Origin: Agromyces luteolus
GTDB lineage: Bacteria; Actinomycetota; Actinomycetes; Actinomycetales; Microbacteriaceae
Reading direction: 5' to 3'
Assembly (NCBI RefSeq): GCF_009729855.1
Contig: NZ_WODA01000002.1
Span: 372,001-436,000, forward strand
DNA length: 64,000 nucleotides
Part shown: piece after piece, positions 1 to 64,000 of the stretch
Position numbering within the stretch: the first letter of the stretch is position 1
Layout: each line of letters starts with the position of its first letter
Made by a program: the position numbers and the translations under genes
The notes under the pieces: generated by a model
What the model was told of the DNA's origin: nothing
The model's database searches: none
The model's input: the letters and a program-made list of their open reading frames with translations, nothing else

Positions 1-523
1 TGATCTTCTCGATCACGACGTCGTCGAGCGGGCGGTCGCGGCCGTCGGTCGGGACCGAGGCGAGCTTGTCGACGACGCCCTGGCTCGCGGCATCCGTCAC
101 CTTGCCGAAGATCGTGTGCTTGCCCTGCAGCCACGTGGTCGGACCGACCGTGATGAAGAACTGCGAGCCGTTCGTGCCCTTGCCGCCCTGGATGCCGGCG
201 TTGGCCATCGCGAGGACGTAGGGCTCGGTGAAGTCGAGCTCGGGGTGGATCTCGTCGTCGAAGCGGTAGCCCGGTCCGCCGATGCCCTGGCCGAGCGGGT
301 CGCCGCCCTGGATCATGAAGCCGGGGATGATGCGGTGGAACACCACGCCGTCGTACAGCGGGTCGGTGGTGGTCTGGCCCGTGGCGGGGTGGGTCCACTC
401 GATCTCGCCGGTCGCGAGGCCGACGAAGTTCTTCACCGTCTTCGGTGCGTGGTTGCCATAGAGGTCGACCTTGATGTCGCCGTGGTTGGTGGTGATCGTC
501 GCGACTGCGGTGGGATTCGGCAT
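1..523 (-). CDS. Cyclophilin-type peptidyl-prolyl cis-trans isomerase (3' end outside window)
   Basis: Catalyses cis-trans isomerisation of X-Pro peptide bonds, probably in the cytosol since no signal peptide is visible. The 174 residues seen begin MPNPTAVATITTNHGD and carry the cyclophilin core FHRIIPGFMIQGGD (catalytic Arg in FHR) and the later NGSQFFIT motif. Only the last few residues and the stop are missing; single-domain actinobacterial cyclophilins are about 180 residues. The start is the ATG at 523. The gene diverges from the small gene at 644. Family assignment is certain; the client proteins are unknown. Confidence 0.95.
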   Translation of the reverse strand, partial: MPNPTAVATITTNHGDIKVDLYGNHAPKTVKNFVGLATGEIEWTHPATGQTTTDPLYDGVVFHRIIPGFMIQGGDPLGQGIGGPGYRFDDEIHPELDFTEPYVLAMANAGIQGGKGTNGSQFFITVGPTTWLQGKHTIFGKVTDAASQGVVDKLASVPTDGRDRPLDDVVIEKI

Positions 524-643
524 ACCGACGATTCTCTCATGCACGATTCGGCACGAGGCTGGCAACCCCCGGGCTTCCCACCCCACATCCAGCCCGTTCG
601 GTGGCAGGATGGAGGAGTTCGCTGCACAACGATGGAGGTCGAG

Positions 644-1180
644 ATGAGCCTGTCACGCAAGCGCCGGAAGGAACTCAAGCGGCTGCGCAGCAGTGCAGAG
701 GATCTGTGGGGGAACCAGCAGGACGTGCTGGGCCACGCGAGCAAGGTCGCCCGGGAGGCGAGCCGCCAGATCAACCTGCTCACGCAGGAGGAGGTCGTTC
801 CGCGGGTGCGCACGGGCTACCAGTCCTATGTCCGGCCGGGCTTCGACCAGGCTCGGAGCTATGCACGCACCGCGGGCGACCAGGTCGAGCGTTCGCTCGG
901 CAGCGCGCTCGGCTCGCTGCTGTCGATCGGAGACATCGCCAACGACACGCGGGTCCGTCGTGCGCTCGAGCGCGTCTCGCCGCGCGCCGCAGCCGAGGTC
1001 AAGCGCAAGCAGGGTCCCGGTGTGGGCACGTACCTCGCGATCGGTGCCGGCGTGGTCGCAGCGGTCGGCGTCGCGTACGCGGTCTGGCAGACGTTCCGCG
1101 CCGATGACGAGCTGTGGGTGGCCGACGAGGAGCCGGGCGTGGCGTCCGACTCGGGTTCGGCACCGTCGCCCGTCATCTGA
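644..1180 (+). CDS. Conserved hypothetical membrane-anchored protein
   Basis: A 178-residue protein of unknown function. The N-terminus is very basic (MSLSRKRRKELKRL), followed by a charged helical stretch of about 90 residues, then one hydrophobic segment near residues 128-146 (TYLAIGAGVVAAVGVAYAVW) and an acidic tail (DDELWVADEEPG). This suggests a membrane protein with most of its mass on the N-terminal side. I chose ATG 644 because GGAGG at 634-638 is correctly spaced for it; an in-frame ATG at 632 lacks this. A strong terminator follows at once, so it is probably monocistronic. Proteins of this kind sit near dnaA in related genera, but I know no function. Confidence 0.8.
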   Translation: MSLSRKRRKELKRLRSSAEDLWGNQQDVLGHASKVAREASRQINLLTQEEVVPRVRTGYQSYVRPGFDQARSYARTAGDQVERSLGSALGSLLSIGDIANDTRVRRALERVSPRAAAEVKRKQGPGVGTYLAIGAGVVAAVGVAYAVWQTFRADDELWVADEEPGVASDSGSAPSPVI

Positions 1181-1194
1181 CTCCACGGTCTTCC

Positions 1195-1227
1195 GACGGC
1201 CCCCATCCGCTCCGGATGGGGGCCGTC
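1195..1227 (+). terminator. Intrinsic-type hairpin terminator
   Basis: A perfect 15-bp stem (GACGGCCCCCATCCG / CGGATGGGGGCCGTC) with a 3-nt loop, 14 nt after the stop of the gene ending at 1180. There is no real U-tract, which is normal in high-GC actinobacteria. Confidence 0.8.
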
Positions 1228-1293
1228 GTCGTCTCCGGGCACGTCCGCGGGCTCAGGGCTCGCACTGATTTCCGACGGAATGGGGAATTCCCC

Positions 1294-1323
1294 TTGCGTG
1301 TGAGGAGCGAACGACGCTATGGT
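1294..1323 (+). promoter_or_regulatory. Candidate sigma-A promoter of the leader-peptide transcript
   Basis: TTGCGT (1294-1299), an 18-nt spacer, then TATGGT (1318-1323). It lies about 60 nt before a strong Shine-Dalgarno and a 23-codon ORF. The rest of 1181-1753 holds no other gene that I can see. Confidence 0.5.
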
Positions 1324-1381
1324 CGTGACTCGGCCCCGCCGATCACGGCAGGGCACGGCACAGGAGAGGAGGCGAGACCCC

Positions 1382-1453
1382 ATGATGATGCAGCGAATCC
1401 AGTCGCCCATTCGCGCGGTCGCCTTCCTCGGCGCTCCGTTCGCGACCTGCTAG
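1382..1453 (+). CDS. Putative leader peptide (uORF, 23 aa)
   Basis: A short ORF opening with three Met codons, then QRIQSPIRAV, and ending AFLGAPFATC and TAG. AGGAGG at 1367-1372 is ideally spaced (9 nt), much stronger than before most genes here, and the -10/-35 pair at 1294-1323 lies upstream. A 300-nt untranslated stretch with short GC-rich hairpins separates it from the small gene at 1754. A well-translated tiny ORF in a long leader suggests translational attenuation, with the terminal Cys codon as a possible sensor; this is inference. It may instead be a free small protein. Confidence 0.45.
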   Translation: MMMQRIQSPIRAVAFLGAPFATC

Positions 1454-1753
1454 CTCGCGCGTTCCCGCGCTGACCGCTCGGCCATGACGGCCGGCAGCAG
1501 GTCCACCGCCTGACGAGTCATGCCCGCATCGCGGGCGACACCCGTCCCACCGGCCTCCGATCCGAAGGATCCGCGTCCCGTCGAGGACGCGTGCCGATCG
1601 CCGGTCCTCTCCCGCCACGCCTTCGCGCACCGCATCGTGACGCCCTCAACGGGCGACGGATGCCGCGGCGCGATGTTCCGGGAGCCCTCACGTCACCTCC
1701 CGGCGCGTCGCACCCGCGCGCGCCATCCGCCCCACCCGATGAAGGAACACACC

Positions 1754-2008
1754 GTGAACACCTCACTTACCGCGACCAGCACGACCTCGCAACGATTGGC
1801 GGCCGGATCCGGCCGCCTGCAGGAGCGCCTCGCACGCCGTGCCGGACTGGCGCTGCTCGCCTGGAGCCGCGCCGCCGAGGCGCGCCGGTCCCGCACCGAG
1901 CTGGCCCGCGTCGACGATCTCGCACGCGCGGCTCGACTCCAGCGCGAGGCCGACCGACTCCGCGAGGGGAACTTCAGCACCCTCGCCCTCGTGGCCCGGA
2001 CGCTCTGA
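1754..2008 (+). CDS. Small hypothetical helical protein (84 aa)
   Basis: An Arg/Ala/Leu-rich protein starting MNTSLTATSTTSQRL. From about residue 15 on it is predicted by eye to be almost all amphipathic helix (repeated RxxLARRA, EARRSR, LREADRLREG blocks), so it may be a coiled coil or nucleic-acid binder. There is no signal peptide or membrane segment. I chose GTG 1754 because AAGGA at 1742-1746 sits 7 nt upstream; an ATG at 1739 in the same frame has no ribosome site. It lies downstream of the leader ORF at 1382 and just before a strong terminator. Function not recognised. Confidence 0.6.
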   Translation: MNTSLTATSTTSQRLAAGSGRLQERLARRAGLALLAWSRAAEARRSRTELARVDDLARAARLQREADRLREGNFSTLALVARTL

Positions 2009-2039
2009 TCATCATGGACGTCGCATCCGGACCGGACAC

Positions 2040-2072
2040 GACGGCCCCGTCCGCTCGCCGGACGGGGCCGTC
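2040..2072 (+). terminator. Hairpin terminator
   Basis: A perfect 14-bp stem GACGGCCCCGTCCG / CGGACGGGGCCGTC with a 5-nt loop. It lies between the small plus-strand gene and the convergent NUDIX gene and may serve both. Confidence 0.8.
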
Positions 2073-2096
2073 GCCCGTCTCCCCGGGCGTCGTCGC

Positions 2097-2540
2097 TCAG
2101 CCGCGCGTCGGCGCGCCGTCCGCCGGCTCCTCCGCGTTCATGCGAAGCGCGATGTCGAGCAGGCTCACCCGCTTCAGCGAGCCGATCTCGTCGAGCGGGA
2201 ACCACCTCGCCTCATCGCTGGAGCCGCCCACCTCGTTCGCCAGCAGCCCGCCGACGACGTGTGCGCGGTACACGATGCGCATGGCGTACAGGGGCACCGT
2301 TCCGTGGTGGCGCTTCGCCGCCGGCACGACCATCGTGTCGATGCCGAGCAGCCGGTCGATCTCGGCGTCGTAGCCGGTCTCCTCCCGGATCTCGCGCCTG
2401 GCCGCCTCGAGCGGATGCTCCGCGCCCTCGATCCCGCCGCCGGGCAGCGTCCACGCGGAACGACCGTGCTCGTTCCAATGGGAGAGCAGGATCTCGCCGT
2501 CCCGGATGATGACCCCGTACGCGGCGATGCGGATGTCCAT
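2097..2540 (-). CDS. NUDIX hydrolase
   Basis: Hydrolyses a nucleoside diphosphate linked to another moiety; the substrate cannot be told from sequence. The 147-residue protein is a single NUDIX domain. The box reads G-GIEGA-E-HPLEAAR-REIREETGY, with every metal-binding Glu of the Gx5Ex7REUxEExGU pattern present. The ATG at 2540 has no Shine-Dalgarno but lies 6 nt after TACAGT (2547-2552), so a leaderless transcript is likely. That -10 abuts the stop codon of the methyltransferase gene upstream, so the two genes are tandem but separately promoted. Confidence 0.92.
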   Translation of the reverse strand: MDIRIAAYGVIIRDGEILLSHWNEHGRSAWTLPGGGIEGAEHPLEAARREIREETGYDAEIDRLLGIDTMVVPAAKRHHGTVPLYAMRIVYRAHVVGGLLANEVGGSSDEARWFPLDEIGSLKRVSLLDIALRMNAEEPADGAPTRG

Positions 2541-2546
2541 CCCGCC

Positions 2547-2552
2547 ACTGTA
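2547..2552 (-). promoter_or_regulatory. -10 element of the leaderless NUDIX transcript
   Basis: TACAGT on the minus strand, 6 nt before ATG 2540. This places the expected transcription start at the A of the start codon. No clear -35 is seen. Confidence 0.5.
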
Positions 2553-3344
2553 TTACCCTGCGATGAGCTCGAGCACTCCAGTGCGCGACGCGTTCGGCGG
2601 GTGCACGCGAGCCCGCCAGCCCGCGCTTCGGGCCTCCGCGGCCGCGACGGGGAGCTGCGCCGCATGGAGTTCCAGGAGCATCGAGCCGCCGACGGCCATC
2701 CACGGGCGAGCCGTGCGGACGAGCCGCCGGGCGTGATCGAGGCCGTCCGGGCCGCCGCCGACGAGTGCCGCAGCGGGCTCGTGCTCACGCGCCTCGCGCG
2801 GCATCAGCGCGAGGTCCGACTCCGGCACGTAGGGGGGTACGGCCCCGATGGTCGTGATCCTGCCGATCAGTGCGTCCGGCAGGCCCTCGAGCGCGTCCGC
2901 GACGTGCACGCCGGCGCCCGCCGGCAGGTTCCGCCGGGCGATCGCGAGCGCGTTCCGGTCCCGGTCCGCCGCGTGCACCTCGACGCCCCGAACGGATGCC
3001 GCGACGATCGCCGCGAGCGGCGCCACCCCGCAGTACGGCTCGAGCATCACCGGTGCCTGCGTCGCTCGAACGCGGCGCACGGCGAGGCGAGCGAGCCGCA
3101 GGCTCCGCTGCCGGGGAACGAAGACGCCCGGTCCGACTGAGAGCCGCAGCCGGCCGAACCGGACCCAACCGACGATCGGCTCCAACGGCTCGCCCGCGAC
3201 GCGACGGCGTACGAGCTGCTCGAGCTCGGCGTCATCCGCCGCCGCCTCGACCAGGATGACCGCCTCGTCCTCGGCGAAGACACTGCCCGCCGAGCGGAGG
3301 CGCGACGCGACGGCGGCGATCCGCTGGTCGGAGCGATGAGGCAC
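2553..3344 (-). CDS. PrmC/HemK-like N5-glutamine methyltransferase paralogue
   Basis: A SAM-dependent methyltransferase of the putative protein N5-glutamine methyltransferase branch. It has 263 residues with an N-terminal helical region, a Rossmann core (MLEPYCGVAPLAAIVAA as the SAM loop, VHAADRDRNALAIARRN as the acidic loop) and a C-terminal strand region. The catalytic N/D-PP-Y motif of true PrmC is AVPPY here, with Val in place of Asn/Asp, so glutamine methylation of release factors is doubtful. The SAM loop also departs from D-G-S-G. The GTG start at 3344 follows CAGACT by 6 nt (leaderless pattern). It may act on another substrate or have reduced activity. Confidence 0.8.
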   Translation of the reverse strand: MPHRSDQRIAAVASRLRSAGSVFAEDEAVILVEAAADDAELEQLVRRRVAGEPLEPIVGWVRFGRLRLSVGPGVFVPRQRSLRLARLAVRRVRATQAPVMLEPYCGVAPLAAIVAASVRGVEVHAADRDRNALAIARRNLPAGAGVHVADALEGLPDALIGRITTIGAVPPYVPESDLALMPREAREHEPAAALVGGGPDGLDHARRLVRTARPWMAVGGSMLLELHAAQLPVAAAEARSAGWRARVHPPNASRTGVLELIAG

Positions 3345-3350
3345 TCCCCC

Positions 3351-3356
3351 AGTCTG
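3351..3356 (-). promoter_or_regulatory. -10 element before the PrmC-like gene
   Basis: CAGACT on the minus strand, 6 nt before GTG 3344. This is the same geometry as the other leaderless candidates in this window. Confidence 0.4.
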
Positions 3357-3391
3357 GCGTCTCGCGACGCGGAAGGGTGCCGGGAGACGAT

Positions 3392-3423
3392 CGGCGGCCC
3401 GGAACGAAGGTTCCGAGCCGCCG
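3392..3423 (-). terminator. Hairpin terminator after the small secreted-protein gene
   Basis: CGGCGGCCCGGAA / TTCCGAGCCGCCG, 13-bp arms with one mismatch and a 6-nt loop, 24 nt beyond the stop of the gene at 3447-3668. Confidence 0.7.
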
Positions 3424-3446
3424 CCCGTCCTGAGAAGCCCCGGGAC

Positions 3447-3668
3447 TCAGTCGCCGCAGAGGCCGCGAGCGATCTCGTTCTTCGTCTGCCCGCCGACCGC
3501 CTTGACGACGTCGCCGACGTTCGTGAACCCGAGGGCGCCCTCGGTGTTGATGGTCTTGTGGATCTGGCCGAAGCAGGCGGCGTCGTTGGGCGCCGCGTTC
3601 GCCGGGGCGGCAGCGAGACCGACCGCAGCGAGGCCGACGATGAATCCGGTGGCGAGAATGCGCTTCAT
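3447..3668 (-). CDS. Small secreted hypothetical protein (73 aa)
   Basis: A classic Sec signal peptide (MKRILATGFIVGLAAVGLAA, cleavage probable after APANA) is followed by a mature peptide of about 45 residues with two Cys (ACFGQ near its start, GLCGD at its end) that may form a disulfide. ATG 3668 is preferred over the longer reading frame because AGGGGAAG lies just upstream and the signal peptide begins there. It stands alone between two tRNA genes and a terminator. Similar tiny secreted proteins are widespread in actinobacteria; no function is known to me. Confidence 0.75.
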   Translation of the reverse strand: MKRILATGFIVGLAAVGLAAAPANAAPNDAACFGQIHKTINTEGALGFTNVGDVVKAVGGQTKNEIARGLCGD

Positions 3669-3823
3669 TGGACTTCCCCTTCTGTCTGCGGGTGCCTTCC
3701 ACCCGACACCCATTACTTCCGGGATCGGAGCGGGATCGGATGCACCTCGACGAGAAATTCTCGACGGGCGCCGATGGCAGCGGAACGACCGTCGACCGGC
3801 GGACCGATCAGGGGACTGGACTG

Positions 3824-3896
3824 TGGAGCCTAGGAGATTCGAACTCCTGACATCCTGCTTGCAAAGCAGGCGCTCTACCAACTGAGCTAAGGCCCC
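3824..3896 (-). tRNA. tRNA-Ala (anticodon TGC)
   Basis: 73 nt, minus strand. The acceptor stem GGGGCCT pairs with AGGCTCC plus discriminator A. The D-arm AGCTCAGTTGGTAGAGC, the anticodon loop CTTTGCAAG and the T-arm GTTCGAATC are all canonical. CCA is not encoded, so the cca gene in this window is needed to finish it. Confidence 0.97.
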
Positions 3897-3938
3897 GTGG
3901 CGGATGCCCTGGGGCACCCGGGTGTGGAGTTATCGGAG

Positions 3939-4012
3939 TGGGGATACGAGGACTTGAACCTCGGACCTCTTCGTTATCAGCGAAGCGCTCTAACCGCCTG
4001 AGCTATATCCCC
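3939..4012 (-). tRNA. tRNA-Ile (anticodon GAT)
   Basis: 74 nt, minus strand. The acceptor stem GGGGATA pairs with TATCCCC plus discriminator A. The D-arm AGCTCAGGCGGTTAGAGC, the anticodon loop CTGATAAC and the T-arm GGTTCAAGTCC are present. CCA is not encoded. It lies upstream of tRNA-Ala and is probably co-transcribed with it. Confidence 0.97.
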
Positions 4013-4084
4013 GAATTTCGGCCGAAGGAAAGACTACCCGAAGGGTTCGGGATCGTGAAATCGAGCCGGTGACCTCTCCGTCGA

Positions 4085-4124
4085 GGTCTCGATACGGCGG
4101 CCCGGAAGGGGCCGCGACTCGACC
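4085..4124. repeat. Palindromic interspersed repeat, copy 1 (GGTCTCGATACG...ACTCGACC family)
   Basis: A 40-nt element: GGTCTCGATACG, a hairpin CGGCCCGGAAGGGGCCG, then CGACTCGACC. It shares its ends with the elements at 7186 and 51920 and lies just downstream of the DUF3566 gene, beyond gyrA. Confidence 0.65.
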
Positions 4125-4158
4125 TGAGCCGGCCGAACGCTGGCGCGTCCGGCGCGAC

Positions 4159-4563
4159 TCAGTTGTTGGTGAAGCCGACCAGGATCCCGCCCGTGATCTT
4201 GACGCTGAGGTTGTACAGCACGGCCACGACCGCGCCGAGCGCGGTGGTCACGACGAGGTTCAGCAGCGATGCCACGACGGCGAAGCCCATGACGTTGCCG
4301 ACCGACAGGATCGAGCGCAGGTCGGTGCCCGCGCCGGCGACATCCTGCACCAGGCTGTTGAGGTTCTCGAACAGGCCCGTCGACTGGACGATGGTGAAGA
4401 CGAGGAACGTCGCCACGATGTTCACGACCGAGAGGCACACGGCCACCAGGAAGGACAGCTTCACGGCCGACCAGAAGTCGATGTACACCAGGCGAAGGCG
4501 CACCTGCTTGGCCGGGGGCTTCCGGTTGGACTTGCCGGCCAGTTTCTCGGCGACACTGCTCAT
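4159..4563 (-). CDS. DUF3566 family membrane protein
   Basis: A 134-residue inner-membrane protein of the actinobacterial DUF3566 family, whose gene almost always follows gyrA. It has a charged N-terminus, a first membrane segment (AVKLSFLVAVCLSVVNIVAT), a loop, and a second hydrophobic region (VMGFAVVASLLNLVVTTALG) near the C-terminus. ATG 4563 is placed 8 nt after AGGAG inside the gyrA end. A GTG at 4572 in frame would overlap the gyrA stop (GTGA) but has no properly spaced ribosome site. Co-transcription with gyrA is very likely. Role unknown; a link to cell division or envelope has been proposed for relatives, which I cannot verify here. Confidence 0.88.
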   Translation of the reverse strand: MSSVAEKLAGKSNRKPPAKQVRLRLVYIDFWSAVKLSFLVAVCLSVVNIVATFLVFTIVQSTGLFENLNSLVQDVAGAGTDLRSILSVGNVMGFAVVASLLNLVVTTALGAVVAVLYNLSVKITGGILVGFTNN

Positions 4564-4568
4564 GACGC

Positions 4569-7157
<2,589 letters not shown>

Positions 7158-7185
7158 TCTCGTGTGTCTCGTTTCTGCCTGTGTG

Positions 7186-7224
7186 GGTCTCGATGCGCCG
7201 GCCGGAAGGGCCGGCTACTCGACC
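7186..7224. repeat. Palindromic interspersed repeat, copy 2, between gyrB and gyrA
   Basis: A 39-nt element: GGTCTCGATGCG, hairpin CCGGCCGGAAGGGCCGG, then CTACTCGACC. It is the same family as 4085-4124, is transcribed between the gyrase genes, and could form an mRNA hairpin that sets their ratio (inference). Confidence 0.7.
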
Positions 7225-7257
7225 TCGATCGAGTCGCCGCTGACGCGGCTCGTGCGA

Positions 7258-9333
<2,076 letters not shown>

Positions 9334-9397
9334 TCACCCGAGCCGCTCCGCGCCGATCTGCGGGCTCGAGAGAGGCGAAGTGACCGATTTTGCCTTC

Positions 9398-9877
9398 TCA
9401 GCCGTAGGTGTCGCGTGGACCGCGCCCTGGAACCGATCTGGGACCCCTTTTCCAGGTGGGGGCATCCGGCCCTTGGAAACGGATGGTGTCGACGCCCGCC
9501 CGGGGGTGCCGCTCGAGGATCGCGCGGATGAGCTCCTCGCGCATCATCCGGAGCTGCGTCGCCCAGGCCGTGGACTCGCACCGGACCTGGAGGACGCCGC
9601 CCTCGATCGCGATGGGCTCCGAGTGCCGGGCGATGTCCTCGCCGGCGATCTCGGGCCACGCCGAGAGCAGCTCCTGCTGCGAGAGCGCGCCGGTCCAGCC
9701 GAGCTGCGCCGTCAGTGCGTCGATGGCCGCGCCGAGCGGCTTCGGGTCGCGGCCCGGCGTGAATGGCTCGCTGCCCTCGACCTCGCGGGCGCGCACGCGC
9801 GCCCGACCGGGCCGGGTCCGCGGTTCGCCCCCGAAGATCTCGCGGAAGTGCTGGTAGGTGCGCGCCGCCTCAGACAC
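9398..9877 (-). CDS. dciA: DciA-family (DUF721) protein, putative helicase loader
   Basis: DciA recruits or loads the replicative helicase DnaB in bacteria that lack DnaC/DnaI, which is the case in actinobacteria. The 159-residue protein has a low-complexity Arg-rich start and then the DUF721 core from about residue 45 (LGAAIDALTAQLGW, LLSAWPEIAGEDIARHSEP, LRMMREELIRAI). GTG 9877 overlaps the recF stop by 8 nt, so translation is probably coupled. The partner gene dnaB is at 36780. The domain call is firm; the loader role rests on the family. Confidence 0.88.
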   Translation of the reverse strand: MSEAARTYQHFREIFGGEPRTRPGRARVRAREVEGSEPFTPGRDPKPLGAAIDALTAQLGWTGALSQQELLSAWPEIAGEDIARHSEPIAIEGGVLQVRCESTAWATQLRMMREELIRAILERHPRAGVDTIRFQGPDAPTWKRGPRSVPGRGPRDTYG

Positions 9878-11126
9878 CGGATGCCTCCGACGGCATGCGT
9901 CGGGCGGATGGCGCGGGCTCGTCGTGCGACGGCTGCCCCCCGGTCGACGGCGACTCGACGACCTCGCCGCCCGCGATCCGGATCACCCGGTCGGACAGCG
10001 GCTCGGGCACGTCCTCGAGCACCGCCGCGGTGATGAGGACCTGCTCGTACCCGCCGACCGCAGCGGCCAGCCGCTGCCTGCGCATCCGGTCGAGCTCGGC
10101 GAAGACGTCGTCGAGCACGAGCACCGGGTCGCCGGTGGTCGAGTCGCGGCGGAGCAGCTCGGCCGACGCAAGCCGGAGCGCGAGCGCGAACGACCAGGAT
10201 TCGCCGTGGCTGGCGTAGCCCTTCGCGGGGAGGCCGTTGAGGAGGAGGAGCACGTCGTCCCGATGCGGCCCGGCGAGGGTGACGCCGCGCTCGAGTTCCC
10301 TCCGTCGCATCGACGCGAGCGCCGCGGCGAACCGTTCTGCCGTGGGGGCCCGGACGGACGCCTCGGCGTCGGTCGCGCCGTCGGGCGCCGCGGACGCGGC
10401 ATCCGCCGGCTCGGCGTCGGGGTCGGCTCCGTCGATCGAGAGCACCGACTGCAGCTCGGGGCGATGGTCGTCGTCGACGATCGAGCGGTACGCGGCCGCG
10501 AGCGGCTCGCGGAGTTCGGCCACGAGCTCCTCGCGCCGGTCGATGAGTTCGGCGCCGAGTTCGACGAGCCGTTCGTCCCAGATGTCGAGCGTGGTGAGTT
10601 GGGACGCGGCGATCCCGCGCGCGCGGGCGCTCTTCAGGAGCGAGTTGCGCTGCTTGAGCACCCGGTCGTAGTCGGCCATGACCCCCGCGAGCCGCGGGAC
10701 TCGCTGCACGAGCAGCCCGTCGAGCATGCGCCGTCGGACCGACGGCTCGCCCCGCACGATCGCCAGGTCTTCCGGCGCGAACAGCACCGTGTGCGCGTAG
10801 CGCGGCAGGTCGCGGGGCTTCGCCGTGCCCCGGTTGACCTGGGCGCGGTTCGCGCCCTGCCGGTTGAGCTGCAGTTCGAGCAGCACCTCGCGCCCCCCGG
10901 CCGACAGGAGCGCGCGGACGATCGCGGCATCCGCCCCGGATCGGATGAGCGCCTGATCGCTCGAGACCCGATGCGAGCCCAGCGTGGCGAGGTAGCCGAT
11001 CGCCTCGACGAGGTTGGTCTTGCCCTGCCCGTTGCGCCCGACGATGACCGTGGCGCCGGGCTCGAACGCCAGCTCGGCCGATCGGTAGTTGCGGAAGTCG
11101 GTGAGCGAGAGCCTCGCGACGTGCAC
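9870..11126 (-). CDS. recF: DNA replication/repair protein RecF
   Basis: An SMC-like ATPase that acts with RecO and RecR to load RecA at gaps and stalled forks. The 418 residues start MHVARLSLTDFRNYR. Walker A is GRNGQGKT (residues 30-37); the ABC signature and Walker B (VLVLDDVFAELD) are near the C-terminus. The C-terminal tail is extended with low-complexity sequence around residues 285-310 and after 390. It lies 65 nt downstream of dnaN and overlaps dciA by 8 nt, in the usual dnaA-dnaN-recF order. Confidence 0.98.
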   Translation of the reverse strand: MHVARLSLTDFRNYRSAELAFEPGATVIVGRNGQGKTNLVEAIGYLATLGSHRVSSDQALIRSGADAAIVRALLSAGGREVLLELQLNRQGANRAQVNRGTAKPRDLPRYAHTVLFAPEDLAIVRGEPSVRRRMLDGLLVQRVPRLAGVMADYDRVLKQRNSLLKSARARGIAASQLTTLDIWDERLVELGAELIDRREELVAELREPLAAAYRSIVDDDHRPELQSVLSIDGADPDAEPADAASAAPDGATDAEASVRAPTAERFAAALASMRRRELERGVTLAGPHRDDVLLLLNGLPAKGYASHGESWSFALALRLASAELLRRDSTTGDPVLVLDDVFAELDRMRRQRLAAAVGGYEQVLITAAVLEDVPEPLSDRVIRIAGGEVVESPSTGGQPSHDEPAPSARRMPSEASGV

Positions 11127-11191
11127 GGTGCGGCTCCCTTCTCGCGAACCACCACGGTACCCGCCCGCGCCGACATCGCGGCGCGATCGGC

Positions 11192-12346
11192 CTACCGGAG
11201 CAGCAGGTTCGGCTGCAGGAGGTAGCGGTAGGTGTCGGCGCCGGCCTGCTCGCGCGAGGTCTGGCTCGTGATGAGCACGGGACCCGGCTTGTTCGGGTTC
11301 TCGGTCTTGGTGAACGAGATCCGGACGAACTCGCTCGGCACCGCCTGCAGTCCGTCGAGGAGGAACTGCGGCTTCAGCGAGACGACCGTGTCGTCGCCGG
11401 TGAGGATCGCGTCGATCGACTCGGACGCCTGGGCCTGCTCGCTGCCGATGGCCTCGAGCGTGAGCCCGTCGGCGGTGAACGAGTAGCGGAGCGCCGCCTC
11501 GCGCTCGAGCACGAGCGCGACACGACGGGTCGCCTCGATGAGCTCGGCCGTGTTCATGACGGCGTGGTTGTCGACCGTCTCGGGGAACAGCCGGCGGACG
11601 GGCGGGAAGTTGCCCTTGATGAGCAGGCTCGTGACCGTCTTGCGGTCGGCCGAGAACGCGATGAGCTCGCGGTCGTCGCGACTCGTGATCGCCACCGAGA
11701 TCGTGCCCGAGTGGCCGAAGGTCTTCCCGACCTCCTGCAGCGTGCGGGCCGGGACGAGCGCGGTCGTCGCGGCGTCGCCCTCGCCGGCGACGCCGCCGCC
11801 GTCCCAGTCGATCTCTCGGATCGCGACACGGTAGCGGTCGGTCGCGACGAGGCTCAGGTTCGTCTCGCGCACCTCGAGCTGCACGCCGGTGATGACGGGG
11901 GTGACGTCGTCGCGGGATGCCGCGACCGCGACCTGTGCGACGGCCGACGCGAACTCCTCGGCCGGCACGACGCCGGTCTGCTCGCCGATCTCGGGGATCG
12001 ACGGGTACTCCTCGACGGGCATGGACAGCAGGGTGAAGCTCGCGGATCCGCAGGTGACCGAGATGCGCGACTCCTCGGTCGAGACGCGCACCGGGGCGTT
12101 GGGCAGGCGGCCGGCGATCTCGGCGAGCAGGCGGCCGGACACGAGCACGGTGCCCGGCTCCTCGACGTCGGCCTGGATCTCGGTGCGCGAGGAGACCTCG
12201 TAGTCGAAGGAGGAGAGGACGAGTCCGTCGCCCTCGGCCTGGATCAGCACCCCGGAGAGGATCGGGAGGGTCGTGCGCTGCGGCAGCAGCTTGACGGCGA
12301 ACGACACGGCCTCACTGAAGACGTCGCGATTGACCTGGAACTTCAC
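11192..12346 (-). CDS. dnaN: DNA polymerase III beta sliding clamp
   Basis: Forms the dimeric ring that tethers the replicative polymerase to DNA. The 384 residues begin MKFQVNRDVFSEAVSFAVK and contain three clamp repeats, including LPILSGVLIQ and the C-terminal TYRYLLQPNLLLR. I chose GTG 12346 because GGGAGA lies 4-5 nt upstream and the family begins at this MKFxV; the longer frame upstream crosses the promoter. The first gene after oriC on this arm. -10-like TAGCAT at 12381-12386 gives a short 5' leader. Confidence 0.98.
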   Translation of the reverse strand: MKFQVNRDVFSEAVSFAVKLLPQRTTLPILSGVLIQAEGDGLVLSSFDYEVSSRTEIQADVEEPGTVLVSGRLLAEIAGRLPNAPVRVSTEESRISVTCGSASFTLLSMPVEEYPSIPEIGEQTGVVPAEEFASAVAQVAVAASRDDVTPVITGVQLEVRETNLSLVATDRYRVAIREIDWDGGGVAGEGDAATTALVPARTLQEVGKTFGHSGTISVAITSRDDRELIAFSADRKTVTSLLIKGNFPPVRRLFPETVDNHAVMNTAELIEATRRVALVLEREAALRYSFTADGLTLEAIGSEQAQASESIDAILTGDDTVVSLKPQFLLDGLQAVPSEFVRISFTKTENPNKPGPVLITSQTSREQAGADTYRYLLQPNLLLR

Positions 12347-12826
12347 GGTTCTCCCGTCGTGGAGGTGCTGGGTGGCTCCCATGCTATCCGGACGCCCGAT
12401 TCCGGCGGGGTGATTTCGCGCGCCGGGACGCGGCGTCGCCGCGCGCTGGACCCGCCCGATCCCAGGTTGCCGAACGCCGTGGGTTAATCCATCTATCTCT
12501 TAACGGTGTTAACCGGTGTGGAAACTGTGGATGGCGTTCGGAGATCCGCGAACTGGTGCCGATCTGAGGCCCTCGAGCCTGTGCACGGTGTGTGGAAACA
12601 CGTCGTCGCGGCATCCGTCGTCGACGAGCGGTGTACTGAGTTGTGCACAGGCCGACGGGCCGTCTCAACAGTCGTGGCGCGGTTGCTCGTCAACAATCCA
12701 CAGATTTTCCACACCTGTGCGGAATCGTGTCGGCGGGCTCTCGGAGACGGCGCGCGAGCCGTCGCGAGCCGTCGCGAGGCGCGCCGGCGAGCCGCGCGAG
12801 GGCGCGGCATCCGTCACCGGATCGGG
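12347..12826. other. oriC: Chromosomal replication origin oriC (dnaA-dnaN intergenic region)
   Basis: 480 nt without a gene between dnaN and dnaA, the standard actinobacterial oriC position. It contains several DnaA-box-like nonamers: GTTTCCACA-type at 12517-12525 and 12591-12599 (minus strand), CCATCCACA at 12526-12534 (minus strand), TTGTGCACA at 12641-12649 (one mismatch), CAATCCACA at 12694-12702 and TTTTCCACA at 12705-12713. The most AT-rich stretch, 12481-12515 (GGGTTAATCC...TTAACGGTGTTAACC), is a candidate unwinding element. Boxes are degenerate, as is usual in high-GC origins. The dnaN -10 (12381-12386) is inside this region. Confidence 0.85.
12381..12386 (-). promoter_or_regulatory. 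Candidate -10 element for dnaN
   Basis: TAGCAT on the minus strand, 34 nt before GTG 12346. No -35 match is evident. Confidence 0.35.
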
Positions 12827-14317
12827 TCAGCGGTAGCGGGCGTTCTGCTTGATGCGCGCGGTCAGCTCGGTGACCTGGTTGTAGATCGAGCGTCGCTCCT
12901 TCATGAGCTCCGAGATCTTCTTGTTCGCGTACATCACCGTCGTGTGGTCGCGGTTGCCGAACAGCTGGCCGATCTTCGGCAGGCTGAGGCTCGTCAGTTC
13001 GCGGCAGAGGTACATCGCGATCTGGCGGGCCGTCGCGACCGCCTGCGAGCGGCTCGACCCGTACAGGTCGTCGACCGTGAGCTTGAAGTAGTCGGCCGTC
13101 GCCGTGATGATGTCGACCGGCGCGACGACGTTGTCCGTGTCGTCCGTGATGAGGTCCTTCAGGACCGTCTGCACGAGCGGCATGTCGACCGGCGTGCGGT
13201 TCAGGCTCGCGAACGCCGTGACGCGGATGAGGGTTCCCTCGAGCTCGCGGATGTTGCTCGAGACCTTCGACGCCATGTACTCGAGGATGTCGTCGGGCAC
13301 CTGGAGGTGCTCGTTCTGCGCCTTCTTGCGGAGGATCGCGATGCGGGTCTCGAGGTCGGGCGCCTGGACGTCGGTGATGAGGCCCCACTCGAACCGGCTG
13401 CGCATGCGGTCCTCGAAGCCGGTCAGGTGCTTCGGCGGGACGTCGCTCGTGATCACGACCTGCTTGTTGTGGTCGTGCAGCGTGTTGAAGGTGTGGAAGA
13501 AGGCCTCCTGCGTCTCGGCCTTGCCCTGCAGGAACTGGATGTCGTCGATCAGCAGGATGTCGATGTTGCGGTAGCGCTGCTGGAAGAGCGAGCCGCGGTT
13601 GTTGGCGATCGAGTTGATGAAGTCGTTCGTGAACTCCTCGGAGCTCACGTACCGGACGCGGATGCCCGGGTACAGGCTCATGGCGTAGTGGCCGATGGCG
13701 TGCAGGAGGTGGGTCTTGCCCAGGCCCGAGTCGCCGTAGATGAACAGCGGGTTGTAGGCCTTCGCGGGCGCCTCGGCCACGGCCACGGCCGCCGCGTGCG
13801 CGAAGCGGTTGGACTGGCCGATGACGAAGCTGTCGAACGAGTACTTCGGGTTCAGCCGCGCGTCGCGGGGACGGTCGATGTTGCCGCTTCCGCTGTCGAA
13901 GATCGGCTGGGGTCCGACGGCGACCTCGTCCGCGCCGTCCATGCCGAGCGTCGGGGGTACGACTCCGCCCATGCCCGGCCCGCCCGGGCCGACGGATGGC
14001 ACCTGCCCCATCGGACCGCTCGCGGCCGGCTCCGCCGGGCGCAGATCCTCGAGTTCCGGGTTGACGACCACGTAGAAGGACGTGACCGGCGAGGGTGCCT
14101 CGATCGCGGTCATCGCCGAGAGGAGCGACACCCGCATGCGCTGGTTCAACATGCTCGCGGTGAAGTCGTTCGGCACCTCGAGGTAGAAGGTGCCCGCCGC
14201 GATGCCCTTGGGTTCGACCAGGCTGAGGAACCCCTGCAGCATCGGCGTGATCGCGTCGTCGTCCGAGAGTCGCTCGAGGACCGTCGCCCACGTCTCGCTG
14301 ATGGGCTGTTCCGTCAT
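12827..14317 (-). CDS. dnaA: Chromosomal replication initiator DnaA
   Basis: An AAA+ ATPase that binds DnaA boxes and opens oriC. The 496 residues are domain I (residues 1-85, MTEQPISETWATVLERL), a Gly/Pro-rich linker (95-150), an AAA+ domain with Walker A GDSGLGKT (195-202) and Walker B LLIDDIQFL, and domain IV with the DnaA signature GNRDHTTVMYA near the C-terminus. I chose ATG 14317 because it matches family N-termini and has GGGGAG upstream; the open frame extends further but into the DnaA-box-bearing leader. Divergent from rpmH. Confidence 0.99.
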   Translation of the reverse strand: MTEQPISETWATVLERLSDDDAITPMLQGFLSLVEPKGIAAGTFYLEVPNDFTASMLNQRMRVSLLSAMTAIEAPSPVTSFYVVVNPELEDLRPAEPAASGPMGQVPSVGPGGPGMGGVVPPTLGMDGADEVAVGPQPIFDSGSGNIDRPRDARLNPKYSFDSFVIGQSNRFAHAAAVAVAEAPAKAYNPLFIYGDSGLGKTHLLHAIGHYAMSLYPGIRVRYVSSEEFTNDFINSIANNRGSLFQQRYRNIDILLIDDIQFLQGKAETQEAFFHTFNTLHDHNKQVVITSDVPPKHLTGFEDRMRSRFEWGLITDVQAPDLETRIAILRKKAQNEHLQVPDDILEYMASKVSSNIRELEGTLIRVTAFASLNRTPVDMPLVQTVLKDLITDDTDNVVAPVDIITATADYFKLTVDDLYGSSRSQAVATARQIAMYLCRELTSLSLPKIGQLFGNRDHTTVMYANKKISELMKERRSIYNQVTELTARIKQNARYR

Positions 14318-14729
14318 CGCTCCCCGCAATCTCTCGCACCGTTCGGCGACCGCTCGTCGCTCCCCCGAGCGATTCGGCGGAGCGGCCCGAAGGCGTCTGT
14401 TCACAACGTTGTCCACCGCCTGTGGGCAGACTTGCGAGAACCGCGGGATTCCGCCGCACAGGCTGGGGATAACTGGAGTCACACGCTAGCGAATCGGACC
14501 TGTTGCGACAAATGCCGGTCGGGGGATCCCGGCCGGGCTCGGCGTGTCGTTCCGCGAGGCAACCTGTGGATCGGTGGAGAATGTTCGTCCAGCAGTGCGC
14601 TCGGTTTGACCGTGGCATCCGCAAGCCGTAGTTTTAATCAGTTGACCGCAGCCCTTTCGGGCACCGAGTTCTCCCCGCCGGCGCACCTGTGACGCGTCCG
14701 TGCGCGGAATTTCCCAGCCGGAGAAGAAG
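14318..14729. promoter_or_regulatory. dnaA-rpmH divergent regulatory region with DnaA-box-like sites
   Basis: A 412-nt gene-free region. Near-consensus boxes: TTGTCCACC at 14409-14417 (one mismatch), TTATCCCCA on the minus strand at 14464-14472 (one mismatch), CGATCCACA on the minus strand at 14565-14573. This fits autoregulation of dnaA and may be part of a bipartite origin. The rpmH promoter is at its right end. Confidence 0.65.
14606..14634 (+). promoter_or_regulatory. Probable promoter of the rpmH-rnpA operon
   Basis: TTGACC (14606-14611), a 17-nt spacer, TAGTTT (14629-14634), about 95 nt before rpmH. It is among the best -35/-10 pairs in the window. Confidence 0.65.
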
Positions 14730-14867
14730 ATGAGCAAGCGTACGTTCCAGCCCAACAACCGTCGTCGCGCCAAGAAGCACGGCTTCCGCGCCCGCATGCG
14801 CACGCGTGCCGGCCGCGCGATCCTCTCGGCCCGCCGCTCCAAGGGCCGCACCGAGCTCTCCGCGTAA
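14730..14867 (+). CDS. rpmH: 50S ribosomal protein L34
   Basis: A 45-residue basic protein, [19 protein letters not shown] then [12 protein letters not shown], matching L34 end to end. It is a large-subunit component at the start of the rpmH-rnpA-yidD-yidC-khpB-rsmG operon. The Shine-Dalgarno GGAGAAG is at 14719-14725. It is too short to appear in ordinary long-ORF scans. Translation start ATG 14730. Confidence 0.99.
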
Positions 14868-14875
14868 GTTCCTCG

Positions 14876-15256
14876 GTGCTCGCCAAAGCCAACCGCATCA
14901 CGAGCGCCGATGACTACCGGTTCATCGTGCGCCGTGGTGCGAAGGTCGCCGGTGCCCACACCGTGAGCTACATCCGCTCACGGGAGTCGGGCTCCGACGC
15001 ACGCTTCGGCTTCATCGTGTCCAAGAAGGTCGGCACGGCCGTCCGCCGCAACCTGGTGCGGCGGCGGTTGAAGGCAGCCGGCCGCGAATTCGTCGACGGC
15101 GGAGTCACCGCCGTCGACGTCGTCGTACGTGCACTTCCCGCAGCCTCGGAGGCCGCGTTCGCCGAACTCCGCGACGAGCTCGGCGCGGCGCTCGCCGCAC
15201 GCACCGGTCGTCGCGTCGCGTCCCGGCCCACGGCGGCCCCAGTGGAAGACCTCTGA
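14876..15256 (+). CDS. rnpA: Ribonuclease P protein component
   Basis: The protein subunit of RNase P, which with the M1-type RNA removes 5' leaders from pre-tRNA. It has 126 residues: MLAKANRITSADDYRFIVRR, the FGFIVSKKVGTAVRRN strand-helix, and the RNR signature RNLVRRRLKAAGRE. The start is GTG 14876, 8 nt after the rpmH stop. It overlaps nothing, but yidD follows after one nucleotide, so the operon is tightly coupled. Confidence 0.98.
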   Translation: MLAKANRITSADDYRFIVRRGAKVAGAHTVSYIRSRESGSDARFGFIVSKKVGTAVRRNLVRRRLKAAGREFVDGGVTAVDVVVRALPAASEAAFAELRDELGAALAARTGRRVASRPTAAPVEDL

Positions 15257-15257
15257 C

Positions 15258-15788
15258 GTGAAGAACCTCGCCTGGTTCGTCTGGCTCCTGCCCCGCAACG
15301 CGGGCGTACTGCTCATCCGCGCGTACCGGGCGGTGGTCTCCCCCCTCTACGGCGACGTCTGCCGCTACTACCCCTCCTGCTCGGCGTACGGCCTCGGCGC
15401 GGTGCAGCATCGCGGCCTGGTGATCGGATCCGCGCTCACCGCCTGGCGCATCGTGCGGTGCAACCCCTGGACCGCCGGCGGCATCGACGACGTCCCCCTG
15501 CCGCGTGTCCGTCGGTTCCACGTCACCCGCGTCGGCCTCGTCATCCCGGCCGACTGGGCCGGCCCGCGGGGGCGGCACGTCGACCACAGCCGACGTCGGC
15601 GTGCCGGCGTCCCCGCCATCGCCTCGGCCGCTGAGGCGCACGCCGGCCACGGCCACGGGCACGGCCGCGAGGCATCCGACCACTCCGCCGGCGCCCACGA
15701 CCACGCGTCGAACGGTGCCGGCGCGGCATCCGTCGCGGCGAGCACCGCCGCACCCGAACGCTCCCCCATCACGTCCCGGAAGGACTGA
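15258..15788 (+). CDS. yidD: Membrane protein insertion efficiency factor YidD with long His-rich C-terminal extension
   Basis: Assists YidC-dependent membrane insertion. The first 85 residues form the YidD core (RNAGVLLIRAYRAVVSPLYG, CRYYPSCSAYGLGAVQ with the conserved Cys pair, AWRIVRCNPWTAGGIDDVP). The protein is 176 residues, whereas YidD is usually 70-115. The extra C-terminal part is low complexity, with a GHGHGHG run and several further His, and could bind metal or be disordered (inference). The start is GTG 15258, one base after the rnpA stop; yidC follows 9 nt later. Confidence 0.95.
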   Translation: MKNLAWFVWLLPRNAGVLLIRAYRAVVSPLYGDVCRYYPSCSAYGLGAVQHRGLVIGSALTAWRIVRCNPWTAGGIDDVPLPRVRRFHVTRVGLVIPADWAGPRGRHVDHSRRRRAGVPAIASAAEAHAGHGHGHGREASDHSAGAHDHASNGAGAASVAASTAAPERSPITSRKD

Positions 15789-15797
15789 CCCACCCCC

Positions 15798-16775
15798 ATG
15801 GACATCTTCAGCATCCTCCTATGGCCCATCAAGTGGGCCATCGAGCTGATCCTCGTCGCATTCCACTCGCTGTGGACCTTCCTCGGGATGGACCCGGACG
15901 CGGGCCTCACCTGGGTGCTCGCGATCGTCGGCCTCGTCGTCGTCGTGCGTGCGGCACTCATCCCGATCTTCGTCCGCCAGATCAAGAGCCAGCGGCGGAT
16001 GCTCGAGGTCGCGCCGCAGCTGAAGAAGATCCAGGACAAGTACAAGGGCAAGAAGGACCAGTTCTCGCGCGAGGCGATGTCGCGCGAGACCATGGAGCTC
16101 TACAAGCGGACCGGTACGAACCCGCTCTCCTCGTGCCTGCCCCTCCTGCTCCAGATGCCGATCTTCTTCGGCCTCTTCTCGGTGCTGAACGACGCGTCCA
16201 TCCACGCCGAGCGGGGCGGAGTCGGCGCGATGACGCCGCAGCTCGCCGAGCAGTTCTCGAACGCGACGTTCCTCGGGGCCCCGCTGAACTCGACCTTCAT
16301 CGGCGAGTGGAACGCGATGATCGCCGGCGACCCGTTCAGCGCCTCGACCATGTTCGTGGCCGTCACGATGATCATCCTGATGACGGCGTCGCAGTTCATC
16401 ACGCAGCTGCAGATCGTCTCGAAGAACATGTCGCCCGAGACCAAGGCGAGCCCGATGTTCCGCCAGCAGCGCATCCTGCTCTACCTGCTTCCGCTGGTCT
16501 TCGCGTTCTCGGGTGTGGCCTTCCCGCTCGGCGTGATGTTCTACTGGCTCGTCTCGAACTTCTGGACGATGGGTCAGCAGTTCATCGTCATCCGGAACAT
16601 GCCGACCCCCGGCAGCGATGCCGCCAAGGCCCGCGAGGCCCGGCTGGCCCGCAAGGGCAAGCTCGTCGTGGAGACGAAGTCGGACGGCGACGAGGCGGAG
16701 CCGCAGAAGCCGACGACGACGCAGCGGCAGCAGCCCATGAGCAAGAACCGCTCGAAGAAGCAGAACAGGAAGTGA
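15798..16775 (+). CDS. yidC: Membrane protein insertase YidC
   Basis: An Oxa1/YidC insertase that places proteins in the cytoplasmic membrane, alone or with SecYEG. The 325 residues have an N-terminal membrane segment (FSILLWPIKWAIELILVAFH), the conserved cytoplasmic hairpin with RRMLEVAPQLKKIQDKYKGK, the hydrophilic-groove helix (NPLSSCLPLLLQMPIFFGLF), three further membrane helices and a basic tail KNRSKKQNRK. It lacks the large periplasmic domain of Gram-negative YidC, as expected for a Gram-positive. Start ATG 15798. Confidence 0.98.
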   Translation: MDIFSILLWPIKWAIELILVAFHSLWTFLGMDPDAGLTWVLAIVGLVVVVRAALIPIFVRQIKSQRRMLEVAPQLKKIQDKYKGKKDQFSREAMSRETMELYKRTGTNPLSSCLPLLLQMPIFFGLFSVLNDASIHAERGGVGAMTPQLAEQFSNATFLGAPLNSTFIGEWNAMIAGDPFSASTMFVAVTMIILMTASQFITQLQIVSKNMSPETKASPMFRQQRILLYLLPLVFAFSGVAFPLGVMFYWLVSNFWTMGQQFIVIRNMPTPGSDAAKAREARLARKGKLVVETKSDGDEAEPQKPTTTQRQQPMSKNRSKKQNRK

Positions 16776-16780
16776 CCGCG

Positions 16781-17278
16781 ATGACGGACGTCCAGCACGA
16801 CACCGCGACCCGAACCCTCGAGCAGCTCGAGGAGGAGGGCGACATCGCCGCCGACTACATCGAGGAGCTCCTCGACATCTGCGACCTCGACGGCGACATC
16901 GACATCGATGCGCGCAACGGCCGCGCCTACGTCTCGGTTCACGCGGCCGAGCCCGCGAGCCTGGCTGTGCTCTCCCGTCCCGAGACCGTCGCCGCGCTGC
17001 AGGAACTCACGCGACTCGCGGTGCAGACGAAGACCGGCGCCTTCTCGCGTCTCATCCTCGATGTCGGCGGATCGCGCGACGCGCGACGCGACGAGCTCGG
17101 ACGCCTGGTCGCCCGCGCTGCGGAGCGCATCGAGGCCGGTGCGTCCGAGGCGGCGCTCCCGCCGATGTCGTCGTACGAGCGGAAGCTCGTGCACGACCTC
17201 GTCGCCGAGCGCGGCCTGCACTCGGAATCGCGCGGCGAGGGCTCCGACCGTCACACCGTCATCACGCGCGTCGGCTGA
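16781..17278 (+). CDS. khpB: R3H/KH RNA-binding protein KhpB (Jag)
   Basis: A single-stranded RNA-binding protein encoded next to yidC throughout Gram-positives. The 165 residues have an acidic N-terminus, a KH-like region (DYIEELLDICDLDGDIDID...GRAYVSV) and a C-terminal R3H domain (SYERKLVHDLVAERGLHSES, with the R-x3-H pair). I chose ATG 16781, 8 nt after AGGAAG; an in-frame GTG at 16772 overlaps the yidC stop but has no spaced ribosome site. In other bacteria Jag/KhpB affects division and sporulation; here only the RNA-binding role is supported. Confidence 0.95.
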   Translation: MTDVQHDTATRTLEQLEEEGDIAADYIEELLDICDLDGDIDIDARNGRAYVSVHAAEPASLAVLSRPETVAALQELTRLAVQTKTGAFSRLILDVGGSRDARRDELGRLVARAAERIEAGASEAALPPMSSYERKLVHDLVAERGLHSESRGEGSDRHTVITRVG

Positions 17279-17286
17279 CCCGCCGA

Positions 17287-17302
17287 CGTTTCACGTGGAA
17301 CA
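17287..17302. promoter_or_regulatory. parS: parS site 1 (immediately before rsmG)
   Basis: CGTTTCACGTGGAACA: 14 of 16 match the consensus TGTTTCACGTGAAACA. The final A is the first base of the rsmG start codon. A parS near rsmG is common in bacteria. Confidence 0.85.
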
Positions 17303-17958
17303 TGACTGACGCGGAGTCCGCCCAGCCGACCGGCGTCGAGCCCGAGCCGGCCGCTGCGGCCGTGGTGTTCGGCGACCGACTCGACGTCGCACGCGCCTTC
17401 ACCGAGAACCTTGCGGCGCACGGCGAGGAACTCGGCCTGATCGGACCGCTCGAACTCCCTCGACTGTGGACGCGCCATGTCGTGAACTCGGGCCTGGTGG
17501 CTCCACTCCTCCGACCGGGTCGCGTCGGGGACGTCGGGTCCGGCGCAGGACTTCCGGGCCTCGTCCTCGCCATCGCCCGTCCCGACGTGCACCTGACCCT
17601 CATCGAACCGATGGAGCGCCGAGTCGCCTGGCTCGAACGGCAGGTGGGTGAACTCGGCCTCGAGAACGTCGACGTGGTCCGGGCCCGTGCCGAGGAGGCC
17701 AAGCTCACGGGTCGACTGGACCAGGTCACGGCCCGCGCCGTGAGCGCGCTCCGCACGCTCATCCCGATCACGGCTCCCCTGCTCCGTCCCGGTGGCGAAC
17801 TCGTGCTCATGAAGGGCACTGGCGTCGACGGCGAGATCGGTGCGGCGGAGAAGGCGATCCGCAAGTATCGATTGACCGACGTCGAGGTGATGGTCCTCGG
17901 CGAGGGCGTCGTCGACGATGTGACGAGGGTGTTCAGGGCCCGAGTCCCCTCCGAGTAG
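17302..17958 (+). CDS. rsmG: 16S rRNA (guanine-527 N7)-methyltransferase RsmG
   Basis: Methylates N7 of G527 in 16S rRNA; loss gives low-level streptomycin resistance in other bacteria. The 218 residues have the SAM motif DVGSGAGLPGLVLAIARP, LIEPMERRVAWLERQ as the acidic loop, and conserved RAVSALRTLI. The first 18 residues are a variable Glu/Pro-rich tail. Start ATG 17302. It is the last gene of the rpmH operon and is preceded by a parS. Confidence 0.97.
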   Translation: MTDAESAQPTGVEPEPAAAAVVFGDRLDVARAFTENLAAHGEELGLIGPLELPRLWTRHVVNSGLVAPLLRPGRVGDVGSGAGLPGLVLAIARPDVHLTLIEPMERRVAWLERQVGELGLENVDVVRARAEEAKLTGRLDQVTARAVSALRTLIPITAPLLRPGGELVLMKGTGVDGEIGAAEKAIRKYRLTDVEVMVLGEGVVDDVTRVFRARVPSE

Positions 17959-18051
17959 CGCGCGCTTCGCCTGCCGGATCCGGCGTCTCGAACGTTCCTC
18001 CCAGCGGCCGGCGGCCATGCGCCGAGCCCCGTTGTGCGAGATGATCTCGAC

Positions 18052-19113
18052 ATGCCCGGTCATCGCGTCGTCCAGCCACCCAAGGCACGCGCGGGCGATC
18101 GCGTCGCCGCCCTCTCGCCGGCGTGGGCCGCGCCCGCCCACTTCCCCGCGATCCACGAGCAGGGGATGCGCAGGCTCGAGGACCTGACCGGACTCGTTCC
18201 CGTCGAGTACCCGACCACCCGTCGGCCGGACGCGAGTCCGGCCGACCGAGCCGCGGACCTGATGGCGGCGTTCTCCGACCCGTCGATCCGGGCCGTCCTG
18301 GCGACGATCGGCGGGGACGATGAGATCCTCGTCATCCCCCACCTGGATTCCGCTGCCGTCCGGCGCGATCCGAAGCCGTTCGTCGGCTACAGCGACAACA
18401 CGAATCTCCACAACTGGCTCTGGACGAACGGCGTCGCGAGCTTCTACGGCGGCAGCACCCAGGTCCACCTGGGGGCGGGCGCACGGGTCGATGACGTGCA
18501 TGCCCGTTCGCTGCGCGCTGCGCTGCTGGAGGGCGGGATCCTCGAAGTGGTCGAACCGGGCGAGTCCGAGGACTTCGGCGTGCCGTGGACGGACCCACGT
18601 TCGCTGTCGGAATTCGGGGCGCGCGAGCGCACCGAGCCGTGGGCGTGGGCCGGTGGCACCGGTGCGCGCAGCGGCCCCACGTGGGGCGGATGCCTCGAGG
18701 TCCTCGACGAGCTGCTCGTCGCCGGGCGGTTCCCGTTCTCCCCCGAGGTGCTCGAGGGCTCGATCCTGCTGATCGAGACGAGTGAGTTGCTGCCGCCCGC
18801 GGACTGGGTGACACGGATCCTGCGCGCCATGGGCGAGCGGGGCCTGCTGCAGCCGCTCAGCGGGGTGGTCGCGGCCCGGCCGCCGGCGAGCTCACTCGAG
18901 GTGATGCGCTCCTCGGAGGACCGCGCCGCGCATCGCGTTGCGCAGCGCGATGCGATCATCACGGAGGTCACGCGGTACAACCCGGATGCCGTCGTGTGCG
19001 TCGGGCCGCCGTTCGGCCACACCCGGCCGCAGTGGATCCTGCCGTACGGCGGCGTCGTTGCGCTGGACGCGGCCGACGGATCGATCAGGGCGGACTACGG
19101 CCCGGTGAGCTGA
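18052..19113 (+). CDS. S66 family LD-carboxypeptidase / MccF-like peptidase
   Basis: A serine peptidase of the LD-carboxypeptidase A / microcin C7 immunity (MccF) family, acting on the L-D bond of murein tetrapeptides or on aminoacyl-nucleotide toxins. The 353 residues have AGDRVAALSPAW near the N-terminus, GGDDEILVIPHLD, and KPFVGYSDNTNLHNWLW with the nucleophile Ser in GYSD, then a C-terminal half with GPTWGGCLEVL. The FGHT/TRP region near the C-terminus suits the catalytic His. I took ATG 18052; a GTG at 18034 is also possible. There is no signal peptide, so a cytosolic role is likely. Confidence 0.88.
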   Translation: MPGHRVVQPPKARAGDRVAALSPAWAAPAHFPAIHEQGMRRLEDLTGLVPVEYPTTRRPDASPADRAADLMAAFSDPSIRAVLATIGGDDEILVIPHLDSAAVRRDPKPFVGYSDNTNLHNWLWTNGVASFYGGSTQVHLGAGARVDDVHARSLRAALLEGGILEVVEPGESEDFGVPWTDPRSLSEFGARERTEPWAWAGGTGARSGPTWGGCLEVLDELLVAGRFPFSPEVLEGSILLIETSELLPPADWVTRILRAMGERGLLQPLSGVVAARPPASSLEVMRSSEDRAAHRVAQRDAIITEVTRYNPDAVVCVGPPFGHTRPQWILPYGGVVALDAADGSIRADYGPVS

Positions 19114-19128
19114 TGACGGCGGTGTGCG

Positions 19129-19144
19129 TGTTTCACGTGAAACG
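19129..19144. promoter_or_regulatory. parS: parS site 2
   Basis: TGTTTCACGTGAAACG, 15 of 16 to consensus, 15 nt after the end of the S66 peptidase gene. Confidence 0.93.
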
Positions 19145-19479
19145 GGCCGGTGTCCCGGCGCGACAGGAACTGCGCGGGCGTTCCGGACCGCCTCAGTGTC
19201 GCCCTGAGGCACGACGGCCATCCCGGTCGTCTGTCTGGGATGGACGTCCGTCGCGCGCGGGCTCCTCGTGCAGAGGCTGGGATTGCGGTCTTGACCGTAC
19301 GCCGCGGACGCGGCTTGGGGACGTCGCCTACCGACGTCTGCATCGAATGGAGCGAGGTCGGCGCCGGGCGGAACTGGGTGGGCCCGCCACGTGCGCCCCC
19401 GGCGACACGTTCCGCCCATCCGGACGGTCGAGTGCTCAGGGCGGTGAGGCAATCCTGGGCCGCCGCACTGCACAGCCAC

Positions 19480-19495
19480 CGTTTCACGTGAAACG
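19480..19495. promoter_or_regulatory. parS: parS site 3
   Basis: CGTTTCACGTGAAACG, with a perfect 14-bp core palindrome GTTTCACGTGAAAC. Confidence 0.93.
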
Positions 19496-19841
19496 CGGGC
19501 GGCGGCTCAGGCGCGGTGACGGGCGACGCCCAGTTCGAGGAGGCAGCGCGCCGCAGCGTGGACGCCGGCGGTGGGGCGTGCCGGTCGGGTTCGCTCATCG
19601 CGAGGTCTCCGATGCGGCCAATCAGGTCTCGGTTCCGCCGTGCTGTCCGACGCGTCATCCGTCGGAACGCCCGTCCGGGGCGCTGTGGACTGAACGATCG
19701 CCGGGGCGGTTCTGCTGCTTCGTCCAAGGACGACTCGAGTAGGTACTGGCCGCACACTCGCATCGGCGCGTCTCCGCATCCGACGAACCGCCGCCGTTCG
19801 CGCTGTCCTCGACTGTCGTGCGTGACGTTTCGCTCAACGGT

Positions 19842-19857
19842 GGTTCCACGTGAAACG
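19842..19857. promoter_or_regulatory. parS: parS site 4
   Basis: GGTTCCACGTGAAACG; C at the tolerated fifth position of the consensus. Confidence 0.88.
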
Positions 19858-20267
19858 CGGCGGGCGGTCCGGATTCGGCTGATGGCGCCGCGGCCTCCCC
19901 TTCAGACGGAGCCGACGAGCTCGCGATGGTCGCACCGAAGGCGCGTCGACCCGGGCGGTGCGCACGGCAAGCTGTATCGATCGTCCGGCGACGCTCTGCC
20001 ATTCAGTCCCGCGCACCGAGCGTGCGTGGCGTGCGCCACGGGAGCCACGCAGGTCGCCTCCCACCGGCCGACTGGACGGAGACGTCGCGTGCGCGTCCTC
20101 GGCCGGCACCACGCGAGCCGTAGCGGCTTCGCTCCCCGTCCACCTCCGGGGGCACATGATCCGGATGGTGGTCCGTGCCAGGGAGGATCGGCTGAACGTG
20201 CGGAGTGAATGGCCGCCGCATCCTCGCTCGCGTGGCGTCGGAGCCGATCGTTCGGGGCGCTCGCAAG

Positions 20268-20283
20268 CGTTTCACGTGGAACG
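20268..20283. promoter_or_regulatory. parS: parS site 5
   Basis: CGTTTCACGTGGAACG; it is the same core as parS site 1. Confidence 0.88.
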
Positions 20284-20429
20284 TCGTCCCGCTGAGGTTG
20301 GCGAACCGGGACGGGCGGAGCGGCATCGGACATTCGGTGAGTCACGACATGACGCCGCAGGGAGATCGGGCCCGTCTCCCCCATCTCAAGCTCCGTCGCG
20401 GCCGAAGGGTCGAGGTTCGGCCAGGTCGA

Positions 20430-20445
20430 CGTTCCACGAGAAACC
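20430..20445. promoter_or_regulatory. Degenerate parS-like site
   Basis: CGTTCCACGAGAAACC. The central CACGTG is CACGAG, so binding by ParB is uncertain. Confidence 0.45.
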
Positions 20446-20531
20446 TGCCGGATCGTGGACCTCGCGGAGGTGCATTCGACCAGTTCGACCGTCCGCGGCG
20501 ACGGCTCTCAGCCGGCACCCGCGACGGCGAT

Positions 20532-20537
20532 TAGGCT
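20532..20537 (+). promoter_or_regulatory. Candidate -10 element of parAB
   Basis: TAGGCT, about 60 nt before the chosen parA start. It is the same hexamer as the nucleotide cyclase promoter at 46385. Confidence 0.45.
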
Positions 20538-20596
20538 GGGGACTCGGAGCGACCGCAGGGCTCGTCGTGCGGTCTCGGATGGGTCAGGAGTACGGC

Positions 20597-22549
20597 ATGG
20601 CGAACGGTGGACGCGGCTGGTTCCAACGCAGGAAGCCGCAGTCCGATGCCGTCGCACCGGCGACGGAGCAACGCCGGCCCGAGCCCACCCGGATCGAAGC
20701 CTATGAAGCGGAGCAGCGAGCCGAGGCAGCGAGACGCCAGGTGCACGAGTCGACCCGTCCCGACTTCGATTCCCTCCTGCGCCCGACGTCCGACGGCGCA
20801 AGCGGCGAACGATCGGCACCTCAGCCGATGGCCCCGAGTCGGCCCTCCGACCACGTTCCGGACGCGCCCGACTCCCGTGCTCCGAGTTCCGACGACCCCG
20901 ACCGGCGCTGGGCGCCGCCGGAAGAGGCATGGCGCCGCGGTGTCGGTGACCGTCCCACTCCCGAGACGACCGCGGCGGGCGAGGCGCCGCGCTCGGACGA
21001 CACGAGCACTCGCGCACCGGGTGCGGCACCCACCGCGGATCGCGACGAGAAGGCGCCGACACACGCTCCGTCGTCCGAGGGCGGAGCGTCGAGTGCCGCA
21101 GGGGCGGTGACGCGGTACGACTGGGATGCGGCGACCGCGGCCGCACTCTCGGACGAGTCCGTACCTGCGGTCCGCCCGGCGAACACCCCGCTCCCCCACA
21201 GCGATCCCGACAAGCTGCTCGAAGACATCATCCGCGAGATCGTCGGTGACGCGACGGCCGAGACGGTCTCGAGTCTCCAGCAGCCGCGACCGCAGGACGA
21301 GTCGCCATCGCGTGCGGTCACCGGCCAGACGAGCGCATCGATGCCGTCGGCGCCGAGCGCACCGCTCCCTCCTGCCGGTGAGGGTGATCCGCAACTCCGT
21401 TCGTCGGAGGTCGACGAGCCTCCCCTGGCGGCCGACCGTGAACGGATCCCGGCCGATCGCGAGACTGCGCTCGGGGCGGCATCCGCTCCGGCGGAGCCGT
21501 ATGCTGTCGGGGCGGGTGTGGAGACGCCGACGGAGTCCGGAGTCGATGACGCCGAACACGCAGAGCCGGCCTCCCACCCAGCTGCTGCGACGACGAGTCA
21601 CGCCGTGGTCGCCGGCCCGGCTGGGTCGGTTTCACGTGAAACACCGGAATCATACGGAGGAACTCCCCTGGCCGATCAGCTTGCCGACGAGACCCGGCGC
21701 CGAATCGCGCTCGACCAGGCCGTGCTGCCGCTGCCCCGGACCACGCGCATCTTCACGATCTCGAACCAGAAGGGCGGGGTCGGGAAGACGACGTCCGCGG
21801 TGAACCTGGCCGCGGCACTCGCGCGCGCCGGGGCGCACGTCCTCGTCGTGGACCTCGACCCGCAGGGGAATGCTTCGACCGCCCTCGGGGTCGATCACCG
21901 ATCGGACCTGCAGAGCGTCTACGAGGTCCTCGTCTCCGATCTCGCGATCGCGGAGGTCGTGCAGCCGTCGACCGAGCACGAGAACCTCGACTGCGTGCCG
22001 GCGACCATCCACCTCGCCGGCGCCGAGATCGAGCTCGTCTCGCTGGTCGCTCGCGAGCAGCGGCTCCGCCGCGCCCTCGACGCGCACCTGGCGACGATGG
22101 AGCGCCCCTACGACTACGTGTTCATCGACTGCCCGCCGTCGCTCGGACTGCTCACCATCAACGCGTTCGTCGCGGCGCGGGAGGTGCTCATCCCGATCCA
22201 GTGCGAGTACTACGCGCTCGAGGGCCTCTCGCAGCTGCTCAGCAACATCGAGCTCATCGAGCGTCACCTGAACCCCGAACTGCGGCTGACGACGATCCTC
22301 CTGACGATGTACGACTCGCGCACGAATCTCGCCCAGCAGGTGGCGCAGGAGGTCCGCGACCACTTCCCCACCCAGACGCTCGACACGATCATCCCCAGGT
22401 CGGTCCGCGTCTCCGAGGCCCCGAGTTACGGACAGAGCGTGATCAGCTACGACTTCGCCTCGACCGGCTCCCTCTCCTATCGGGAAGCGGCAGCGGAGAT
22501 CGCATGGCGAGGCGTGCAGAACGCGTCCGAACAGAAGGAGTCCGTCTGA
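20597..22549 (+). CDS. parA: ParA chromosome-partitioning ATPase with a very long disordered N-terminal extension
   Basis: A deviant-Walker ATPase that moves ParB-parS complexes after replication. The C-terminal ~275 residues are a complete ParA: deviant Walker A KGGVGKTT (Lys392, Lys397), DLDPQGNAS, DYVFIDCPPSLG, then PRSVRVSEAPSYGQSV. Before it lies about 370 residues rich in Pro, Ala, Ser, Asp and Glu, starting MANGGRGWFQRRKP, with two more structured-looking pieces (TRIEAYEAEQRAEAARRQ; DPDKLLEDIIREIVGDAT). Usual ParA is 260-330 residues. ATG 20597 has AGGAG 6 nt upstream and no stop breaks the frame. A shorter start near 21600 is possible. Overlaps parB (TGATG). Confidence 0.85.
   Translation: MANGGRGWFQRRKPQSDAVAPATEQRRPEPTRIEAYEAEQRAEAARRQVHESTRPDFDSLLRPTSDGASGERSAPQPMAPSRPSDHVPDAPDSRAPSSDDPDRRWAPPEEAWRRGVGDRPTPETTAAGEAPRSDDTSTRAPGAAPTADRDEKAPTHAPSSEGGASSAAGAVTRYDWDAATAAALSDESVPAVRPANTPLPHSDPDKLLEDIIREIVGDATAETVSSLQQPRPQDESPSRAVTGQTSASMPSAPSAPLPPAGEGDPQLRSSEVDEPPLAADRERIPADRETALGAASAPAEPYAVGAGVETPTESGVDDAEHAEPASHPAAATTSHAVVAGPAGSVSRETPESYGGTPLADQLADETRRRIALDQAVLPLPRTTRIFTISNQKGGVGKTTSAVNLAAALARAGAHVLVVDLDPQGNASTALGVDHRSDLQSVYEVLVSDLAIAEVVQPSTEHENLDCVPATIHLAGAEIELVSLVAREQRLRRALDAHLATMERPYDYVFIDCPPSLGLLTINAFVAAREVLIPIQCEYYALEGLSQLLSNIELIERHLNPELRLTTILLTMYDSRTNLAQQVAQEVRDHFPTQTLDTIIPRSVRVSEAPSYGQSVISYDFASTGSLSYREAAAEIAWRGVQNASEQKESV
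21628..21643. promoter_or_regulatory. parS: parS site inside parA, encoding VSRET
   Basis: GGTTTCACGTGAAACA, with a perfect 14-bp core. It is read in frame as Val345-Ser-Arg-Glu-Thr349 of ParA. From memory, mycobacterial ParA carries the same pentapeptide. Confidence 0.9.
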
Positions 22550-23526
22550 TGGCGACCAAGCGCACTGGACTCGGGCGCGGGATCGGCGCCCTGATCCCGA
22601 CCAACGAGGAGACGGCGCCGAAGGTCACCCGTCCCGTCGACGTCTTCTTCCGGGAGAGCGAGGCCCCGACGACCGCGGTCGCCGCGGTCGAGAACGCCGT
22701 CGAGGCGAACCTCGTCACGGTGCCCGGAGCCCACCTCGCCAGGCTCAACCCCGACGACATCGTCCCGAACGCGCAGCAGCCACGCTCGGTGTTCGACGCC
22801 GACGACCTCGAGGAGCTCGTCCATTCGGTCCGCGAGTTCGGCGTCCTGCAGCCGATCGTCGTCCGACCCCACCCCGACGAGCCCGGCAAGTACGAACTCG
22901 TCATGGGCGAGCGCCGGCTCCGCGCGACCAAGGCCGCCGGCCTCGACTCGATTCCCGCCGTCGTCAAGGACACGGCCAACGAGGCGATGCTCCGCGATGC
23001 CCTCCTCGAGAACCTCCATCGTTCGCAGCTGAATCCGCTCGAGGAGGCATCCGCCTACCAGCAGTTGCTGGCCGACTTCGGGATCACCCAGGAGGAACTC
23101 GCGACGAGGATCGGTCGATCCCGGCCGCAGATCTCCAACACGCTCCGGCTGCTGAAGCTCCCCGAGCCGGTCCAGGTGCGCGTGGCCGCCGGCGTGCTGA
23201 GCGCCGGCCACGCGCGGGCGATCCTCGCCGCCGGCGACCCGGAGGCAATGCAGCGTCTCGCCGACAAGATCGTCAACGAGGACCTCTCCGTGCGCGCCGC
23301 CGAGGCCATCGCCGCGTCCGCGCCGAAGCCGGCGCGCCTCAAGCCCGCCGCGGGCAAGCGCCAGGAGTTCCTCGACGACCTCTCGACCCGACTCGGCGAT
23401 CGGCTCGACACGCGCGTCAAGATCTCGATCGGTGCTCGAAAGGGCCAGATCAGCATTGATTTCGCGACCGTTCAGGACCTGCGGCGCATCCTGTCCGAGC
23501 TGGGCGAGGACCTCGACGGGCTCTGA
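22549..23526 (+). CDS. parB: ParB chromosome-partitioning CTPase / parS-binding protein
   Basis: Binds parS, slides as a CTP-gated clamp and recruits SMC; partner of ParA. The 325 residues start with the ParA-stimulating basic motif TGLGRGIGALIP, then the CTP-binding domain with VPNAQQPRSVF and GERRLRA, ENLHRSQLNPLEEA, an HTH (TQEELATRIGRSRPQISNTL) and a C-terminal dimerisation domain. The ATG overlaps the parA stop. Seven candidate parS sites lie within 5 kb upstream. Confidence 0.98.
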   Translation: MATKRTGLGRGIGALIPTNEETAPKVTRPVDVFFRESEAPTTAVAAVENAVEANLVTVPGAHLARLNPDDIVPNAQQPRSVFDADDLEELVHSVREFGVLQPIVVRPHPDEPGKYELVMGERRLRATKAAGLDSIPAVVKDTANEAMLRDALLENLHRSQLNPLEEASAYQQLLADFGITQEELATRIGRSRPQISNTLRLLKLPEPVQVRVAAGVLSAGHARAILAAGDPEAMQRLADKIVNEDLSVRAAEAIAASAPKPARLKPAAGKRQEFLDDLSTRLGDRLDTRVKISIGARKGQISIDFATVQDLRRILSELGEDLDGL

Positions 23527-23550
23527 TCGCCCCGAAGCCCCTCCGACGGA

Positions 23551-24510
23551 TCAGGCGCCGCGGCGCGCGGCCGTGCGGACCAGCCCGTCGTAGACCGTCG
23601 AGGCATCGGTGTCCGAGGCCTCGATCGCGAGGGGGACGAGCGAGGTCTCGGTGAGGCCGGGAAGCACGTTCGCCTCGAGGAACCACGGGGTGCCCTCGTC
23701 GTCGACGATGAGGTCGACACGGGAGAGGTCGCGAAGGCCGAGCGTGCGGTGCGCCGCGAGCGCCGCCGCCGTGGCCCGCTCGACGTGCTCCTCGGAGAGG
23801 CGGCAGGGCGAGAAGAAGGTGGTCTCCCCCGCGTTGTAGCGCGCCTGGAACGAGTACACGCCGGCAGACGGGACGATCTCGACCGCAGTGAGGGCGCGCG
23901 CTGCGCCATCCGTCTCGACGATCGCTACGGCGAGCTCCGTGCCGATGACCCGTCGCTCCACGACCGCGACGTCGGCGTAGGTGAACGCGTCGACCATCGC
24001 ACGCGGGAGGTCGGCGGGCGCCGCGACGATGGTGACACCCTGCGCCGAGCCGCCCGAGCCTGGCTTCACCACGAGGTCGCCCGGCAGCGCCTCGCGGACC
24101 ACGCGGAGCACGCTCGCGGCGCCGAGCTCGCGGAAGGCCTCGTGCGAGAGCACGATCGATTCGGGCACCGCACCGCCGGCCCCGGCGACGAGCGAACTCG
24201 CGACCGGCTTCGACCACGCCCGACGGGCGGCCGCGCCCGTCGAGCCGACGGTCGGGATCCGCAGCGCCGCCAGCAGTTCGAGCAGGGTGCCGTCCTCGCC
24301 GCTCGATCCGTGCAGCGCCGGGAACACGACGTCGGGTCGGTGCTCGGCGAGGTACGGCAGCAGTCCGGCGTCGGGATCGCGGAGTTCGACGCGGTGGCCG
24401 GCCTCGGTGAGGGCGTCGGCGACGCGTCGCCCCGAGCGGAGCGAGACGTCGCGCTCGTGCGAGATGCCCCCGGCGAGCACGACGACGGAAAGGCCGGTGG
24501 AATCGCTCAT
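23551..24510 (-). CDS. ddl: D-alanine--D-alanine ligase
   Basis: An ATP-grasp enzyme joining two D-Ala for peptidoglycan precursors; target of D-cycloserine. The 319 residues include LAGGISHERDVSLRSG (N-terminal substrate loop, HERDVS), VFPALHGSSGEDGTL, VKPGSGGSAQGVTIV (ATP-binding Gly-rich loop), and the C-terminal SRVDLIVDDEGTPWFLEANVLPG motif. Somewhat shorter than the ~350-370 residues of many Ddl enzymes. Convergent with parB, 24 nt apart. It is the distal gene behind the aminotransferase at 24527 (16-nt gap), so probably co-transcribed with it. Confidence 0.93.
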   Translation of the reverse strand: MSDSTGLSVVVLAGGISHERDVSLRSGRRVADALTEAGHRVELRDPDAGLLPYLAEHRPDVVFPALHGSSGEDGTLLELLAALRIPTVGSTGAAARRAWSKPVASSLVAGAGGAVPESIVLSHEAFRELGAASVLRVVREALPGDLVVKPGSGGSAQGVTIVAAPADLPRAMVDAFTYADVAVVERRVIGTELAVAIVETDGAARALTAVEIVPSAGVYSFQARYNAGETTFFSPCRLSEEHVERATAAALAAHRTLGLRDLSRVDLIVDDEGTPWFLEANVLPGLTETSLVPLAIEASDTDASTVYDGLVRTAARRGA

Positions 24511-24526
24511 GATCAGGGGTTCTCCA

Positions 24527-25849
24527 CTACTTCAGGTCGGTGGGCGGGGCGAGTTCGATGCCGGGTCGATCGGGGAGTTGGAGCGTTCCGGTCCCGGCGA
24601 AGGTGTCGAGCAGGTCGAGCTCGCCGTTGACGACCGTCGCCAGCCGGCGGATGCCGAGGCGGATGGCGTCGGGGGTCGGGTAGCAGAAGGAGAGTCGCAT
24701 CGCGTGCCGACCGCGCCCGTCGGCGAAGAAGGCGGTGCCCGGCGTGTACGCGACGAGCTCGCGGACCGCGCGCGGGAGCATCTGCTTCGAGTCGAGCACG
24801 TCGGGGAGGGTCACCCACACGTAGAACCCGCCGTTCGGGTTCGTCCACGACAGCTGGGGCAGGTACTCCCCCAGCGCCTCGACCATCGCGTCCTTGCGTT
24901 CGCGGTAGACGCCGCGGAACGCGTCGATCTGCCCGCGCCAGTCGGCCTGCGACAGGTACTCCGACACGACGAGCTGGCTGAAGGACGACGGCGAGAGGAT
25001 CGCCGACTCGGCCGCGAGGATGAGCTTCTCGCGGATGGCGTGGGGTGCGAGCGCCCAGCCGACGCGGAACCCGGGAGCCAGCGTCTTCGAGAAGGACCCG
25101 AGGTAGATCACGCCCTCCGGGTCCATCGAGCGAAGCGCGTCGGGTGCGGGCTCGTCGAAGTGCAGGAGACCGTACGGGTTGTCCTCGAGCACGAGGATCT
25201 CGTTCGCGCGGCAGATCTCGAGGATCTCGGGGCGGCGTGCGGCAGAGAGCGTCACGCCCGCGGGGTTGTGGAAGTTCGGGATCGTGTAGAGGAACTTGAT
25301 GCGACGGCCCTGGCCGCGCAGGTGCGCGATGGTCTCGCGGAGCGCCTCGGGGATCAGGCCGTCGTCGTCCATCGCGACGTGCACGACGGACGCCTGGTAC
25401 GACCGGAAGACGCCCATGGCGCCGACGTAGGACGGCGCCTCGGCGAGCACGACGTCGCCCGGATCGAGGAAGAGCTTGGCCACGAAGTCGAGCGCCTGCT
25501 GGGAACCGGTCGAGGTCACGACGTTGTCGACCGACGCACGGATGCCTTCGAGCGACATGACCTCGAGGATGTGCTCGCGCAGCGACGGGATGCCCTGGCC
25601 GGAGCCGTACTGGAGGGCGACCGGACCCTGTTCGCGCATCGTGCGCTCGAACGCCGTGGTGATGAGCTCCTGCGGGAGCGCGGAGACGTACGGCATGCCG
25701 CCCGCGAGGGAGACGACCTCGGGTCGCGAGGCGACGGCGAACAGCGCGCGCACCTCGGAGGCGGCGAAGCCGGCGGCTCGGTCGGCGTAGTTCGCGTACC
25801 ACGGATCGAGGTTGTTGCCGGCCCGCTGGGGCACTCCGTCAGAGGTCAC
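24527..25849 (-). CDS. PLP-dependent fold-type I aminotransferase (2-aminoadipate/MocR-type catalytic domain)
   Basis: A 440-residue aminotransferase without the GntR HTH domain of MocR regulators. It has SLAGGMPYVSALP, the QYGSGQGIPSLREHI cofactor loop, DNPYGLLHFD, and the PLP lysine in GSFSKTLAPGFRVGW. This subclass includes 2-aminoadipate and aromatic/branched-chain transaminases, so the substrate is open. The GTG 25849 start lies downstream of TAGCAT (25879-25884). It precedes ddl in the same orientation, which would fit an amino-acid supply role but does not show it. Confidence 0.88.
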   Translation of the reverse strand: MTSDGVPQRAGNNLDPWYANYADRAAGFAASEVRALFAVASRPEVVSLAGGMPYVSALPQELITTAFERTMREQGPVALQYGSGQGIPSLREHILEVMSLEGIRASVDNVVTSTGSQQALDFVAKLFLDPGDVVLAEAPSYVGAMGVFRSYQASVVHVAMDDDGLIPEALRETIAHLRGQGRRIKFLYTIPNFHNPAGVTLSAARRPEILEICRANEILVLEDNPYGLLHFDEPAPDALRSMDPEGVIYLGSFSKTLAPGFRVGWALAPHAIREKLILAAESAILSPSSFSQLVVSEYLSQADWRGQIDAFRGVYRERKDAMVEALGEYLPQLSWTNPNGGFYVWVTLPDVLDSKQMLPRAVRELVAYTPGTAFFADGRGRHAMRLSFCYPTPDAIRLGIRRLATVVNGELDLLDTFAGTGTLQLPDRPGIELAPPTDLK

Positions 25850-26014
25850 TGCTGGATTCCGTTCTGCTCAGGCATTCCATGCTAGCCAGCCGCGTCGGGG
25901 CGCCCGAACCGGATGCCACTGCGTGACGCCGCACCCGTGACGCCGCCCGGCGGGGCCGCCCCGCGATGCCGCCCCGGCGATGCCGCCCGCGCGGCCCCGC
26001 ACCCCCACGCACGA

Positions 26015-26053
26015 CGAGGGCCCGTAACCGATCGATACGGTTACGGGCCCTCG
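26015..26053 (-). terminator. Strong hairpin terminator after trxA
   Basis: A perfect 16-bp stem CGAGGGCCCGTAACCG / CGGTTACGGGCCCTCG with a 7-nt loop, 17 nt beyond the trxA stop. Confidence 0.85.
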
Positions 26054-26069
26054 GGAACAATCGCGATGC

Positions 26070-26393
26070 TCAGCCGATGAACTCGGCGAGATCCTGCTCG
26101 AGGATCGGCTTCGGCTTCGCGCCGATCACGGTGCGGACGACCTCGCCGCCCTTGAAGACCTTCATCGCGGGGATCGCGGTGATCTGGTACTTCATCGCGA
26201 GGCCCGGGTTCTCATCGACGTTGAGCTTGACGATGTCGAGCTTGTCGGAGTGCTCGGTCGCGATCTGGTCGAGGATCGGGCTCACCGCGCGACACGGACC
26301 GCACCACTCGGCCCAGAAGTCGACGAGGACGGCCTTGTCGTTCTGCAGCACCTCCTGGTCGAAGGTGGCCTCGGACACTGCACGTGCAGTCAT
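26070..26393 (-). CDS. trxA: Thioredoxin
   Basis: A small thiol-disulfide reductase reduced by TrxB. The 107 residues have the active site WCGPC (Cys31, Cys34) in VDFWAEWCGPCRAVSPIL, and the cis-Pro loop ITAIPAMKVFKGGE. ATG 26393 has AGGAG 7 nt upstream; the open frame continues far upstream only because it is antisense to nothing and in the trxB shadow. It lies 82 nt downstream of trxB, the usual actinobacterial pair. Confidence 0.98.
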   Translation of the reverse strand: MTARAVSEATFDQEVLQNDKAVLVDFWAEWCGPCRAVSPILDQIATEHSDKLDIVKLNVDENPGLAMKYQITAIPAMKVFKGGEVVRTVIGAKPKPILEQDLAEFIG

Positions 26394-26475
26394 TGGATAT
26401 CTCCTTTGGTGGAAGCGATGGTCCGGAACGTCCGCCGGGCATATGTCGATGCCGGCATCCGTTCCGGGAGAGCGA

Positions 26476-27486
26476 TCAGCGGGCGGCGTCCGCCAGGTCG
26501 ACGGCGACGAGCTCGTCGACTTCGGCCGCTTCGGCGGAGGCCGCCGAAGGGTCGCCGCTCGTGTCCTCGAGGGCGGCGAGGTAGTGCTCGGCGTCGAGGG
26601 CCGCGACCGTACCGGAGCCGGCCGCGGTGACCGCCTGGCGGTAGATCGGGTCGATGACGTCGCCCGCCGCGAAGACGCCCGGGACCGACGTGCGGGACGA
26701 GCGACCGTCGACGGCGATGGTGCCCTCGGGCGTGAGGTCGAGCTTGCCGTGCACGAGGTGGGTGCGCGGGTCGTTGCCGATCGCGACGAACAGGCCGTCG
26801 AGGTCGAGCGCGCTGACCTCGCCCGAGACGGTGTCGCGCAGCGTGACACCGGTCACGGCGGTGTCGCCGTGGATGGCATCGACGGCGGCGTTCCAGACGA
26901 ACTCGATCTTCGGATTGTCGAACGCGCGCTGCTGCATGATCTTCGACGCCTTGAGCGAGTCGCGGCGGTGGATCACGTAGACCTTGTCGGCGAAGCGCGT
27001 GAGGAAGGTCGCCTCCTCCATCGCCGAGTCGCCGCCGCCGACGACCGCGATGGTCTTCTCGCGGAAGAAGAAGCCGTCGCACGTGGCGCACCACGAGAGT
27101 CCGTGGCCGGAGAGGCGCTCCTCCTCGGGGAGGCCGAGCTTGCGATAGGCCGAGCCGGTCGCGAAGATGATCGCCTTCGCCTCGTGCTCACCCCCGTTGC
27201 CGAGCTTCACACGCTTGACCGGGCCGTCGACGTCGAGCTCCACGACGTCGTCGTAGACGACCTCGGTGCCGAAGCGCTCGGCCTGGGCCTGCATCTTGCC
27301 CATCAGGTCGGGGCCCATGATGCCCTCGGGGAAGCCCGGGAAGTTCTCCACCTCGGTGGTGTTCATGAGCTCGCCGCCGATCTCGACGGAACTGGCGATG
27401 AGCAGCGGCTTCAGCTCGGCGCGGGCCGCGTAGATGGCGGCGGTGAAGCCCGCCGGTCCGGACCCGATGATGATGATGTCGCGCAA
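26476..27486 (-). CDS. trxB: Thioredoxin reductase
   Basis: An FAD/NADPH enzyme reducing thioredoxin. From TTG 27486 it has 336 residues: MRDIIIIGSGPAGFTAAIYA (FAD Rossmann), GGELMNTTEVENFPGFPEG, the redox pair Cys133-Ala-Thr-Cys136, VVGGGDSAMEEA (NADPH Rossmann) and FAAGDVID near the C-terminus. The TTG has AGGAG 5 nt upstream, the best ribosome site available; in-frame ATGs at 27522 and 27546 would add 12-20 residues without good sites. A Ser/Glu-rich tail of about 30 residues follows the usual end. Confidence 0.95.
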   Translation of the reverse strand: MRDIIIIGSGPAGFTAAIYAARAELKPLLIASSVEIGGELMNTTEVENFPGFPEGIMGPDLMGKMQAQAERFGTEVVYDDVVELDVDGPVKRVKLGNGGEHEAKAIIFATGSAYRKLGLPEEERLSGHGLSWCATCDGFFFREKTIAVVGGGDSAMEEATFLTRFADKVYVIHRRDSLKASKIMQQRAFDNPKIEFVWNAAVDAIHGDTAVTGVTLRDTVSGEVSALDLDGLFVAIGNDPRTHLVHGKLDLTPEGTIAVDGRSSRTSVPGVFAAGDVIDPIYRQAVTAAGSGTVAALDAEHYLAALEDTSGDPSAASAEAAEVDELVAVDLADAAR

Positions 27487-27659
27487 ACCCGCTCCTGTCG
27501 TTCCCTGCGATGCCCGCGGCATCCTACATTCCGGATGCCACGACATGGTGAACACAGTCTAGGCGGCGCCTATTCCGCCATCCGCGGCGCTCACGGGCGG
27601 GTCACAGGCTGACCCAGACCGAGCGGATGACACGGGCTCGCGCCCCGCGTCATCCGTCG

Positions 27660-29282
27660 TCATCGACGCCTGAGCCGCGCCAGCACGGGCTCGGCGAAGC
27701 CGCGCAGTTCGGGCGAACGCAGCAGCCAGAGGATGCCGGCGTAGAGCACGGCCATGGCCGTCCCGGTGATCGCCATCACGAGGATGGCGCTCCAGCGATC
27801 GGCGATCGCGAAGCCGCCCTCCGCGAAGCCGCCGAAGACCCACACGATCGCCGCGCCCGCGACGACGGGGACGATGACCGCGACGACGTCGCGCGCGAGG
27901 CTCGTCAGCACGCGCTTCGCGTCGAGGCGCTCGAGCTTCGGCCGGAGGAGGAGCACGGCGAGGCCCAACTGGATCGTGCCCGCGACCGTCGTCGACAGGG
28001 CGACGCCGACGGCGATCCACTCCACCGGGAGCAGCAGGCAGGTCAGCGCGGCGATCGTGAAGACGACCACCTGGACGAGGGTGAACATGAACGGCGTCCG
28101 GGTGTCGCCGAGCGCGTAGAACGTCCGCTGCACGACGAACAGGATGCTGAACCCGACGAGTCCCACGGCGAACGCGATGATCACGTTGCCGAGCGCCGAG
28201 GCGTTCGCGAAGTTCCCCGGCTGGAAGACCGCCGCGAACGGGTAGGCCACCACGACGAGCACGGCCGAGGCGAGCATCAGGATGAGGCCGACCGCACGCA
28301 CCGCGCCCGACAGGTCGGCGCGGACCCGGTCGAGCAGTCCGTCGCGGGCGTGCTCGCTCATGCGCGTGAAGTAGGCCGTCGCGATCGAGACCGTGATCAC
28401 CGAGTGCGGGAGCATGAAGATCAGCCAGGCGTTCTCGATCGCGGCGACCGAGGCGCCCTGCTCGGACGCGGTGCTCACGACGCGGGTCTGCACGATTCCG
28501 GCGAACGTCGTGAGCAGCAGCATCCCGAACGTCCACCCCGCCATGCGCCCGGCGGATCGCAGGCCGACGCCGCGCCACTGGAAGTCCGGCCGGTAGCGCA
28601 GGCCGATCCGACGCCAGAACCAGAACAGCACGAGCGCCTGCGCCGCGATGCCGAGGGTCGCCGACCCGGCGAGGAGCGCGATCATGCCCGGCGTCCAGTC
28701 CGATGCGGAGCGGGTGCCCGCGGGGTCGAAGCCGAACAGCAGGCCGAACACGACGAGGCCGATGAGGGCGACCACGTTGTTCAGCACCGGGACCCACGTG
28801 AACGGGCCGAAGCTCCGACGCGCGTTCAGCACCTCGCCGAGCAGCGTGTAGAGGCCGTAGAAGAAGATCTGCGGCAGGCACCAGAACGCGAACGCGGTGG
28901 CGAGCGCGAGGGTGTCGGGCGCGAACCCGCCGCCGTAGAGCCAGGCGAGCGCCGGGGCGAGCGCGGTGGCGACCACGGTCGCGGCGCCGATCACGACGAG
29001 CGCCAGCGTGACCAACTTGTTGATGTAGGCGCTGCCGCCGTCGGCATGCGCCGCGGCGCGCACGATCTGCGGGACGAGCACCGCCGACAGCACGCCGCCC
29101 GCGACGATCACGTAGACGGTGTTCGGGAGGCCGTTCGCCACCGCGAACGCGTCGGCGCTCGCCGAGCCCACGACGCCGATGGTCGCGGCGAGGACGATGG
29201 CCTTCAGGAATCCGAGGATGCGCGAGACGATCGTGCCCGATGCCAGGAACAGGCTCGCCCGGGCGATGCGGTCGTCAGCCAT
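27660..29282 (-). CDS. murJ: Lipid II flippase MurJ (MviN family)
   Basis: A MATE/MOP-superfamily membrane protein that flips lipid-linked peptidoglycan precursor. The 540 residues are almost entirely hydrophobic, with about 14 membrane segments, opening MADDRIARASLFLASGTIVS then RILGFLKAIVLAATIG, the conserved MurJ N-terminus. ATG 29282 overlaps the stop of the DUF6049 gene by 8 nt. The window lacks the MurJ-linked pseudokinase gene seen downstream in mycobacteria. The neighbourhood (ddl, murJ) suits envelope synthesis. Confidence 0.94.
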   Translation of the reverse strand: MADDRIARASLFLASGTIVSRILGFLKAIVLAATIGVVGSASADAFAVANGLPNTVYVIVAGGVLSAVLVPQIVRAAAHADGGSAYINKLVTLALVVIGAATVVATALAPALAWLYGGGFAPDTLALATAFAFWCLPQIFFYGLYTLLGEVLNARRSFGPFTWVPVLNNVVALIGLVVFGLLFGFDPAGTRSASDWTPGMIALLAGSATLGIAAQALVLFWFWRRIGLRYRPDFQWRGVGLRSAGRMAGWTFGMLLLTTFAGIVQTRVVSTASEQGASVAAIENAWLIFMLPHSVITVSIATAYFTRMSEHARDGLLDRVRADLSGAVRAVGLILMLASAVLVVVAYPFAAVFQPGNFANASALGNVIIAFAVGLVGFSILFVVQRTFYALGDTRTPFMFTLVQVVVFTIAALTCLLLPVEWIAVGVALSTTVAGTIQLGLAVLLLRPKLERLDAKRVLTSLARDVVAVIVPVVAGAAIVWVFGGFAEGGFAIADRWSAILVMAITGTAMAVLYAGILWLLRSPELRGFAEPVLARLRRR

Positions 29283-31488
29283 GCGAGGGGTCCTCCGGTC
29301 GGGTGGTCGCCGCCTCGGTCTCGGGCGCTGCCTCGGTCTCGGGCGCCGCCTCGGTCTCGGGCGCCGCTGCGGTCTCGGAGTCCGTGTCGGTCCCGGCCCC
29401 CGACTCGTCCTCCGGCGTCCCGGATGCCGCGGCCGCACGCTCGCGTCGACGACGCAGGATGGTGCGCAGGATGCCGGCGCCGAAGGCGACCACCGCGAGC
29501 ACGGCGAGGACGGTCGCGCCGACCCCCTCCCAGTCGGCGTGGACGTTCGCCGGGATCCGGACGATCGAGCCGAGCGGCGTCCCGGAGGGCGACGCGAGCG
29601 AGACCTCGAGGTCGACCTCGCCGCTGCCGACGCCGGCCGCCACGGGCACCTGCACGGTCCGGCGGCTCTCCCCCTCGACCGTCGCCTCGACGGCATCCTC
29701 GACGAGCAGCCGGCCGTTCGACGGATCGACGGTGACGACCACGTTCACGGGGTACGGCAGGTCGTTCTCGATCGTGATCGGGATGCCGGTCTCGCTCGCG
29801 ACCACGAGCACGCTGCTCGTCGGGACGACCGAGACGGAGTCGGTGATCGCGCGCTGGTCGACCAGCCATCGGCCGACCGCCTCGCTCCACTCGGTCGGCA
29901 GGTCGAGCCAGCCCACCGACAGGAGCTCGAGCAGGTCGCGTCGCGTCGGCGCGGTGAGCAGCGTCGGGTCGTCGAGCACGTCCGAGAACTGCTCGACCGC
30001 CAGTTCCGCGCCGAGCAGGCGTTCGACGTTGTCGAGCCGCTGGGCCTCCTCGGGCAGTGAGACGAGGGTGCGCGGAACCGGCGGCGCGCCGACGGCCTCG
30101 GCGAGCGTCGCGGGTCGCGACCAGGTCGAACCGTCCAGGACGGCCAGCGTCTCGGCGACGCGGTCGGCGTCGGCACCCGCCGATCGGGCGAACGTGCCGG
30201 CGAACGTGGTGCCGGCGTCGCCCGGGCCGACCGCCAACTCGGCGAGCAGGCCGGACGCGGCGCTGCGCCACTCGACGTCGGTCTGGGCCGCCGCGGCGAG
30301 CCGGAGCGGGTTCTGCAGCCGCGCGTCGGCGACGACCGCTCCACGACCGTCGATCGTGGCTGCGGCGTTCGCGCCGCCCGCGGTCGCCTCGACGTTGCCC
30401 GGCGCCAGGATCGCCGTCGTGAGCCCTCCGGCCGCGAAGCGGTCGAGGTCGCCGGACGCCACGGTGTCGTCGGCCGGCCAGACGAGGTCGGTGCGGGTGA
30501 AATCCCAGTCGAGCAGGTCGGCGTCGGACGGCGCCTCGCCCGGTGCGGTCGTCGCGCCCGCGGGACCCAGGTCCCCGCCGAAGTCCGCGGGGTCGACGAC
30601 GTCGCCGAACCCGAGCGGCTCGAGCGGGGCGTCGAGCCCGGCCTGCGACTGCGCGGCGAGGTCGGCGTCGGCGTAGGCGAGGGGGAACACCTCGTTCGGC
30701 ATCTCGGCGAGCGCCTCGAGCCAGGCGACGGCCGACTCCGGAGCCGACGAGCCGAGTGCGCGGATGGACACGGGGATCCGCGGGTCGATGCCGACCGCGA
30801 CCCCGGCGCCCGAGACCGCCTCGAGCTGCCGGGTCAGCAGGCCGGTCGGACCGGTCCACGATTCGAGGCGCTCGGCGGGCAGCAGTCCGCCCTCGTTGAC
30901 GGGGACCGTGAGCGGGTACGCGAGCGCGAGCGCCGGCCGGTCGTCGTCGGCGACCAGGCGGTTCGCGACGGCCGCGGTGCCGCCCGCGACATCCGCCCCA
31001 CCCGACTCGAGCGACGCGGCCAGGCCGATCGCGGGATCCGCGGCATCCGTCGCGCCGGCCGGAAGGGTGAACTCGACGGTCGTGACCGCGCCCACGGGAA
31101 GGGTCGCGGTCGTTCGCTCGAACACGGTCCGCGCGCCGGACGGGAGCCCGCCGTCGCTCGTCCACGCGTCGAGGTCGTCGGCGTCGTCGATCCCCGACGG
31201 CGCGACGCCGAGGAAGAGCGTGCCGGCCTCGACGGCGGCGTCGCCGCCGTTCACGATCTCGACGACCACGTCGATCGGCGCTCCGGCGGTCGCCGAGGTA
31301 CCGTCGGCGAGTGCGACGCTCACGCGGACTCCGCTCTCGGGCTCGGCCGCTCGGGCGGCCTGGGCGCCCGTCGGGCCGTCGAACGGCGCGACCGCGCCGG
31401 CGACCCCGAGGGCCACGGCGGCGGCCCCGGCGGACAGGGAGGCGAGGAGTCGGCGCAGGCGTCGAGGGTGGGTCGACTCGGCCGGCAT
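29275..31488 (-). CDS. DUF6049 family secreted/membrane protein
   Basis: A large actinobacterial envelope protein of unknown function encoded next to murJ and cca. The 737 residues comprise a basic N-terminus and signal-type hydrophobic stretch (LLASLSAGAAAVALGVAGAV), a long extracytoplasmic region with beta-rich repeats, a single membrane segment near residues 675-695 (VGATVLAVLAVVAFGAGILR) and a cytoplasmic tail ending in ETEAAP repeats. ATG 31488 lies 7 nt after TAGAAT, so it is probably leaderless. Tight coupling to murJ suggests a role in wall assembly (inference). Confidence 0.85.
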   Translation of the reverse strand: MPAESTHPRRLRRLLASLSAGAAAVALGVAGAVAPFDGPTGAQAARAAEPESGVRVSVALADGTSATAGAPIDVVVEIVNGGDAAVEAGTLFLGVAPSGIDDADDLDAWTSDGGLPSGARTVFERTTATLPVGAVTTVEFTLPAGATDAADPAIGLAASLESGGADVAGGTAAVANRLVADDDRPALALAYPLTVPVNEGGLLPAERLESWTGPTGLLTRQLEAVSGAGVAVGIDPRIPVSIRALGSSAPESAVAWLEALAEMPNEVFPLAYADADLAAQSQAGLDAPLEPLGFGDVVDPADFGGDLGPAGATTAPGEAPSDADLLDWDFTRTDLVWPADDTVASGDLDRFAAGGLTTAILAPGNVEATAGGANAAATIDGRGAVVADARLQNPLRLAAAAQTDVEWRSAASGLLAELAVGPGDAGTTFAGTFARSAGADADRVAETLAVLDGSTWSRPATLAEAVGAPPVPRTLVSLPEEAQRLDNVERLLGAELAVEQFSDVLDDPTLLTAPTRRDLLELLSVGWLDLPTEWSEAVGRWLVDQRAITDSVSVVPTSSVLVVASETGIPITIENDLPYPVNVVVTVDPSNGRLLVEDAVEATVEGESRRTVQVPVAAGVGSGEVDLEVSLASPSGTPLGSIVRIPANVHADWEGVGATVLAVLAVVAFGAGILRTILRRRRERAAAASGTPEDESGAGTDTDSETAAAPETEAAPETEAAPETEAATTRPEDPSHG
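29311..29379. repeat. Short tandem repeat encoding ETEAAP units
   Basis: About three to four copies of an 18-nt unit inside the 3' end of the DUF6049 gene, encoding Glu-Thr-Glu-Ala-Ala-Pro. Such repeats vary in number between strains. Confidence 0.8.
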
Positions 31489-31495
31489 GCTGGCG

Positions 31496-31501
31496 ATTCT
31501 A
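31496..31501 (-). promoter_or_regulatory. -10 element of the DUF6049-murJ operon
   Basis: TAGAAT on the minus strand, 7 nt before ATG 31488 (leaderless geometry). Confidence 0.5.
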
Positions 31502-31592
31502 CGGTGAGCGAACCGAGAGGTCGCGGGGCGGCACCCGGGTCGTCGGCAGGGTCGCGGCGATCGCGCGGGCGGCGCGCCGAGGTCGCCCTGCC

Positions 31593-31598
31593 TAACAT
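31593..31598 (+). promoter_or_regulatory. -10 element of cca
   Basis: TAACAT, 6 nt before ATG 31605 (leaderless geometry). Confidence 0.5.
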
Positions 31599-31604
31599 GG
31601 AGCA

Positions 31605-33038
31605 ATGCAGAGTGTCGCGGAGGCCCTCGACCGGCTCGCGGGTCTGGCGGCCTCGCCGACGGTCGCCACGCTCGCCGACGCCTTCCAGGCGGCCGGCTTC
31701 GAGCTCGCCCTCGTCGGCGGCCCGGTCCGCGACGCGTTCCTCGGCCGGTCGACCAACGACCTCGACTTCACGACGGATGCCACTCCCGACGAGATCCTCG
31801 CGGTCGTGAAGCCGATCGCCGAGGCGCACTGGGACATCGGCCGCGCCTTCGGCACCATCGGCGCGATCGTGCAGGGGCACACCGTCGAGATCACGACCTA
31901 CCGCGCCGACGCCTACGACGGCGCCTCGCGCAAGCCCGAGGTGGTCTTCGGCACGTCCCTCGAGGACGACCTCGTGCGCCGCGACTTCACCGTGAACGCG
32001 CTCGCGCTGCGCCTGCCGCAGCGCACGCTCGTCGACCCGTCGGGCGGCGTCGAGGACCTCATCGGGCAGGTGCTGCGGACGCCCGCCGCCCCCGAGGTCT
32101 CGTTCGGCGACGACCCGCTGCGGATGATGCGCGCCGCGCGCTTCGCGGCCCAGCTCGGGTTCGAGGTCGAACCGGGCACGCTCGGGGCGATGGCCGCACT
32201 CGCGCCCGAGATCGACCGGATCTCGGCCGAGCGCGTGCGCGACGAGCTGTCGAAGCTGCTGTGCACGGGCGCGGCGAGCCGCGGCATCCGCCTGCTCGTC
32301 GACACCGGGATCGCGGCGCGCGTGCTGCCCGAGATCCCGGCGCTGCGACTCGAGATCGACGAGCACCACCACCACAAGGACGTCTACGAGCACAGCCTGA
32401 CCGTGCTCGACCAGGCGATCGACTACGAGGCGTCGCGTGGGGTGCTCGACTCCCCCGACCTCGTGGTGCGCCTCGCGGCGCTGCTGCACGACATCGGCAA
32501 GCCCGCGACCCGGCGGCTCGAACCGGGTGGCGCGGTGTCGTTCCACCACCACGACATGGTCGGCGCGAAGCTGGCGAAGCGGCGGCTGCGCGAGCTGCGC
32601 TTCGACAACGACACCATCAAGGCGGTCTCGCGCCTCATCGAGCTGCACCTGCGCTTCTTCGGGTACACGGACGGCGCTTGGACCGACTCGGCGGTGCGCC
32701 GGTACGTGCGCGACGCGGGCGACCAGCTCGAGCGGCTCCACATCCTGACGCGGGCGGATGTCACGACCCGCAATCGCCGCAAGGCCGACCGCCTCGGCTT
32801 CGCCTACGACGACCTCGAGGAGCGCATCGCGCGGCTCGCCGAGGAGGAGGAGCTCGCCGCGGTGCGCCCCGAGCTCGACGGCCAGCAGATCATGGAGATC
32901 CTCGGCATCCGCCCCGGGCCGGTGGTCGGCGAGGCCTACAAGCACCTGCTCGACGTGCGCCTCGACGAGGGCCCGATCGGTCCGGATGCCGCGCGCGAGC
33001 GCCTGCTCGCCTGGTGGGACGCGCGCGGCGGCGCCTGA
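31605..33038 (+). CDS. cca: CCA tRNA nucleotidyltransferase
   Basis: Adds or repairs the 3'-CCA end of tRNAs; the two tRNA genes in this window lack an encoded CCA. The 477 residues have the nucleotidyltransferase motif LVGGPVRD (Gly38-Asp43) with catalytic DLD (52-54), RRDFTVNAL, the RNA-binding helices after FGDDPLRMMRAARFAAQLGF, and an HD domain (LLHDIGKP, HHHDMVG) typical of the PcnA-type subfamily. It diverges from the DUF6049 gene. Start ATG 31605, leaderless. Confidence 0.96.
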   Translation: MQSVAEALDRLAGLAASPTVATLADAFQAAGFELALVGGPVRDAFLGRSTNDLDFTTDATPDEILAVVKPIAEAHWDIGRAFGTIGAIVQGHTVEITTYRADAYDGASRKPEVVFGTSLEDDLVRRDFTVNALALRLPQRTLVDPSGGVEDLIGQVLRTPAAPEVSFGDDPLRMMRAARFAAQLGFEVEPGTLGAMAALAPEIDRISAERVRDELSKLLCTGAASRGIRLLVDTGIAARVLPEIPALRLEIDEHHHHKDVYEHSLTVLDQAIDYEASRGVLDSPDLVVRLAALLHDIGKPATRRLEPGGAVSFHHHDMVGAKLAKRRLRELRFDNDTIKAVSRLIELHLRFFGYTDGAWTDSAVRRYVRDAGDQLERLHILTRADVTTRNRRKADRLGFAYDDLEERIARLAEEEELAAVRPELDGQQIMEILGIRPGPVVGEAYKHLLDVRLDEGPIGPDAARERLLAWWDARGGA

Positions 33039-33081
33039 GGCCCGCCGCGCGCTGCCGCGCGCTCGTTCGCCGCTGATTCGC

Positions 33082-33149
33082 CGAGAGCGTGTAGTTCCGA
33101 CGAGCGTGATTGCGTACGCAAACGCGCTCGTCGGAAGTACACGCTCTCG
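33082..33149. repeat. 68-nt near-perfect palindrome A (left end of cassette)
   Basis: Arms of 34 nt centred on GCGTACGC. 31 Watson-Crick pairs, one G-T and two mismatches when folded on itself. 57 of 68 positions are identical to palindrome B at 34320-34387, in the same orientation. No U-tract follows, so it is not a simple terminator. Confidence 0.9.
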
Positions 33150-33199
33150 AGGCATTGCCTGGTGTTCATTCGACCGGTCCTCCACACCCGGGTCGGGGA

Positions 33200-34267
33200 A
33201 TGTGGGCGGTGCCGGCGACGTTCGCGACGTCGGTGGATGGTTCTCGCGCCGTCAGTGTCGACGCCGTGGATACCACGGTCGCACCGCGCATCATCCTGAC
33301 TGCCGACGAGCGACGAGCCCCGGCAGGGGATCGATGGGTGCAGCGGGCGGTCACGCACGGTCGTCTGGTACGCATCCGCGCCGGTATCCACGTCGACGCC
33401 GGCGAGTGGGCGGCCTCGGGGCACGATCAGCGAGCGCTCGTCAGGCTCCTCGCTGCGGTCCGAACGCGACGCCAGGGCGCGGTGCTCACCCACGAGTCCG
33501 CAGCGCTCGTGCTCGGCGTCCCGATCGTCGGTCCACGTCCCGACACCGTTCACTTCATCTCGCGGACGGGTTCTGCTCCGCGCAACGAGCGTGGAGTCGT
33601 GTGGCATCGGGCGCGGCTCGGCGACGACGATGTCATCGAACACCGCGGATTCGTGCTGACGAGCCCGGAACGCACCGCGTTCGACCTCGCCCGGACCCGC
33701 CGCTTCGCGTCCGCGACCGTGGCGCTCGACGCGATGCTGGCGGGCCGATACGAACCGGTGCCGGCGCGAGTCGACGGAGCTCGCTTCGTCGAATGTGCTC
33801 CGGAGGAGCTCATACCGGTGGACGAGGACCGACTCGTGGAACGCATCGCAGCCGCGCGGGGTGCCCGAGGCATCCGCGCAGCTCGACGGGCCGTCGAATT
33901 CGCTGATGCGCGATCCGGGTCCCCGGGAGAGTCGCTCAGCCGTGCGCAGATCCACCTGCTCGGATTCCCGGCCCCGCAGCTCCAGGTTCCGTTCGCGCGA
34001 AGCGGCGGCGGGGACGACGTCACCGACTTCCACTGGCGCGAGTACGGGGTCGCCGGTGAGTTCGACGGGTTCGTGAAGTACCACCGCGAGGAGTACACGG
34101 GCGACCTCTCGCCGGAGGAAGTGGTCTGGCGCGAGAAGGAGCGCGAACGCCGACTCCGGCGCGAGCACGGCCTGGAGGTGAGTCGATGGACTTGGGACGA
34201 CGCCCGGACGCCGCAGCTCCTCAAGGCCGAGTTGCTCGCCGCGGGCCTCCCGATCGTCCGCGGCTGA
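33200..34267 (+). CDS. AbiEi-like winged-helix protein with C-terminal PD-(D/E)XK (Vsr/DUF559-like) domain
   Basis: 355 residues from ATG 33200. Residues about 28-75 resemble the AbiEi-type antitoxin wHTH (ADERRAPAGDRWVQRAVTHG then RLVRIRAGIHV). The middle (95-165) has LTHESAALVLGVPIV and TSPERTAFDLAR, usual in this actinobacterial family. From 240 on comes a restriction-endonuclease-like domain: SPGESLSR (Glu244), DVTDFHWREYGVAGEFDGFV with Asp276, Glu287, Asp289 and Lys293. No toxin gene of AbiEii type is next to it, so it is an orphan and may be a nuclease rather than an antitoxin. The start is uncertain (GTG 33266 possible). Bounded by palindromes. Confidence 0.75.
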   Translation: MWAVPATFATSVDGSRAVSVDAVDTTVAPRIILTADERRAPAGDRWVQRAVTHGRLVRIRAGIHVDAGEWAASGHDQRALVRLLAAVRTRRQGAVLTHESAALVLGVPIVGPRPDTVHFISRTGSAPRNERGVVWHRARLGDDDVIEHRGFVLTSPERTAFDLARTRRFASATVALDAMLAGRYEPVPARVDGARFVECAPEELIPVDEDRLVERIAAARGARGIRAARRAVEFADARSGSPGESLSRAQIHLLGFPAPQLQVPFARSGGGDDVTDFHWREYGVAGEFDGFVKYHREEYTGDLSPEEVVWREKERERRLRREHGLEVSRWTWDDARTPQLLKAELLAAGLPIVRG

Positions 34268-34319
34268 CACCTGCGCCACCGCGTGGCATGGTGGGCCGGG
34301 ACACATCACGGCCCGTCCC

Positions 34320-34387
34320 CGAACGCGTGTAGATCCGACGAGCGCAATTGCATACGCAAACGCGATCGTCGCATCTACACGCGCTCG
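34320..34387. repeat. 68-nt palindrome B (right end of cassette)
   Basis: The same element as 33082-33149, with six mismatched pairs of 34. Relative to copy A, pair 5-64 changes A-T to C-G and pair 14-55 changes T-A to A-T, so pairing is kept. It is followed by the rpsF promoter region (TACACT at 34459-34464). Confidence 0.88.
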
Positions 34388-34572
34388 GCGAGCTCGCCGC
34401 GGGAGGTCGCCCGGCTGCCCGGCCGCGCCGCCGATGTGCGCGGCGGCGAGGCATCCGTTACACTTGACCGGTTGTCTGCGTGCCCGACTCCGGGCCTCCG
34501 CAGCACGACGCATGTACACCCTCCTGTCACAGACCGTCTGTGACCGCTGAGTCCGAAGGAGGTGGGTCTGTC

Positions 34573-34956
34573 ATGCACCAGTACGAGCTGATGGTGATCC
34601 TCGATCCGTCGATCGACGAGCGCACCGTTGCTCCCAGCCTCGACAAGTTCCTCAACGTCATCCGCAACGATGGCGGCACCGTCGACCACGTCGACATCTG
34701 GGGCAAGCGTCGCCTGGCGTACGAGATCAACAAGAAGTCCGAGGGCATCTACGCCGTCGTCGACTTCACCGCCGAGTCCGCGACCACCAACGAGCTCGAC
34801 CGCCAGCTGAACCTCAGCGAGGCCGTCATGCGCACCAAGGTGCTCCGTGCCGAGGAGGCGATCGCCCAGGTCGCCGCCGTGAAGAAGGCCGAGGAGGCGA
34901 AGGCCGCGAAGAAGGCCGCCGCCGCCGCGAAGGCCCCCGCCAAGAAGGACGCCTAG
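34573..34956 (+). CDS. rpsF: 30S ribosomal protein S6
   Basis: A small-subunit protein that binds S18. The 127 residues start [19 protein letters not shown] and have [20 protein letters not shown], with an Ala/Lys-rich tail ([15 protein letters not shown]) typical of actinobacteria. ATG 34573 has AAGGAGG at 34556-34562. First gene of rpsF-ssb-rpsR-rplI. The 305-nt gap before it holds palindrome B and a -10-like TACACT. Confidence 0.98.
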
Positions 34957-34961
34957 TCCTC

Positions 34962-35477
34962 ATGGCCGGCGAGACCGTCATCACCGTGGTGGGCAACCTC
35001 ACCGCCGACCCCGAGCTGCGCTACACGCAGAGCGGGCTGGCTGTCGCGAACTTCACGATCGCGTCGACGCCCCGCACGTTCGACCGCCAGGCGAACGAGT
35101 GGAAGGACGGCGAGGCCCTCTTCCTGCGTGCGAGCTGCTGGCGCGAGTTCGCCGAGCACGTCGCGGGATCGCTCACCAAGGGAACCCGGGTCATCGCTTC
35201 CGGACGTCTCAAGCAGCGCTCCTACGAGACGAAGGAGGGCGAGAAGCGCACCACCATCGAGCTCGAGGTCGACGAGATCGGCCCGAGCCTGCGCTACGCC
35301 ACCGCGTCCGTGACGCGCGCCCAGTCCAACCGCGGCGTCGGCGGAGGCGGCTCCTTCGGGGGCGGCCAGCAGTCGTCGGATGACGCGTGGGCGCCGAGCG
35401 CTCCCGCGCAGTCCTCGGGCGGCGGCGACGTCTGGAACACCCCGGGCACGAACTACGGCGACGAGACGCCCTTCTAG
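34962..35477 (+). CDS. ssb: Single-stranded DNA-binding protein
   Basis: Coats ssDNA and recruits replication and repair partners. The 171 residues have an OB fold ([21 protein letters not shown] through about residue 120), a Gly/Ser-rich linker, and the partner-binding acidic tip DETPF. It sits 5 nt after rpsF, before rpsR, as in most bacteria with this operon. Confidence 0.98.
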
Positions 35478-35493
35478 GCCTCCGGGCCGGCGA

Positions 35494-35513
35494 CGGATGC
35501 CACGTGGCATCCG
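35494..35513. repeat. Perfect 20-bp palindrome between ssb and rpsR
   Basis: CGGATGCCACGTGGCATCCG. It is two inverted copies of CGGATGCC, the over-represented octamer of this window. It could also form an attenuating hairpin before rpsR. Confidence 0.8.
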
Positions 35514-35548
35514 CTCGCACTGAAACTCACACACGACAGGAAAGAACC

Positions 35549-35809
35549 ATGGCTGGAAAGAGCAGCGGCGACCGCCGCAAGCCTCGCGGCGGCAAGGGCG
35601 CGAAGAACGCCGCCCCCGCGAAGTCCGTCAAGGTCGGCGTCATCGACTACAAGGATGTCGCGACCCTTCGGAAGTTCATCTCGGAGCGCGGCAAGATCCG
35701 CGCCCGTCGCATCACCGGTGTCTCCGTGCAGGAGCAGCGCCTCATCGCCCGCGCCGTGAAGAACGCGCGCGAGATGGCGCTCCTGCCCTACTCGGGCTCC
35801 GGCCGCTAA
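35549..35809 (+). CDS. rpsR: 30S ribosomal protein S18
   Basis: 86 residues, [20 protein letters not shown] then [20 protein letters not shown] and [19 protein letters not shown], the S18 core. There is no CxxC zinc pair, so it is the zinc-independent form in this region. The Shine-Dalgarno AGGAAAG precedes ATG 35549. Partner of S6 on the 30S platform. Confidence 0.98.
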
Positions 35810-35822
35810 GGAGCACGGAACA

Positions 35823-36275
35823 ATGGCAAAGATCATCCTCACGCACGAGGTCTCCGGTCTCGGCGAGGCCGGCGACGTGGTCGAGGTCAAGAACGGGTAC
35901 GCCCGCAACTACCTCGTCCCCAAGGGCTTCGCGACCCCGTGGACCCGTGGCGGCCAGAAGCAGGTCGACCAGATCAAGGCCGCGCGCGCCGCGCGCGAGC
36001 TGCACTCGCTGGAGGACGCGCAGGCCCTCAAGGCCAAGCTCGAGTCCACCAAGGTGCGCCTCAGCGTCAAGGCCGGCCTCGGCGGCCGCCTCTTCGGCTC
36101 GGTCAAGCCCGCGGATGTCGCGGCGGCCGTCGCCGACGCCGGTCTCGGCGAGATCGACAAGCGCAAGGTCGAGTTCACCGCTCCGGTGAAGTCGGTCGGC
36201 GACCACGAGGTCACCGTCAAGCTGCGCGACGAGGTCACCGCGACGATCACCCTCCAGGTGGTCGCGGCGAAGTAG
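35823..36275 (+). CDS. rplI: 50S ribosomal protein L9
   Basis: 150 residues: N-terminal domain [20 protein letters not shown] then [16 protein letters not shown], a long connecting helix (about 45-75), and a C-terminal domain ending [12 protein letters not shown]. It is full length. The Shine-Dalgarno AAGGAG overlaps the rpsR stop. Followed by a hairpin terminator. Confidence 0.98.
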
Positions 36276-36294
36276 TCGCTTCCGACGCACGCGA

Positions 36295-36331
36295 ACGACG
36301 CGGCGGTGGGCTGAGGCCCCCGCCGCGTCGT
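36295..36331 (+). terminator. Hairpin terminator of the rpsF-rplI operon
   Basis: ACGACGCGGCGG / CCGCCGCGTCGT, a perfect 12-bp stem whose 13-nt loop can pair further (GGG/CCC). It lies 19 nt after the rplI stop. Confidence 0.8.
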
Positions 36332-36419
36332 CGTGTGCGGGTCTCGGCGGGCCTGTTCGGGCGTCCGCATTACACCCGTCGGAAGCGCCGACGCAAGTCC
36401 ACACTTTGGGGTGCTGTCC

Positions 36420-36620
36420 TCAGGTTTGTACACAGGACCGGCGTGGCGCCCACCGGGAAACGGAAGAATTTTCCCCCCACAGGTGTGGATTCCGTAAATC
36501 GCAGGTCAGGGTGAAATTCAGGACATGTCATTCACAAGATTTCCACAGTTGTCCACAGGGTCTGTTCACATGTTCGGCGGCGTTTCGCCCACGTCCTCCA
36601 CAGAGTTATCCACAGGGCGG
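36420..36620. promoter_or_regulatory. DnaA-box cluster upstream of dnaB
   Basis: Two perfect consensus boxes: TTGTCCACA (36549-36557) and TTATCCACA (36606-36614). One-mismatch TTGTACACA (36426-36434). Weaker ATTTCCACA (36539-36547), GAATCCACA on the minus strand (36484-36492) and others (CTCCACAG, CTGTTCACA). This is a better set of boxes than in oriC itself. It lies just upstream of the dnaB promoter. Confidence 0.75.
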
Positions 36621-36621
36621 C

Positions 36622-36650
36622 TTGTGCTGTGGGAACCCCTTCCTTATGGT
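36622..36650 (+). promoter_or_regulatory. Candidate dnaB promoter
   Basis: TTGTGC (36622-36627), a 17-nt spacer, TATGGT (36645-36650). The perfect DnaA box at 36606-36614 ends 8 nt before the -35. Confidence 0.55.
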
Positions 36651-36779
36651 GAGTCAGTCTCCTTCGGAATGACGCCGTGAACGGGCCCCGCCAACGCCGT
36701 TCGACGAGGTGTCGGGGGGTCCGAGCAGACTGGTCGCGGGGCGATGGAACGTGCCCGGCGGGCGAGCGGAGGTAGGAAT

Positions 36780-38153
36780 TTGTCGATCGCGCACATCGGG
36801 ATCGCCGAGCCCGTCGACGAGTCCGAGGCCCGCCGCGGCGAGCGCATCCCGCCGCACGACCTCCTCGCGGAGCAGAGCGCACTCGGGGGCATGATGCTCT
36901 CGAAGGACGCCGTCGCCGACGTCATCGAGACGCTCCGCGGCATCGACTTCTACGTGCCGAAGCACGAGGTCGTCTTCAACGCCATCCTCTCGCTGTACTC
37001 GCACGGCGAGCCGACCGACGTCATCGCGGTCACCGACGAGCTCACGAAGACCGGCGAACTGCAGCGCGCCGGCGGCGTCGAGTACCTCCACACGCTGACG
37101 AGCCTCGTGCCGACGGCGGCGAACGCCGGCTACTACGCCTCGATCGTCGCCGAACGGGCGCTGCTGCGTCGCCTCGTCGAGGCGGGCACGCGCATCGTGC
37201 AGATGGGCTACGCGGGCGAGGGTGAGGTCGTCGAGCTCGTCAACAACGCCCAGGCCGAGATCTACTCGGTGACCGGCTCGGTCGAGAGCGAGGACTACGT
37301 CCCGCTGACCGATGCCATCGGCACCGCGATCGACGAGATCGAGGCCGCGAAGCACACCGACGGCAAGATGACGGGCGTGCCGACCGGCTTCGCCGATCTC
37401 GACGACCTCACCAACGGCTTCCACCCCGGGCAGATGATCATCGTCGCCGCGCGGCCCGCCATGGGAAAGTCGACGCTCGCGCTCGACTTCGCGCGGTCGG
37501 CGGCGATCACGCACGACCTGCCGACGATCTTCTTCTCGCTCGAGATGGGGCGCAGCGAGATCGCGATGCGACTGCTCTCGGCCGAGGCATCCGTGCCCCT
37601 GCAGAACATGCGCAAGGGCACCGTCGACACCCGCGACTGGACCACGATCGCCTCGACGCGCGGCCGGATCAACGACGCACCGCTCTACATCGACGACTCC
37701 CCCAACATGACGCTCGTCGAGATCCGGGCGAAGTGCCGGCGGCTCAAGCAGCGCGTGGGCCTGAAGATGGTGGTCATCGACTACCTCCAGCTCATGACGA
37801 GCGGCAAGCGCGTCGAGAGCCGCCAACAGGAGGTGTCGGAGTTCTCGCGTGCGCTGAAGCTCCTCGCGAAGGAGCTCCAGGTGCCGGTGCTCGCGCTGTC
37901 GCAGCTGAACCGCGGTCCCGAGCAGCGCGCCGACAAGATGCCCGCCCTCTCCGACCTGCGCGAGTCGGGCTCGATCGAGCAGGACGCCGACATGGTGATC
38001 CTGCTCCACCGCGAATCGGCCTACGAGCGCGACAGCCCGCGCGCGGGCGAGGCCGACCTCATCGTCGCCAAGCACCGCAACGGCCCGACCCGCACCGTGA
38101 CCGTGGCGTTCCACGGCCACTTCTCGCGGTTCGCCGACATGGTGCAGGTGTAA
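36780..38153 (+). CDS. dnaB: Replicative DNA helicase DnaB
   Basis: A hexameric 5'-3' helicase at the replication fork. The 457 residues have the N-terminal primase-interacting domain (PPHDLLAEQSALGGMMLS) and a RecA-like ATPase with Walker A ARPAMGKSTLALD, KMVVIDYLQLM and LSQLNRGPEQRADKMPALSD. There is no intein, unlike several actinobacterial DnaB. I chose TTG 36780 because GGAGG (36768-36772) lies 7 nt upstream and MSIAHIG matches relatives; the frame is open a little further. Confidence 0.97.
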   Translation: MSIAHIGIAEPVDESEARRGERIPPHDLLAEQSALGGMMLSKDAVADVIETLRGIDFYVPKHEVVFNAILSLYSHGEPTDVIAVTDELTKTGELQRAGGVEYLHTLTSLVPTAANAGYYASIVAERALLRRLVEAGTRIVQMGYAGEGEVVELVNNAQAEIYSVTGSVESEDYVPLTDAIGTAIDEIEAAKHTDGKMTGVPTGFADLDDLTNGFHPGQMIIVAARPAMGKSTLALDFARSAAITHDLPTIFFSLEMGRSEIAMRLLSAEASVPLQNMRKGTVDTRDWTTIASTRGRINDAPLYIDDSPNMTLVEIRAKCRRLKQRVGLKMVVIDYLQLMTSGKRVESRQQEVSEFSRALKLLAKELQVPVLALSQLNRGPEQRADKMPALSDLRESGSIEQDADMVILLHRESAYERDSPRAGEADLIVAKHRNGPTRTVTVAFHGHFSRFADMVQV

Positions 38154-38169
38154 CCGAGCTGCCCCCACT

Positions 38170-38200
38170 GCGCGCGGCCCGTCCCCGACGGGCCGCGCGC
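38170..38200 (+). terminator. Hairpin terminator after dnaB
   Basis: A perfect 14-bp stem GCGCGCGGCCCGTC / GACGGGCCGCGCGC with a 3-nt loop, 16 nt after the dnaB stop. Confidence 0.85.
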
Positions 38201-38334
38201 TCGCGTGCGAGTGCTGCATCGGGCCGCTCGTCCTCCGACCGCGCTCCGGCCGGGCACGACGGAGCGGTGAGGCAGGAGCAGCAATCGAGCGCGTGCGCGT
38301 TGCCGCCCGCCCGCGATCGCAGTAGCGTGCCCGC

Positions 38335-38382
38335 GTGCGGGAGCCTCAGCTTCGACCTCGATCGCGGTGCGCGACGCGATGA
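38335..38382 (+). CDS. Putative leaderless uORF (15 aa) coupled to the next gene
   Basis: GTG 38335 lies exactly 6 nt after TAGCGT (38323-38328). The ORF (MREPQLRPRSRCATR) ends with TGA overlapping the ATG of the membrane protein gene as ATGA. The arrangement suggests translational coupling from a leaderless start. It could be chance; composition alone does not prove coding. Confidence 0.35.
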   Translation: MREPQLRPRSRCATR

Positions 38383-38984
38383 CTGCCGACGCGGCGCTGT
38401 TCGTGGCGATCGCCGAGATCGCCGGGGTCTTCGTGGGCTTCGCGGCGCTCATCAGCGTGACCGGGCGCGACGAGATCGCACCGGCCCAGCTCGCGCAGGT
38501 CCGCGCGGTCGTGACGATCGGCCTCGTCGTGATCGTCGCCGCCCTCGTCCCGGTCGCGCTCGATGCGTACCGCCTCGACCCGGCGGTGCTCTGGCGCGTG
38601 AGCAGTGCGCTGTTCCTCGTGCTGGTCTGGGTCGTCATCGTGCTCTCGTTGCGGAGGCCAGAGAACCGGAGTTCGGCGCGCACCCAGGCCCGGCAGAGCC
38701 CGGGCCTCGCCGTCGTGTTCTGGGGCGTCCTCGAGGTCGCGATCCAGGTGCCGCTCCTGCTCGCCGTCCTCGGCGTGTGGCCCGACCTGGCGCAGGCGTT
38801 CTACACGACCGCGCTCGTGGTGCACCTGTTCGAGGCGGCCTTCGTGCTCGGGCAGTTCGTGTACGCCCGGATGGCCGGTCGGTCGGGCGAGGGGACCACG
38901 GACGGCGAGCCCGCCGCCGAGCCGGCCGAGCCGGCCGAGCCCGCCGGGCCCGCCGCCGGGCAGGCCGAGCCGGACGCGCACTGA
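38379..38984 (+). CDS. Hypothetical four-helix membrane protein
   Basis: 201 residues with about four membrane segments: ALFVAIAEIAGVFVGFAALI, VVTIGLVVIVAALVPVALDA, VSSALFLVLVWVVIVLSL, and a hydrophobic region around VFWGVLEVAIQVPLLLAVLG plus one more near LVVHLFEAAFVLGQF. The tail is Ala/Glu/Pro-rich repeats (EPAEPAEPAGPA). There is no Shine-Dalgarno before ATG 38379; translation may depend on the short uORF that overlaps it. Function not recognised. Confidence 0.7.
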   Translation: MTADAALFVAIAEIAGVFVGFAALISVTGRDEIAPAQLAQVRAVVTIGLVVIVAALVPVALDAYRLDPAVLWRVSSALFLVLVWVVIVLSLRRPENRSSARTQARQSPGLAVVFWGVLEVAIQVPLLLAVLGVWPDLAQAFYTTALVVHLFEAAFVLGQFVYARMAGRSGEGTTDGEPAAEPAEPAEPAGPAAGQAEPDAH

Positions 38985-39041
38985 CCGGACGCGCCCTGAC
39001 CGGGCGCGCCGCACCGGCCGCGCCCGGGGTCGATCTCCGCG

Positions 39042-39413
39042 TCAGCGGACGCCGCGGAACCTCGCGGCGCCGACGATCAGCGCCAGCGCGCCGCCGATCG
39101 CCGAGACGAGCGGTACCGCGGCCACCGCGAGCGCGATCGTGTTCGGCCGGAACCGGAGGCCGTCCGGGCCGTTGATGTACGCCCCGATCGGCACGGAGAA
39201 GCCGCCGCCCCCTCCGCCGCTGCCCTCGCCGTGGCCGGCGAGCGCCTTGCCGCCCTCCGGCATGTCGCCGGAGCCCTCGCCGGCGCCGAAGCCGAAGACG
39301 ACGAAGGCGACGGGAACGGCCTCCTGCCCGTCGACCGTGGTCTTCTCGCCGTAGGCCACGCGTGCGCCCCACGAGGGGACCGATTCCGCCAGGTTCTCGA
39401 TGAGCTTGCCCAT
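39042..39413 (-). CDS. GerW/YtfJ family protein
   Basis: A 123-residue protein of the family named after the Bacillus spore protein GerW (YtfJ), which also occurs in non-sporulating actinobacteria. It starts MGKLIENLAESVPSWGARVA, with GEKTTVDGQEAVPVAFVVFG, a Gly-rich linker (GEGSGGGGGGFSVPIGAYI), and a C-terminal hydrophobic stretch (IALAVAAVPLVSAIGGALAL) that could anchor it. Here it cannot be a sporulation gene in the strict sense. Convergent with the preceding membrane protein gene. Function unknown. Confidence 0.72.
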   Translation of the reverse strand: MGKLIENLAESVPSWGARVAYGEKTTVDGQEAVPVAFVVFGFGAGEGSGDMPEGGKALAGHGEGSGGGGGGFSVPIGAYINGPDGLRFRPNTIALAVAAVPLVSAIGGALALIVGAARFRGVR

Positions 39414-39543
39414 GTGATCCGACCGTACGCGCGTTCGCCCGCTGCGGCCAGATGCGCGCGGTGAACGGTCGATTGACGGCGCGTGCGGTCATTGGGATGC
39501 TGGGCAGCGACCCGTGACGAGATGCAGCCGGAAGGCGGTCGAC

Positions 39544-40713
39544 ATGGTCCTGTCCACGCGGGCGACCGAGGCGAGGGATTCGGTCGCGATGGTGACGTCG
39601 TTCTTCGCGAGCATCCAGGGGGCGGATGACCCGGATGCGCTCGACTTCACGTTCGGCAATCCGCACGAGATGCCGCTGTACGGGCTGACCGAAGCCATGC
39701 GGACGCAGCTCGAGCCGAGGTCGGTCGACTGGTTCGCGTACAAGACCAGTGAGGCCGCAGCGCAGGAGGCAGTGGCATCCGGACTTCGACGCGAACTCGG
39801 CCTCGACTTCGAGCCGGCCGACATCGCGATGACGCAGGGCGCATTCGGTGCGATCTCACTCGCGCTCGCGCTGCTGACGGATGCCGGCGACGAGGTCGTC
39901 ATCCCCGTGCCGGGGTGGTTCTGCTACGCCCCGATGCTTCATGCGAGGAACCTGGTGCCGGTTGGCGCCCCGCTCGCGCCCGCCGACTTCAGCCTCGACG
40001 TCGACGAGATCGCCCGGGCGATCACGCCGCGGACGCGCCTCGTGATCGTGAACTCACCGGCCAACCCGACCGGGCGCGTCTACCCGAAGGAGACGTGGGA
40101 CGCGCTCGCGGAAGCGCTCGACGAGGCATCCCGCCGCCACGGCCGCCGCATCTGGCTGCTGTCGGACGAGCCGTACCGACGCATCCGCTTCGACGGGATC
40201 GGCTTCGCGAGCCCGGCGGGCTCGTACCCGTGGACGCTCATCGACTACAGCTACGGCAAGGTGCTGCTGGCCCCGGGCCAGCGCCTCGGCTATCTCGCCA
40301 TCTCGCCGCTGCTCGAGCCCGCCGAGCGAAGCGCGCTGCGCGAGGCGTGCATGCCCTTGCAGCTCGCGATCGGGTGGGGCTTCCCGGACGCCCTGATGCA
40401 GTACTCGGTGCCCGCACTCGAGTCCGTGTCGATCGACCTGGCCGAGCTGACGCGGAAGCGCGACCGCATGTTCGGAGCGCTGCACGCGGCCGGGTACACG
40501 CTGACGAAGCCCGAGGGCACGTTCTACCTCTGGGGCCGGGCGCCGGGCGGGGACGCCGTCGCGTTCTGCGGGGCTCTTGCCGAGCAGGGCGTGTTCCTGA
40601 TGCCGGGCACGCTGTTCGACCAGCCGGCGCACTTCCGGATCTCGCTCACCGCGACCATGGACACGATCGACCGGGCGCTGCCGGTGATCGAGGAGGCGGC
40701 TGACGGGGCCTGA
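39544..40713 (+). CDS. PLP-dependent aminotransferase class I/II
   Basis: A 389-residue fold-type I aminotransferase. It has DFTFGNPHEMPLYGL, MTQGAFGAISLALAL (cofactor loop), VIVNSPANPTGRVYP, LLSDEPYRRIRFDG, the PLP lysine in DYSYGKVLLAPGQRLGYLA and FRISLTATMDTI. This is an aspartate/arginine-type relative; the exact substrate cannot be told. I chose ATG 39544, behind GGAAGGCGG. The gene points into the flavoprotein gene at 40720 (6-nt gap, convergent). The nearby decarboxylase also handles amino acids, so a common catabolic theme is possible. Confidence 0.88.
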   Translation: MVLSTRATEARDSVAMVTSFFASIQGADDPDALDFTFGNPHEMPLYGLTEAMRTQLEPRSVDWFAYKTSEAAAQEAVASGLRRELGLDFEPADIAMTQGAFGAISLALALLTDAGDEVVIPVPGWFCYAPMLHARNLVPVGAPLAPADFSLDVDEIARAITPRTRLVIVNSPANPTGRVYPKETWDALAEALDEASRRHGRRIWLLSDEPYRRIRFDGIGFASPAGSYPWTLIDYSYGKVLLAPGQRLGYLAISPLLEPAERSALREACMPLQLAIGWGFPDALMQYSVPALESVSIDLAELTRKRDRMFGALHAAGYTLTKPEGTFYLWGRAPGGDAVAFCGALAEQGVFLMPGTLFDQPAHFRISLTATMDTIDRALPVIEEAADGA

Positions 40714-40719
40714 GGCCGA

Positions 40720-42042
40720 TCACGACCCGGTGTCGCCGTGCGCACCGAGCAGGTCGCGCACCACGGCCCGACCGACGCGGTCGCCCGAGACGAGTGCGCC
40801 TTGGATCGACGCCGTGTCGCGGTGATCGCCCCCGACGTAGCGGCCGTCGCCGAGCCGCGCCGGACGACGAGTGCTGAGCGGCGGGAGTTGCGCCGGGAGC
40901 GCGTCGTGCAGGTCGTCGCGTCGGAGCAGCGTCCAGCGCGAGGCATCCGTCGCCCAGATCTCGCCGAGCTGGCGGCGCACGTCGGTCTCCGCGGGGGCCG
41001 CGGCGGGGTCGCTGCGCGCGGCGGCGGGCAGGAGGTTCGTCGCCGCGACCAGGTGCATGCCCGGCGGCGCCGAGTCGGGCACCGTGTGCGAGAGCACCAC
41101 CGCGTTCACGACCGGGCCGGCACGGCGGCCGTCGACCGCGAGCATCGCGGACGTCGTCGGCGCCTCGGCGGTCGCGAACCACCACGTCTGCAGGCCGCGG
41201 GTCGGCGGCGCGGGCACGTCGGCGAGACGGGTCACGGCCTCGGGTCCGACGGCGACGACCACGGCGGATGCCTCGACGACGCCGCCGCTCGCGAACTCGA
41301 CCCTGATGCGCCGCCCGCGCCCCGTCGCCGCGCCGCCGCTCCGCACCCGGACCACCTCCGCGCCCGTGCGCACCCGCGCGCCCGCGGCGCGCGCGACGTC
41401 GGCGAGCTGCGCCGGGAGCGCACCGATGCCCGCGGCGGGCAGGCCCGGGCGCCCGAGCGCGAACATGCGCACGAGCAGGCGCGCGAACGCATCGGAGGTC
41501 TCGCCGCGATCGTCGGCGAGGACGCCGGCGAGGAAGGGCTCGAGCACCTCCGTGCGAAGCGGGCCGCGAAGCCCGACACGGTCCCACGCCTCGGCGAGCG
41601 TGCGGTCGGGTCCCGCGATGACCGAGCGCGGTCTCGCGATCGCCGGCGCGAGCCACCGCGTCAGGGCGGCGAGGTCGCGCGGTGCCGCGAGCCCGCTCCG
41701 AAGCGTGGCCGGCAGGAGGCCCGGATGCCGCAACGGGTGCGCGAGCACCGCGACATCCGCCCGCCCGTCGCGGCGCACCTCGACGCCGACCGGGAACCTC
41801 CGCAGGTCGAGGGCCTCGATGTCGACCCAGCGGTGGACCGCGGGATACGCCGGGTTCAGCACCTGGAAGCCGCGGTCGAGCCGGAACCCGTCGACCTCGT
41901 CGGTCCGCTGGCGACCGCCGACCGCGTCGGCGGCCTCCAGCACGGTCACTCCCAGGCCGGATGACGCGACCCGGGCCGCGCAGCGCAGGCCGGCGAGGCC
42001 GGCGCCCACGATCACGACGTCCGTCTCGTCCGATGCCTCCAC
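40720..42042 (-). CDS. FAD-dependent amine oxidase/phytoene-desaturase-like oxidoreductase
   Basis: 440 residues. The N-terminus holds the dinucleotide-binding motif VVIVGAGLAGLRCAARVASSG, then EAADAVGGRQRTDEVDGFRL (the GGR/RT pattern of the protoporphyrinogen oxidase / phytoene desaturase superfamily), and the C-terminus has the FAD motif VGGDHRDTASIQGALVSGDR. The substrate is unknown. I chose GTG 42042, near the Rossmann start; the frame opens further upstream into the neighbour. It lies downstream of the dialkylglycine decarboxylase gene on the same strand (28-nt gap), so probably co-transcribed. Confidence 0.88.
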   Translation of the reverse strand: MEASDETDVVIVGAGLAGLRCAARVASSGLGVTVLEAADAVGGRQRTDEVDGFRLDRGFQVLNPAYPAVHRWVDIEALDLRRFPVGVEVRRDGRADVAVLAHPLRHPGLLPATLRSGLAAPRDLAALTRWLAPAIARPRSVIAGPDRTLAEAWDRVGLRGPLRTEVLEPFLAGVLADDRGETSDAFARLLVRMFALGRPGLPAAGIGALPAQLADVARAAGARVRTGAEVVRVRSGGAATGRGRRIRVEFASGGVVEASAVVVAVGPEAVTRLADVPAPPTRGLQTWWFATAEAPTTSAMLAVDGRRAGPVVNAVVLSHTVPDSAPPGMHLVAATNLLPAAARSDPAAAPAETDVRRQLGEIWATDASRWTLLRRDDLHDALPAQLPPLSTRRPARLGDGRYVGGDHRDTASIQGALVSGDRVGRAVVRDLLGAHGDTGS

Positions 42043-42070
42043 CGCCGTGCCGCCCCTCGGTCCGCCGTGC

Positions 42071-45541
<3,471 letters not shown>

Positions 45542-45565
45542 CGGCCGGCGCCGCTCGCGGTGCGC

Positions 45566-46327
45566 TCAGGCCCCGTAGCTGCGGGACACCGCGCGCGCCG
45601 CGGCGGTGAGCCGCGCCGCGATCTCGGCCTCGGGTCGCGGCATCGAGACGTGGATCACCGCGATCGCGGCCGGCGGCTGACCGGGCAGCGTGAGCGGCAC
45701 GGCGACCGACCGGAGCGAGGGCACGACCTCGTCGTGGCTCAGCGCGTAGCCGCGGGCGCGGCTCTCGGCGACCTCGGCGCGCAGCGCGTCGGGCACCTCG
45801 ACCGGCCAGGAGCTCTCCGGCATGGCGAGCAGGATCGCCTTGCCGGGGCCGCCGCGCGTGATCGGATGCCGGTGACCGGGGCGGTACGAGACGACGGTCA
45901 TCGTCTGCCTCGGCGCGGCGCTGAGCAGGGTGACCGCCTCCTCGTTGTCGGCGAGCACCGCGATGAGGCAGGTCATGCCGAGCTCGTTCGCGACCTCGGT
46001 GAGCTCGGGCAGCGCGACCTGCTGCAGGTCGCGGGCGACGCCCGCGGCGAGGGCGGCGAGTCCGGTGCCGAGCGCGAGGCGGCCCGCTGCGTCGCGGGTG
46101 ACGAGCGTGTGCTCCTCGAGCGTGCGGACGAGCCGGTAGGCGACCGAGCGATGCACGCCGAGCGCCGCGGCGACCTCGTCGATCGTGAGGTTGCGGTCGG
46201 CGTCGGCGAGCACCTCGAGCACGCGGATGCCTCGGCTGAGCGTCTGCGATCCGGCCGGTGCGGCCGGCTTCGCTGCGTCCACGTCGATCCTCCGACCTTC
46301 GATGGCCCGAGCGGATGCCGCGGGCAC
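45566..46327 (-). CDS. IclR-family transcriptional regulator
   Basis: 253 residues. An N-terminal wHTH (SQTLSRGIRVLEVLADADRN then TIDEVAAALGVHRSVAYRLV) and a C-terminal IclR effector domain (MTVVSYRPGHRHPITRGGPG, RGYALSHDEVVPSLRSVAVP). IclR proteins often control aromatic catabolism, and this gene faces the mobA-like gene, so that gene and perhaps the decarboxylase are its likely targets. GTG 46327 lies 7 nt after TACTAT (leaderless). That -10 overlaps an operator-like CGATAGTAGAAC, which would allow autoregulation. Confidence 0.93.
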   Translation of the reverse strand: MPAASARAIEGRRIDVDAAKPAAPAGSQTLSRGIRVLEVLADADRNLTIDEVAAALGVHRSVAYRLVRTLEEHTLVTRDAAGRLALGTGLAALAAGVARDLQQVALPELTEVANELGMTCLIAVLADNEEAVTLLSAAPRQTMTVVSYRPGHRHPITRGGPGKAILLAMPESSWPVEVPDALRAEVAESRARGYALSHDEVVPSLRSVAVPLTLPGQPPAAIAVIHVSMPRPEAEIAARLTAAARAVSRSYGA

Positions 46328-46332
46328 TCGGT

Positions 46333-46345
46333 CGATAGTAGAACG
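46333..46345. promoter_or_regulatory. Candidate IclR half-operator overlapping the iclR -10
   Basis: CGATAGTAGAACG on the plus strand; it resembles CGATAATAGAAAG at 43514. The reverse strand gives the iclR -10 TACTAT (46335-46340). Confidence 0.45.
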
Positions 46346-46384
46346 CGTCGCACGGAATCCGAACGGCCATCGGCCTCCCGCGAG

Positions 46385-46390
46385 TAGGCT
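46385..46390 (+). promoter_or_regulatory. -10 element of the nucleotide cyclase gene
   Basis: TAGGCT, 7 nt before GTG 46398; leaderless geometry. Confidence 0.5.
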
Positions 46391-46397
46391 GGCCCGC

Positions 46398-47591
46398 GTG
46401 AGCGGGTTCTCACGCGAGGAGGCGGCCGAGCGCGCCGGGGTCGACGTGCCCTACGTCGACCGTCTGGTGCGACTCGGCATCGTCGTGCCCGAGCGTGATC
46501 GCTTCTCGGCCGGCGACGTGCGCCGCATGCTCATGGCGCGTTCCCTCGAGGACGCCGCGATCCCACTCGAGCGTCTCGCGGTGGCGATCGAGCACGGCGC
46601 GGTCTCGCTCGGGTTCTTCGACGCCGCGGCGTACGAGCGGTTCGCCCCGCTCTCCGGCGAGTCGTTCCAGCAGGTCAGCGAGCGCACCGGGGTGCCGCTC
46701 GACCTCCTCACGACGATCCGGGAGTCGATCGGATCGCCGCTGCCGTCGCCCGACGACCTCATGCGAGAGGACGAGATGGCCGTCGTGCCGTTCCTCGAGC
46801 TGCAGATCGCCGAGGGCTTCCGGCCGACGGCCATCGAGCGCCTCCTGCGGGTCCAGGGCGAGAGCACGCGCCGGATGGCGGATGCCGAGGGTGCGTGGTG
46901 GAACTCCGAGGTGGTCGAGCCGGCGATCGCCGCCGGGAGGTCGGCCGACGAGATCGCGAACCCGGAGTTCGCCGATCGGAGTGCGCCGCTCGCGGAGCGG
47001 GCGATGCTCGGGCTCTACCACGCGCAGCAGGCGCGCGCGTGGACCTCGAACATCATCGAGGGCTTCGAGGTGCTCCTCTCGAGAGCCGGCATCCACAGCC
47101 ACCTCGAGCGCCCGCCCGCGATCTGCTTCTTCGACATCACGGGCTACACCCGGCTCACCCAGGAGCGCGGCGACGAGGCCGCCGCCGACCTGGCCTCCAC
47201 CCTCGCGCGTCTCGTGCAGCGCGGGTCGGTCCGCCACGGCGGCAAGCCGATCAAGTGGCTCGGCGACGGCGTGATGTTCCACTTCCGCGATCCCGGACCC
47301 GCCGTCCGGGCCGGGCTCGAGATGGTCGACGAGCTGACGACCGCCGGCCTGCCGCCGGCCCACGTCGGCCTGCACACCGGACCGGTCCTGTTCCAGCAGG
47401 GCGACTACTTCGGCCAGACCGTCAACCTCGCGTCGCGCATCGCGGACTACGCGAGACCCGGCGAGGTGCTCGTGACGGAGGCGGTCGCCGCGGCCGGTGA
47501 CGAGGAGGGCATCGTCTTCCGCGACGTCGGCCCGGCGGAGCTCAAGGGCGTGTCCGAGTCGATGCACCTCTTCCGGGCCGAGTTCGCCTGA
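46398..47591 (+). CDS. Class III adenylate/guanylate cyclase with N-terminal MerR-like HTH region
   Basis: Makes a cyclic nucleotide, probably cAMP. 397 residues. Residues 4-45 look like a MerR-type HTH (SREEAAERAGVDVPYVDRLV). A helical region follows (100-230). The cyclase homology domain spans about 238-385: FFDITGYTRL with metal-binding Asp246, GGKPIKWLGDG with Lys286 and second metal Asp290, then DYFGQTVNLASRIADYARPG with the transition-state Arg. Catalytic residues are present, so activity is likely. There is no membrane segment, so it is cytosolic. It diverges from iclR. Confidence 0.9.
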   Translation: MSGFSREEAAERAGVDVPYVDRLVRLGIVVPERDRFSAGDVRRMLMARSLEDAAIPLERLAVAIEHGAVSLGFFDAAAYERFAPLSGESFQQVSERTGVPLDLLTTIRESIGSPLPSPDDLMREDEMAVVPFLELQIAEGFRPTAIERLLRVQGESTRRMADAEGAWWNSEVVEPAIAAGRSADEIANPEFADRSAPLAERAMLGLYHAQQARAWTSNIIEGFEVLLSRAGIHSHLERPPAICFFDITGYTRLTQERGDEAAADLASTLARLVQRGSVRHGGKPIKWLGDGVMFHFRDPGPAVRAGLEMVDELTTAGLPPAHVGLHTGPVLFQQGDYFGQTVNLASRIADYARPGEVLVTEAVAAAGDEEGIVFRDVGPAELKGVSESMHLFRAEFA

Positions 47592-47663
47592 GGTCGCTCA
47601 CCCGTACGCCGCGAGCGGCGTGCGCGACCCTGCTTTCCGATTCGCGAAAGAATGCCCGGTCTT

Positions 47664-47690
47664 TCCATGTCACGGGCCGTGAAACATGGA
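47664..47690. repeat. Imperfect inverted repeat before pntA
   Basis: TCCATGT-CACG ... CGTG-AA-ACATGGA: 11 paired bases with a 2-nt bulge. It may terminate the cyclase transcript or be an operator for pntAB; I cannot tell which. Confidence 0.4.
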
Positions 47691-47710
47691 GTCACCGGCA
47701 TCCGTGGACC

Positions 47711-47716
47711 TAAAGT
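47711..47716 (+). promoter_or_regulatory. -10 element of the pntAB transcript
   Basis: TAAAGT, 6 nt before the GTG of a short ORF (47723) and about 115 nt before pntA. Confidence 0.45.
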
Positions 47717-47722
47717 GATCGC

Positions 47723-47806
47723 GTGCAGCACCGTCGCCGCTCCGGCCCCCACCGGACGACGGGCTCGCACGGACCCGTCCACGAGGTGCCGCATCGCATC
47801 GACTGA
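47723..47806 (+). CDS. Putative leaderless uORF (27 aa) upstream of pntA
   Basis: GTG 47723, 6 nt after TAAAGT, opens 27 codons rich in His and Arg (begins [14 protein letters not shown]) and stops 26 nt before the pntA start. The position relative to the -10 is the same as for several real leaderless genes here. It may be a regulatory leader or only a chance ORF. Confidence 0.35.
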
Positions 47807-47832
47807 CGGTCGAGCGATGAGAGGGAGTACGC

Positions 47833-49395
47833 ATGACGCGCATCGGCGTCGTCACCGAGCAGGGCTCGGAGACCCGGGTCGCCGCCACGCCGGCGACCGT
47901 GAAGCAGTTGATCGGCCTCGGCTACGAGGTCGTCGTCGAGGCCGGCGCGGGCGCGCGCTCGTCGTTCCCCGACGAGGCCTACGACATCGCCGGAGCGGGG
48001 ATCGTGACCCGCGAAGCCGCGTTCGCGAGCGAGATCGTCCTCAAGGTGAACCCGCCCGCGCCAGACGAGATCGCAGCGCTGTCGCCCGGGACCACGCTCA
48101 TCGGGCTCCTCAGCCCCGCGCTCCGCCCCGACCTGATCGAGGCGCTCGCCGCCCGCGGCGTCACGGCTCTCGCGCTCGACGCGGTGCCGCGCATCTCGCG
48201 CGCGCAGTCGATGGACGTGCTGAGCTCGATGGCGAACATCGCCGGCTACCGGGCCGTCGTCGAGGCCGCGCACGAGTTCGGCCGCTTCTTCACCGGCCAG
48301 GTCACCGCGGCGGGCAAGGTGCCGCCCGCGAAGGTGCTCGTGGCCGGTGCGGGCGTCGCCGGGCTCGCGGCGATCGGCGCGGCATCCAGCCTCGGCGCCA
48401 TCGTGCGCGCGACCGACCCGCGCCCCGAGGTCGCCGACCAGGTCAAGTCCATCGGCGGCGAGTACCTGAAGGTCGAGGTCGCCGTCGAGCAGTCGACCGA
48501 CGGGTACGCGAAGGCGACGAGCGAGGCGTACGACAAGCGCGCTGCCGAGATCTACTCGGAGCAGGCGCGCGAGGTCGACATCATCGTCACGACCGCGCTC
48601 ATCCCGGGTCGCCCGGCGCCACGGCTGATCACGGCGGCGGACGTCGCGAGCATGAAGCCGGGCAGCGTGATCGTCGACATGGCCGCGGGCCAGGGCGGCA
48701 ACGTCGAGGGCTCGGTCGCGGGCGAGCGCACGGTCACGCCGAACGGCGTCATCATCCTGGGCTACACCGACCTCGCCTCGCGCCTGCCCGCGCAGGCGTC
48801 GCAGCTCTACGGCACGAACCTCGTGAACCTCGTGAAGCTCCTGACGCCCGGCAAGGACGGGGAGCTCGTCATCGACTTCGACGACGTCGTGCAGCGCGCG
48901 GTGACCGTCGTGCGCGACGGCGAGACGACGTGGCCGCCGCCGCCCGTGCAGGTCTCGGCGGCCCCGGCGCCGGCCGTTCCGGGCGGGGCGGATGCCGCGG
49001 CATCCGCCGCAGGCCCGAAGCCCAAGCGCCAGCTCTCCCCCGCCCGCCGCGCGGCCCTCATCGGCCTCGGGATCGCCGGGCTGTTCCTGCTCAACGCCTT
49101 CGCGCCCCAGCCGCTCCCGCAGCACATCACGGTCTTCGTGCTCGCGGTCGTCGCGGGCTTCTACGTGATCAGCAAGGTCGCCCACGCGTTGCACACCCCG
49201 CTCATGAGCGTCACCAACGCGATCTCGGGCATCATCATCGTCGGCGCGATCGTGCAGGTCACGAGCGAGGTCCTCGCGGTGCAGGTCCTCGCGTCGGTCG
49301 CCATCCTGATCGCCAGCATCAACGTCTTCGGCGGGTTCGCGGTGACCCGGCGAATGCTCTCCATGTTCGCCAAGGGCGACCGGGCGAGCAGCTGA
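47833..49395 (+). CDS. pntA: Proton-translocating NAD(P) transhydrogenase subunit alpha
   Basis: Couples hydride transfer between NADH and NADP+ to proton movement; a main NADPH source. The 520 residues comprise the NAD(H)-binding dI ([60 protein letters not shown]), a Pro/Ala-rich linker around 378-400, and dII with about four membrane segments ([16 protein letters not shown] onward). This is the one-piece E. coli-type alpha, not the split pntAA/pntAB form. GAGGGAG precedes ATG 47833. pntB follows after 35 nt. Confidence 0.96.
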
Positions 49396-49430
49396 CCGCG
49401 GAACCGAAGACGTCATCGAGGAGCCCCCTG

Positions 49431-50843
49431 TTGCCTGAGACCCTGACCCCCGAATCGATCGCCGGCGCCGCGTACATCGTCGCGGCCCTGTTGTTCATCC
49501 TCAGCCTCGCCGGGCTGAGCCGCCACGAGACCGCACGAGCCGGTGTCGGCTACGGCATCGCCGGCATGACCATCGCCCTGGTCGCCACCGTATGGGTGAC
49601 GTTCCAGGGCGCATGGGACGAGCCCGGCACGCTGCTCGGCCTCGGCCTGCTCGTCGTCACCGTGCTGATCGGCGGCTCGATCGGCCTGTGGCGGGCCCGC
49701 ATCGTCGAGATGACGGGCATGCCCGAGCTGATCGCGCTGCTGCACAGCTTCGTCGGCCTCGCGGCCGTGATCGTCGGCTGGAACGGCCACCTCGACCCGC
49801 CCGCGCTGGAGGGGTCGCTCGCCGACATCCACCACGCCGAGGTCTTCATCGGCATCTTCATCGGCGGCGTGACCTTCACGGGCTCGATCGTGGCGTTCCT
49901 GAAGCTCTCGGCGCGGATGAAGTCGGCCCCGCTCGTGCTCCCGGGCAAGAACGTGCTCAACCTGGGCGCCCTCGTCGTGTTCGTGGGCCTCACCGTCTGG
50001 TACGTCATGGACTCGCAGCTCTGGCTGCTGGTCCTGGTGACGGCGCTCGCGTTCGCGCTCGGCTGGCACCTCGTCGCCTCCATCGGCGGCGGCGACATGC
50101 CCGTCGTCATCTCGATGCTGAACAGCTACTCGGGCTGGGCGGCGGCCGCGGCGGGCTTCCTGCTGAACAACGACCTGCTCATCGTGACCGGCGCACTCGT
50201 CGGCTCCTCGGGTGCGTACCTCTCATACATCATGTGCAAGGCCATGAACCGTTCGTTCATCTCGGTCATCGCGGGCGGGTTCGGCATCGAGGCGCCCGCG
50301 AAGGGCGATACCGACCTCGGCGAGTACAGCGAGATCCAGGCGCCGGATGCCGCGGAGCTGCTGAAGGGCGCGAGCAGCGTGATCATCACGCCCGGCTACG
50401 GCATGGCCGTCGCGCAGGCCCAGTACCCGGTCGCCGAGCTGACCGCGAAGCTGCGCGAGCGCGGCATCGACGTGCGGTTCGGCATCCACCCCGTCGCCGG
50501 CCGGCTGCCCGGGCACATGAACGTGCTGCTCGCCGAGGCGAAGGTGCCCTACGACATCGTCGAGGAGATGGACGAGATCAACGACGACCTGGCGGCCACC
50601 TCGGTCGTGCTCGTCATCGGCGCGAACGACACCGTGAACCCCGCCGCGGCCGAGGATCCGGGCAGCCCGATCGCAGGCATGCCGGTGCTGCGGGTCTGGG
50701 AGGCCGACAACGTCATCGTGTTCAAGCGCTCGATGTCGACCGGCTACGCCGGCGTGCAGAATCCGCTGTTCTTCCGCGACAACGCGCAGATGCTCTTCGG
50801 CGACGCCAAGGAGCGTGTGGAGGACATCCTGAAGTCGCTCTGA
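49431..50843 (+). CDS. pntB: NAD(P) transhydrogenase subunit beta
   Basis: The membrane and NADP(H)-binding partner of PntA. 470 residues: about eight to nine membrane segments in the first 280 ([39 protein letters not shown]), then dIII with [55 protein letters not shown] and [19 protein letters not shown] chose TTG 49431, with GAGGAG 7 nt upstream, and the frame matches the family start ([17 protein letters not shown]). Confidence 0.96.
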
Positions 50844-50962
50844 CACCGTTCTCGTCTGCCCGTCACGCACTCGGCGGTGACGGTGGGGTGGCGCAGCGCC
50901 CAGCATCCTCTCGACGACGGCGCGCGTAGGATTGAATGGTTCCCCAGTCGAAAGAGGTCGCC

Positions 50963-51568
50963 GTGGCCGATGCCCGCGATGACGCGCCCGAGCGCGCAGG
51001 CGCCTGGCTGCTCCCGGTGACCCGCGGAGCGCTCGCGATCCTCCCGTCGGTGGTGATCACGTTCTCGCAGGACCACTCGGCGGTGCTCGGCCTCACGGTG
51101 TTCGGCTGGTGGGCACTCGTGGCGGGCGTCGCCGTCGGCGCGCTGTCGGCGCGTCTCGTGGCCGACCGTGCGGCGCGCTGGACCTTCGTCGCGAACGGCG
51201 TGATCACGGCCGCTGCGGGCCTCGTCGCCCTCCAGCTCGCGGGAACCCCCTCGGCCGGTGTCGGCGTCTTCACCTTCACGGTGGCGGTCTGGGCGGCCGT
51301 GACCGGGATCCTCGAGCTCTTCGTCGGGATCCGCGCGCGCGGGCGCATCGCCGCGGCGCGCGACTGGCTGGCGGTCGGCGGGCTCACCGCCGTGCTGGCC
51401 CTCGCATTCGTCCTCCTCCCGCTCGATCCCGTCACGGCGGTCGGCCTCTTCGGCGCCTACCTCGTCGTGGCCGGCGTGCTGCTCGTGATCGGCGGGTTGT
51501 CGTTGAAGTGGGCCGCGGCCGAGCGAACGGGCTCCGGCGACGCGGCATCCGGATCGGAGCGATCGTGA
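50963..51568 (+). CDS. DUF308/HdeD-like membrane protein
   Basis: A 201-residue protein with about six membrane segments (RGALAILPSVVITFSQDHSA, VFGWWALVAGVAVGALSARL, FVANGVITAAAGLVALQLAG, VFTFTVAVWAAVTGILELFV, WLAVGGLTAVLALAFVLLPL, GLFGAYLVVAGVLLVIGGLS), the pattern of DUF308/HdeD. I chose GTG 50963, with AAGAGG upstream, rather than ATG 50936, which sits 3 nt after a TAGGAT -10. Overlaps the next gene (GTGA). Role unknown; HdeD of E. coli is linked to acid stress, which need not hold here. Confidence 0.8.
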   Translation: MADARDDAPERAGAWLLPVTRGALAILPSVVITFSQDHSAVLGLTVFGWWALVAGVAVGALSARLVADRAARWTFVANGVITAAAGLVALQLAGTPSAGVGVFTFTVAVWAAVTGILELFVGIRARGRIAAARDWLAVGGLTAVLALAFVLLPLDPVTAVGLFGAYLVVAGVLLVIGGLSLKWAAAERTGSGDAASGSERS

Positions 51569-51849
51569 CCAACACCCCCGACGGTGGGTACCGTCCGAGC
51601 CGGCGCGACGTGCTGCGCCCCGTCGAGTACGTCGGCGGCGCCGCGATCGCGGCGGTCTTCACGGCGTTCATCGTGCTGTTCGGCACGCGCGACTGGACCA
51701 TCACGCTCATCACCCTCGGCGGCGTCTTCATCATCGTGCTGATGGTGCTCGCGCTGCTCTCCATGGCCGTGAAGCCGAACACGGGCGAGCACGGCGACGG
51801 CACGGGCGGCGACCCCGAGCGGCGGCCCGGGGGCGACTCGGCGCACTGA
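51565..51849 (+). CDS. Small two-helix membrane protein
   Basis: 94 residues with two membrane segments (VGGAAIAAVFTAFIVLFG; TITLITLGGVFIIVLMVLAL) and a polar tail (PNTGEHGDGTGGDPERRPGG). GTG 51565 overlaps the stop of the DUF308 gene, so the two are translationally coupled. Such small proteins beside HdeD-like genes are seen in Microbacteriaceae; no function is known to me. It ends 15 nt before the repeat cluster that separates it from purB. Confidence 0.78.
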   Translation: MTNTPDGGYRPSRRDVLRPVEYVGGAAIAAVFTAFIVLFGTRDWTITLITLGGVFIIVLMVLALLSMAVKPNTGEHGDGTGGDPERRPGGDSAH

Positions 51850-51865
51850 GCGCCATGCGTCGGTC

Positions 51866-51909
51866 GGTGATCGAGTAGCACCGGCGCGAAGCGACGGCGC
51901 GTATCGAGA
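51866..51909 (-). repeat. Palindromic interspersed repeat, inverted copy
   Basis: Reverse complement begins TCTCGATACG and ends TACTCGATCACC: the same family as the next copy but in the opposite orientation. Together they form a large inverted repeat in the convergent gap before purB. Confidence 0.65.
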
Positions 51910-51919
51910 TCTCGTGAGG

Positions 51920-51959
51920 GGTCTCGGTACGCTCGCTTCGCGTGCTACTCGACCACCGG
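51920..51959 (+). repeat. Palindromic interspersed repeat, direct copy 3
   Basis: GGTCTCGGTACGCTCGCTTC then GCGTGCTACTCGACCACCGG; same ends as the copies flanking gyrA. Confidence 0.7.
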
Positions 51960-51965
51960 TGATGG

Positions 51966-51990
51966 GCTGCGCTCGCTACTCGACCACCGG
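51966..51990 (+). repeat. Partial copy of the same repeat
   Basis: GCTGCGCTCGCTACTCGACC then ACCGG: right half of the element only, 6 nt after the previous copy. Confidence 0.6.
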
Positions 51991-52007
51991 TGGGGCGCGG
52001 CGCGGGG

Positions 52008-53393
52008 CTACGCGCCCAGGCGGTCGACCAGCTCGTCGGCGATGCCCGTGTAGGTCGCGGGCGTCAGCGCGAGCAGGCGCTGCTTGGCGTCGTCGGAGAT
52101 GTCGAGGCCGCCGACGAACTCGGCGAGCTCGGTCGCGCCGACGCGCTTGCCGCGCGTGAGCTCCTTGAGGAGTGCGTAGGGGTCCTCGATCGACGACCGG
52201 CCCGCGGCCACCTCGGCGCGGATCACGGTCTGGATGGCCTCGCCGAGCACCTCCCAGTTGCCGTCGAGGTCCTCGAGCAGCAGCGCACGGTCGAGGTCGA
52301 TCTCGCCGAGGCCGCGCAGGATGTTGTCGAGCGCGAGCACCGAGTGCCCGAAGCCGACGCCGATGTTGCGCTGCGAGCTCGAGTCGGTGAGGTCGCGCTG
52401 CAGGCGGCTCGTCACGAGGGTCGCCGCGAGCGAGTCGAGGATCGCCGACGAGAGCTCGAGGTTCGCCTCGGCGTTCTCGAACCGGATCGGGTTGACCTTG
52501 TGCGGCATGGTCGAGGAGCCGGTCGCGCCGGCGGCGGGGATCTGGCGGAAGTACCCGAGCGAGATGTAGGTCCAGATGTCGGTCGCGAGGTTGTGCAGCA
52601 CGCGGTTCGCGTGCGAGATGCGGCCGTAGAGCTCGGCCTGCCAGTCGTGCGACTCGATCTGGGTCGTGAGCGGGTTCCAGGTGAGGCCGAGCGACTCGAC
52701 GAACTCCTGCGAGACCGTGGGCCAGTCGACGGATGGCGCCGCCACGACGTGCGCCGAGAACGTGCCCGTCGCACCGGAGAACTTGCCGAGGTACTCGGTC
52801 GCCTCGACCTGGCGGAGGATGCGCTCGAGGCGGTACGCGACGACGGCGAGCTCCTTGCCCATGGTCGTCGGCGTCGCCGGCTGCCCGTGCGTGCGCGAGA
52901 GCATCGCGGCGTCGCGGTGCTCCTCGGCGAGGCCGATCAGCTTGGCGATGACGGCACGGTACTTCGGCAGCCACACTTGGGCGACGGCGTCGCGCACCGT
53001 GAGCGCGTAGGAGAGGTTGTTGATGTCCTCGCTCGTGCACGCGAAGTGCGTCAGCTCGGCCAGGTTCGAGAGCCCGAGCTCGTCGAGCTTGCCGCGGACG
53101 AAGTACTCGACCGCCTTCACGTCGTGGCGCGTCGTCGCCTCGACGCGGGCGAGCTCGTCGATGTCGGCCTGGCCGAAGTCGGCGACGACGGCGCGGAGCG
53201 CCTGCTTCGCGTCATCCGCCAGCGGGCTCGTACCGAAGAAGCCGCGATCGGTCTGCGCGATGAGCCACTCGATCTCGACGTGCACGCGGGCCCGGTTCAG
53301 GCCGGCCTCCGAAAGGTGCTCGCCGAGTTCGCCGACGGCGGCGCGGTAGCGCCCGTCGAGCGGGCTGAGCGGCTGGGGAGGCAGCGAAGTCAT
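52008..53393 (-). CDS. purB: Adenylosuccinate lyase
   Basis: Catalyses two steps of purine synthesis (SAICAR to AICAR; adenylosuccinate to AMP), releasing fumarate. 461 residues: MTSLPPQPLSPLDGRYRAAV, the SRTHGQPATPTTMGKELA motif with catalytic His, TSEDINN, and the lyase signature GSSTMPHKVNPIRFENAEA with the catalytic Ser loop. ATG 53393 overlaps the upstream phosphatase gene stop (ATGA), so they are coupled. Full length for the E. coli-type enzyme. Confidence 0.97.
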   Translation of the reverse strand: MTSLPPQPLSPLDGRYRAAVGELGEHLSEAGLNRARVHVEIEWLIAQTDRGFFGTSPLADDAKQALRAVVADFGQADIDELARVEATTRHDVKAVEYFVRGKLDELGLSNLAELTHFACTSEDINNLSYALTVRDAVAQVWLPKYRAVIAKLIGLAEEHRDAAMLSRTHGQPATPTTMGKELAVVAYRLERILRQVEATEYLGKFSGATGTFSAHVVAAPSVDWPTVSQEFVESLGLTWNPLTTQIESHDWQAELYGRISHANRVLHNLATDIWTYISLGYFRQIPAAGATGSSTMPHKVNPIRFENAEANLELSSAILDSLAATLVTSRLQRDLTDSSSQRNIGVGFGHSVLALDNILRGLGEIDLDRALLLEDLDGNWEVLGEAIQTVIRAEVAAGRSSIEDPYALLKELTRGKRVGATELAEFVGGLDISDDAKQRLLALTPATYTGIADELVDRLGA

Positions 53394-53917
53394 CGGTTTC
53401 CTTGTCTGAGAGCCGGCGCGAGTTGCCGGAAGAGCGCCTGAGTCGACCGCTCTATCATCCCAAGAACCCGGTCGAAGGTCGCATCGTCGCTGTAGTAGGG
53501 GTCGGGGACGTCCTGGAGCGACGCGAGCTCGTGGTCGAACTCGAGGAGCAGGCGCACCTTGTGCGCATCGACCGGAGTGCGCGCCCAGTTCCGCAGCACG
53601 CGCGACTGGCCGCGGTCGAACGCGACCACGAGGTCGAGTCTCGGGAAGTCCTCCGGATCGAACTGGCGAGCCCGGTGACGGCTGCCGTCGTACCCGGCGC
53701 GCTCGAGCGCTTCGAGCGTCCGGTGGTCGGCCTGCTCCCCCACGTGCCAGTCGCCGGTCGCCGCGGATTCGATCTCGAGCCGGTCGGAGATCCCCGCGCG
53801 TTCGGCGAGGGCGCGCAGCACGACCTCCGCCATCGGAGACCGGCAGATGTTGCCGGTGCAGACGAACGAGACTCGGAAGCGCTGCGCGGATTCCCCGGCG
53901 GGCTCCGCAGGCGTCAT
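53390..53917 (-). CDS. Low-molecular-weight protein-tyrosine phosphatase
   Basis: 175 residues with the P-loop CTGNICRS (catalytic Cys20 and Arg26) and the general acid in VPDPYYSDD. It dephosphorylates phosphotyrosine proteins or, in other families, arginine phosphate; the substrate cannot be assigned. The first 13 residues are a variable tail. ATG 53917 is preceded by a GAATAGGGTT sequence that may include the -10. It overlaps purB by 4 nt, an odd pairing with no known logic. Confidence 0.93.
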   Translation of the reverse strand: MTPAEPAGESAQRFRVSFVCTGNICRSPMAEVVLRALAERAGISDRLEIESAATGDWHVGEQADHRTLEALERAGYDGSRHRARQFDPEDFPRLDLVVAFDRGQSRVLRNWARTPVDAHKVRLLLEFDHELASLQDVPDPYYSDDATFDRVLGMIERSTQALFRQLAPALRQGNR

Positions 53918-54111
53918 GGAACCCTATTCTGGACCGAATCCGGGTGCGGGAACAGAGCGGGATCGGGTGCGGGTATCGCCTCGACTCGGCGACGGCGGAT
54001 CGAGCGGCGGGCTCGGCGCGTGTCGTCCTCACCAGGCCGGCCGGTCGGAACGGGTTCACCGGACACGTCGCTCGGGCGCCGCGGTCGTCCGGGGGCCGGC
54101 AGGCTCGTCGC

Positions 54112-54450
54112 GTGATCCGGTCCGCTTCCGTCTCGCCCGCCGTCGCAGCGCTCCGCCTCGGGGCGGTCGAGCAGGCGCTGCTCGCCCTCCGGCGGCTGCG
54201 CGTCGAGGTCGAGCAGGTGCGCCCGGGGCTCGTGCTCGACCGCATCGACGGCTGGCACGCCGACGCCGCCGACCTCTACGCGGAGCGTGCCAGGGAGTTG
54301 CGCTTCGCGCTCGCGGGAGCGGAGCAGGCACTGCTCGATGCGGAGGCGCGGCTCGAGGTCGAGCACGAGCGCGCGCGAGCCGCACACGCCGCCGCACTTG
54401 CGGTCGCGACACCGGATCGACCGGTCACCGGATCGGGCGGCCGCTGGTGA
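54112..54450 (+). CDS. Small helical protein, possibly WXG100-like
   Basis: 112 residues, Ala/Leu/Glu-rich and helical throughout: about 15-40 (VEQALLALRRLRVEVEQVRP), then GWHADAADLYAERARELRFA, a W-x-A-A...Y pattern reminiscent of WXG100/ESX substrates, and a second long helix. It lacks a clear W-x-G. GTG 54112 lies 6 nt after CAGGCT (leaderless). The stop overlaps the start of the esterase gene (GTGA). I read it as an adaptor or secretion partner for that protein, which is an inference. Otherwise unrecognised. Confidence 0.6.
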   Translation: MIRSASVSPAVAALRLGAVEQALLALRRLRVEVEQVRPGLVLDRIDGWHADAADLYAERARELRFALAGAEQALLDAEARLEVEHERARAAHAAALAVATPDRPVTGSGGRW

Positions 54451-55958
54451 GCGGCCTCGAGGTCCGGAGCGGCGGGCCGCACTCGGTCGAGACGGAGGCG
54501 CTCATCGGCGAAGCGGTCCGACTCGCCGCGGTCGCCCACATCGTGGCCGGATGGGCGGCACGGGCAGCGGCGCTCCGGGCCGAGGCCGACCGCCTGGCGA
54601 CGGACCCCGGGTCCGCGTCCGCCGCCGACGGGGCGCCGGCCGCCGGGATCGACCTCGACACCGCCCATGCCGGTCTCGCCTCGGCCGAGCGTGCGGCGTC
54701 CGACCTCTCGACCGCGCTCGGGCTGGGTGCGACCCGGTACGTGATGGCCGAGGGCCTCGTCGCCGGGCTCGTGGAGGCGGGACGGCGGGTGGGCGCCGGG
54801 GTGGCCGGCCTGGCCGCGTCGGGCCTGCTGCTGCCGGCCGCGTCCGCGGCCGCGCTCGCGCTCGGCCCCATCGCGCTGGGCGGCACGCTGGCCCTCGCCG
54901 TGGACCCGGACCGCCATGCCGAGGCCGTCGGGGCGGTGCTCGCCCGGCACGGCCTGCCGATCCTGTCCGACCCCGCGTTCGTCGAGCTCGTCCGGGTGGC
55001 GGCCGACCAGGCCGACGAGCTGCTCGCCGGCCTGTTCCGCGCACCGGGCCTGTTCGCGATCGGACCCGCGCTCGACGCTCCGGAGAATGCCGGCCTGGTG
55101 CTCGCGGCCGCCGGAGTCGTCGGGCTCGTCACGGGCTCGCGGGGCCTTCGCGAGACCGCGATCTCCGCTCCGATCCGCACGTCCGCGCCGGACCTCGCCG
55201 GCCAGGGCGGGCGTGGCGCCGACGGCGCCGCTCCGGTGCGCGGCATCGCCGATCTCGCCGAGCGCATCCCGCCGTCCGACGCGCGGGGGCCGCAGGTCCG
55301 GATCGAGCGCTACGACACGGACCGCGGCGCACACTGGATCGTCTACTCGGCCGGCACCGCCGACTTCGGGATGGAGCCCGCCCGCGAGCCGTACGACATG
55401 ACGGCCAACCTGCACGGCGTCGCCGGGGCATCCGTGCTGCATGACCTCATCGGCCTGCCCTCGGAGGCGGCCGCGTCTGAGCGCGCGCTGCGCGCGGCGA
55501 TGGCCGAGGCCGGGGTGGAACCGGGTGATCCCGTGATCGTGGTCGGCCACTCGGCCGGCGGCATGGTCGCGGCGAACGTGGCCGCCGATCCCGACCTCGA
55601 CGTGGTCGCCGCCGTCAGCCTCGGCGGACCCGTCGCGCAGGTGCCGACCGGCGACACTCCGCTGCTCTCGGTCGCGCACGGCGAGGACCTCGTGCCCGCC
55701 ACGGCGGGTTCCGGCGTCGCGGCCGGCGGGCGCATCGAGGTGGGCCGGAGCCTCGGCGCCCTCGATCCCGGGACGGGCGGCGCGGTGCCCGCGCACTCGA
55801 TCGACCGCTACCGCGAGACCGCGCGCCTGATCGATCGCGACGACGATCCGCGGCTCGCGGAGTTCCGCGACCTCGTCACGGGGTTCACCGACGGCGCGGC
55901 GCCCGCCGAGGTGTCGTACTGGCGGGTCGAGCGCGCCGCCGACGGCCGGGGCCGGTGA
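54447..55958 (+). CDS. Putative alpha/beta-hydrolase (lipase/esterase-like) with helical N-terminal half
   Basis: 503 residues. Residues 1-230 are helical and Ala-rich with two hydrophobic patches (VAGLAASGLLLPAASAAALA, NAGLVLAAAGVVGLVTGS). Residues 285-490 hold the hydrolase part: RGAHWIVYSAGTADF, the nucleophile elbow VVGHSAGGMVAANVA (Ser369), an acid around SVAHGEDLVPAT and a His in VPAHSIDRYRETA. No Sec signal is seen. The fusion of a helical region to an esterase, next to a WXG-like gene, suggests a type-VII-secreted effector or surface enzyme, but no ESX genes are in the window. GTG 54447. Confidence 0.65.
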   Translation: MSGLEVRSGGPHSVETEALIGEAVRLAAVAHIVAGWAARAAALRAEADRLATDPGSASAADGAPAAGIDLDTAHAGLASAERAASDLSTALGLGATRYVMAEGLVAGLVEAGRRVGAGVAGLAASGLLLPAASAAALALGPIALGGTLALAVDPDRHAEAVGAVLARHGLPILSDPAFVELVRVAADQADELLAGLFRAPGLFAIGPALDAPENAGLVLAAAGVVGLVTGSRGLRETAISAPIRTSAPDLAGQGGRGADGAAPVRGIADLAERIPPSDARGPQVRIERYDTDRGAHWIVYSAGTADFGMEPAREPYDMTANLHGVAGASVLHDLIGLPSEAAASERALRAAMAEAGVEPGDPVIVVGHSAGGMVAANVAADPDLDVVAAVSLGGPVAQVPTGDTPLLSVAHGEDLVPATAGSGVAAGGRIEVGRSLGALDPGTGGAVPAHSIDRYRETARLIDRDDDPRLAEFRDLVTGFTDGAAPAEVSYWRVERAADGRGR

Positions 55959-55986
55959 CGGGCTCGGCCGGGTCGCGCCGACGCGC

Positions 55987-56367
55987 TCAGTCGGAAGGCC
56001 GGACGACCAGCCCGATGAGCCAGCTGATGAGGCCGAGCACGAGCGCGCCGAGGACGCCCCACCAGAAGCCGTCGACCTCGAGGCCGAAGCCCATCAGCCC
56101 GCTGATCCAGTCGACGAGGAGCAGGAGCAGTCCGTTGACGATGAACGAGATGAGCCCGAGCGTCAGCACGTACAGCGGGAAGCCGACGATGCGGATGAAC
56201 GTCCCGATCGTCGCGTTCACGACGCCGAAGATCGCGGCGACGAGCAGGTACGTGAGCACCGTCGCGATGTCGGTGTCCTCGTAGGGCACCACGCTGACGC
56301 CGGCGACGAGGAGGGTGGTGAGCCAGAGGGCGAACGCGACGACGATGACCTTCAGGAGGAAGCGCAT
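55987..56367 (-). CDS. Phage-holin-4-like (PF04020) membrane protein
   Basis: 126 residues with four membrane segments ([80 protein letters not shown]). It matches the family called mycobacterial 4TMS phage holin, found in most bacteria and rarely on phages. ATG 56367 has AGGAGG just upstream (rev. of 56354-56359). There are no other phage genes near, so it is a chromosomal membrane protein of unknown role. Confidence 0.88.
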
Positions 56368-56407
56368 GCCCCCAACTATGGCAGCGGGGGGCGTGCGAGC
56401 GAAGGGG

Positions 56408-56413
56408 TACGGT
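56408..56413 (+). promoter_or_regulatory. -10 element of hisC
   Basis: TACGGT, 7 nt before GTG 56421 (leaderless geometry). Confidence 0.45.
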
Positions 56414-56420
56414 GGATGCC

Positions 56421-57503
56421 GTGACCGCATCGGAGCCCACGCCCCCGCAGGTGCGCCTGCGCCCGGAGATCGCCGCGCTTCCCCCGTACCGCCAGGGCCG
56501 GCCGGCCCCGGCGGACGGCTTCAAGCTGTCGAGCAACGAGAACCCCTGGCCGCCCGTCGCCGCCGTCGAGGCGGCCATCGCGGCCGCCGCCTCGGAGGTC
56601 CACCGGTATCCGGATGCCACCGCGCTGACGCTCCGCGAACGGCTGGCCGAGCGCTACGGCGTGGCCGTCGACGAGGTGCTCGTCGGGGCCGGATCGGTGT
56701 CGCTCCTCGCCCAGTTCGTGCTCGCCGCGGCCGGCCCGGGTGACGAGGTCGTCTACTCGTGGCGCTCCTTCGAGGCCTACCCCGGGCTCGTCACCGTCGC
56801 GGGGGCGACGAGCGTCCAGGTCCCGAACCGGCCCGACCACGGGCACGACCTCGACGCCATGGCGGCCGCCGTCACCGACCGCACGCGCGTGCTGATCGTG
56901 TGCTCCCCCAACAACCCCACCGGGGTTCCCGTCACCGCCGAGGAGTTCGAGCGCTTCATGGCGCGCGTGCCGTCCGACCGGCTCGTGCTGCTCGACGAGG
57001 CGTACGCCGAGTTCGTCCGGGACGAGGCATCCGTCGACGGCATCTCGCTCATCGGGCGCCACCCGAACCTCGTCGTGCTCCGGACCTTCTCCAAGGCCTA
57101 CGGCCTCGCCGGCGTCCGGATCGGCTACGCGATCGGCCCGGTGCCGATCCTCGACGCCGCGCGCGCGACCGCGATCCCCCTCGGCGTGACCGGGGTCGCC
57201 ACGGCCGGCGCCCTCGCCGCGCTCGAGCCGGCCAACGAGGCCGAGCTGCTCGCGCGCGTCGACGCGCTCGCCGAGCGCCGCGAGGCCCTGCGCGACGCGC
57301 TCATCGCGCAGGGCTGGGAGATCCCGGCGGCGCAGGGGAACTTCGTGTGGCTGCCGACCGGCGACCGCACGGTCGAGGTCGCCGAGGCGCTCTTCGACGG
57401 CGGGATCGTCGCGCGCGCGTTCCCCGGCGACGGCATCCGGGTCTCCGTCGGGGAGCACGAGTCTGTGGACGTACTCCTAAGGCTTCTCGGGGAGCTTGTC
57501 TGA
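56421..57503 (+). CDS. hisC: Histidinol-phosphate / aromatic amino acid aminotransferase
   Basis: A PLP transaminase of the HisC/Pat branch. 360 residues: [71 protein letters not shown], and the PLP lysine in [20 protein letters not shown]. The histidine pathway genes are not here, and actinobacterial paralogues often serve Phe/Tyr, so HisC versus Pat is open. I chose GTG 56421 on its 7-nt distance from TACGGT; GTG 56412 would overlap that -10. Confidence 0.9.
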
Positions 57504-57534
57504 CCTCCACAAGAATGGGCCCACACCGAGCGGG

Positions 57535-57540
57535 TACCGT
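57535..57540 (+). promoter_or_regulatory. -10 element of the E1-E2 operon
   Basis: TACCGT, 6 nt before GTG 57547 (leaderless geometry). Confidence 0.5.
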
Positions 57541-57546
57541 GGAACG

Positions 57547-58680
57547 GTGGCAGCCCCCTCACGCGACTTCACCGCTCCGACGGTCCAGTTCCTGACGCCC
57601 GAGGGCGAACTGCGTCCGACGCCCGAGGCGGAGGGCTACCTCCCCCTCGTCGAGGCGTTGCCGGATGCCGCGCTCGAGCAGTTCTACCGCGACATGGTCG
57701 TCTCGCGGCGGGTCGACGTGACCGGCGCGAACCTCCAGCGACAGGGCCAGCTCGCGCTCTGGGTGCCGAGCCACGGCCAGGAGGCCGCGCAGGTCGGGTC
57801 CGCCCGCGCCGCGCGCCCGCAGGACCACGTCTTCCCGTCGTACCGCGAGCACGTCGTCGGCATGATCCGCGGGCTCGACCCGGTCGCCATCCTGAAGCTG
57901 CTCCGCGGCGCGACCCTCGGCGGCTGGGATCCCGCGGAGAACGGCAATTTCCACCTCTACACGCTCGTGCTCGCCTCGCAGACGCTGCACGCGACCGGCT
58001 ACGCCATGGGCCTGCAGTTCGACGGCGCGACCGCGACGGGCGATCCCGAGGCGGATGCCGCGGTGCTCGTGTACTACGGAGACGGCTCGACGTCGCAGGG
58101 CGACGCGAACGAGGCGCTCGTGTTCGCCTCGAGCTACAACACGCCGCAGGTCTTCTTCGTGCAGAACAACCAGTGGGCGATCTCGGTGCCGGTCTCGCGC
58201 CAGTCGCGCAGCCCGCTGTCGCTGCGCGGCGGCGGCTTCGGCATGCCGGGCATCCGGATCGACGGCAACGACGTGCTCGCGAGCTACGCGGTGACGCGGC
58301 AGGCGCTCGAGGAGGCCCGAGCCGGCGAGGGCCCCTCGTTCATCGAGGCCGTGACCTACCGCATGGGCGCGCACACGACGGCCGACGACCCGACGAAGTA
58401 CCGCACCGACGACGAGGTCGCGTACTGGACCGCACGCGACCCGATCACGCGCTTCCGCGCGTGGCTCGAGGGGCGCGGGGCGTCCGCCGGGTTCTTCGCC
58501 GGCGTCGACGAGGAGGCGGCGGACATCGCGGCCGACGTCAGGACGCGCGCGCTCGAGATCACCGCTCCCCCGCGCAGCGACATCTTCGCCCACGTCTACA
58601 GCGAGCCGCACCCGCTGGTGGAGGCGCAGGCCGCCTGGCTCGAGGAGTATGAGAACTCGTTCGAAGGAGGCCGGGCATGA
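57547..58680 (+). CDS. 2-oxoacid dehydrogenase E1 component, alpha subunit
   Basis: The thiamine-diphosphate-dependent decarboxylase subunit of a branched-chain 2-oxoacid or pyruvate dehydrogenase. 377 residues: WVPSHGQEAAQVGSARA, FPSYREHVVGMIRG, the ThDP/Mg motif YYGDGSTSQGDANEAL with NNQWAISVPVSRQSRS, and YRMGAHTTADDPTKYR. The SVPVSRQ region favours the branched-chain type, but pyruvate cannot be excluded. GTG 57547 is leaderless. Overlaps the beta gene by 4 nt (ATGA). Confidence 0.92.
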   Translation: MAAPSRDFTAPTVQFLTPEGELRPTPEAEGYLPLVEALPDAALEQFYRDMVVSRRVDVTGANLQRQGQLALWVPSHGQEAAQVGSARAARPQDHVFPSYREHVVGMIRGLDPVAILKLLRGATLGGWDPAENGNFHLYTLVLASQTLHATGYAMGLQFDGATATGDPEADAAVLVYYGDGSTSQGDANEALVFASSYNTPQVFFVQNNQWAISVPVSRQSRSPLSLRGGGFGMPGIRIDGNDVLASYAVTRQALEEARAGEGPSFIEAVTYRMGAHTTADDPTKYRTDDEVAYWTARDPITRFRAWLEGRGASAGFFAGVDEEAADIAADVRTRALEITAPPRSDIFAHVYSEPHPLVEAQAAWLEEYENSFEGGRA

Positions 58681-59705
58681 CGGTCGAGACGGTCGCCGGC
58701 GCGCCGGCCGAGGCGGACGAGCTCCGCGGCGTGCACACGCTCTCGATGGCCAAGGCCATCAACGCGGGCCTCGCCGAGGCGATGCGCAACGACCCCAAGG
58801 TCCTCCTGATGGGCGAGGACATCGGCGCGCTCGGCGGCGTGTTCCGCGTCACCGAGGGCCTGCTCGCCGAGTTCGGCGACCGCCGCGTGCTCGACAGCCC
58901 GCTCGCCGAGTCGGGCATCGTCGGCACCGCGATCGGCATGGCGATGCGCGGGTACCGTCCCGTGCTCGAGATCCAGTTCGACGGCTTCATCTTCCCGGCG
59001 TTCGACCAGATCACCACGCAGCTCGCGCGCATGAACCTCCGCCACGACGGCGGAATGCCGATGCCCGTGGTCATCCGGGTGCCCTACGGCGGCCACATCG
59101 GCTCGATCGAGCACCACCAGGAGAGCCCCGAGGCGTACTTCGCGCACACCCCCGGCCTCCGCGTGGTCAGCCCGTCGTCGCCGCACGACGCGTACTGGAT
59201 GATCCAGGAGGCGATCGCCTCGAACGACCCGGTGCTGTTCTTCGAGCCGAAGAGCCGCTACTGGCCGAAGGGGCCGGTCGACCACGACCACGCCGGCCTG
59301 CCGCTGCACGCGAGCCGGGTCGTCCGCCGCGGCGACGACGTGACCGTCGTCGGGCACGGCGCGATGATCGCGACACTCCTGCAGGCCGCCGACATCGCCG
59401 CCGAGGAGGGCCGGAGCCTCGAGGTCGTCGACCTGCGCTCCCTCTCCCCCATCGACTTCGGCCCGATCGTCGACTCGGTGCAGCGCACCGGTCGGCTGGT
59501 CGTCGCGCAGGAGGCCTACGGCTTCGTGAGCGTCGGCTCCGAGATCGCCGCGACGGTCGCCGAGCGCGCGTTCTACTCGCTCGAGGCGCCGGTGCTGCGG
59601 GTCTCGAGCTTCGACACGCCGTTCCCGCCCGCCGCGCTCGAGTCCGAGTACCTGCCGAGCGCCGACCGGGTGCTCGAGGCGGTCGACCGGTCGCTGGCGT
59701 ACTGA
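58677..59705 (+). CDS. 2-oxoacid dehydrogenase E1 component, beta subunit
   Basis: 342 residues. [79 protein letters not shown] core and the transketolase C-terminal half ([20 protein letters not shown]). Forms the alpha2beta2 E1 with the preceding gene. A GAAGGAGG ribosome site precedes ATG 58677. The next gene, 67 nt on, is E2. Confidence 0.94.
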
Positions 59706-59772
59706 CCCGCGGGTCGCGCTCATCGCGCGGCGCACTCGCACCCGAATCCAACCGACGAACCTGAGGAGCACG

Positions 59773-61194
59773 ATGAGCGAGATCCGATTCCCGCTTCCCG
59801 ACGTGGGCGAGGGCCTCACCGAGGCCGAGATCGTGCAGTGGCGCGTGGCGCCCGGCGACCGCATCTCGCTCGACCAGGTGTTCGTCGAGATCGAGACGGC
59901 GAAGTCGCTGGTCGAACTGCCGAGCGCGTTCGAGGGCACCGTCAGCGAGTTGCTCGTCGAGGAGGGCCGGACGGTCGACGTGGGCACGCCGATCCTGGTC
60001 GTCCAGACGGATGCCGCGGCCGGCATGTCTTCGCCGGATGGCGCGCCCGCTCCGGCCGAGGCGCCGGTCGCAGCTGCGGCCGCACCCGCGTCGACGACCG
60101 CGCCCGCACCGGGCGACGAGGGCGGCGCCGTGCTCGTCGGCCACGGCAGCAGCGGCCCGAGCCGGAGCCGTCGCCGTCGCCACCCCGCTCCCGGCGGCGC
60201 GCACGAGCACCTCGCTCCCCCGCCCCCGCCCCCGACGCCCGCCGTCTCGGCGGCATCCCCGGGCCCGGCGGCGCCCGCACCCGCCCCCGCCCAGGCCGAG
60301 CCGGCCAAACCGGCCGATCGGCACGACGACGGGGTCCCCGTGATCGCGAAGCCCCCGATCCGCAAGCTCGCGAAGGACCTCGGCGTCGACCTGTCGCGCG
60401 TCGCGCCGACCGGCCCGATCGGCGACATCACCCGCGACGACGTGATCCGCGAGGCCAGCCAGGCCAGCGTCTTCCGCAACATCCAGACGCCCGAGGCGCC
60501 CTCCGACCGCGAGACGCGCATCCCGGTCAAGGGAGTGCGCAAGGCGATCGCGACCGCGATGGTGCAGAGTGCATACTCGGCGCCGCATGTGTCGGTGTTC
60601 GTCGACGTCGACGCCACGCGCACCATGGAGTACCTCAAGCGACTCAAGGCGTCGCCCGACTACGCGGGCATCAAGATCTCGCCGCTGCTCATCATGGCGA
60701 AGGCCATGCTGTGGGCCGTGCGCCGCAACCCGACGGTGAACGCGCAGTGGACCGATGACGAGATCATCGTGAAGCACTACGTGAACCTCGGCATCGCGGC
60801 GGCGACGCCGCGCGGGCTCATCGTGCCGAACGTCAAGGACGCGCAGGACATGTCGATGGTCGAACTCGCGACGGCGCTCGAGCAACTGACGCTGACCGCC
60901 CGGGAGGGCAAGACGCAACCCGCCGAGATGCAGGGCGGCACCATCACGATCACGAACATCGGCGTGTTCGGCATGGACACCGGAACCCCGATCCTCAACC
61001 CCGGCGAGGTGGGCATCGTCGCCCTGGGCACGATCAAGCAGAAGCCGTGGGTCGTCGACGGCGAGGTGCGCCCGCGGTTCGTCACGACGATCGGCGGCTC
61101 GTTCGATCACCGCGTCGTCGACGGTGACGTCGTGTCGCGGTTCGTCGCCGACGTGGCCTCGATCATCGAGGAGCCGGCGCTCCTGCTCGAGTAG
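59773..61194 (+). CDS. Dihydrolipoamide acyltransferase (E2) of the 2-oxoacid dehydrogenase
   Basis: 473 residues. One lipoyl domain with Lys44 in [12 protein letters not shown], then a long Pro/Ala linker (about 78-185), an E3/E1-binding domain ([20 protein letters not shown]), and the catalytic domain ending [20 protein letters not shown] with the active-site HxxxDG. Transfers the acyl group from E1 to CoA. No E3 (lpd) gene is in the window. Ribosome site GAGGAG before ATG 59773. Confidence 0.95.
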
Positions 61195-61215
61195 CGGCTG
61201 CCGCGGCGGCGGCCC

Positions 61216-61239
61216 GGCGGCCCGACTCGGGCCGTCGCC
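61216..61239. terminator. Weak hairpin in the convergent E2 / GNAT gap
   Basis: CGGCCCG / CGGGCCG with an ACT loop inside a GC-rich run. A poorer candidate than the other terminators. Confidence 0.4.
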
Positions 61240-61737
61240 TCAGAGGCGGATCTCGTAGACGACCACGCCGTCGGTCCGGCCGACCTCGACGAGGCCGGCC
61301 TGCTCGAGCACGCGGCGCGCGGGCAGGTTCGCGATCTCGCATTCGGCACGCGCGACGAGCGCGCCGGCCTCGCGGAGCACGTCGAGCGCGGCGTCGACGA
61401 CGTGGTGGGACAGTCCGGCGCCGCGCGCGGCGGGCACGAGTCCGAACGCGAACTCGACGGCGCCGCGCTCGTCGGGCGGGCCGAAGAGGTTCACGCCGCC
61501 GACGGCGGGGCCCTCGTCCCCGTCGACGCCGGGACGTCGCACGAGGTAGGGGCCGTAGGGCGCCGGGTCGCCGTCGCGCTGCGCTGCGCGGACGTAGTCG
61601 GCGAGAAGCTCGGGTTCGTCGGTGAACGAGTAGCCGCCCTCCCAGCCGTCGAGCGGATCGACGTGGCCGTCGAGCAGGCGCTCGGCGTCGGAGGGGGTGA
61701 ACGGGTGCAGGGTGATGGGGCTCGTGGCGGTTTCCAC
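61240..61737 (-). CDS. GNAT family N-acetyltransferase
   Basis: A RimJ/RimL-like acetyltransferase of 165 residues. TSPITLHPFTPSDAERLLDG, then VEFAFGLVPAARGAGLSHHV with the acetyl-CoA pyrophosphate loop (RGAGLS) and the C-terminal NLPARRVLEQAGLVEVGRTD strand pair. The acceptor is unknown. I chose GTG 61737, about 8 nt after GAGAG; GTG 61746 is also in frame. Convergent with the E2 gene and divergent from the zinc transporter genes. Confidence 0.85.
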   Translation of the reverse strand: METATSPITLHPFTPSDAERLLDGHVDPLDGWEGGYSFTDEPELLADYVRAAQRDGDPAPYGPYLVRRPGVDGDEGPAVGGVNLFGPPDERGAVEFAFGLVPAARGAGLSHHVVDAALDVLREAGALVARAECEIANLPARRVLEQAGLVEVGRTDGVVVYEIRL

Positions 61738-61823
61738 GGCTGACACTCTCGCACGGACGACCGACGAACGACAGCCCCAGTGCACAGAACGTCACGCGAA
61801 CACGGCGCGACGGTAGATGGTTT

Positions 61824-61838
61824 TGACAATCATTATCA
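61824..61838. promoter_or_regulatory. Zur-type operator and promoter of the zinc transporter operon
   Basis: TGACAATCATTATCA, an imperfect palindrome close to the actinobacterial Zur box (TGATAATNATTATCA-like). It overlaps a -35 TTGACA (61823-61828). The -10 TACGCT (61847-61852) is 6 nt before ATG 61859, so the transcript is leaderless. Confidence 0.75.
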
Positions 61839-61858
61839 ATAACGCGTACGCTCGTCAC

Positions 61859-62935
61859 ATGCCCAACGCAACGCCCCGAAGCATCCGCCTGTCCGCACTC
61901 GCCCTCGGCGCGGCATCCGTCGCCCTGCTGGCAGGCTGCGCCACGCCCGGCGCGTCGGAGTCGGACGGCGTGCAGGTCGTCGCGACGACCACGCAGGTCG
62001 CCGACTTCGCCCGCGAGGTCGCGGGGGAGTCCGCCGAGGTGACCGGCCTGCTCGAGCCGGGGCAGAGCGCCCACTCGTTCGATCCGTCGGCCGCGCAGCT
62101 GCTCGCGCTCGGCTCGGCCGACGCGCTCGTCGTCAACGGGGCGGGCCTCGAGTCGTGGATCGACGACGCCGTCGCAGCCTCCGGCTTCGACGGCGTGCTG
62201 ATCGACGCGAGCACGGGCATCGAGCTCGAGGCGACGGATGACGAGCACGCCGAGGGTCACGACCACGACGCCGAGGCGACCGACGAGCACGAGGACGGCG
62301 ACCACGAGGCCGACGAGCACGCGGCCGAGGAGCATGCCGAGGACGAGCACGCGCACGACGACGGCAACCCGCACATCTGGACCGATCCCGTGCTCGCCGA
62401 GCGCATGGTCGCGAACATCGCCGCCGGCCTCGGGGAGGTGCCCGGCATCGACGCCGAGGCGATCGGTGCGAACGCGGAGGACTACACCGCTCGGCTCCAG
62501 GCGCTCGACGCGTGGATCGAGGAGAACGTCGCGACGGTGCCCGTCGAGGAGCGCCTCCTGGTGACCAACCACGACGCGTTCACCTACTTCCTCCACGCGT
62601 ACGACATCACGTTCGTCGGCAGCGTGATCCCGAGCTTCGACGACAACGCCGAGCCGAGCGCGGCCGAGATCGACGAGCTGGTCGAGCGGATCGCGGAGAC
62701 CGGCGTGCAGGCGGTCTTCTCCGAGGCGTCGATCTCGCCGAAGGCGGCCGAGACGATCGCCGACGAGGCCGGCGTGGCGGTCTACTCGGGCGAGGATGCG
62801 CTCTACGGCGACTCGCTCGGCCAGCCGGGCTCCGACGGCGAGACGTACCTCGGCAGCCAGGTGCACAACGTGACGCTCATCCTGGAGTCGTGGGGCGTCG
62901 AGCCTTCCCCGTCGCCCGCCGTGCTGGGAGGATGA
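61859..62935 (+). CDS. Zinc ABC transporter, substrate-binding lipoprotein (ZnuA/AztC type)
   Basis: A 358-residue periplasm-equivalent Zn-binding lipoprotein. Signal peptide with lipobox LLAGC (Cys27). VVATTTQVADFAREVAGESA, LEPGQSAHSFDPSAAQLLAL (ligand His72), a His/Asp/Glu-rich loop at 127-168, GNPHIWTDPVLA (His172), LLVTNHDAFTYFLHAYDI and FSEASISPKAAETIADEAG. The His-rich loop favours zinc over manganese. The Zur-like box upstream agrees. First gene of the znu-type operon. Confidence 0.92.
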   Translation: MPNATPRSIRLSALALGAASVALLAGCATPGASESDGVQVVATTTQVADFAREVAGESAEVTGLLEPGQSAHSFDPSAAQLLALGSADALVVNGAGLESWIDDAVAASGFDGVLIDASTGIELEATDDEHAEGHDHDAEATDEHEDGDHEADEHAAEEHAEDEHAHDDGNPHIWTDPVLAERMVANIAAGLGEVPGIDAEAIGANAEDYTARLQALDAWIEENVATVPVEERLLVTNHDAFTYFLHAYDITFVGSVIPSFDDNAEPSAAEIDELVERIAETGVQAVFSEASISPKAAETIADEAGVAVYSGEDALYGDSLGQPGSDGETYLGSQVHNVTLILESWGVEPSPSPAVLGG

Positions 62936-62939
62936 CGGC

Positions 62940-63707
62940 ATGACCGACTCGGAACCCGTTCTCGTCCTGCGGGGCGCGGCATTCCGCCACCCCGGCGGGG
63001 CCGGGGTCACCGGGCTCCGCCTGACGGTCGCACCGGGGGAGGCCGTCGCGGTCATCGGGCCGAACGGGGCGGGCAAGTCGACGCTGCTGCGCGGCATCCT
63101 CGGCCTCGTGCCGCTCGTCGAGGGTGCGATGCGCGTCGGCGGCGCCGAACATGCCGCCGACGGCATGATCGGGTTCCTGCCGCAGTCGTCCGACCTCGAC
63201 CCCGACTTCCCGATCAGCCTCGAGCAGGTCGTGATGCAGGGGCGCTACCGGCGACTCGGGCTGCTCCGCTGGCCCGGCCGGCGCGACCGCGAGGTCGTCC
63301 GCGGCGCGCTCGAGACCGTGGGTCTCTCCGACCGGGCGCGGCGTCGCTTCGGGGAGCTCTCCGGCGGCCAGCGGCAGCGCGGCATGCTGGCCCGCGCACT
63401 GGCCTCCGAGCCGGTGCTGCTCCTGCTGGACGAGCCGTTCAACGGACTCGACCAGGCCAATCGCGACGCGCTCATCGACACCATCCGGACCCTCAAGTCG
63501 CGCGGGGTCGCGATCATCGTGTCGACCCACGACCTCGAGCTCGCGCGCCAGGTGTGCGACTCGGTGCTCCTCGTCAACGGAAGCCAGATCGGCTGCGGCC
63601 CGGTCGACGACGTGCTCACGCTCGAGAACATCCAGGAGTGCTTCGAGGGCGTCGAGGTCGAGATCGACGAGCACACCGTGGTCGTGCCAGGGCACGAGGG
63701 GCATTGA
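62940..63707 (+). CDS. Zinc ABC transporter, ATP-binding protein
   Basis: 255 residues. Walker [17 protein letters not shown]-loop FLPQSSDLD, signature [15 protein letters not shown], Walker [13 protein letters not shown], and the H-loop STHDLE. Powers the importer with the lipoprotein and permease. ATG 62940 is 4 nt after the lipoprotein gene stop. The C-terminal tail is short and acidic. Confidence 0.95.
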
Positions 63708-63744
63708 TGCCGCGACGGGCATGCGACCGGGGGAGTGGCGCGCG

Positions 63745-64000
63745 ATGAGCCTCGGCGACATGCTCTTCGGCGCGTTCGCGCTGCCGTTCATGGGTCGCGC
63801 ACTGCTCGTGCTGCTCGTGCTCTCGGTCGTGGCGGGGATCGTCGGCGTGCTGGTGAACCTCCGTGGGCTCGAGTTCATCAGCGACGGGCTCACGCACGCG
63901 GTCTTCCCCGGCCTCGCGATCGGCCTCGCCGTGGGCGGGACGGCGGGACTCGTGCCGGGCGCGGCGATCGCCGCGCTCATCGGCGCGGTGCTGCTGACGC
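63745..64000 (+). CDS. Zinc ABC transporter permease (5' part only)
   Basis: The first 85 residues of an ABC-3 family permease: [20 protein letters not shown], then membrane segments [20 protein letters not shown] and [20 protein letters not shown] with the conserved [16 protein letters not shown] chose ATG 63745, 9 nt after GGGGGAG (63729-63735); an in-frame ATG at 63721 adds eight residues. Runs off the window. Completes the zinc importer. Confidence 0.88.

Follow-up and report, generated by a model that had tools for sequence, protein, structure and literature searches.

Between cca and rpsF of Agromyces luteolus, one gene is enclosed by two long palindromes that resemble each other, and this arrangement raises the question of whether the gene and the palindromes belong together and what such a unit might do. 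Our answer, to which we assign a probability of about 0.6, is that they form one system, in which a predicted AbiEi-type nuclease recognises, cuts and spreads its own lineage-specific palindrome.

The locus and its predicted protein

In the window (the whole analysed stretch of 64,000 nucleotides), palindrome A (33082..33149, 68 bp) lies 5' of the gene and palindrome B (34320..34387, 68 bp, same type) lies 3' of it; neither has a strand. The gene (33266..34267, plus strand) begins with a GTG codon at 33266, 116 nt downstream of A, and its TGA stop ends at 34267, 52 nt upstream of B; it encodes a protein of 333 amino acids. The neighbouring reading frames, both on the plus strand, carry names from the first-pass annotation: cca, a putative tRNA nucleotidyltransferase, on the left (31605..33038) and putative rpsF on the right (34573..34956). 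A and B are identical at 57 of their 68 positions. In A, 31 of the 34 positions are Watson-Crick symmetric and one more forms a G-T pair; in B, 28 of 34 positions pair. The geometry described in the first-pass annotation (coordinates, 57/68 identity and 32 of 34 pairs in A when the G-T is counted) turned out to be exact, its two paired changes between A and B (pair 5-64 from A-T to C-G, pair 14-55 from T-A to A-T) were reproduced, and the reading frames confirm a single bracketed gene with cca before and rpsF after it. When we searched the window with a 25-base core pattern (up to three mismatches), three matches were obtained, all of them inside A and B, and the expectation calculated from the shuffled window was 0.00. 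A known RNA family was ruled out, since the palindromes gave just three sub-threshold miRNA matches, far under the gathering scores.

The predicted structure of the 333-residue protein (pLDDT 94.4) consists of an AbiEi-antitoxin-like part (residues 5-214) and a nuclease fold resembling Vsr and EDxHD homing endonucleases (residues 219-329). Thus, the protein is predicted to be an AbiEi antitoxin-like part fused to a Vsr/homing-endonuclease-like domain, and model, fold comparison and alignments all back the AbiEi-type N-terminus and C-terminal nuclease fold that had been proposed from the sequence. The residues singled out at that stage correspond to E222, D254, E265-x-D267 and K271 in the 333-residue numbering. 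All five are invariant in an alignment of 31 proteins; among 85 proteins E222 is invariant, and D254, E265, D267 and K271 are each kept in at least 90%. In the model the EDxHD/Vsr type is recognisable at the level of the fold, and the catalytic-type residues differ from the EDxHD motif. The nuclease domain could be enzymatically inactive. The window protein matched no Pfam or NCBIfam family at E up to 1. Neither the Pfam search of 85 family members (E up to 0.01) nor that of the window protein gave a Y1 transposase model, and the AbiEi-like and Vsr-like domains together account for the confident structure model.

In the sources, members of this family are named AbiEi antitoxin-like or hypothetical, and the AbiEi models of PADLOC match the N-terminal part (best E 4.1e-11). 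One might therefore regard the gene as a defence or toxin-antitoxin gene, with palindromes that merely insulate its transcription. As the first-pass annotation had remarked, however, the toxin partner is missing: no toxin gene is found between cca and rpsF, where there is space for the family gene only. Moreover, insulating terminators require neither a gene-specific sequence nor scattered copies nor the 19-nt rule described below, and we consider this explanation highly improbable. The sequence analyses gave no sign of a role in defence.

Bracketing and address of the gene family

A homologue search yielded 89 homologous proteins among the 7992 best candidates, and 51 of 60 genomes of the genus contained a family match. 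To these we added named loci (the best 80 of 566) from Agromyces, Cryobacterium, Arthrobacter, Naasia, Agreia, Nocardioides and others. Genus and named stretches together comprised 161 distinct loci, 157 of which had flanks of sufficient length on both sides. For these, 350 bp upstream were compared with 350 bp downstream, and 4000 mismatched flank pairs served as null. Here, we found a shared flank repeat above the 95% level of the null in 126 of the 157 loci; 100 exceeded the 99% level, 63 the 99.9% level and 42 the null maximum, and 31 had no flank pair over the 95% level. When longer flanks were available (n = 68), 52 loci scored above the maximum of 272 shifted windows. Genus and named loci behaved similarly (71/88 vs 55/69 above the 95% level). 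Taken together, these data indicate that the palindrome pair around the gene spans most of the family. Mismatched flank pairs, shifted windows and the 19-nt rule exclude chance or a local artefact as origin of the palindromes.

Bracketing is not a property of all AbiEi-DUF559 genes, since two DUF559 genes elsewhere in the window genome (G000) lack a 68-nt palindrome pair of this type. An AbiEi-DUF559 gene of this genome that differs from the window gene (locus L303, contig C20) is flanked by hairpins of 36-37 nt (CGGATGCCGCGGCCGG..., at 1215-1250 and 2593-2629), which are terminator-like and contain no long palindrome. Phage records contained no family member, and distant relatives (29-36% identity) were found in just three plasmid records, all from Tsukamurella tyrosinosolvens (NZ_LR134451, NZ_LR134465, NZ_LR134463) and typed as non-mobilizable; phage or plasmid cargo was rejected on these grounds.

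Between palindrome A and the start codon, the window carries a TCCTCCACA box (33178..33186, plus strand) that is conserved in the family. An exact copy of its core CCTCCACA is present in 44 of 150 upstream regions, and three control sets of 150 sequences each contained none. A PWM trained on the upstream regions matched 127 of 150, compared with 8, 17 and 18 of 150 in the controls; its top match in the 64 kb window is 33178-33186, a site that belongs to the training set. The box is specific for the gene strand and present in most family loci. By eye, another box, TCCAC-like in sequence, often follows it at a distance of about 25 nt.

Homologues of cca were identified in 59 of the 60 genus genomes. 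In 23 of these 59 the family gene is located between cca and rpsF, in another 23 the gap measures 161-244 bp, in two it is 355 and 458 bp, and in eight an interval of 813-1136 bp lacks the family gene; for the remaining three, the stretch was too short to cover the interval and allowed no decision. The occupied interval is therefore not universal, and the universality that would have spoken against the proposal of the first-pass annotation was not observed. The same address is used in nine Cryobacterium loci, in Diaminobutyricibacter, in Labedella and in one Microbacterium. On a quick tree of 158 proteins the cca-rpsF address needs 6 changes, compared with 31.0 for shuffled labels. Within genomes, identity between family members reaches 53% at most (53 pairs; 90 loci of 50 genus genomes), a count that excludes some weak matches and the second copy in genome G055. 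Near-identical copies of the gene with its ends at several places, as would be typical of insertion sequences, were not observed. Thus, the gene stays at one address, clustered by descent and not multiplied, and it is the palindromes that appear elsewhere; this agrees with the domesticated character that had been suggested for it. Contig C9 of G055 contains two oppositely oriented copies of a segment that includes cca and the family gene.

We rejected the idea that gene-less intervals carry scars of gene loss. At the threshold used, a single inverted repeat (42 nt, in G041) was detected in the 33 complete intervals without the gene, and tblastn detected no family remnant in the eight longer ones. 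These eight (G018, G036, G052, G034, G014, G003, G019, G040) hold other reading frames, which by eye encode lipoprotein-like, methyltransferase-like or membrane proteins, so the cca-rpsF interval is also a variable site for other cargo.

The occurrence of empty cca-rpsF alleles is what one would expect of a homing-type selfish gene, the nuclease of which cuts cassette-less alleles so that repair copies gene and palindromes in, and fold comparison of the model identified the catalytic domain of a homing endonuclease as nearest nuclease fold. However, across several genera the gene occupies one address in a pattern that follows descent, and new places gain palindromes and not the gene. We therefore consider homing very improbable.

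Palindrome types, architecture and scattered copies

Among the 60 genus genomes, palindrome A was present in three (G000, G007, G047), and these are exactly the genomes with a close orthologue of the window protein (100%, 69% and 71% identity, respectively). In G007 the palindrome copies that flank the gene are recognisable, yet they are outside the matches at E 1e-5. The search of genome and genus for the 68-nt palindrome, on which the first-pass annotation had let its proposal depend, thus tied the copies elsewhere to the gene. At the sensitivity used, the window genome has one paralogue (35% identical, contig C10), which is bracketed by two copies of a different palindrome with eight sites in this genome, the bracketing two included. 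One genome therefore carries two gene-palindrome pairs, the palindrome sequences of which are unrelated. Elsewhere, the palindrome of the paralogue was found in two genomes: in G025 it is directly adjacent to its gene, and in G012 the site has no family gene. A third palindrome, taken from G023 and expected from the tree in G023, G028 and G053, was detected in G023, G028, G053, G010 and G013, the genes of which belong to the same six-row subclade, and at two sites of G047, which has no gene of this subclade; in G016, the sixth member, the gene is present and the third palindrome was not found. When 13 palindromes were searched against their 13 genomes and G000, two off-diagonal rows were seen among the matches listed, with at least 2 to at least 16 sites per genome. 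Some of the 13 foreign palindromes also matched G000, with 8 matches in all (best E 1.1e-11), and the matching between gene and palindrome is therefore imperfect.

Palindrome likeness (score over 40) depended strongly on protein identity. Above 80% identity, the palindromes of 14 of 14 pairs were alike, and the same was true for 15 of 16 pairs at 70-80%. The share fell to 55% of 29 pairs at 60-70%, 5% of 96 pairs at 50-60% and 2% of 128 pairs at 45-50%, and below 45% there were none. These data indicate that protein and palindrome diverge together. Palindrome similarity follows the wHTH part no better than it follows the nuclease part, a result that does not assign specificity to either of them. 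In the genome of Nocardioides nematodiphilus (G063, locus L132), the cognate palindromes are clustered in tandem, one about every 60 nt (contigs C1, C4, C6, C12, C23 and C25).

For analysis of the internal architecture, the 161 distinct loci were reduced to 104 with a flank score of at least 48, then to 78 in which the palindrome score reached at least 14 and the arm at least 24, and finally to 74 after removal of near-duplicates. Selection by symmetry biases the symmetry profile; the offset of 19 nt was not a criterion. In each arm of the 74 palindromes, although they are unrelated in sequence, bases recur at an offset of exactly 19 nt (0.569 vs 0.286 in shuffled sequences, z 29), and the next highest z over offsets 5 to 35 was 5.1, at 25. 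A spacing of 19 was the best one in 46 of 74 palindromes and, when palindromes were tested singly, the arm repeat reached p < 0.05 in 29 of 78. The repeated motif spans about 5-15 and 24-34 nt from the centre, which amounts to four motif copies per palindrome at near-equal steps in the order > > < <. A and B of the window have 8 to 11 of 15 matches per arm at the 19-nt offset.

The first-pass annotation had concluded that base pairing, and not only sequence, is kept between the copies. As single strands, A and B are predicted to form strong hairpins (z -9.7 and -7.4; none of 200 shuffles equalled either), and comparison of the two copies in 65 loci yielded 51 compensatory changes, compared with about 13 expected if sites change independently at one rate. 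Such data would suit hairpin processing as in REP/RAYT, in which the protein acts on the single-stranded palindrome hairpin during replication. In the same 65 loci, however, a further 50 double changes left the positions unpaired, and 320 breaks were one-sided. In 15 cognate copies, the proportion of paired cells was 84.2% vs 83.8% in shuffles, and 6 pairs were altered on both sides vs 6.9 in shuffles. With nothing above shuffles in these copies, the claim of conserved pairing fails and covariation was rejected as hairpin proof. Because variable columns lose pairing at chance rate, a duplex array is a better reading of the symmetry than a stem, and the 19-nt tandem motif fits such an array. 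Hairpin processing thus appears quite unlikely. From their sequences, the palindromes look like duplex four-site arrays, which would be candidate sites for a symmetric protein assembly.

In the window genome, we found ten strong sites of the palindrome A type: A, B and eight lone copies (designated s1, s2 and so on) distant from any family gene. With their flanks as anchors, seven of these lone sites were aligned to the corresponding places in G025, G007 and G047. In G025, which is 86-92% identical in the adjacent DNA, the palindrome is absent at all seven sites, and no match to palindrome A was obtained anywhere in this genome at E 1e-5. With both flanks matched, s1 is also empty in G007, and s5 in G007 and G047; for s4 and s7, the left flank alone was matched in G007. 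Site s8 is common to G000 and G007 and empty in G025 and G047, and s2, the eighth site outside this comparison, is likewise common to G000 and G007. Six of the eight sites were either not found at the orthologous place of G007 or not placeable there. The right junction of s1 coincides exactly with the palindrome end, the sole clear junction, and no clean target-site duplication was detected at the seven sites. By parsimony, gain in the G000 line is the simplest reading at two sites, s1 and s5, and for s8 a loss in G025 is likelier. Since a close relative has no palindrome where these scattered copies lie, it is likely that the protein disperses its own palindromes, by a kind of enzyme that is not known for such activity. 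Site s6 (L036 6049-6150; G000 C12:441748) retains the TCCTCCACA box beside the palindrome and probably represents what is left of a complete unit after loss of the gene. About 50 nt to the right of s4 (locus L034), a second palindrome-like stretch of the GAGTGCGCG type was noticed by eye; similar stretches flank the cca-site genes in G012 and G022, and no such gene was found in G000.

Four-site duplex arrays at scattered positions might also serve a regulator. The protein would then be an AbiEi-type repressor, A its own operator and the scattered copies its regulon, with the nuclease decayed or devoted to another task. AbiEi is reported to bind two inverted repeats in its own promoter, and Rv2827c to bind four (PMC7319586), and the palindromes described here have four motif sites and behave as duplex sites. 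However, a regulator leaves the downstream copy B unexplained. By hand count, six of the eight scattered sites lie between tandem genes, two between convergent and none between divergent ones; they follow genes or are located in their 3' ends (s5 inside the 3' end of a reading frame). Moreover, two of the eight are common to G007, all seven compared are absent from G025, and the catalytic residues are kept. Taken together, we regard the regulator as unlikely.

Proposed mechanism and comparison with known systems

If gene and palindromes are one system, the protein, kept between cca and rpsF, would bind its own palindrome as a double-stranded array of four sites. Its nuclease domain would nick or cut in or beside the palindrome, and the cut would drive copying of the palindrome through the chromosome, via repair or strand transfer. 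By analogy, the palindrome would be a miniature non-autonomous mobile element and the enzyme a stationary, domesticated one, much as RAYTs are thought to serve REPINs. Palindrome A could also allow the protein to control its own gene, in the way described for AbiEi and the inverted repeats of its promoter (PMC7319586).

On balance, we lean slightly towards an even broader interpretation, namely that the family represents a new actinobacterial class of palindrome-dispersing systems: a domesticated nuclease of the AbiEi-Vsr type, fixed in the chromosome, that drives dispersal of its own palindromes, an independent invention of REP/RAYT-like logic, with enzyme and palindrome co-diverging. Its palindromes (about 60-76 bp) would consist of four duplex sites spaced at about 19/20/19 bp, and HUH chemistry would not be involved. 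The known example of scattered palindromes in bacteria with a dedicated single-copy enzyme is that of REPs and RAYTs. If our interpretation is true, there is a second, chemically unrelated system with the genomic logic of REPs, and such a life style has evolved more than once. It would offer matched enzyme-palindrome pairs of unrelated sequence for work on recognition and spreading, with the 19-nt motif spacing as a built-in prediction. It would also suggest a likely role for a family named AbiEi antitoxin-like or hypothetical, names that need not always indicate toxin-antitoxin systems.

With the type IV toxin-antitoxin system AbiE (S. agalactiae AbiEi, M. tuberculosis Rv2827c) the family shares the AbiEi-like fold. 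In contrast to AbiE, no AbiEii (DUF1814) toxin gene is adjacent to the family gene at cca-rpsF, the protein has an additional predicted C-terminal nuclease domain, and the repeats are present on both sides of the gene and genome-wide. Compared with I-Bth0305I (EDxHD) and Vsr, the nuclease is predicted to be joined to an AbiEi-like part, the gene lies in intergenic DNA and outside any intron or intein, there is no adjoining mismatch-repair gene, and the gene is tied to palindromes. In mostly open-access literature, surveyed at title and abstract level, no work was found that links AbiEi-like or DUF559 proteins to flanking or scattered palindromes, which agrees with the statement of the first-pass annotation that it knew of no published description.

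The closest parallel is the REPtron. REP-associated transposases are described as immobile, present in one copy and linked to palindromes both at their flanks and at scattered sites (PMC8266576, PMC3116915, PMC3733652), and the mode of REP spread is given as still open (PMC8266576). As in these systems, a single-copy, vertically kept gene is flanked by its own intergenic palindromes, scattered copies are specific to each gene lineage, and the copies of the window genome lie between tandem and convergent genes, as these accounts report for REPs. The REP/RAYT-like logic with a different enzyme, put forward from the sequence alone, is thus supported by bracketing, by the matching of gene and palindrome and by scattered copies. 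There are also clear differences. The protein is AbiEi plus Vsr/EDxHD-like and not an HUH/Y1 transposase; the sequence evidence favours a duplex four-site array with 19-nt motif spacing over a hairpin; site numbers per genome are those given above, whereas REPs number hundreds; and the system described here is actinobacterial. The GTAG tag is absent as well: GTAG occurred at either end in 3 of 73 palindromes each, and CGTC at the ends in 13 and 5 of 73. Since enzyme class and GTAG tag of the REPtron are both absent, this system works like a REPtron but is not one.
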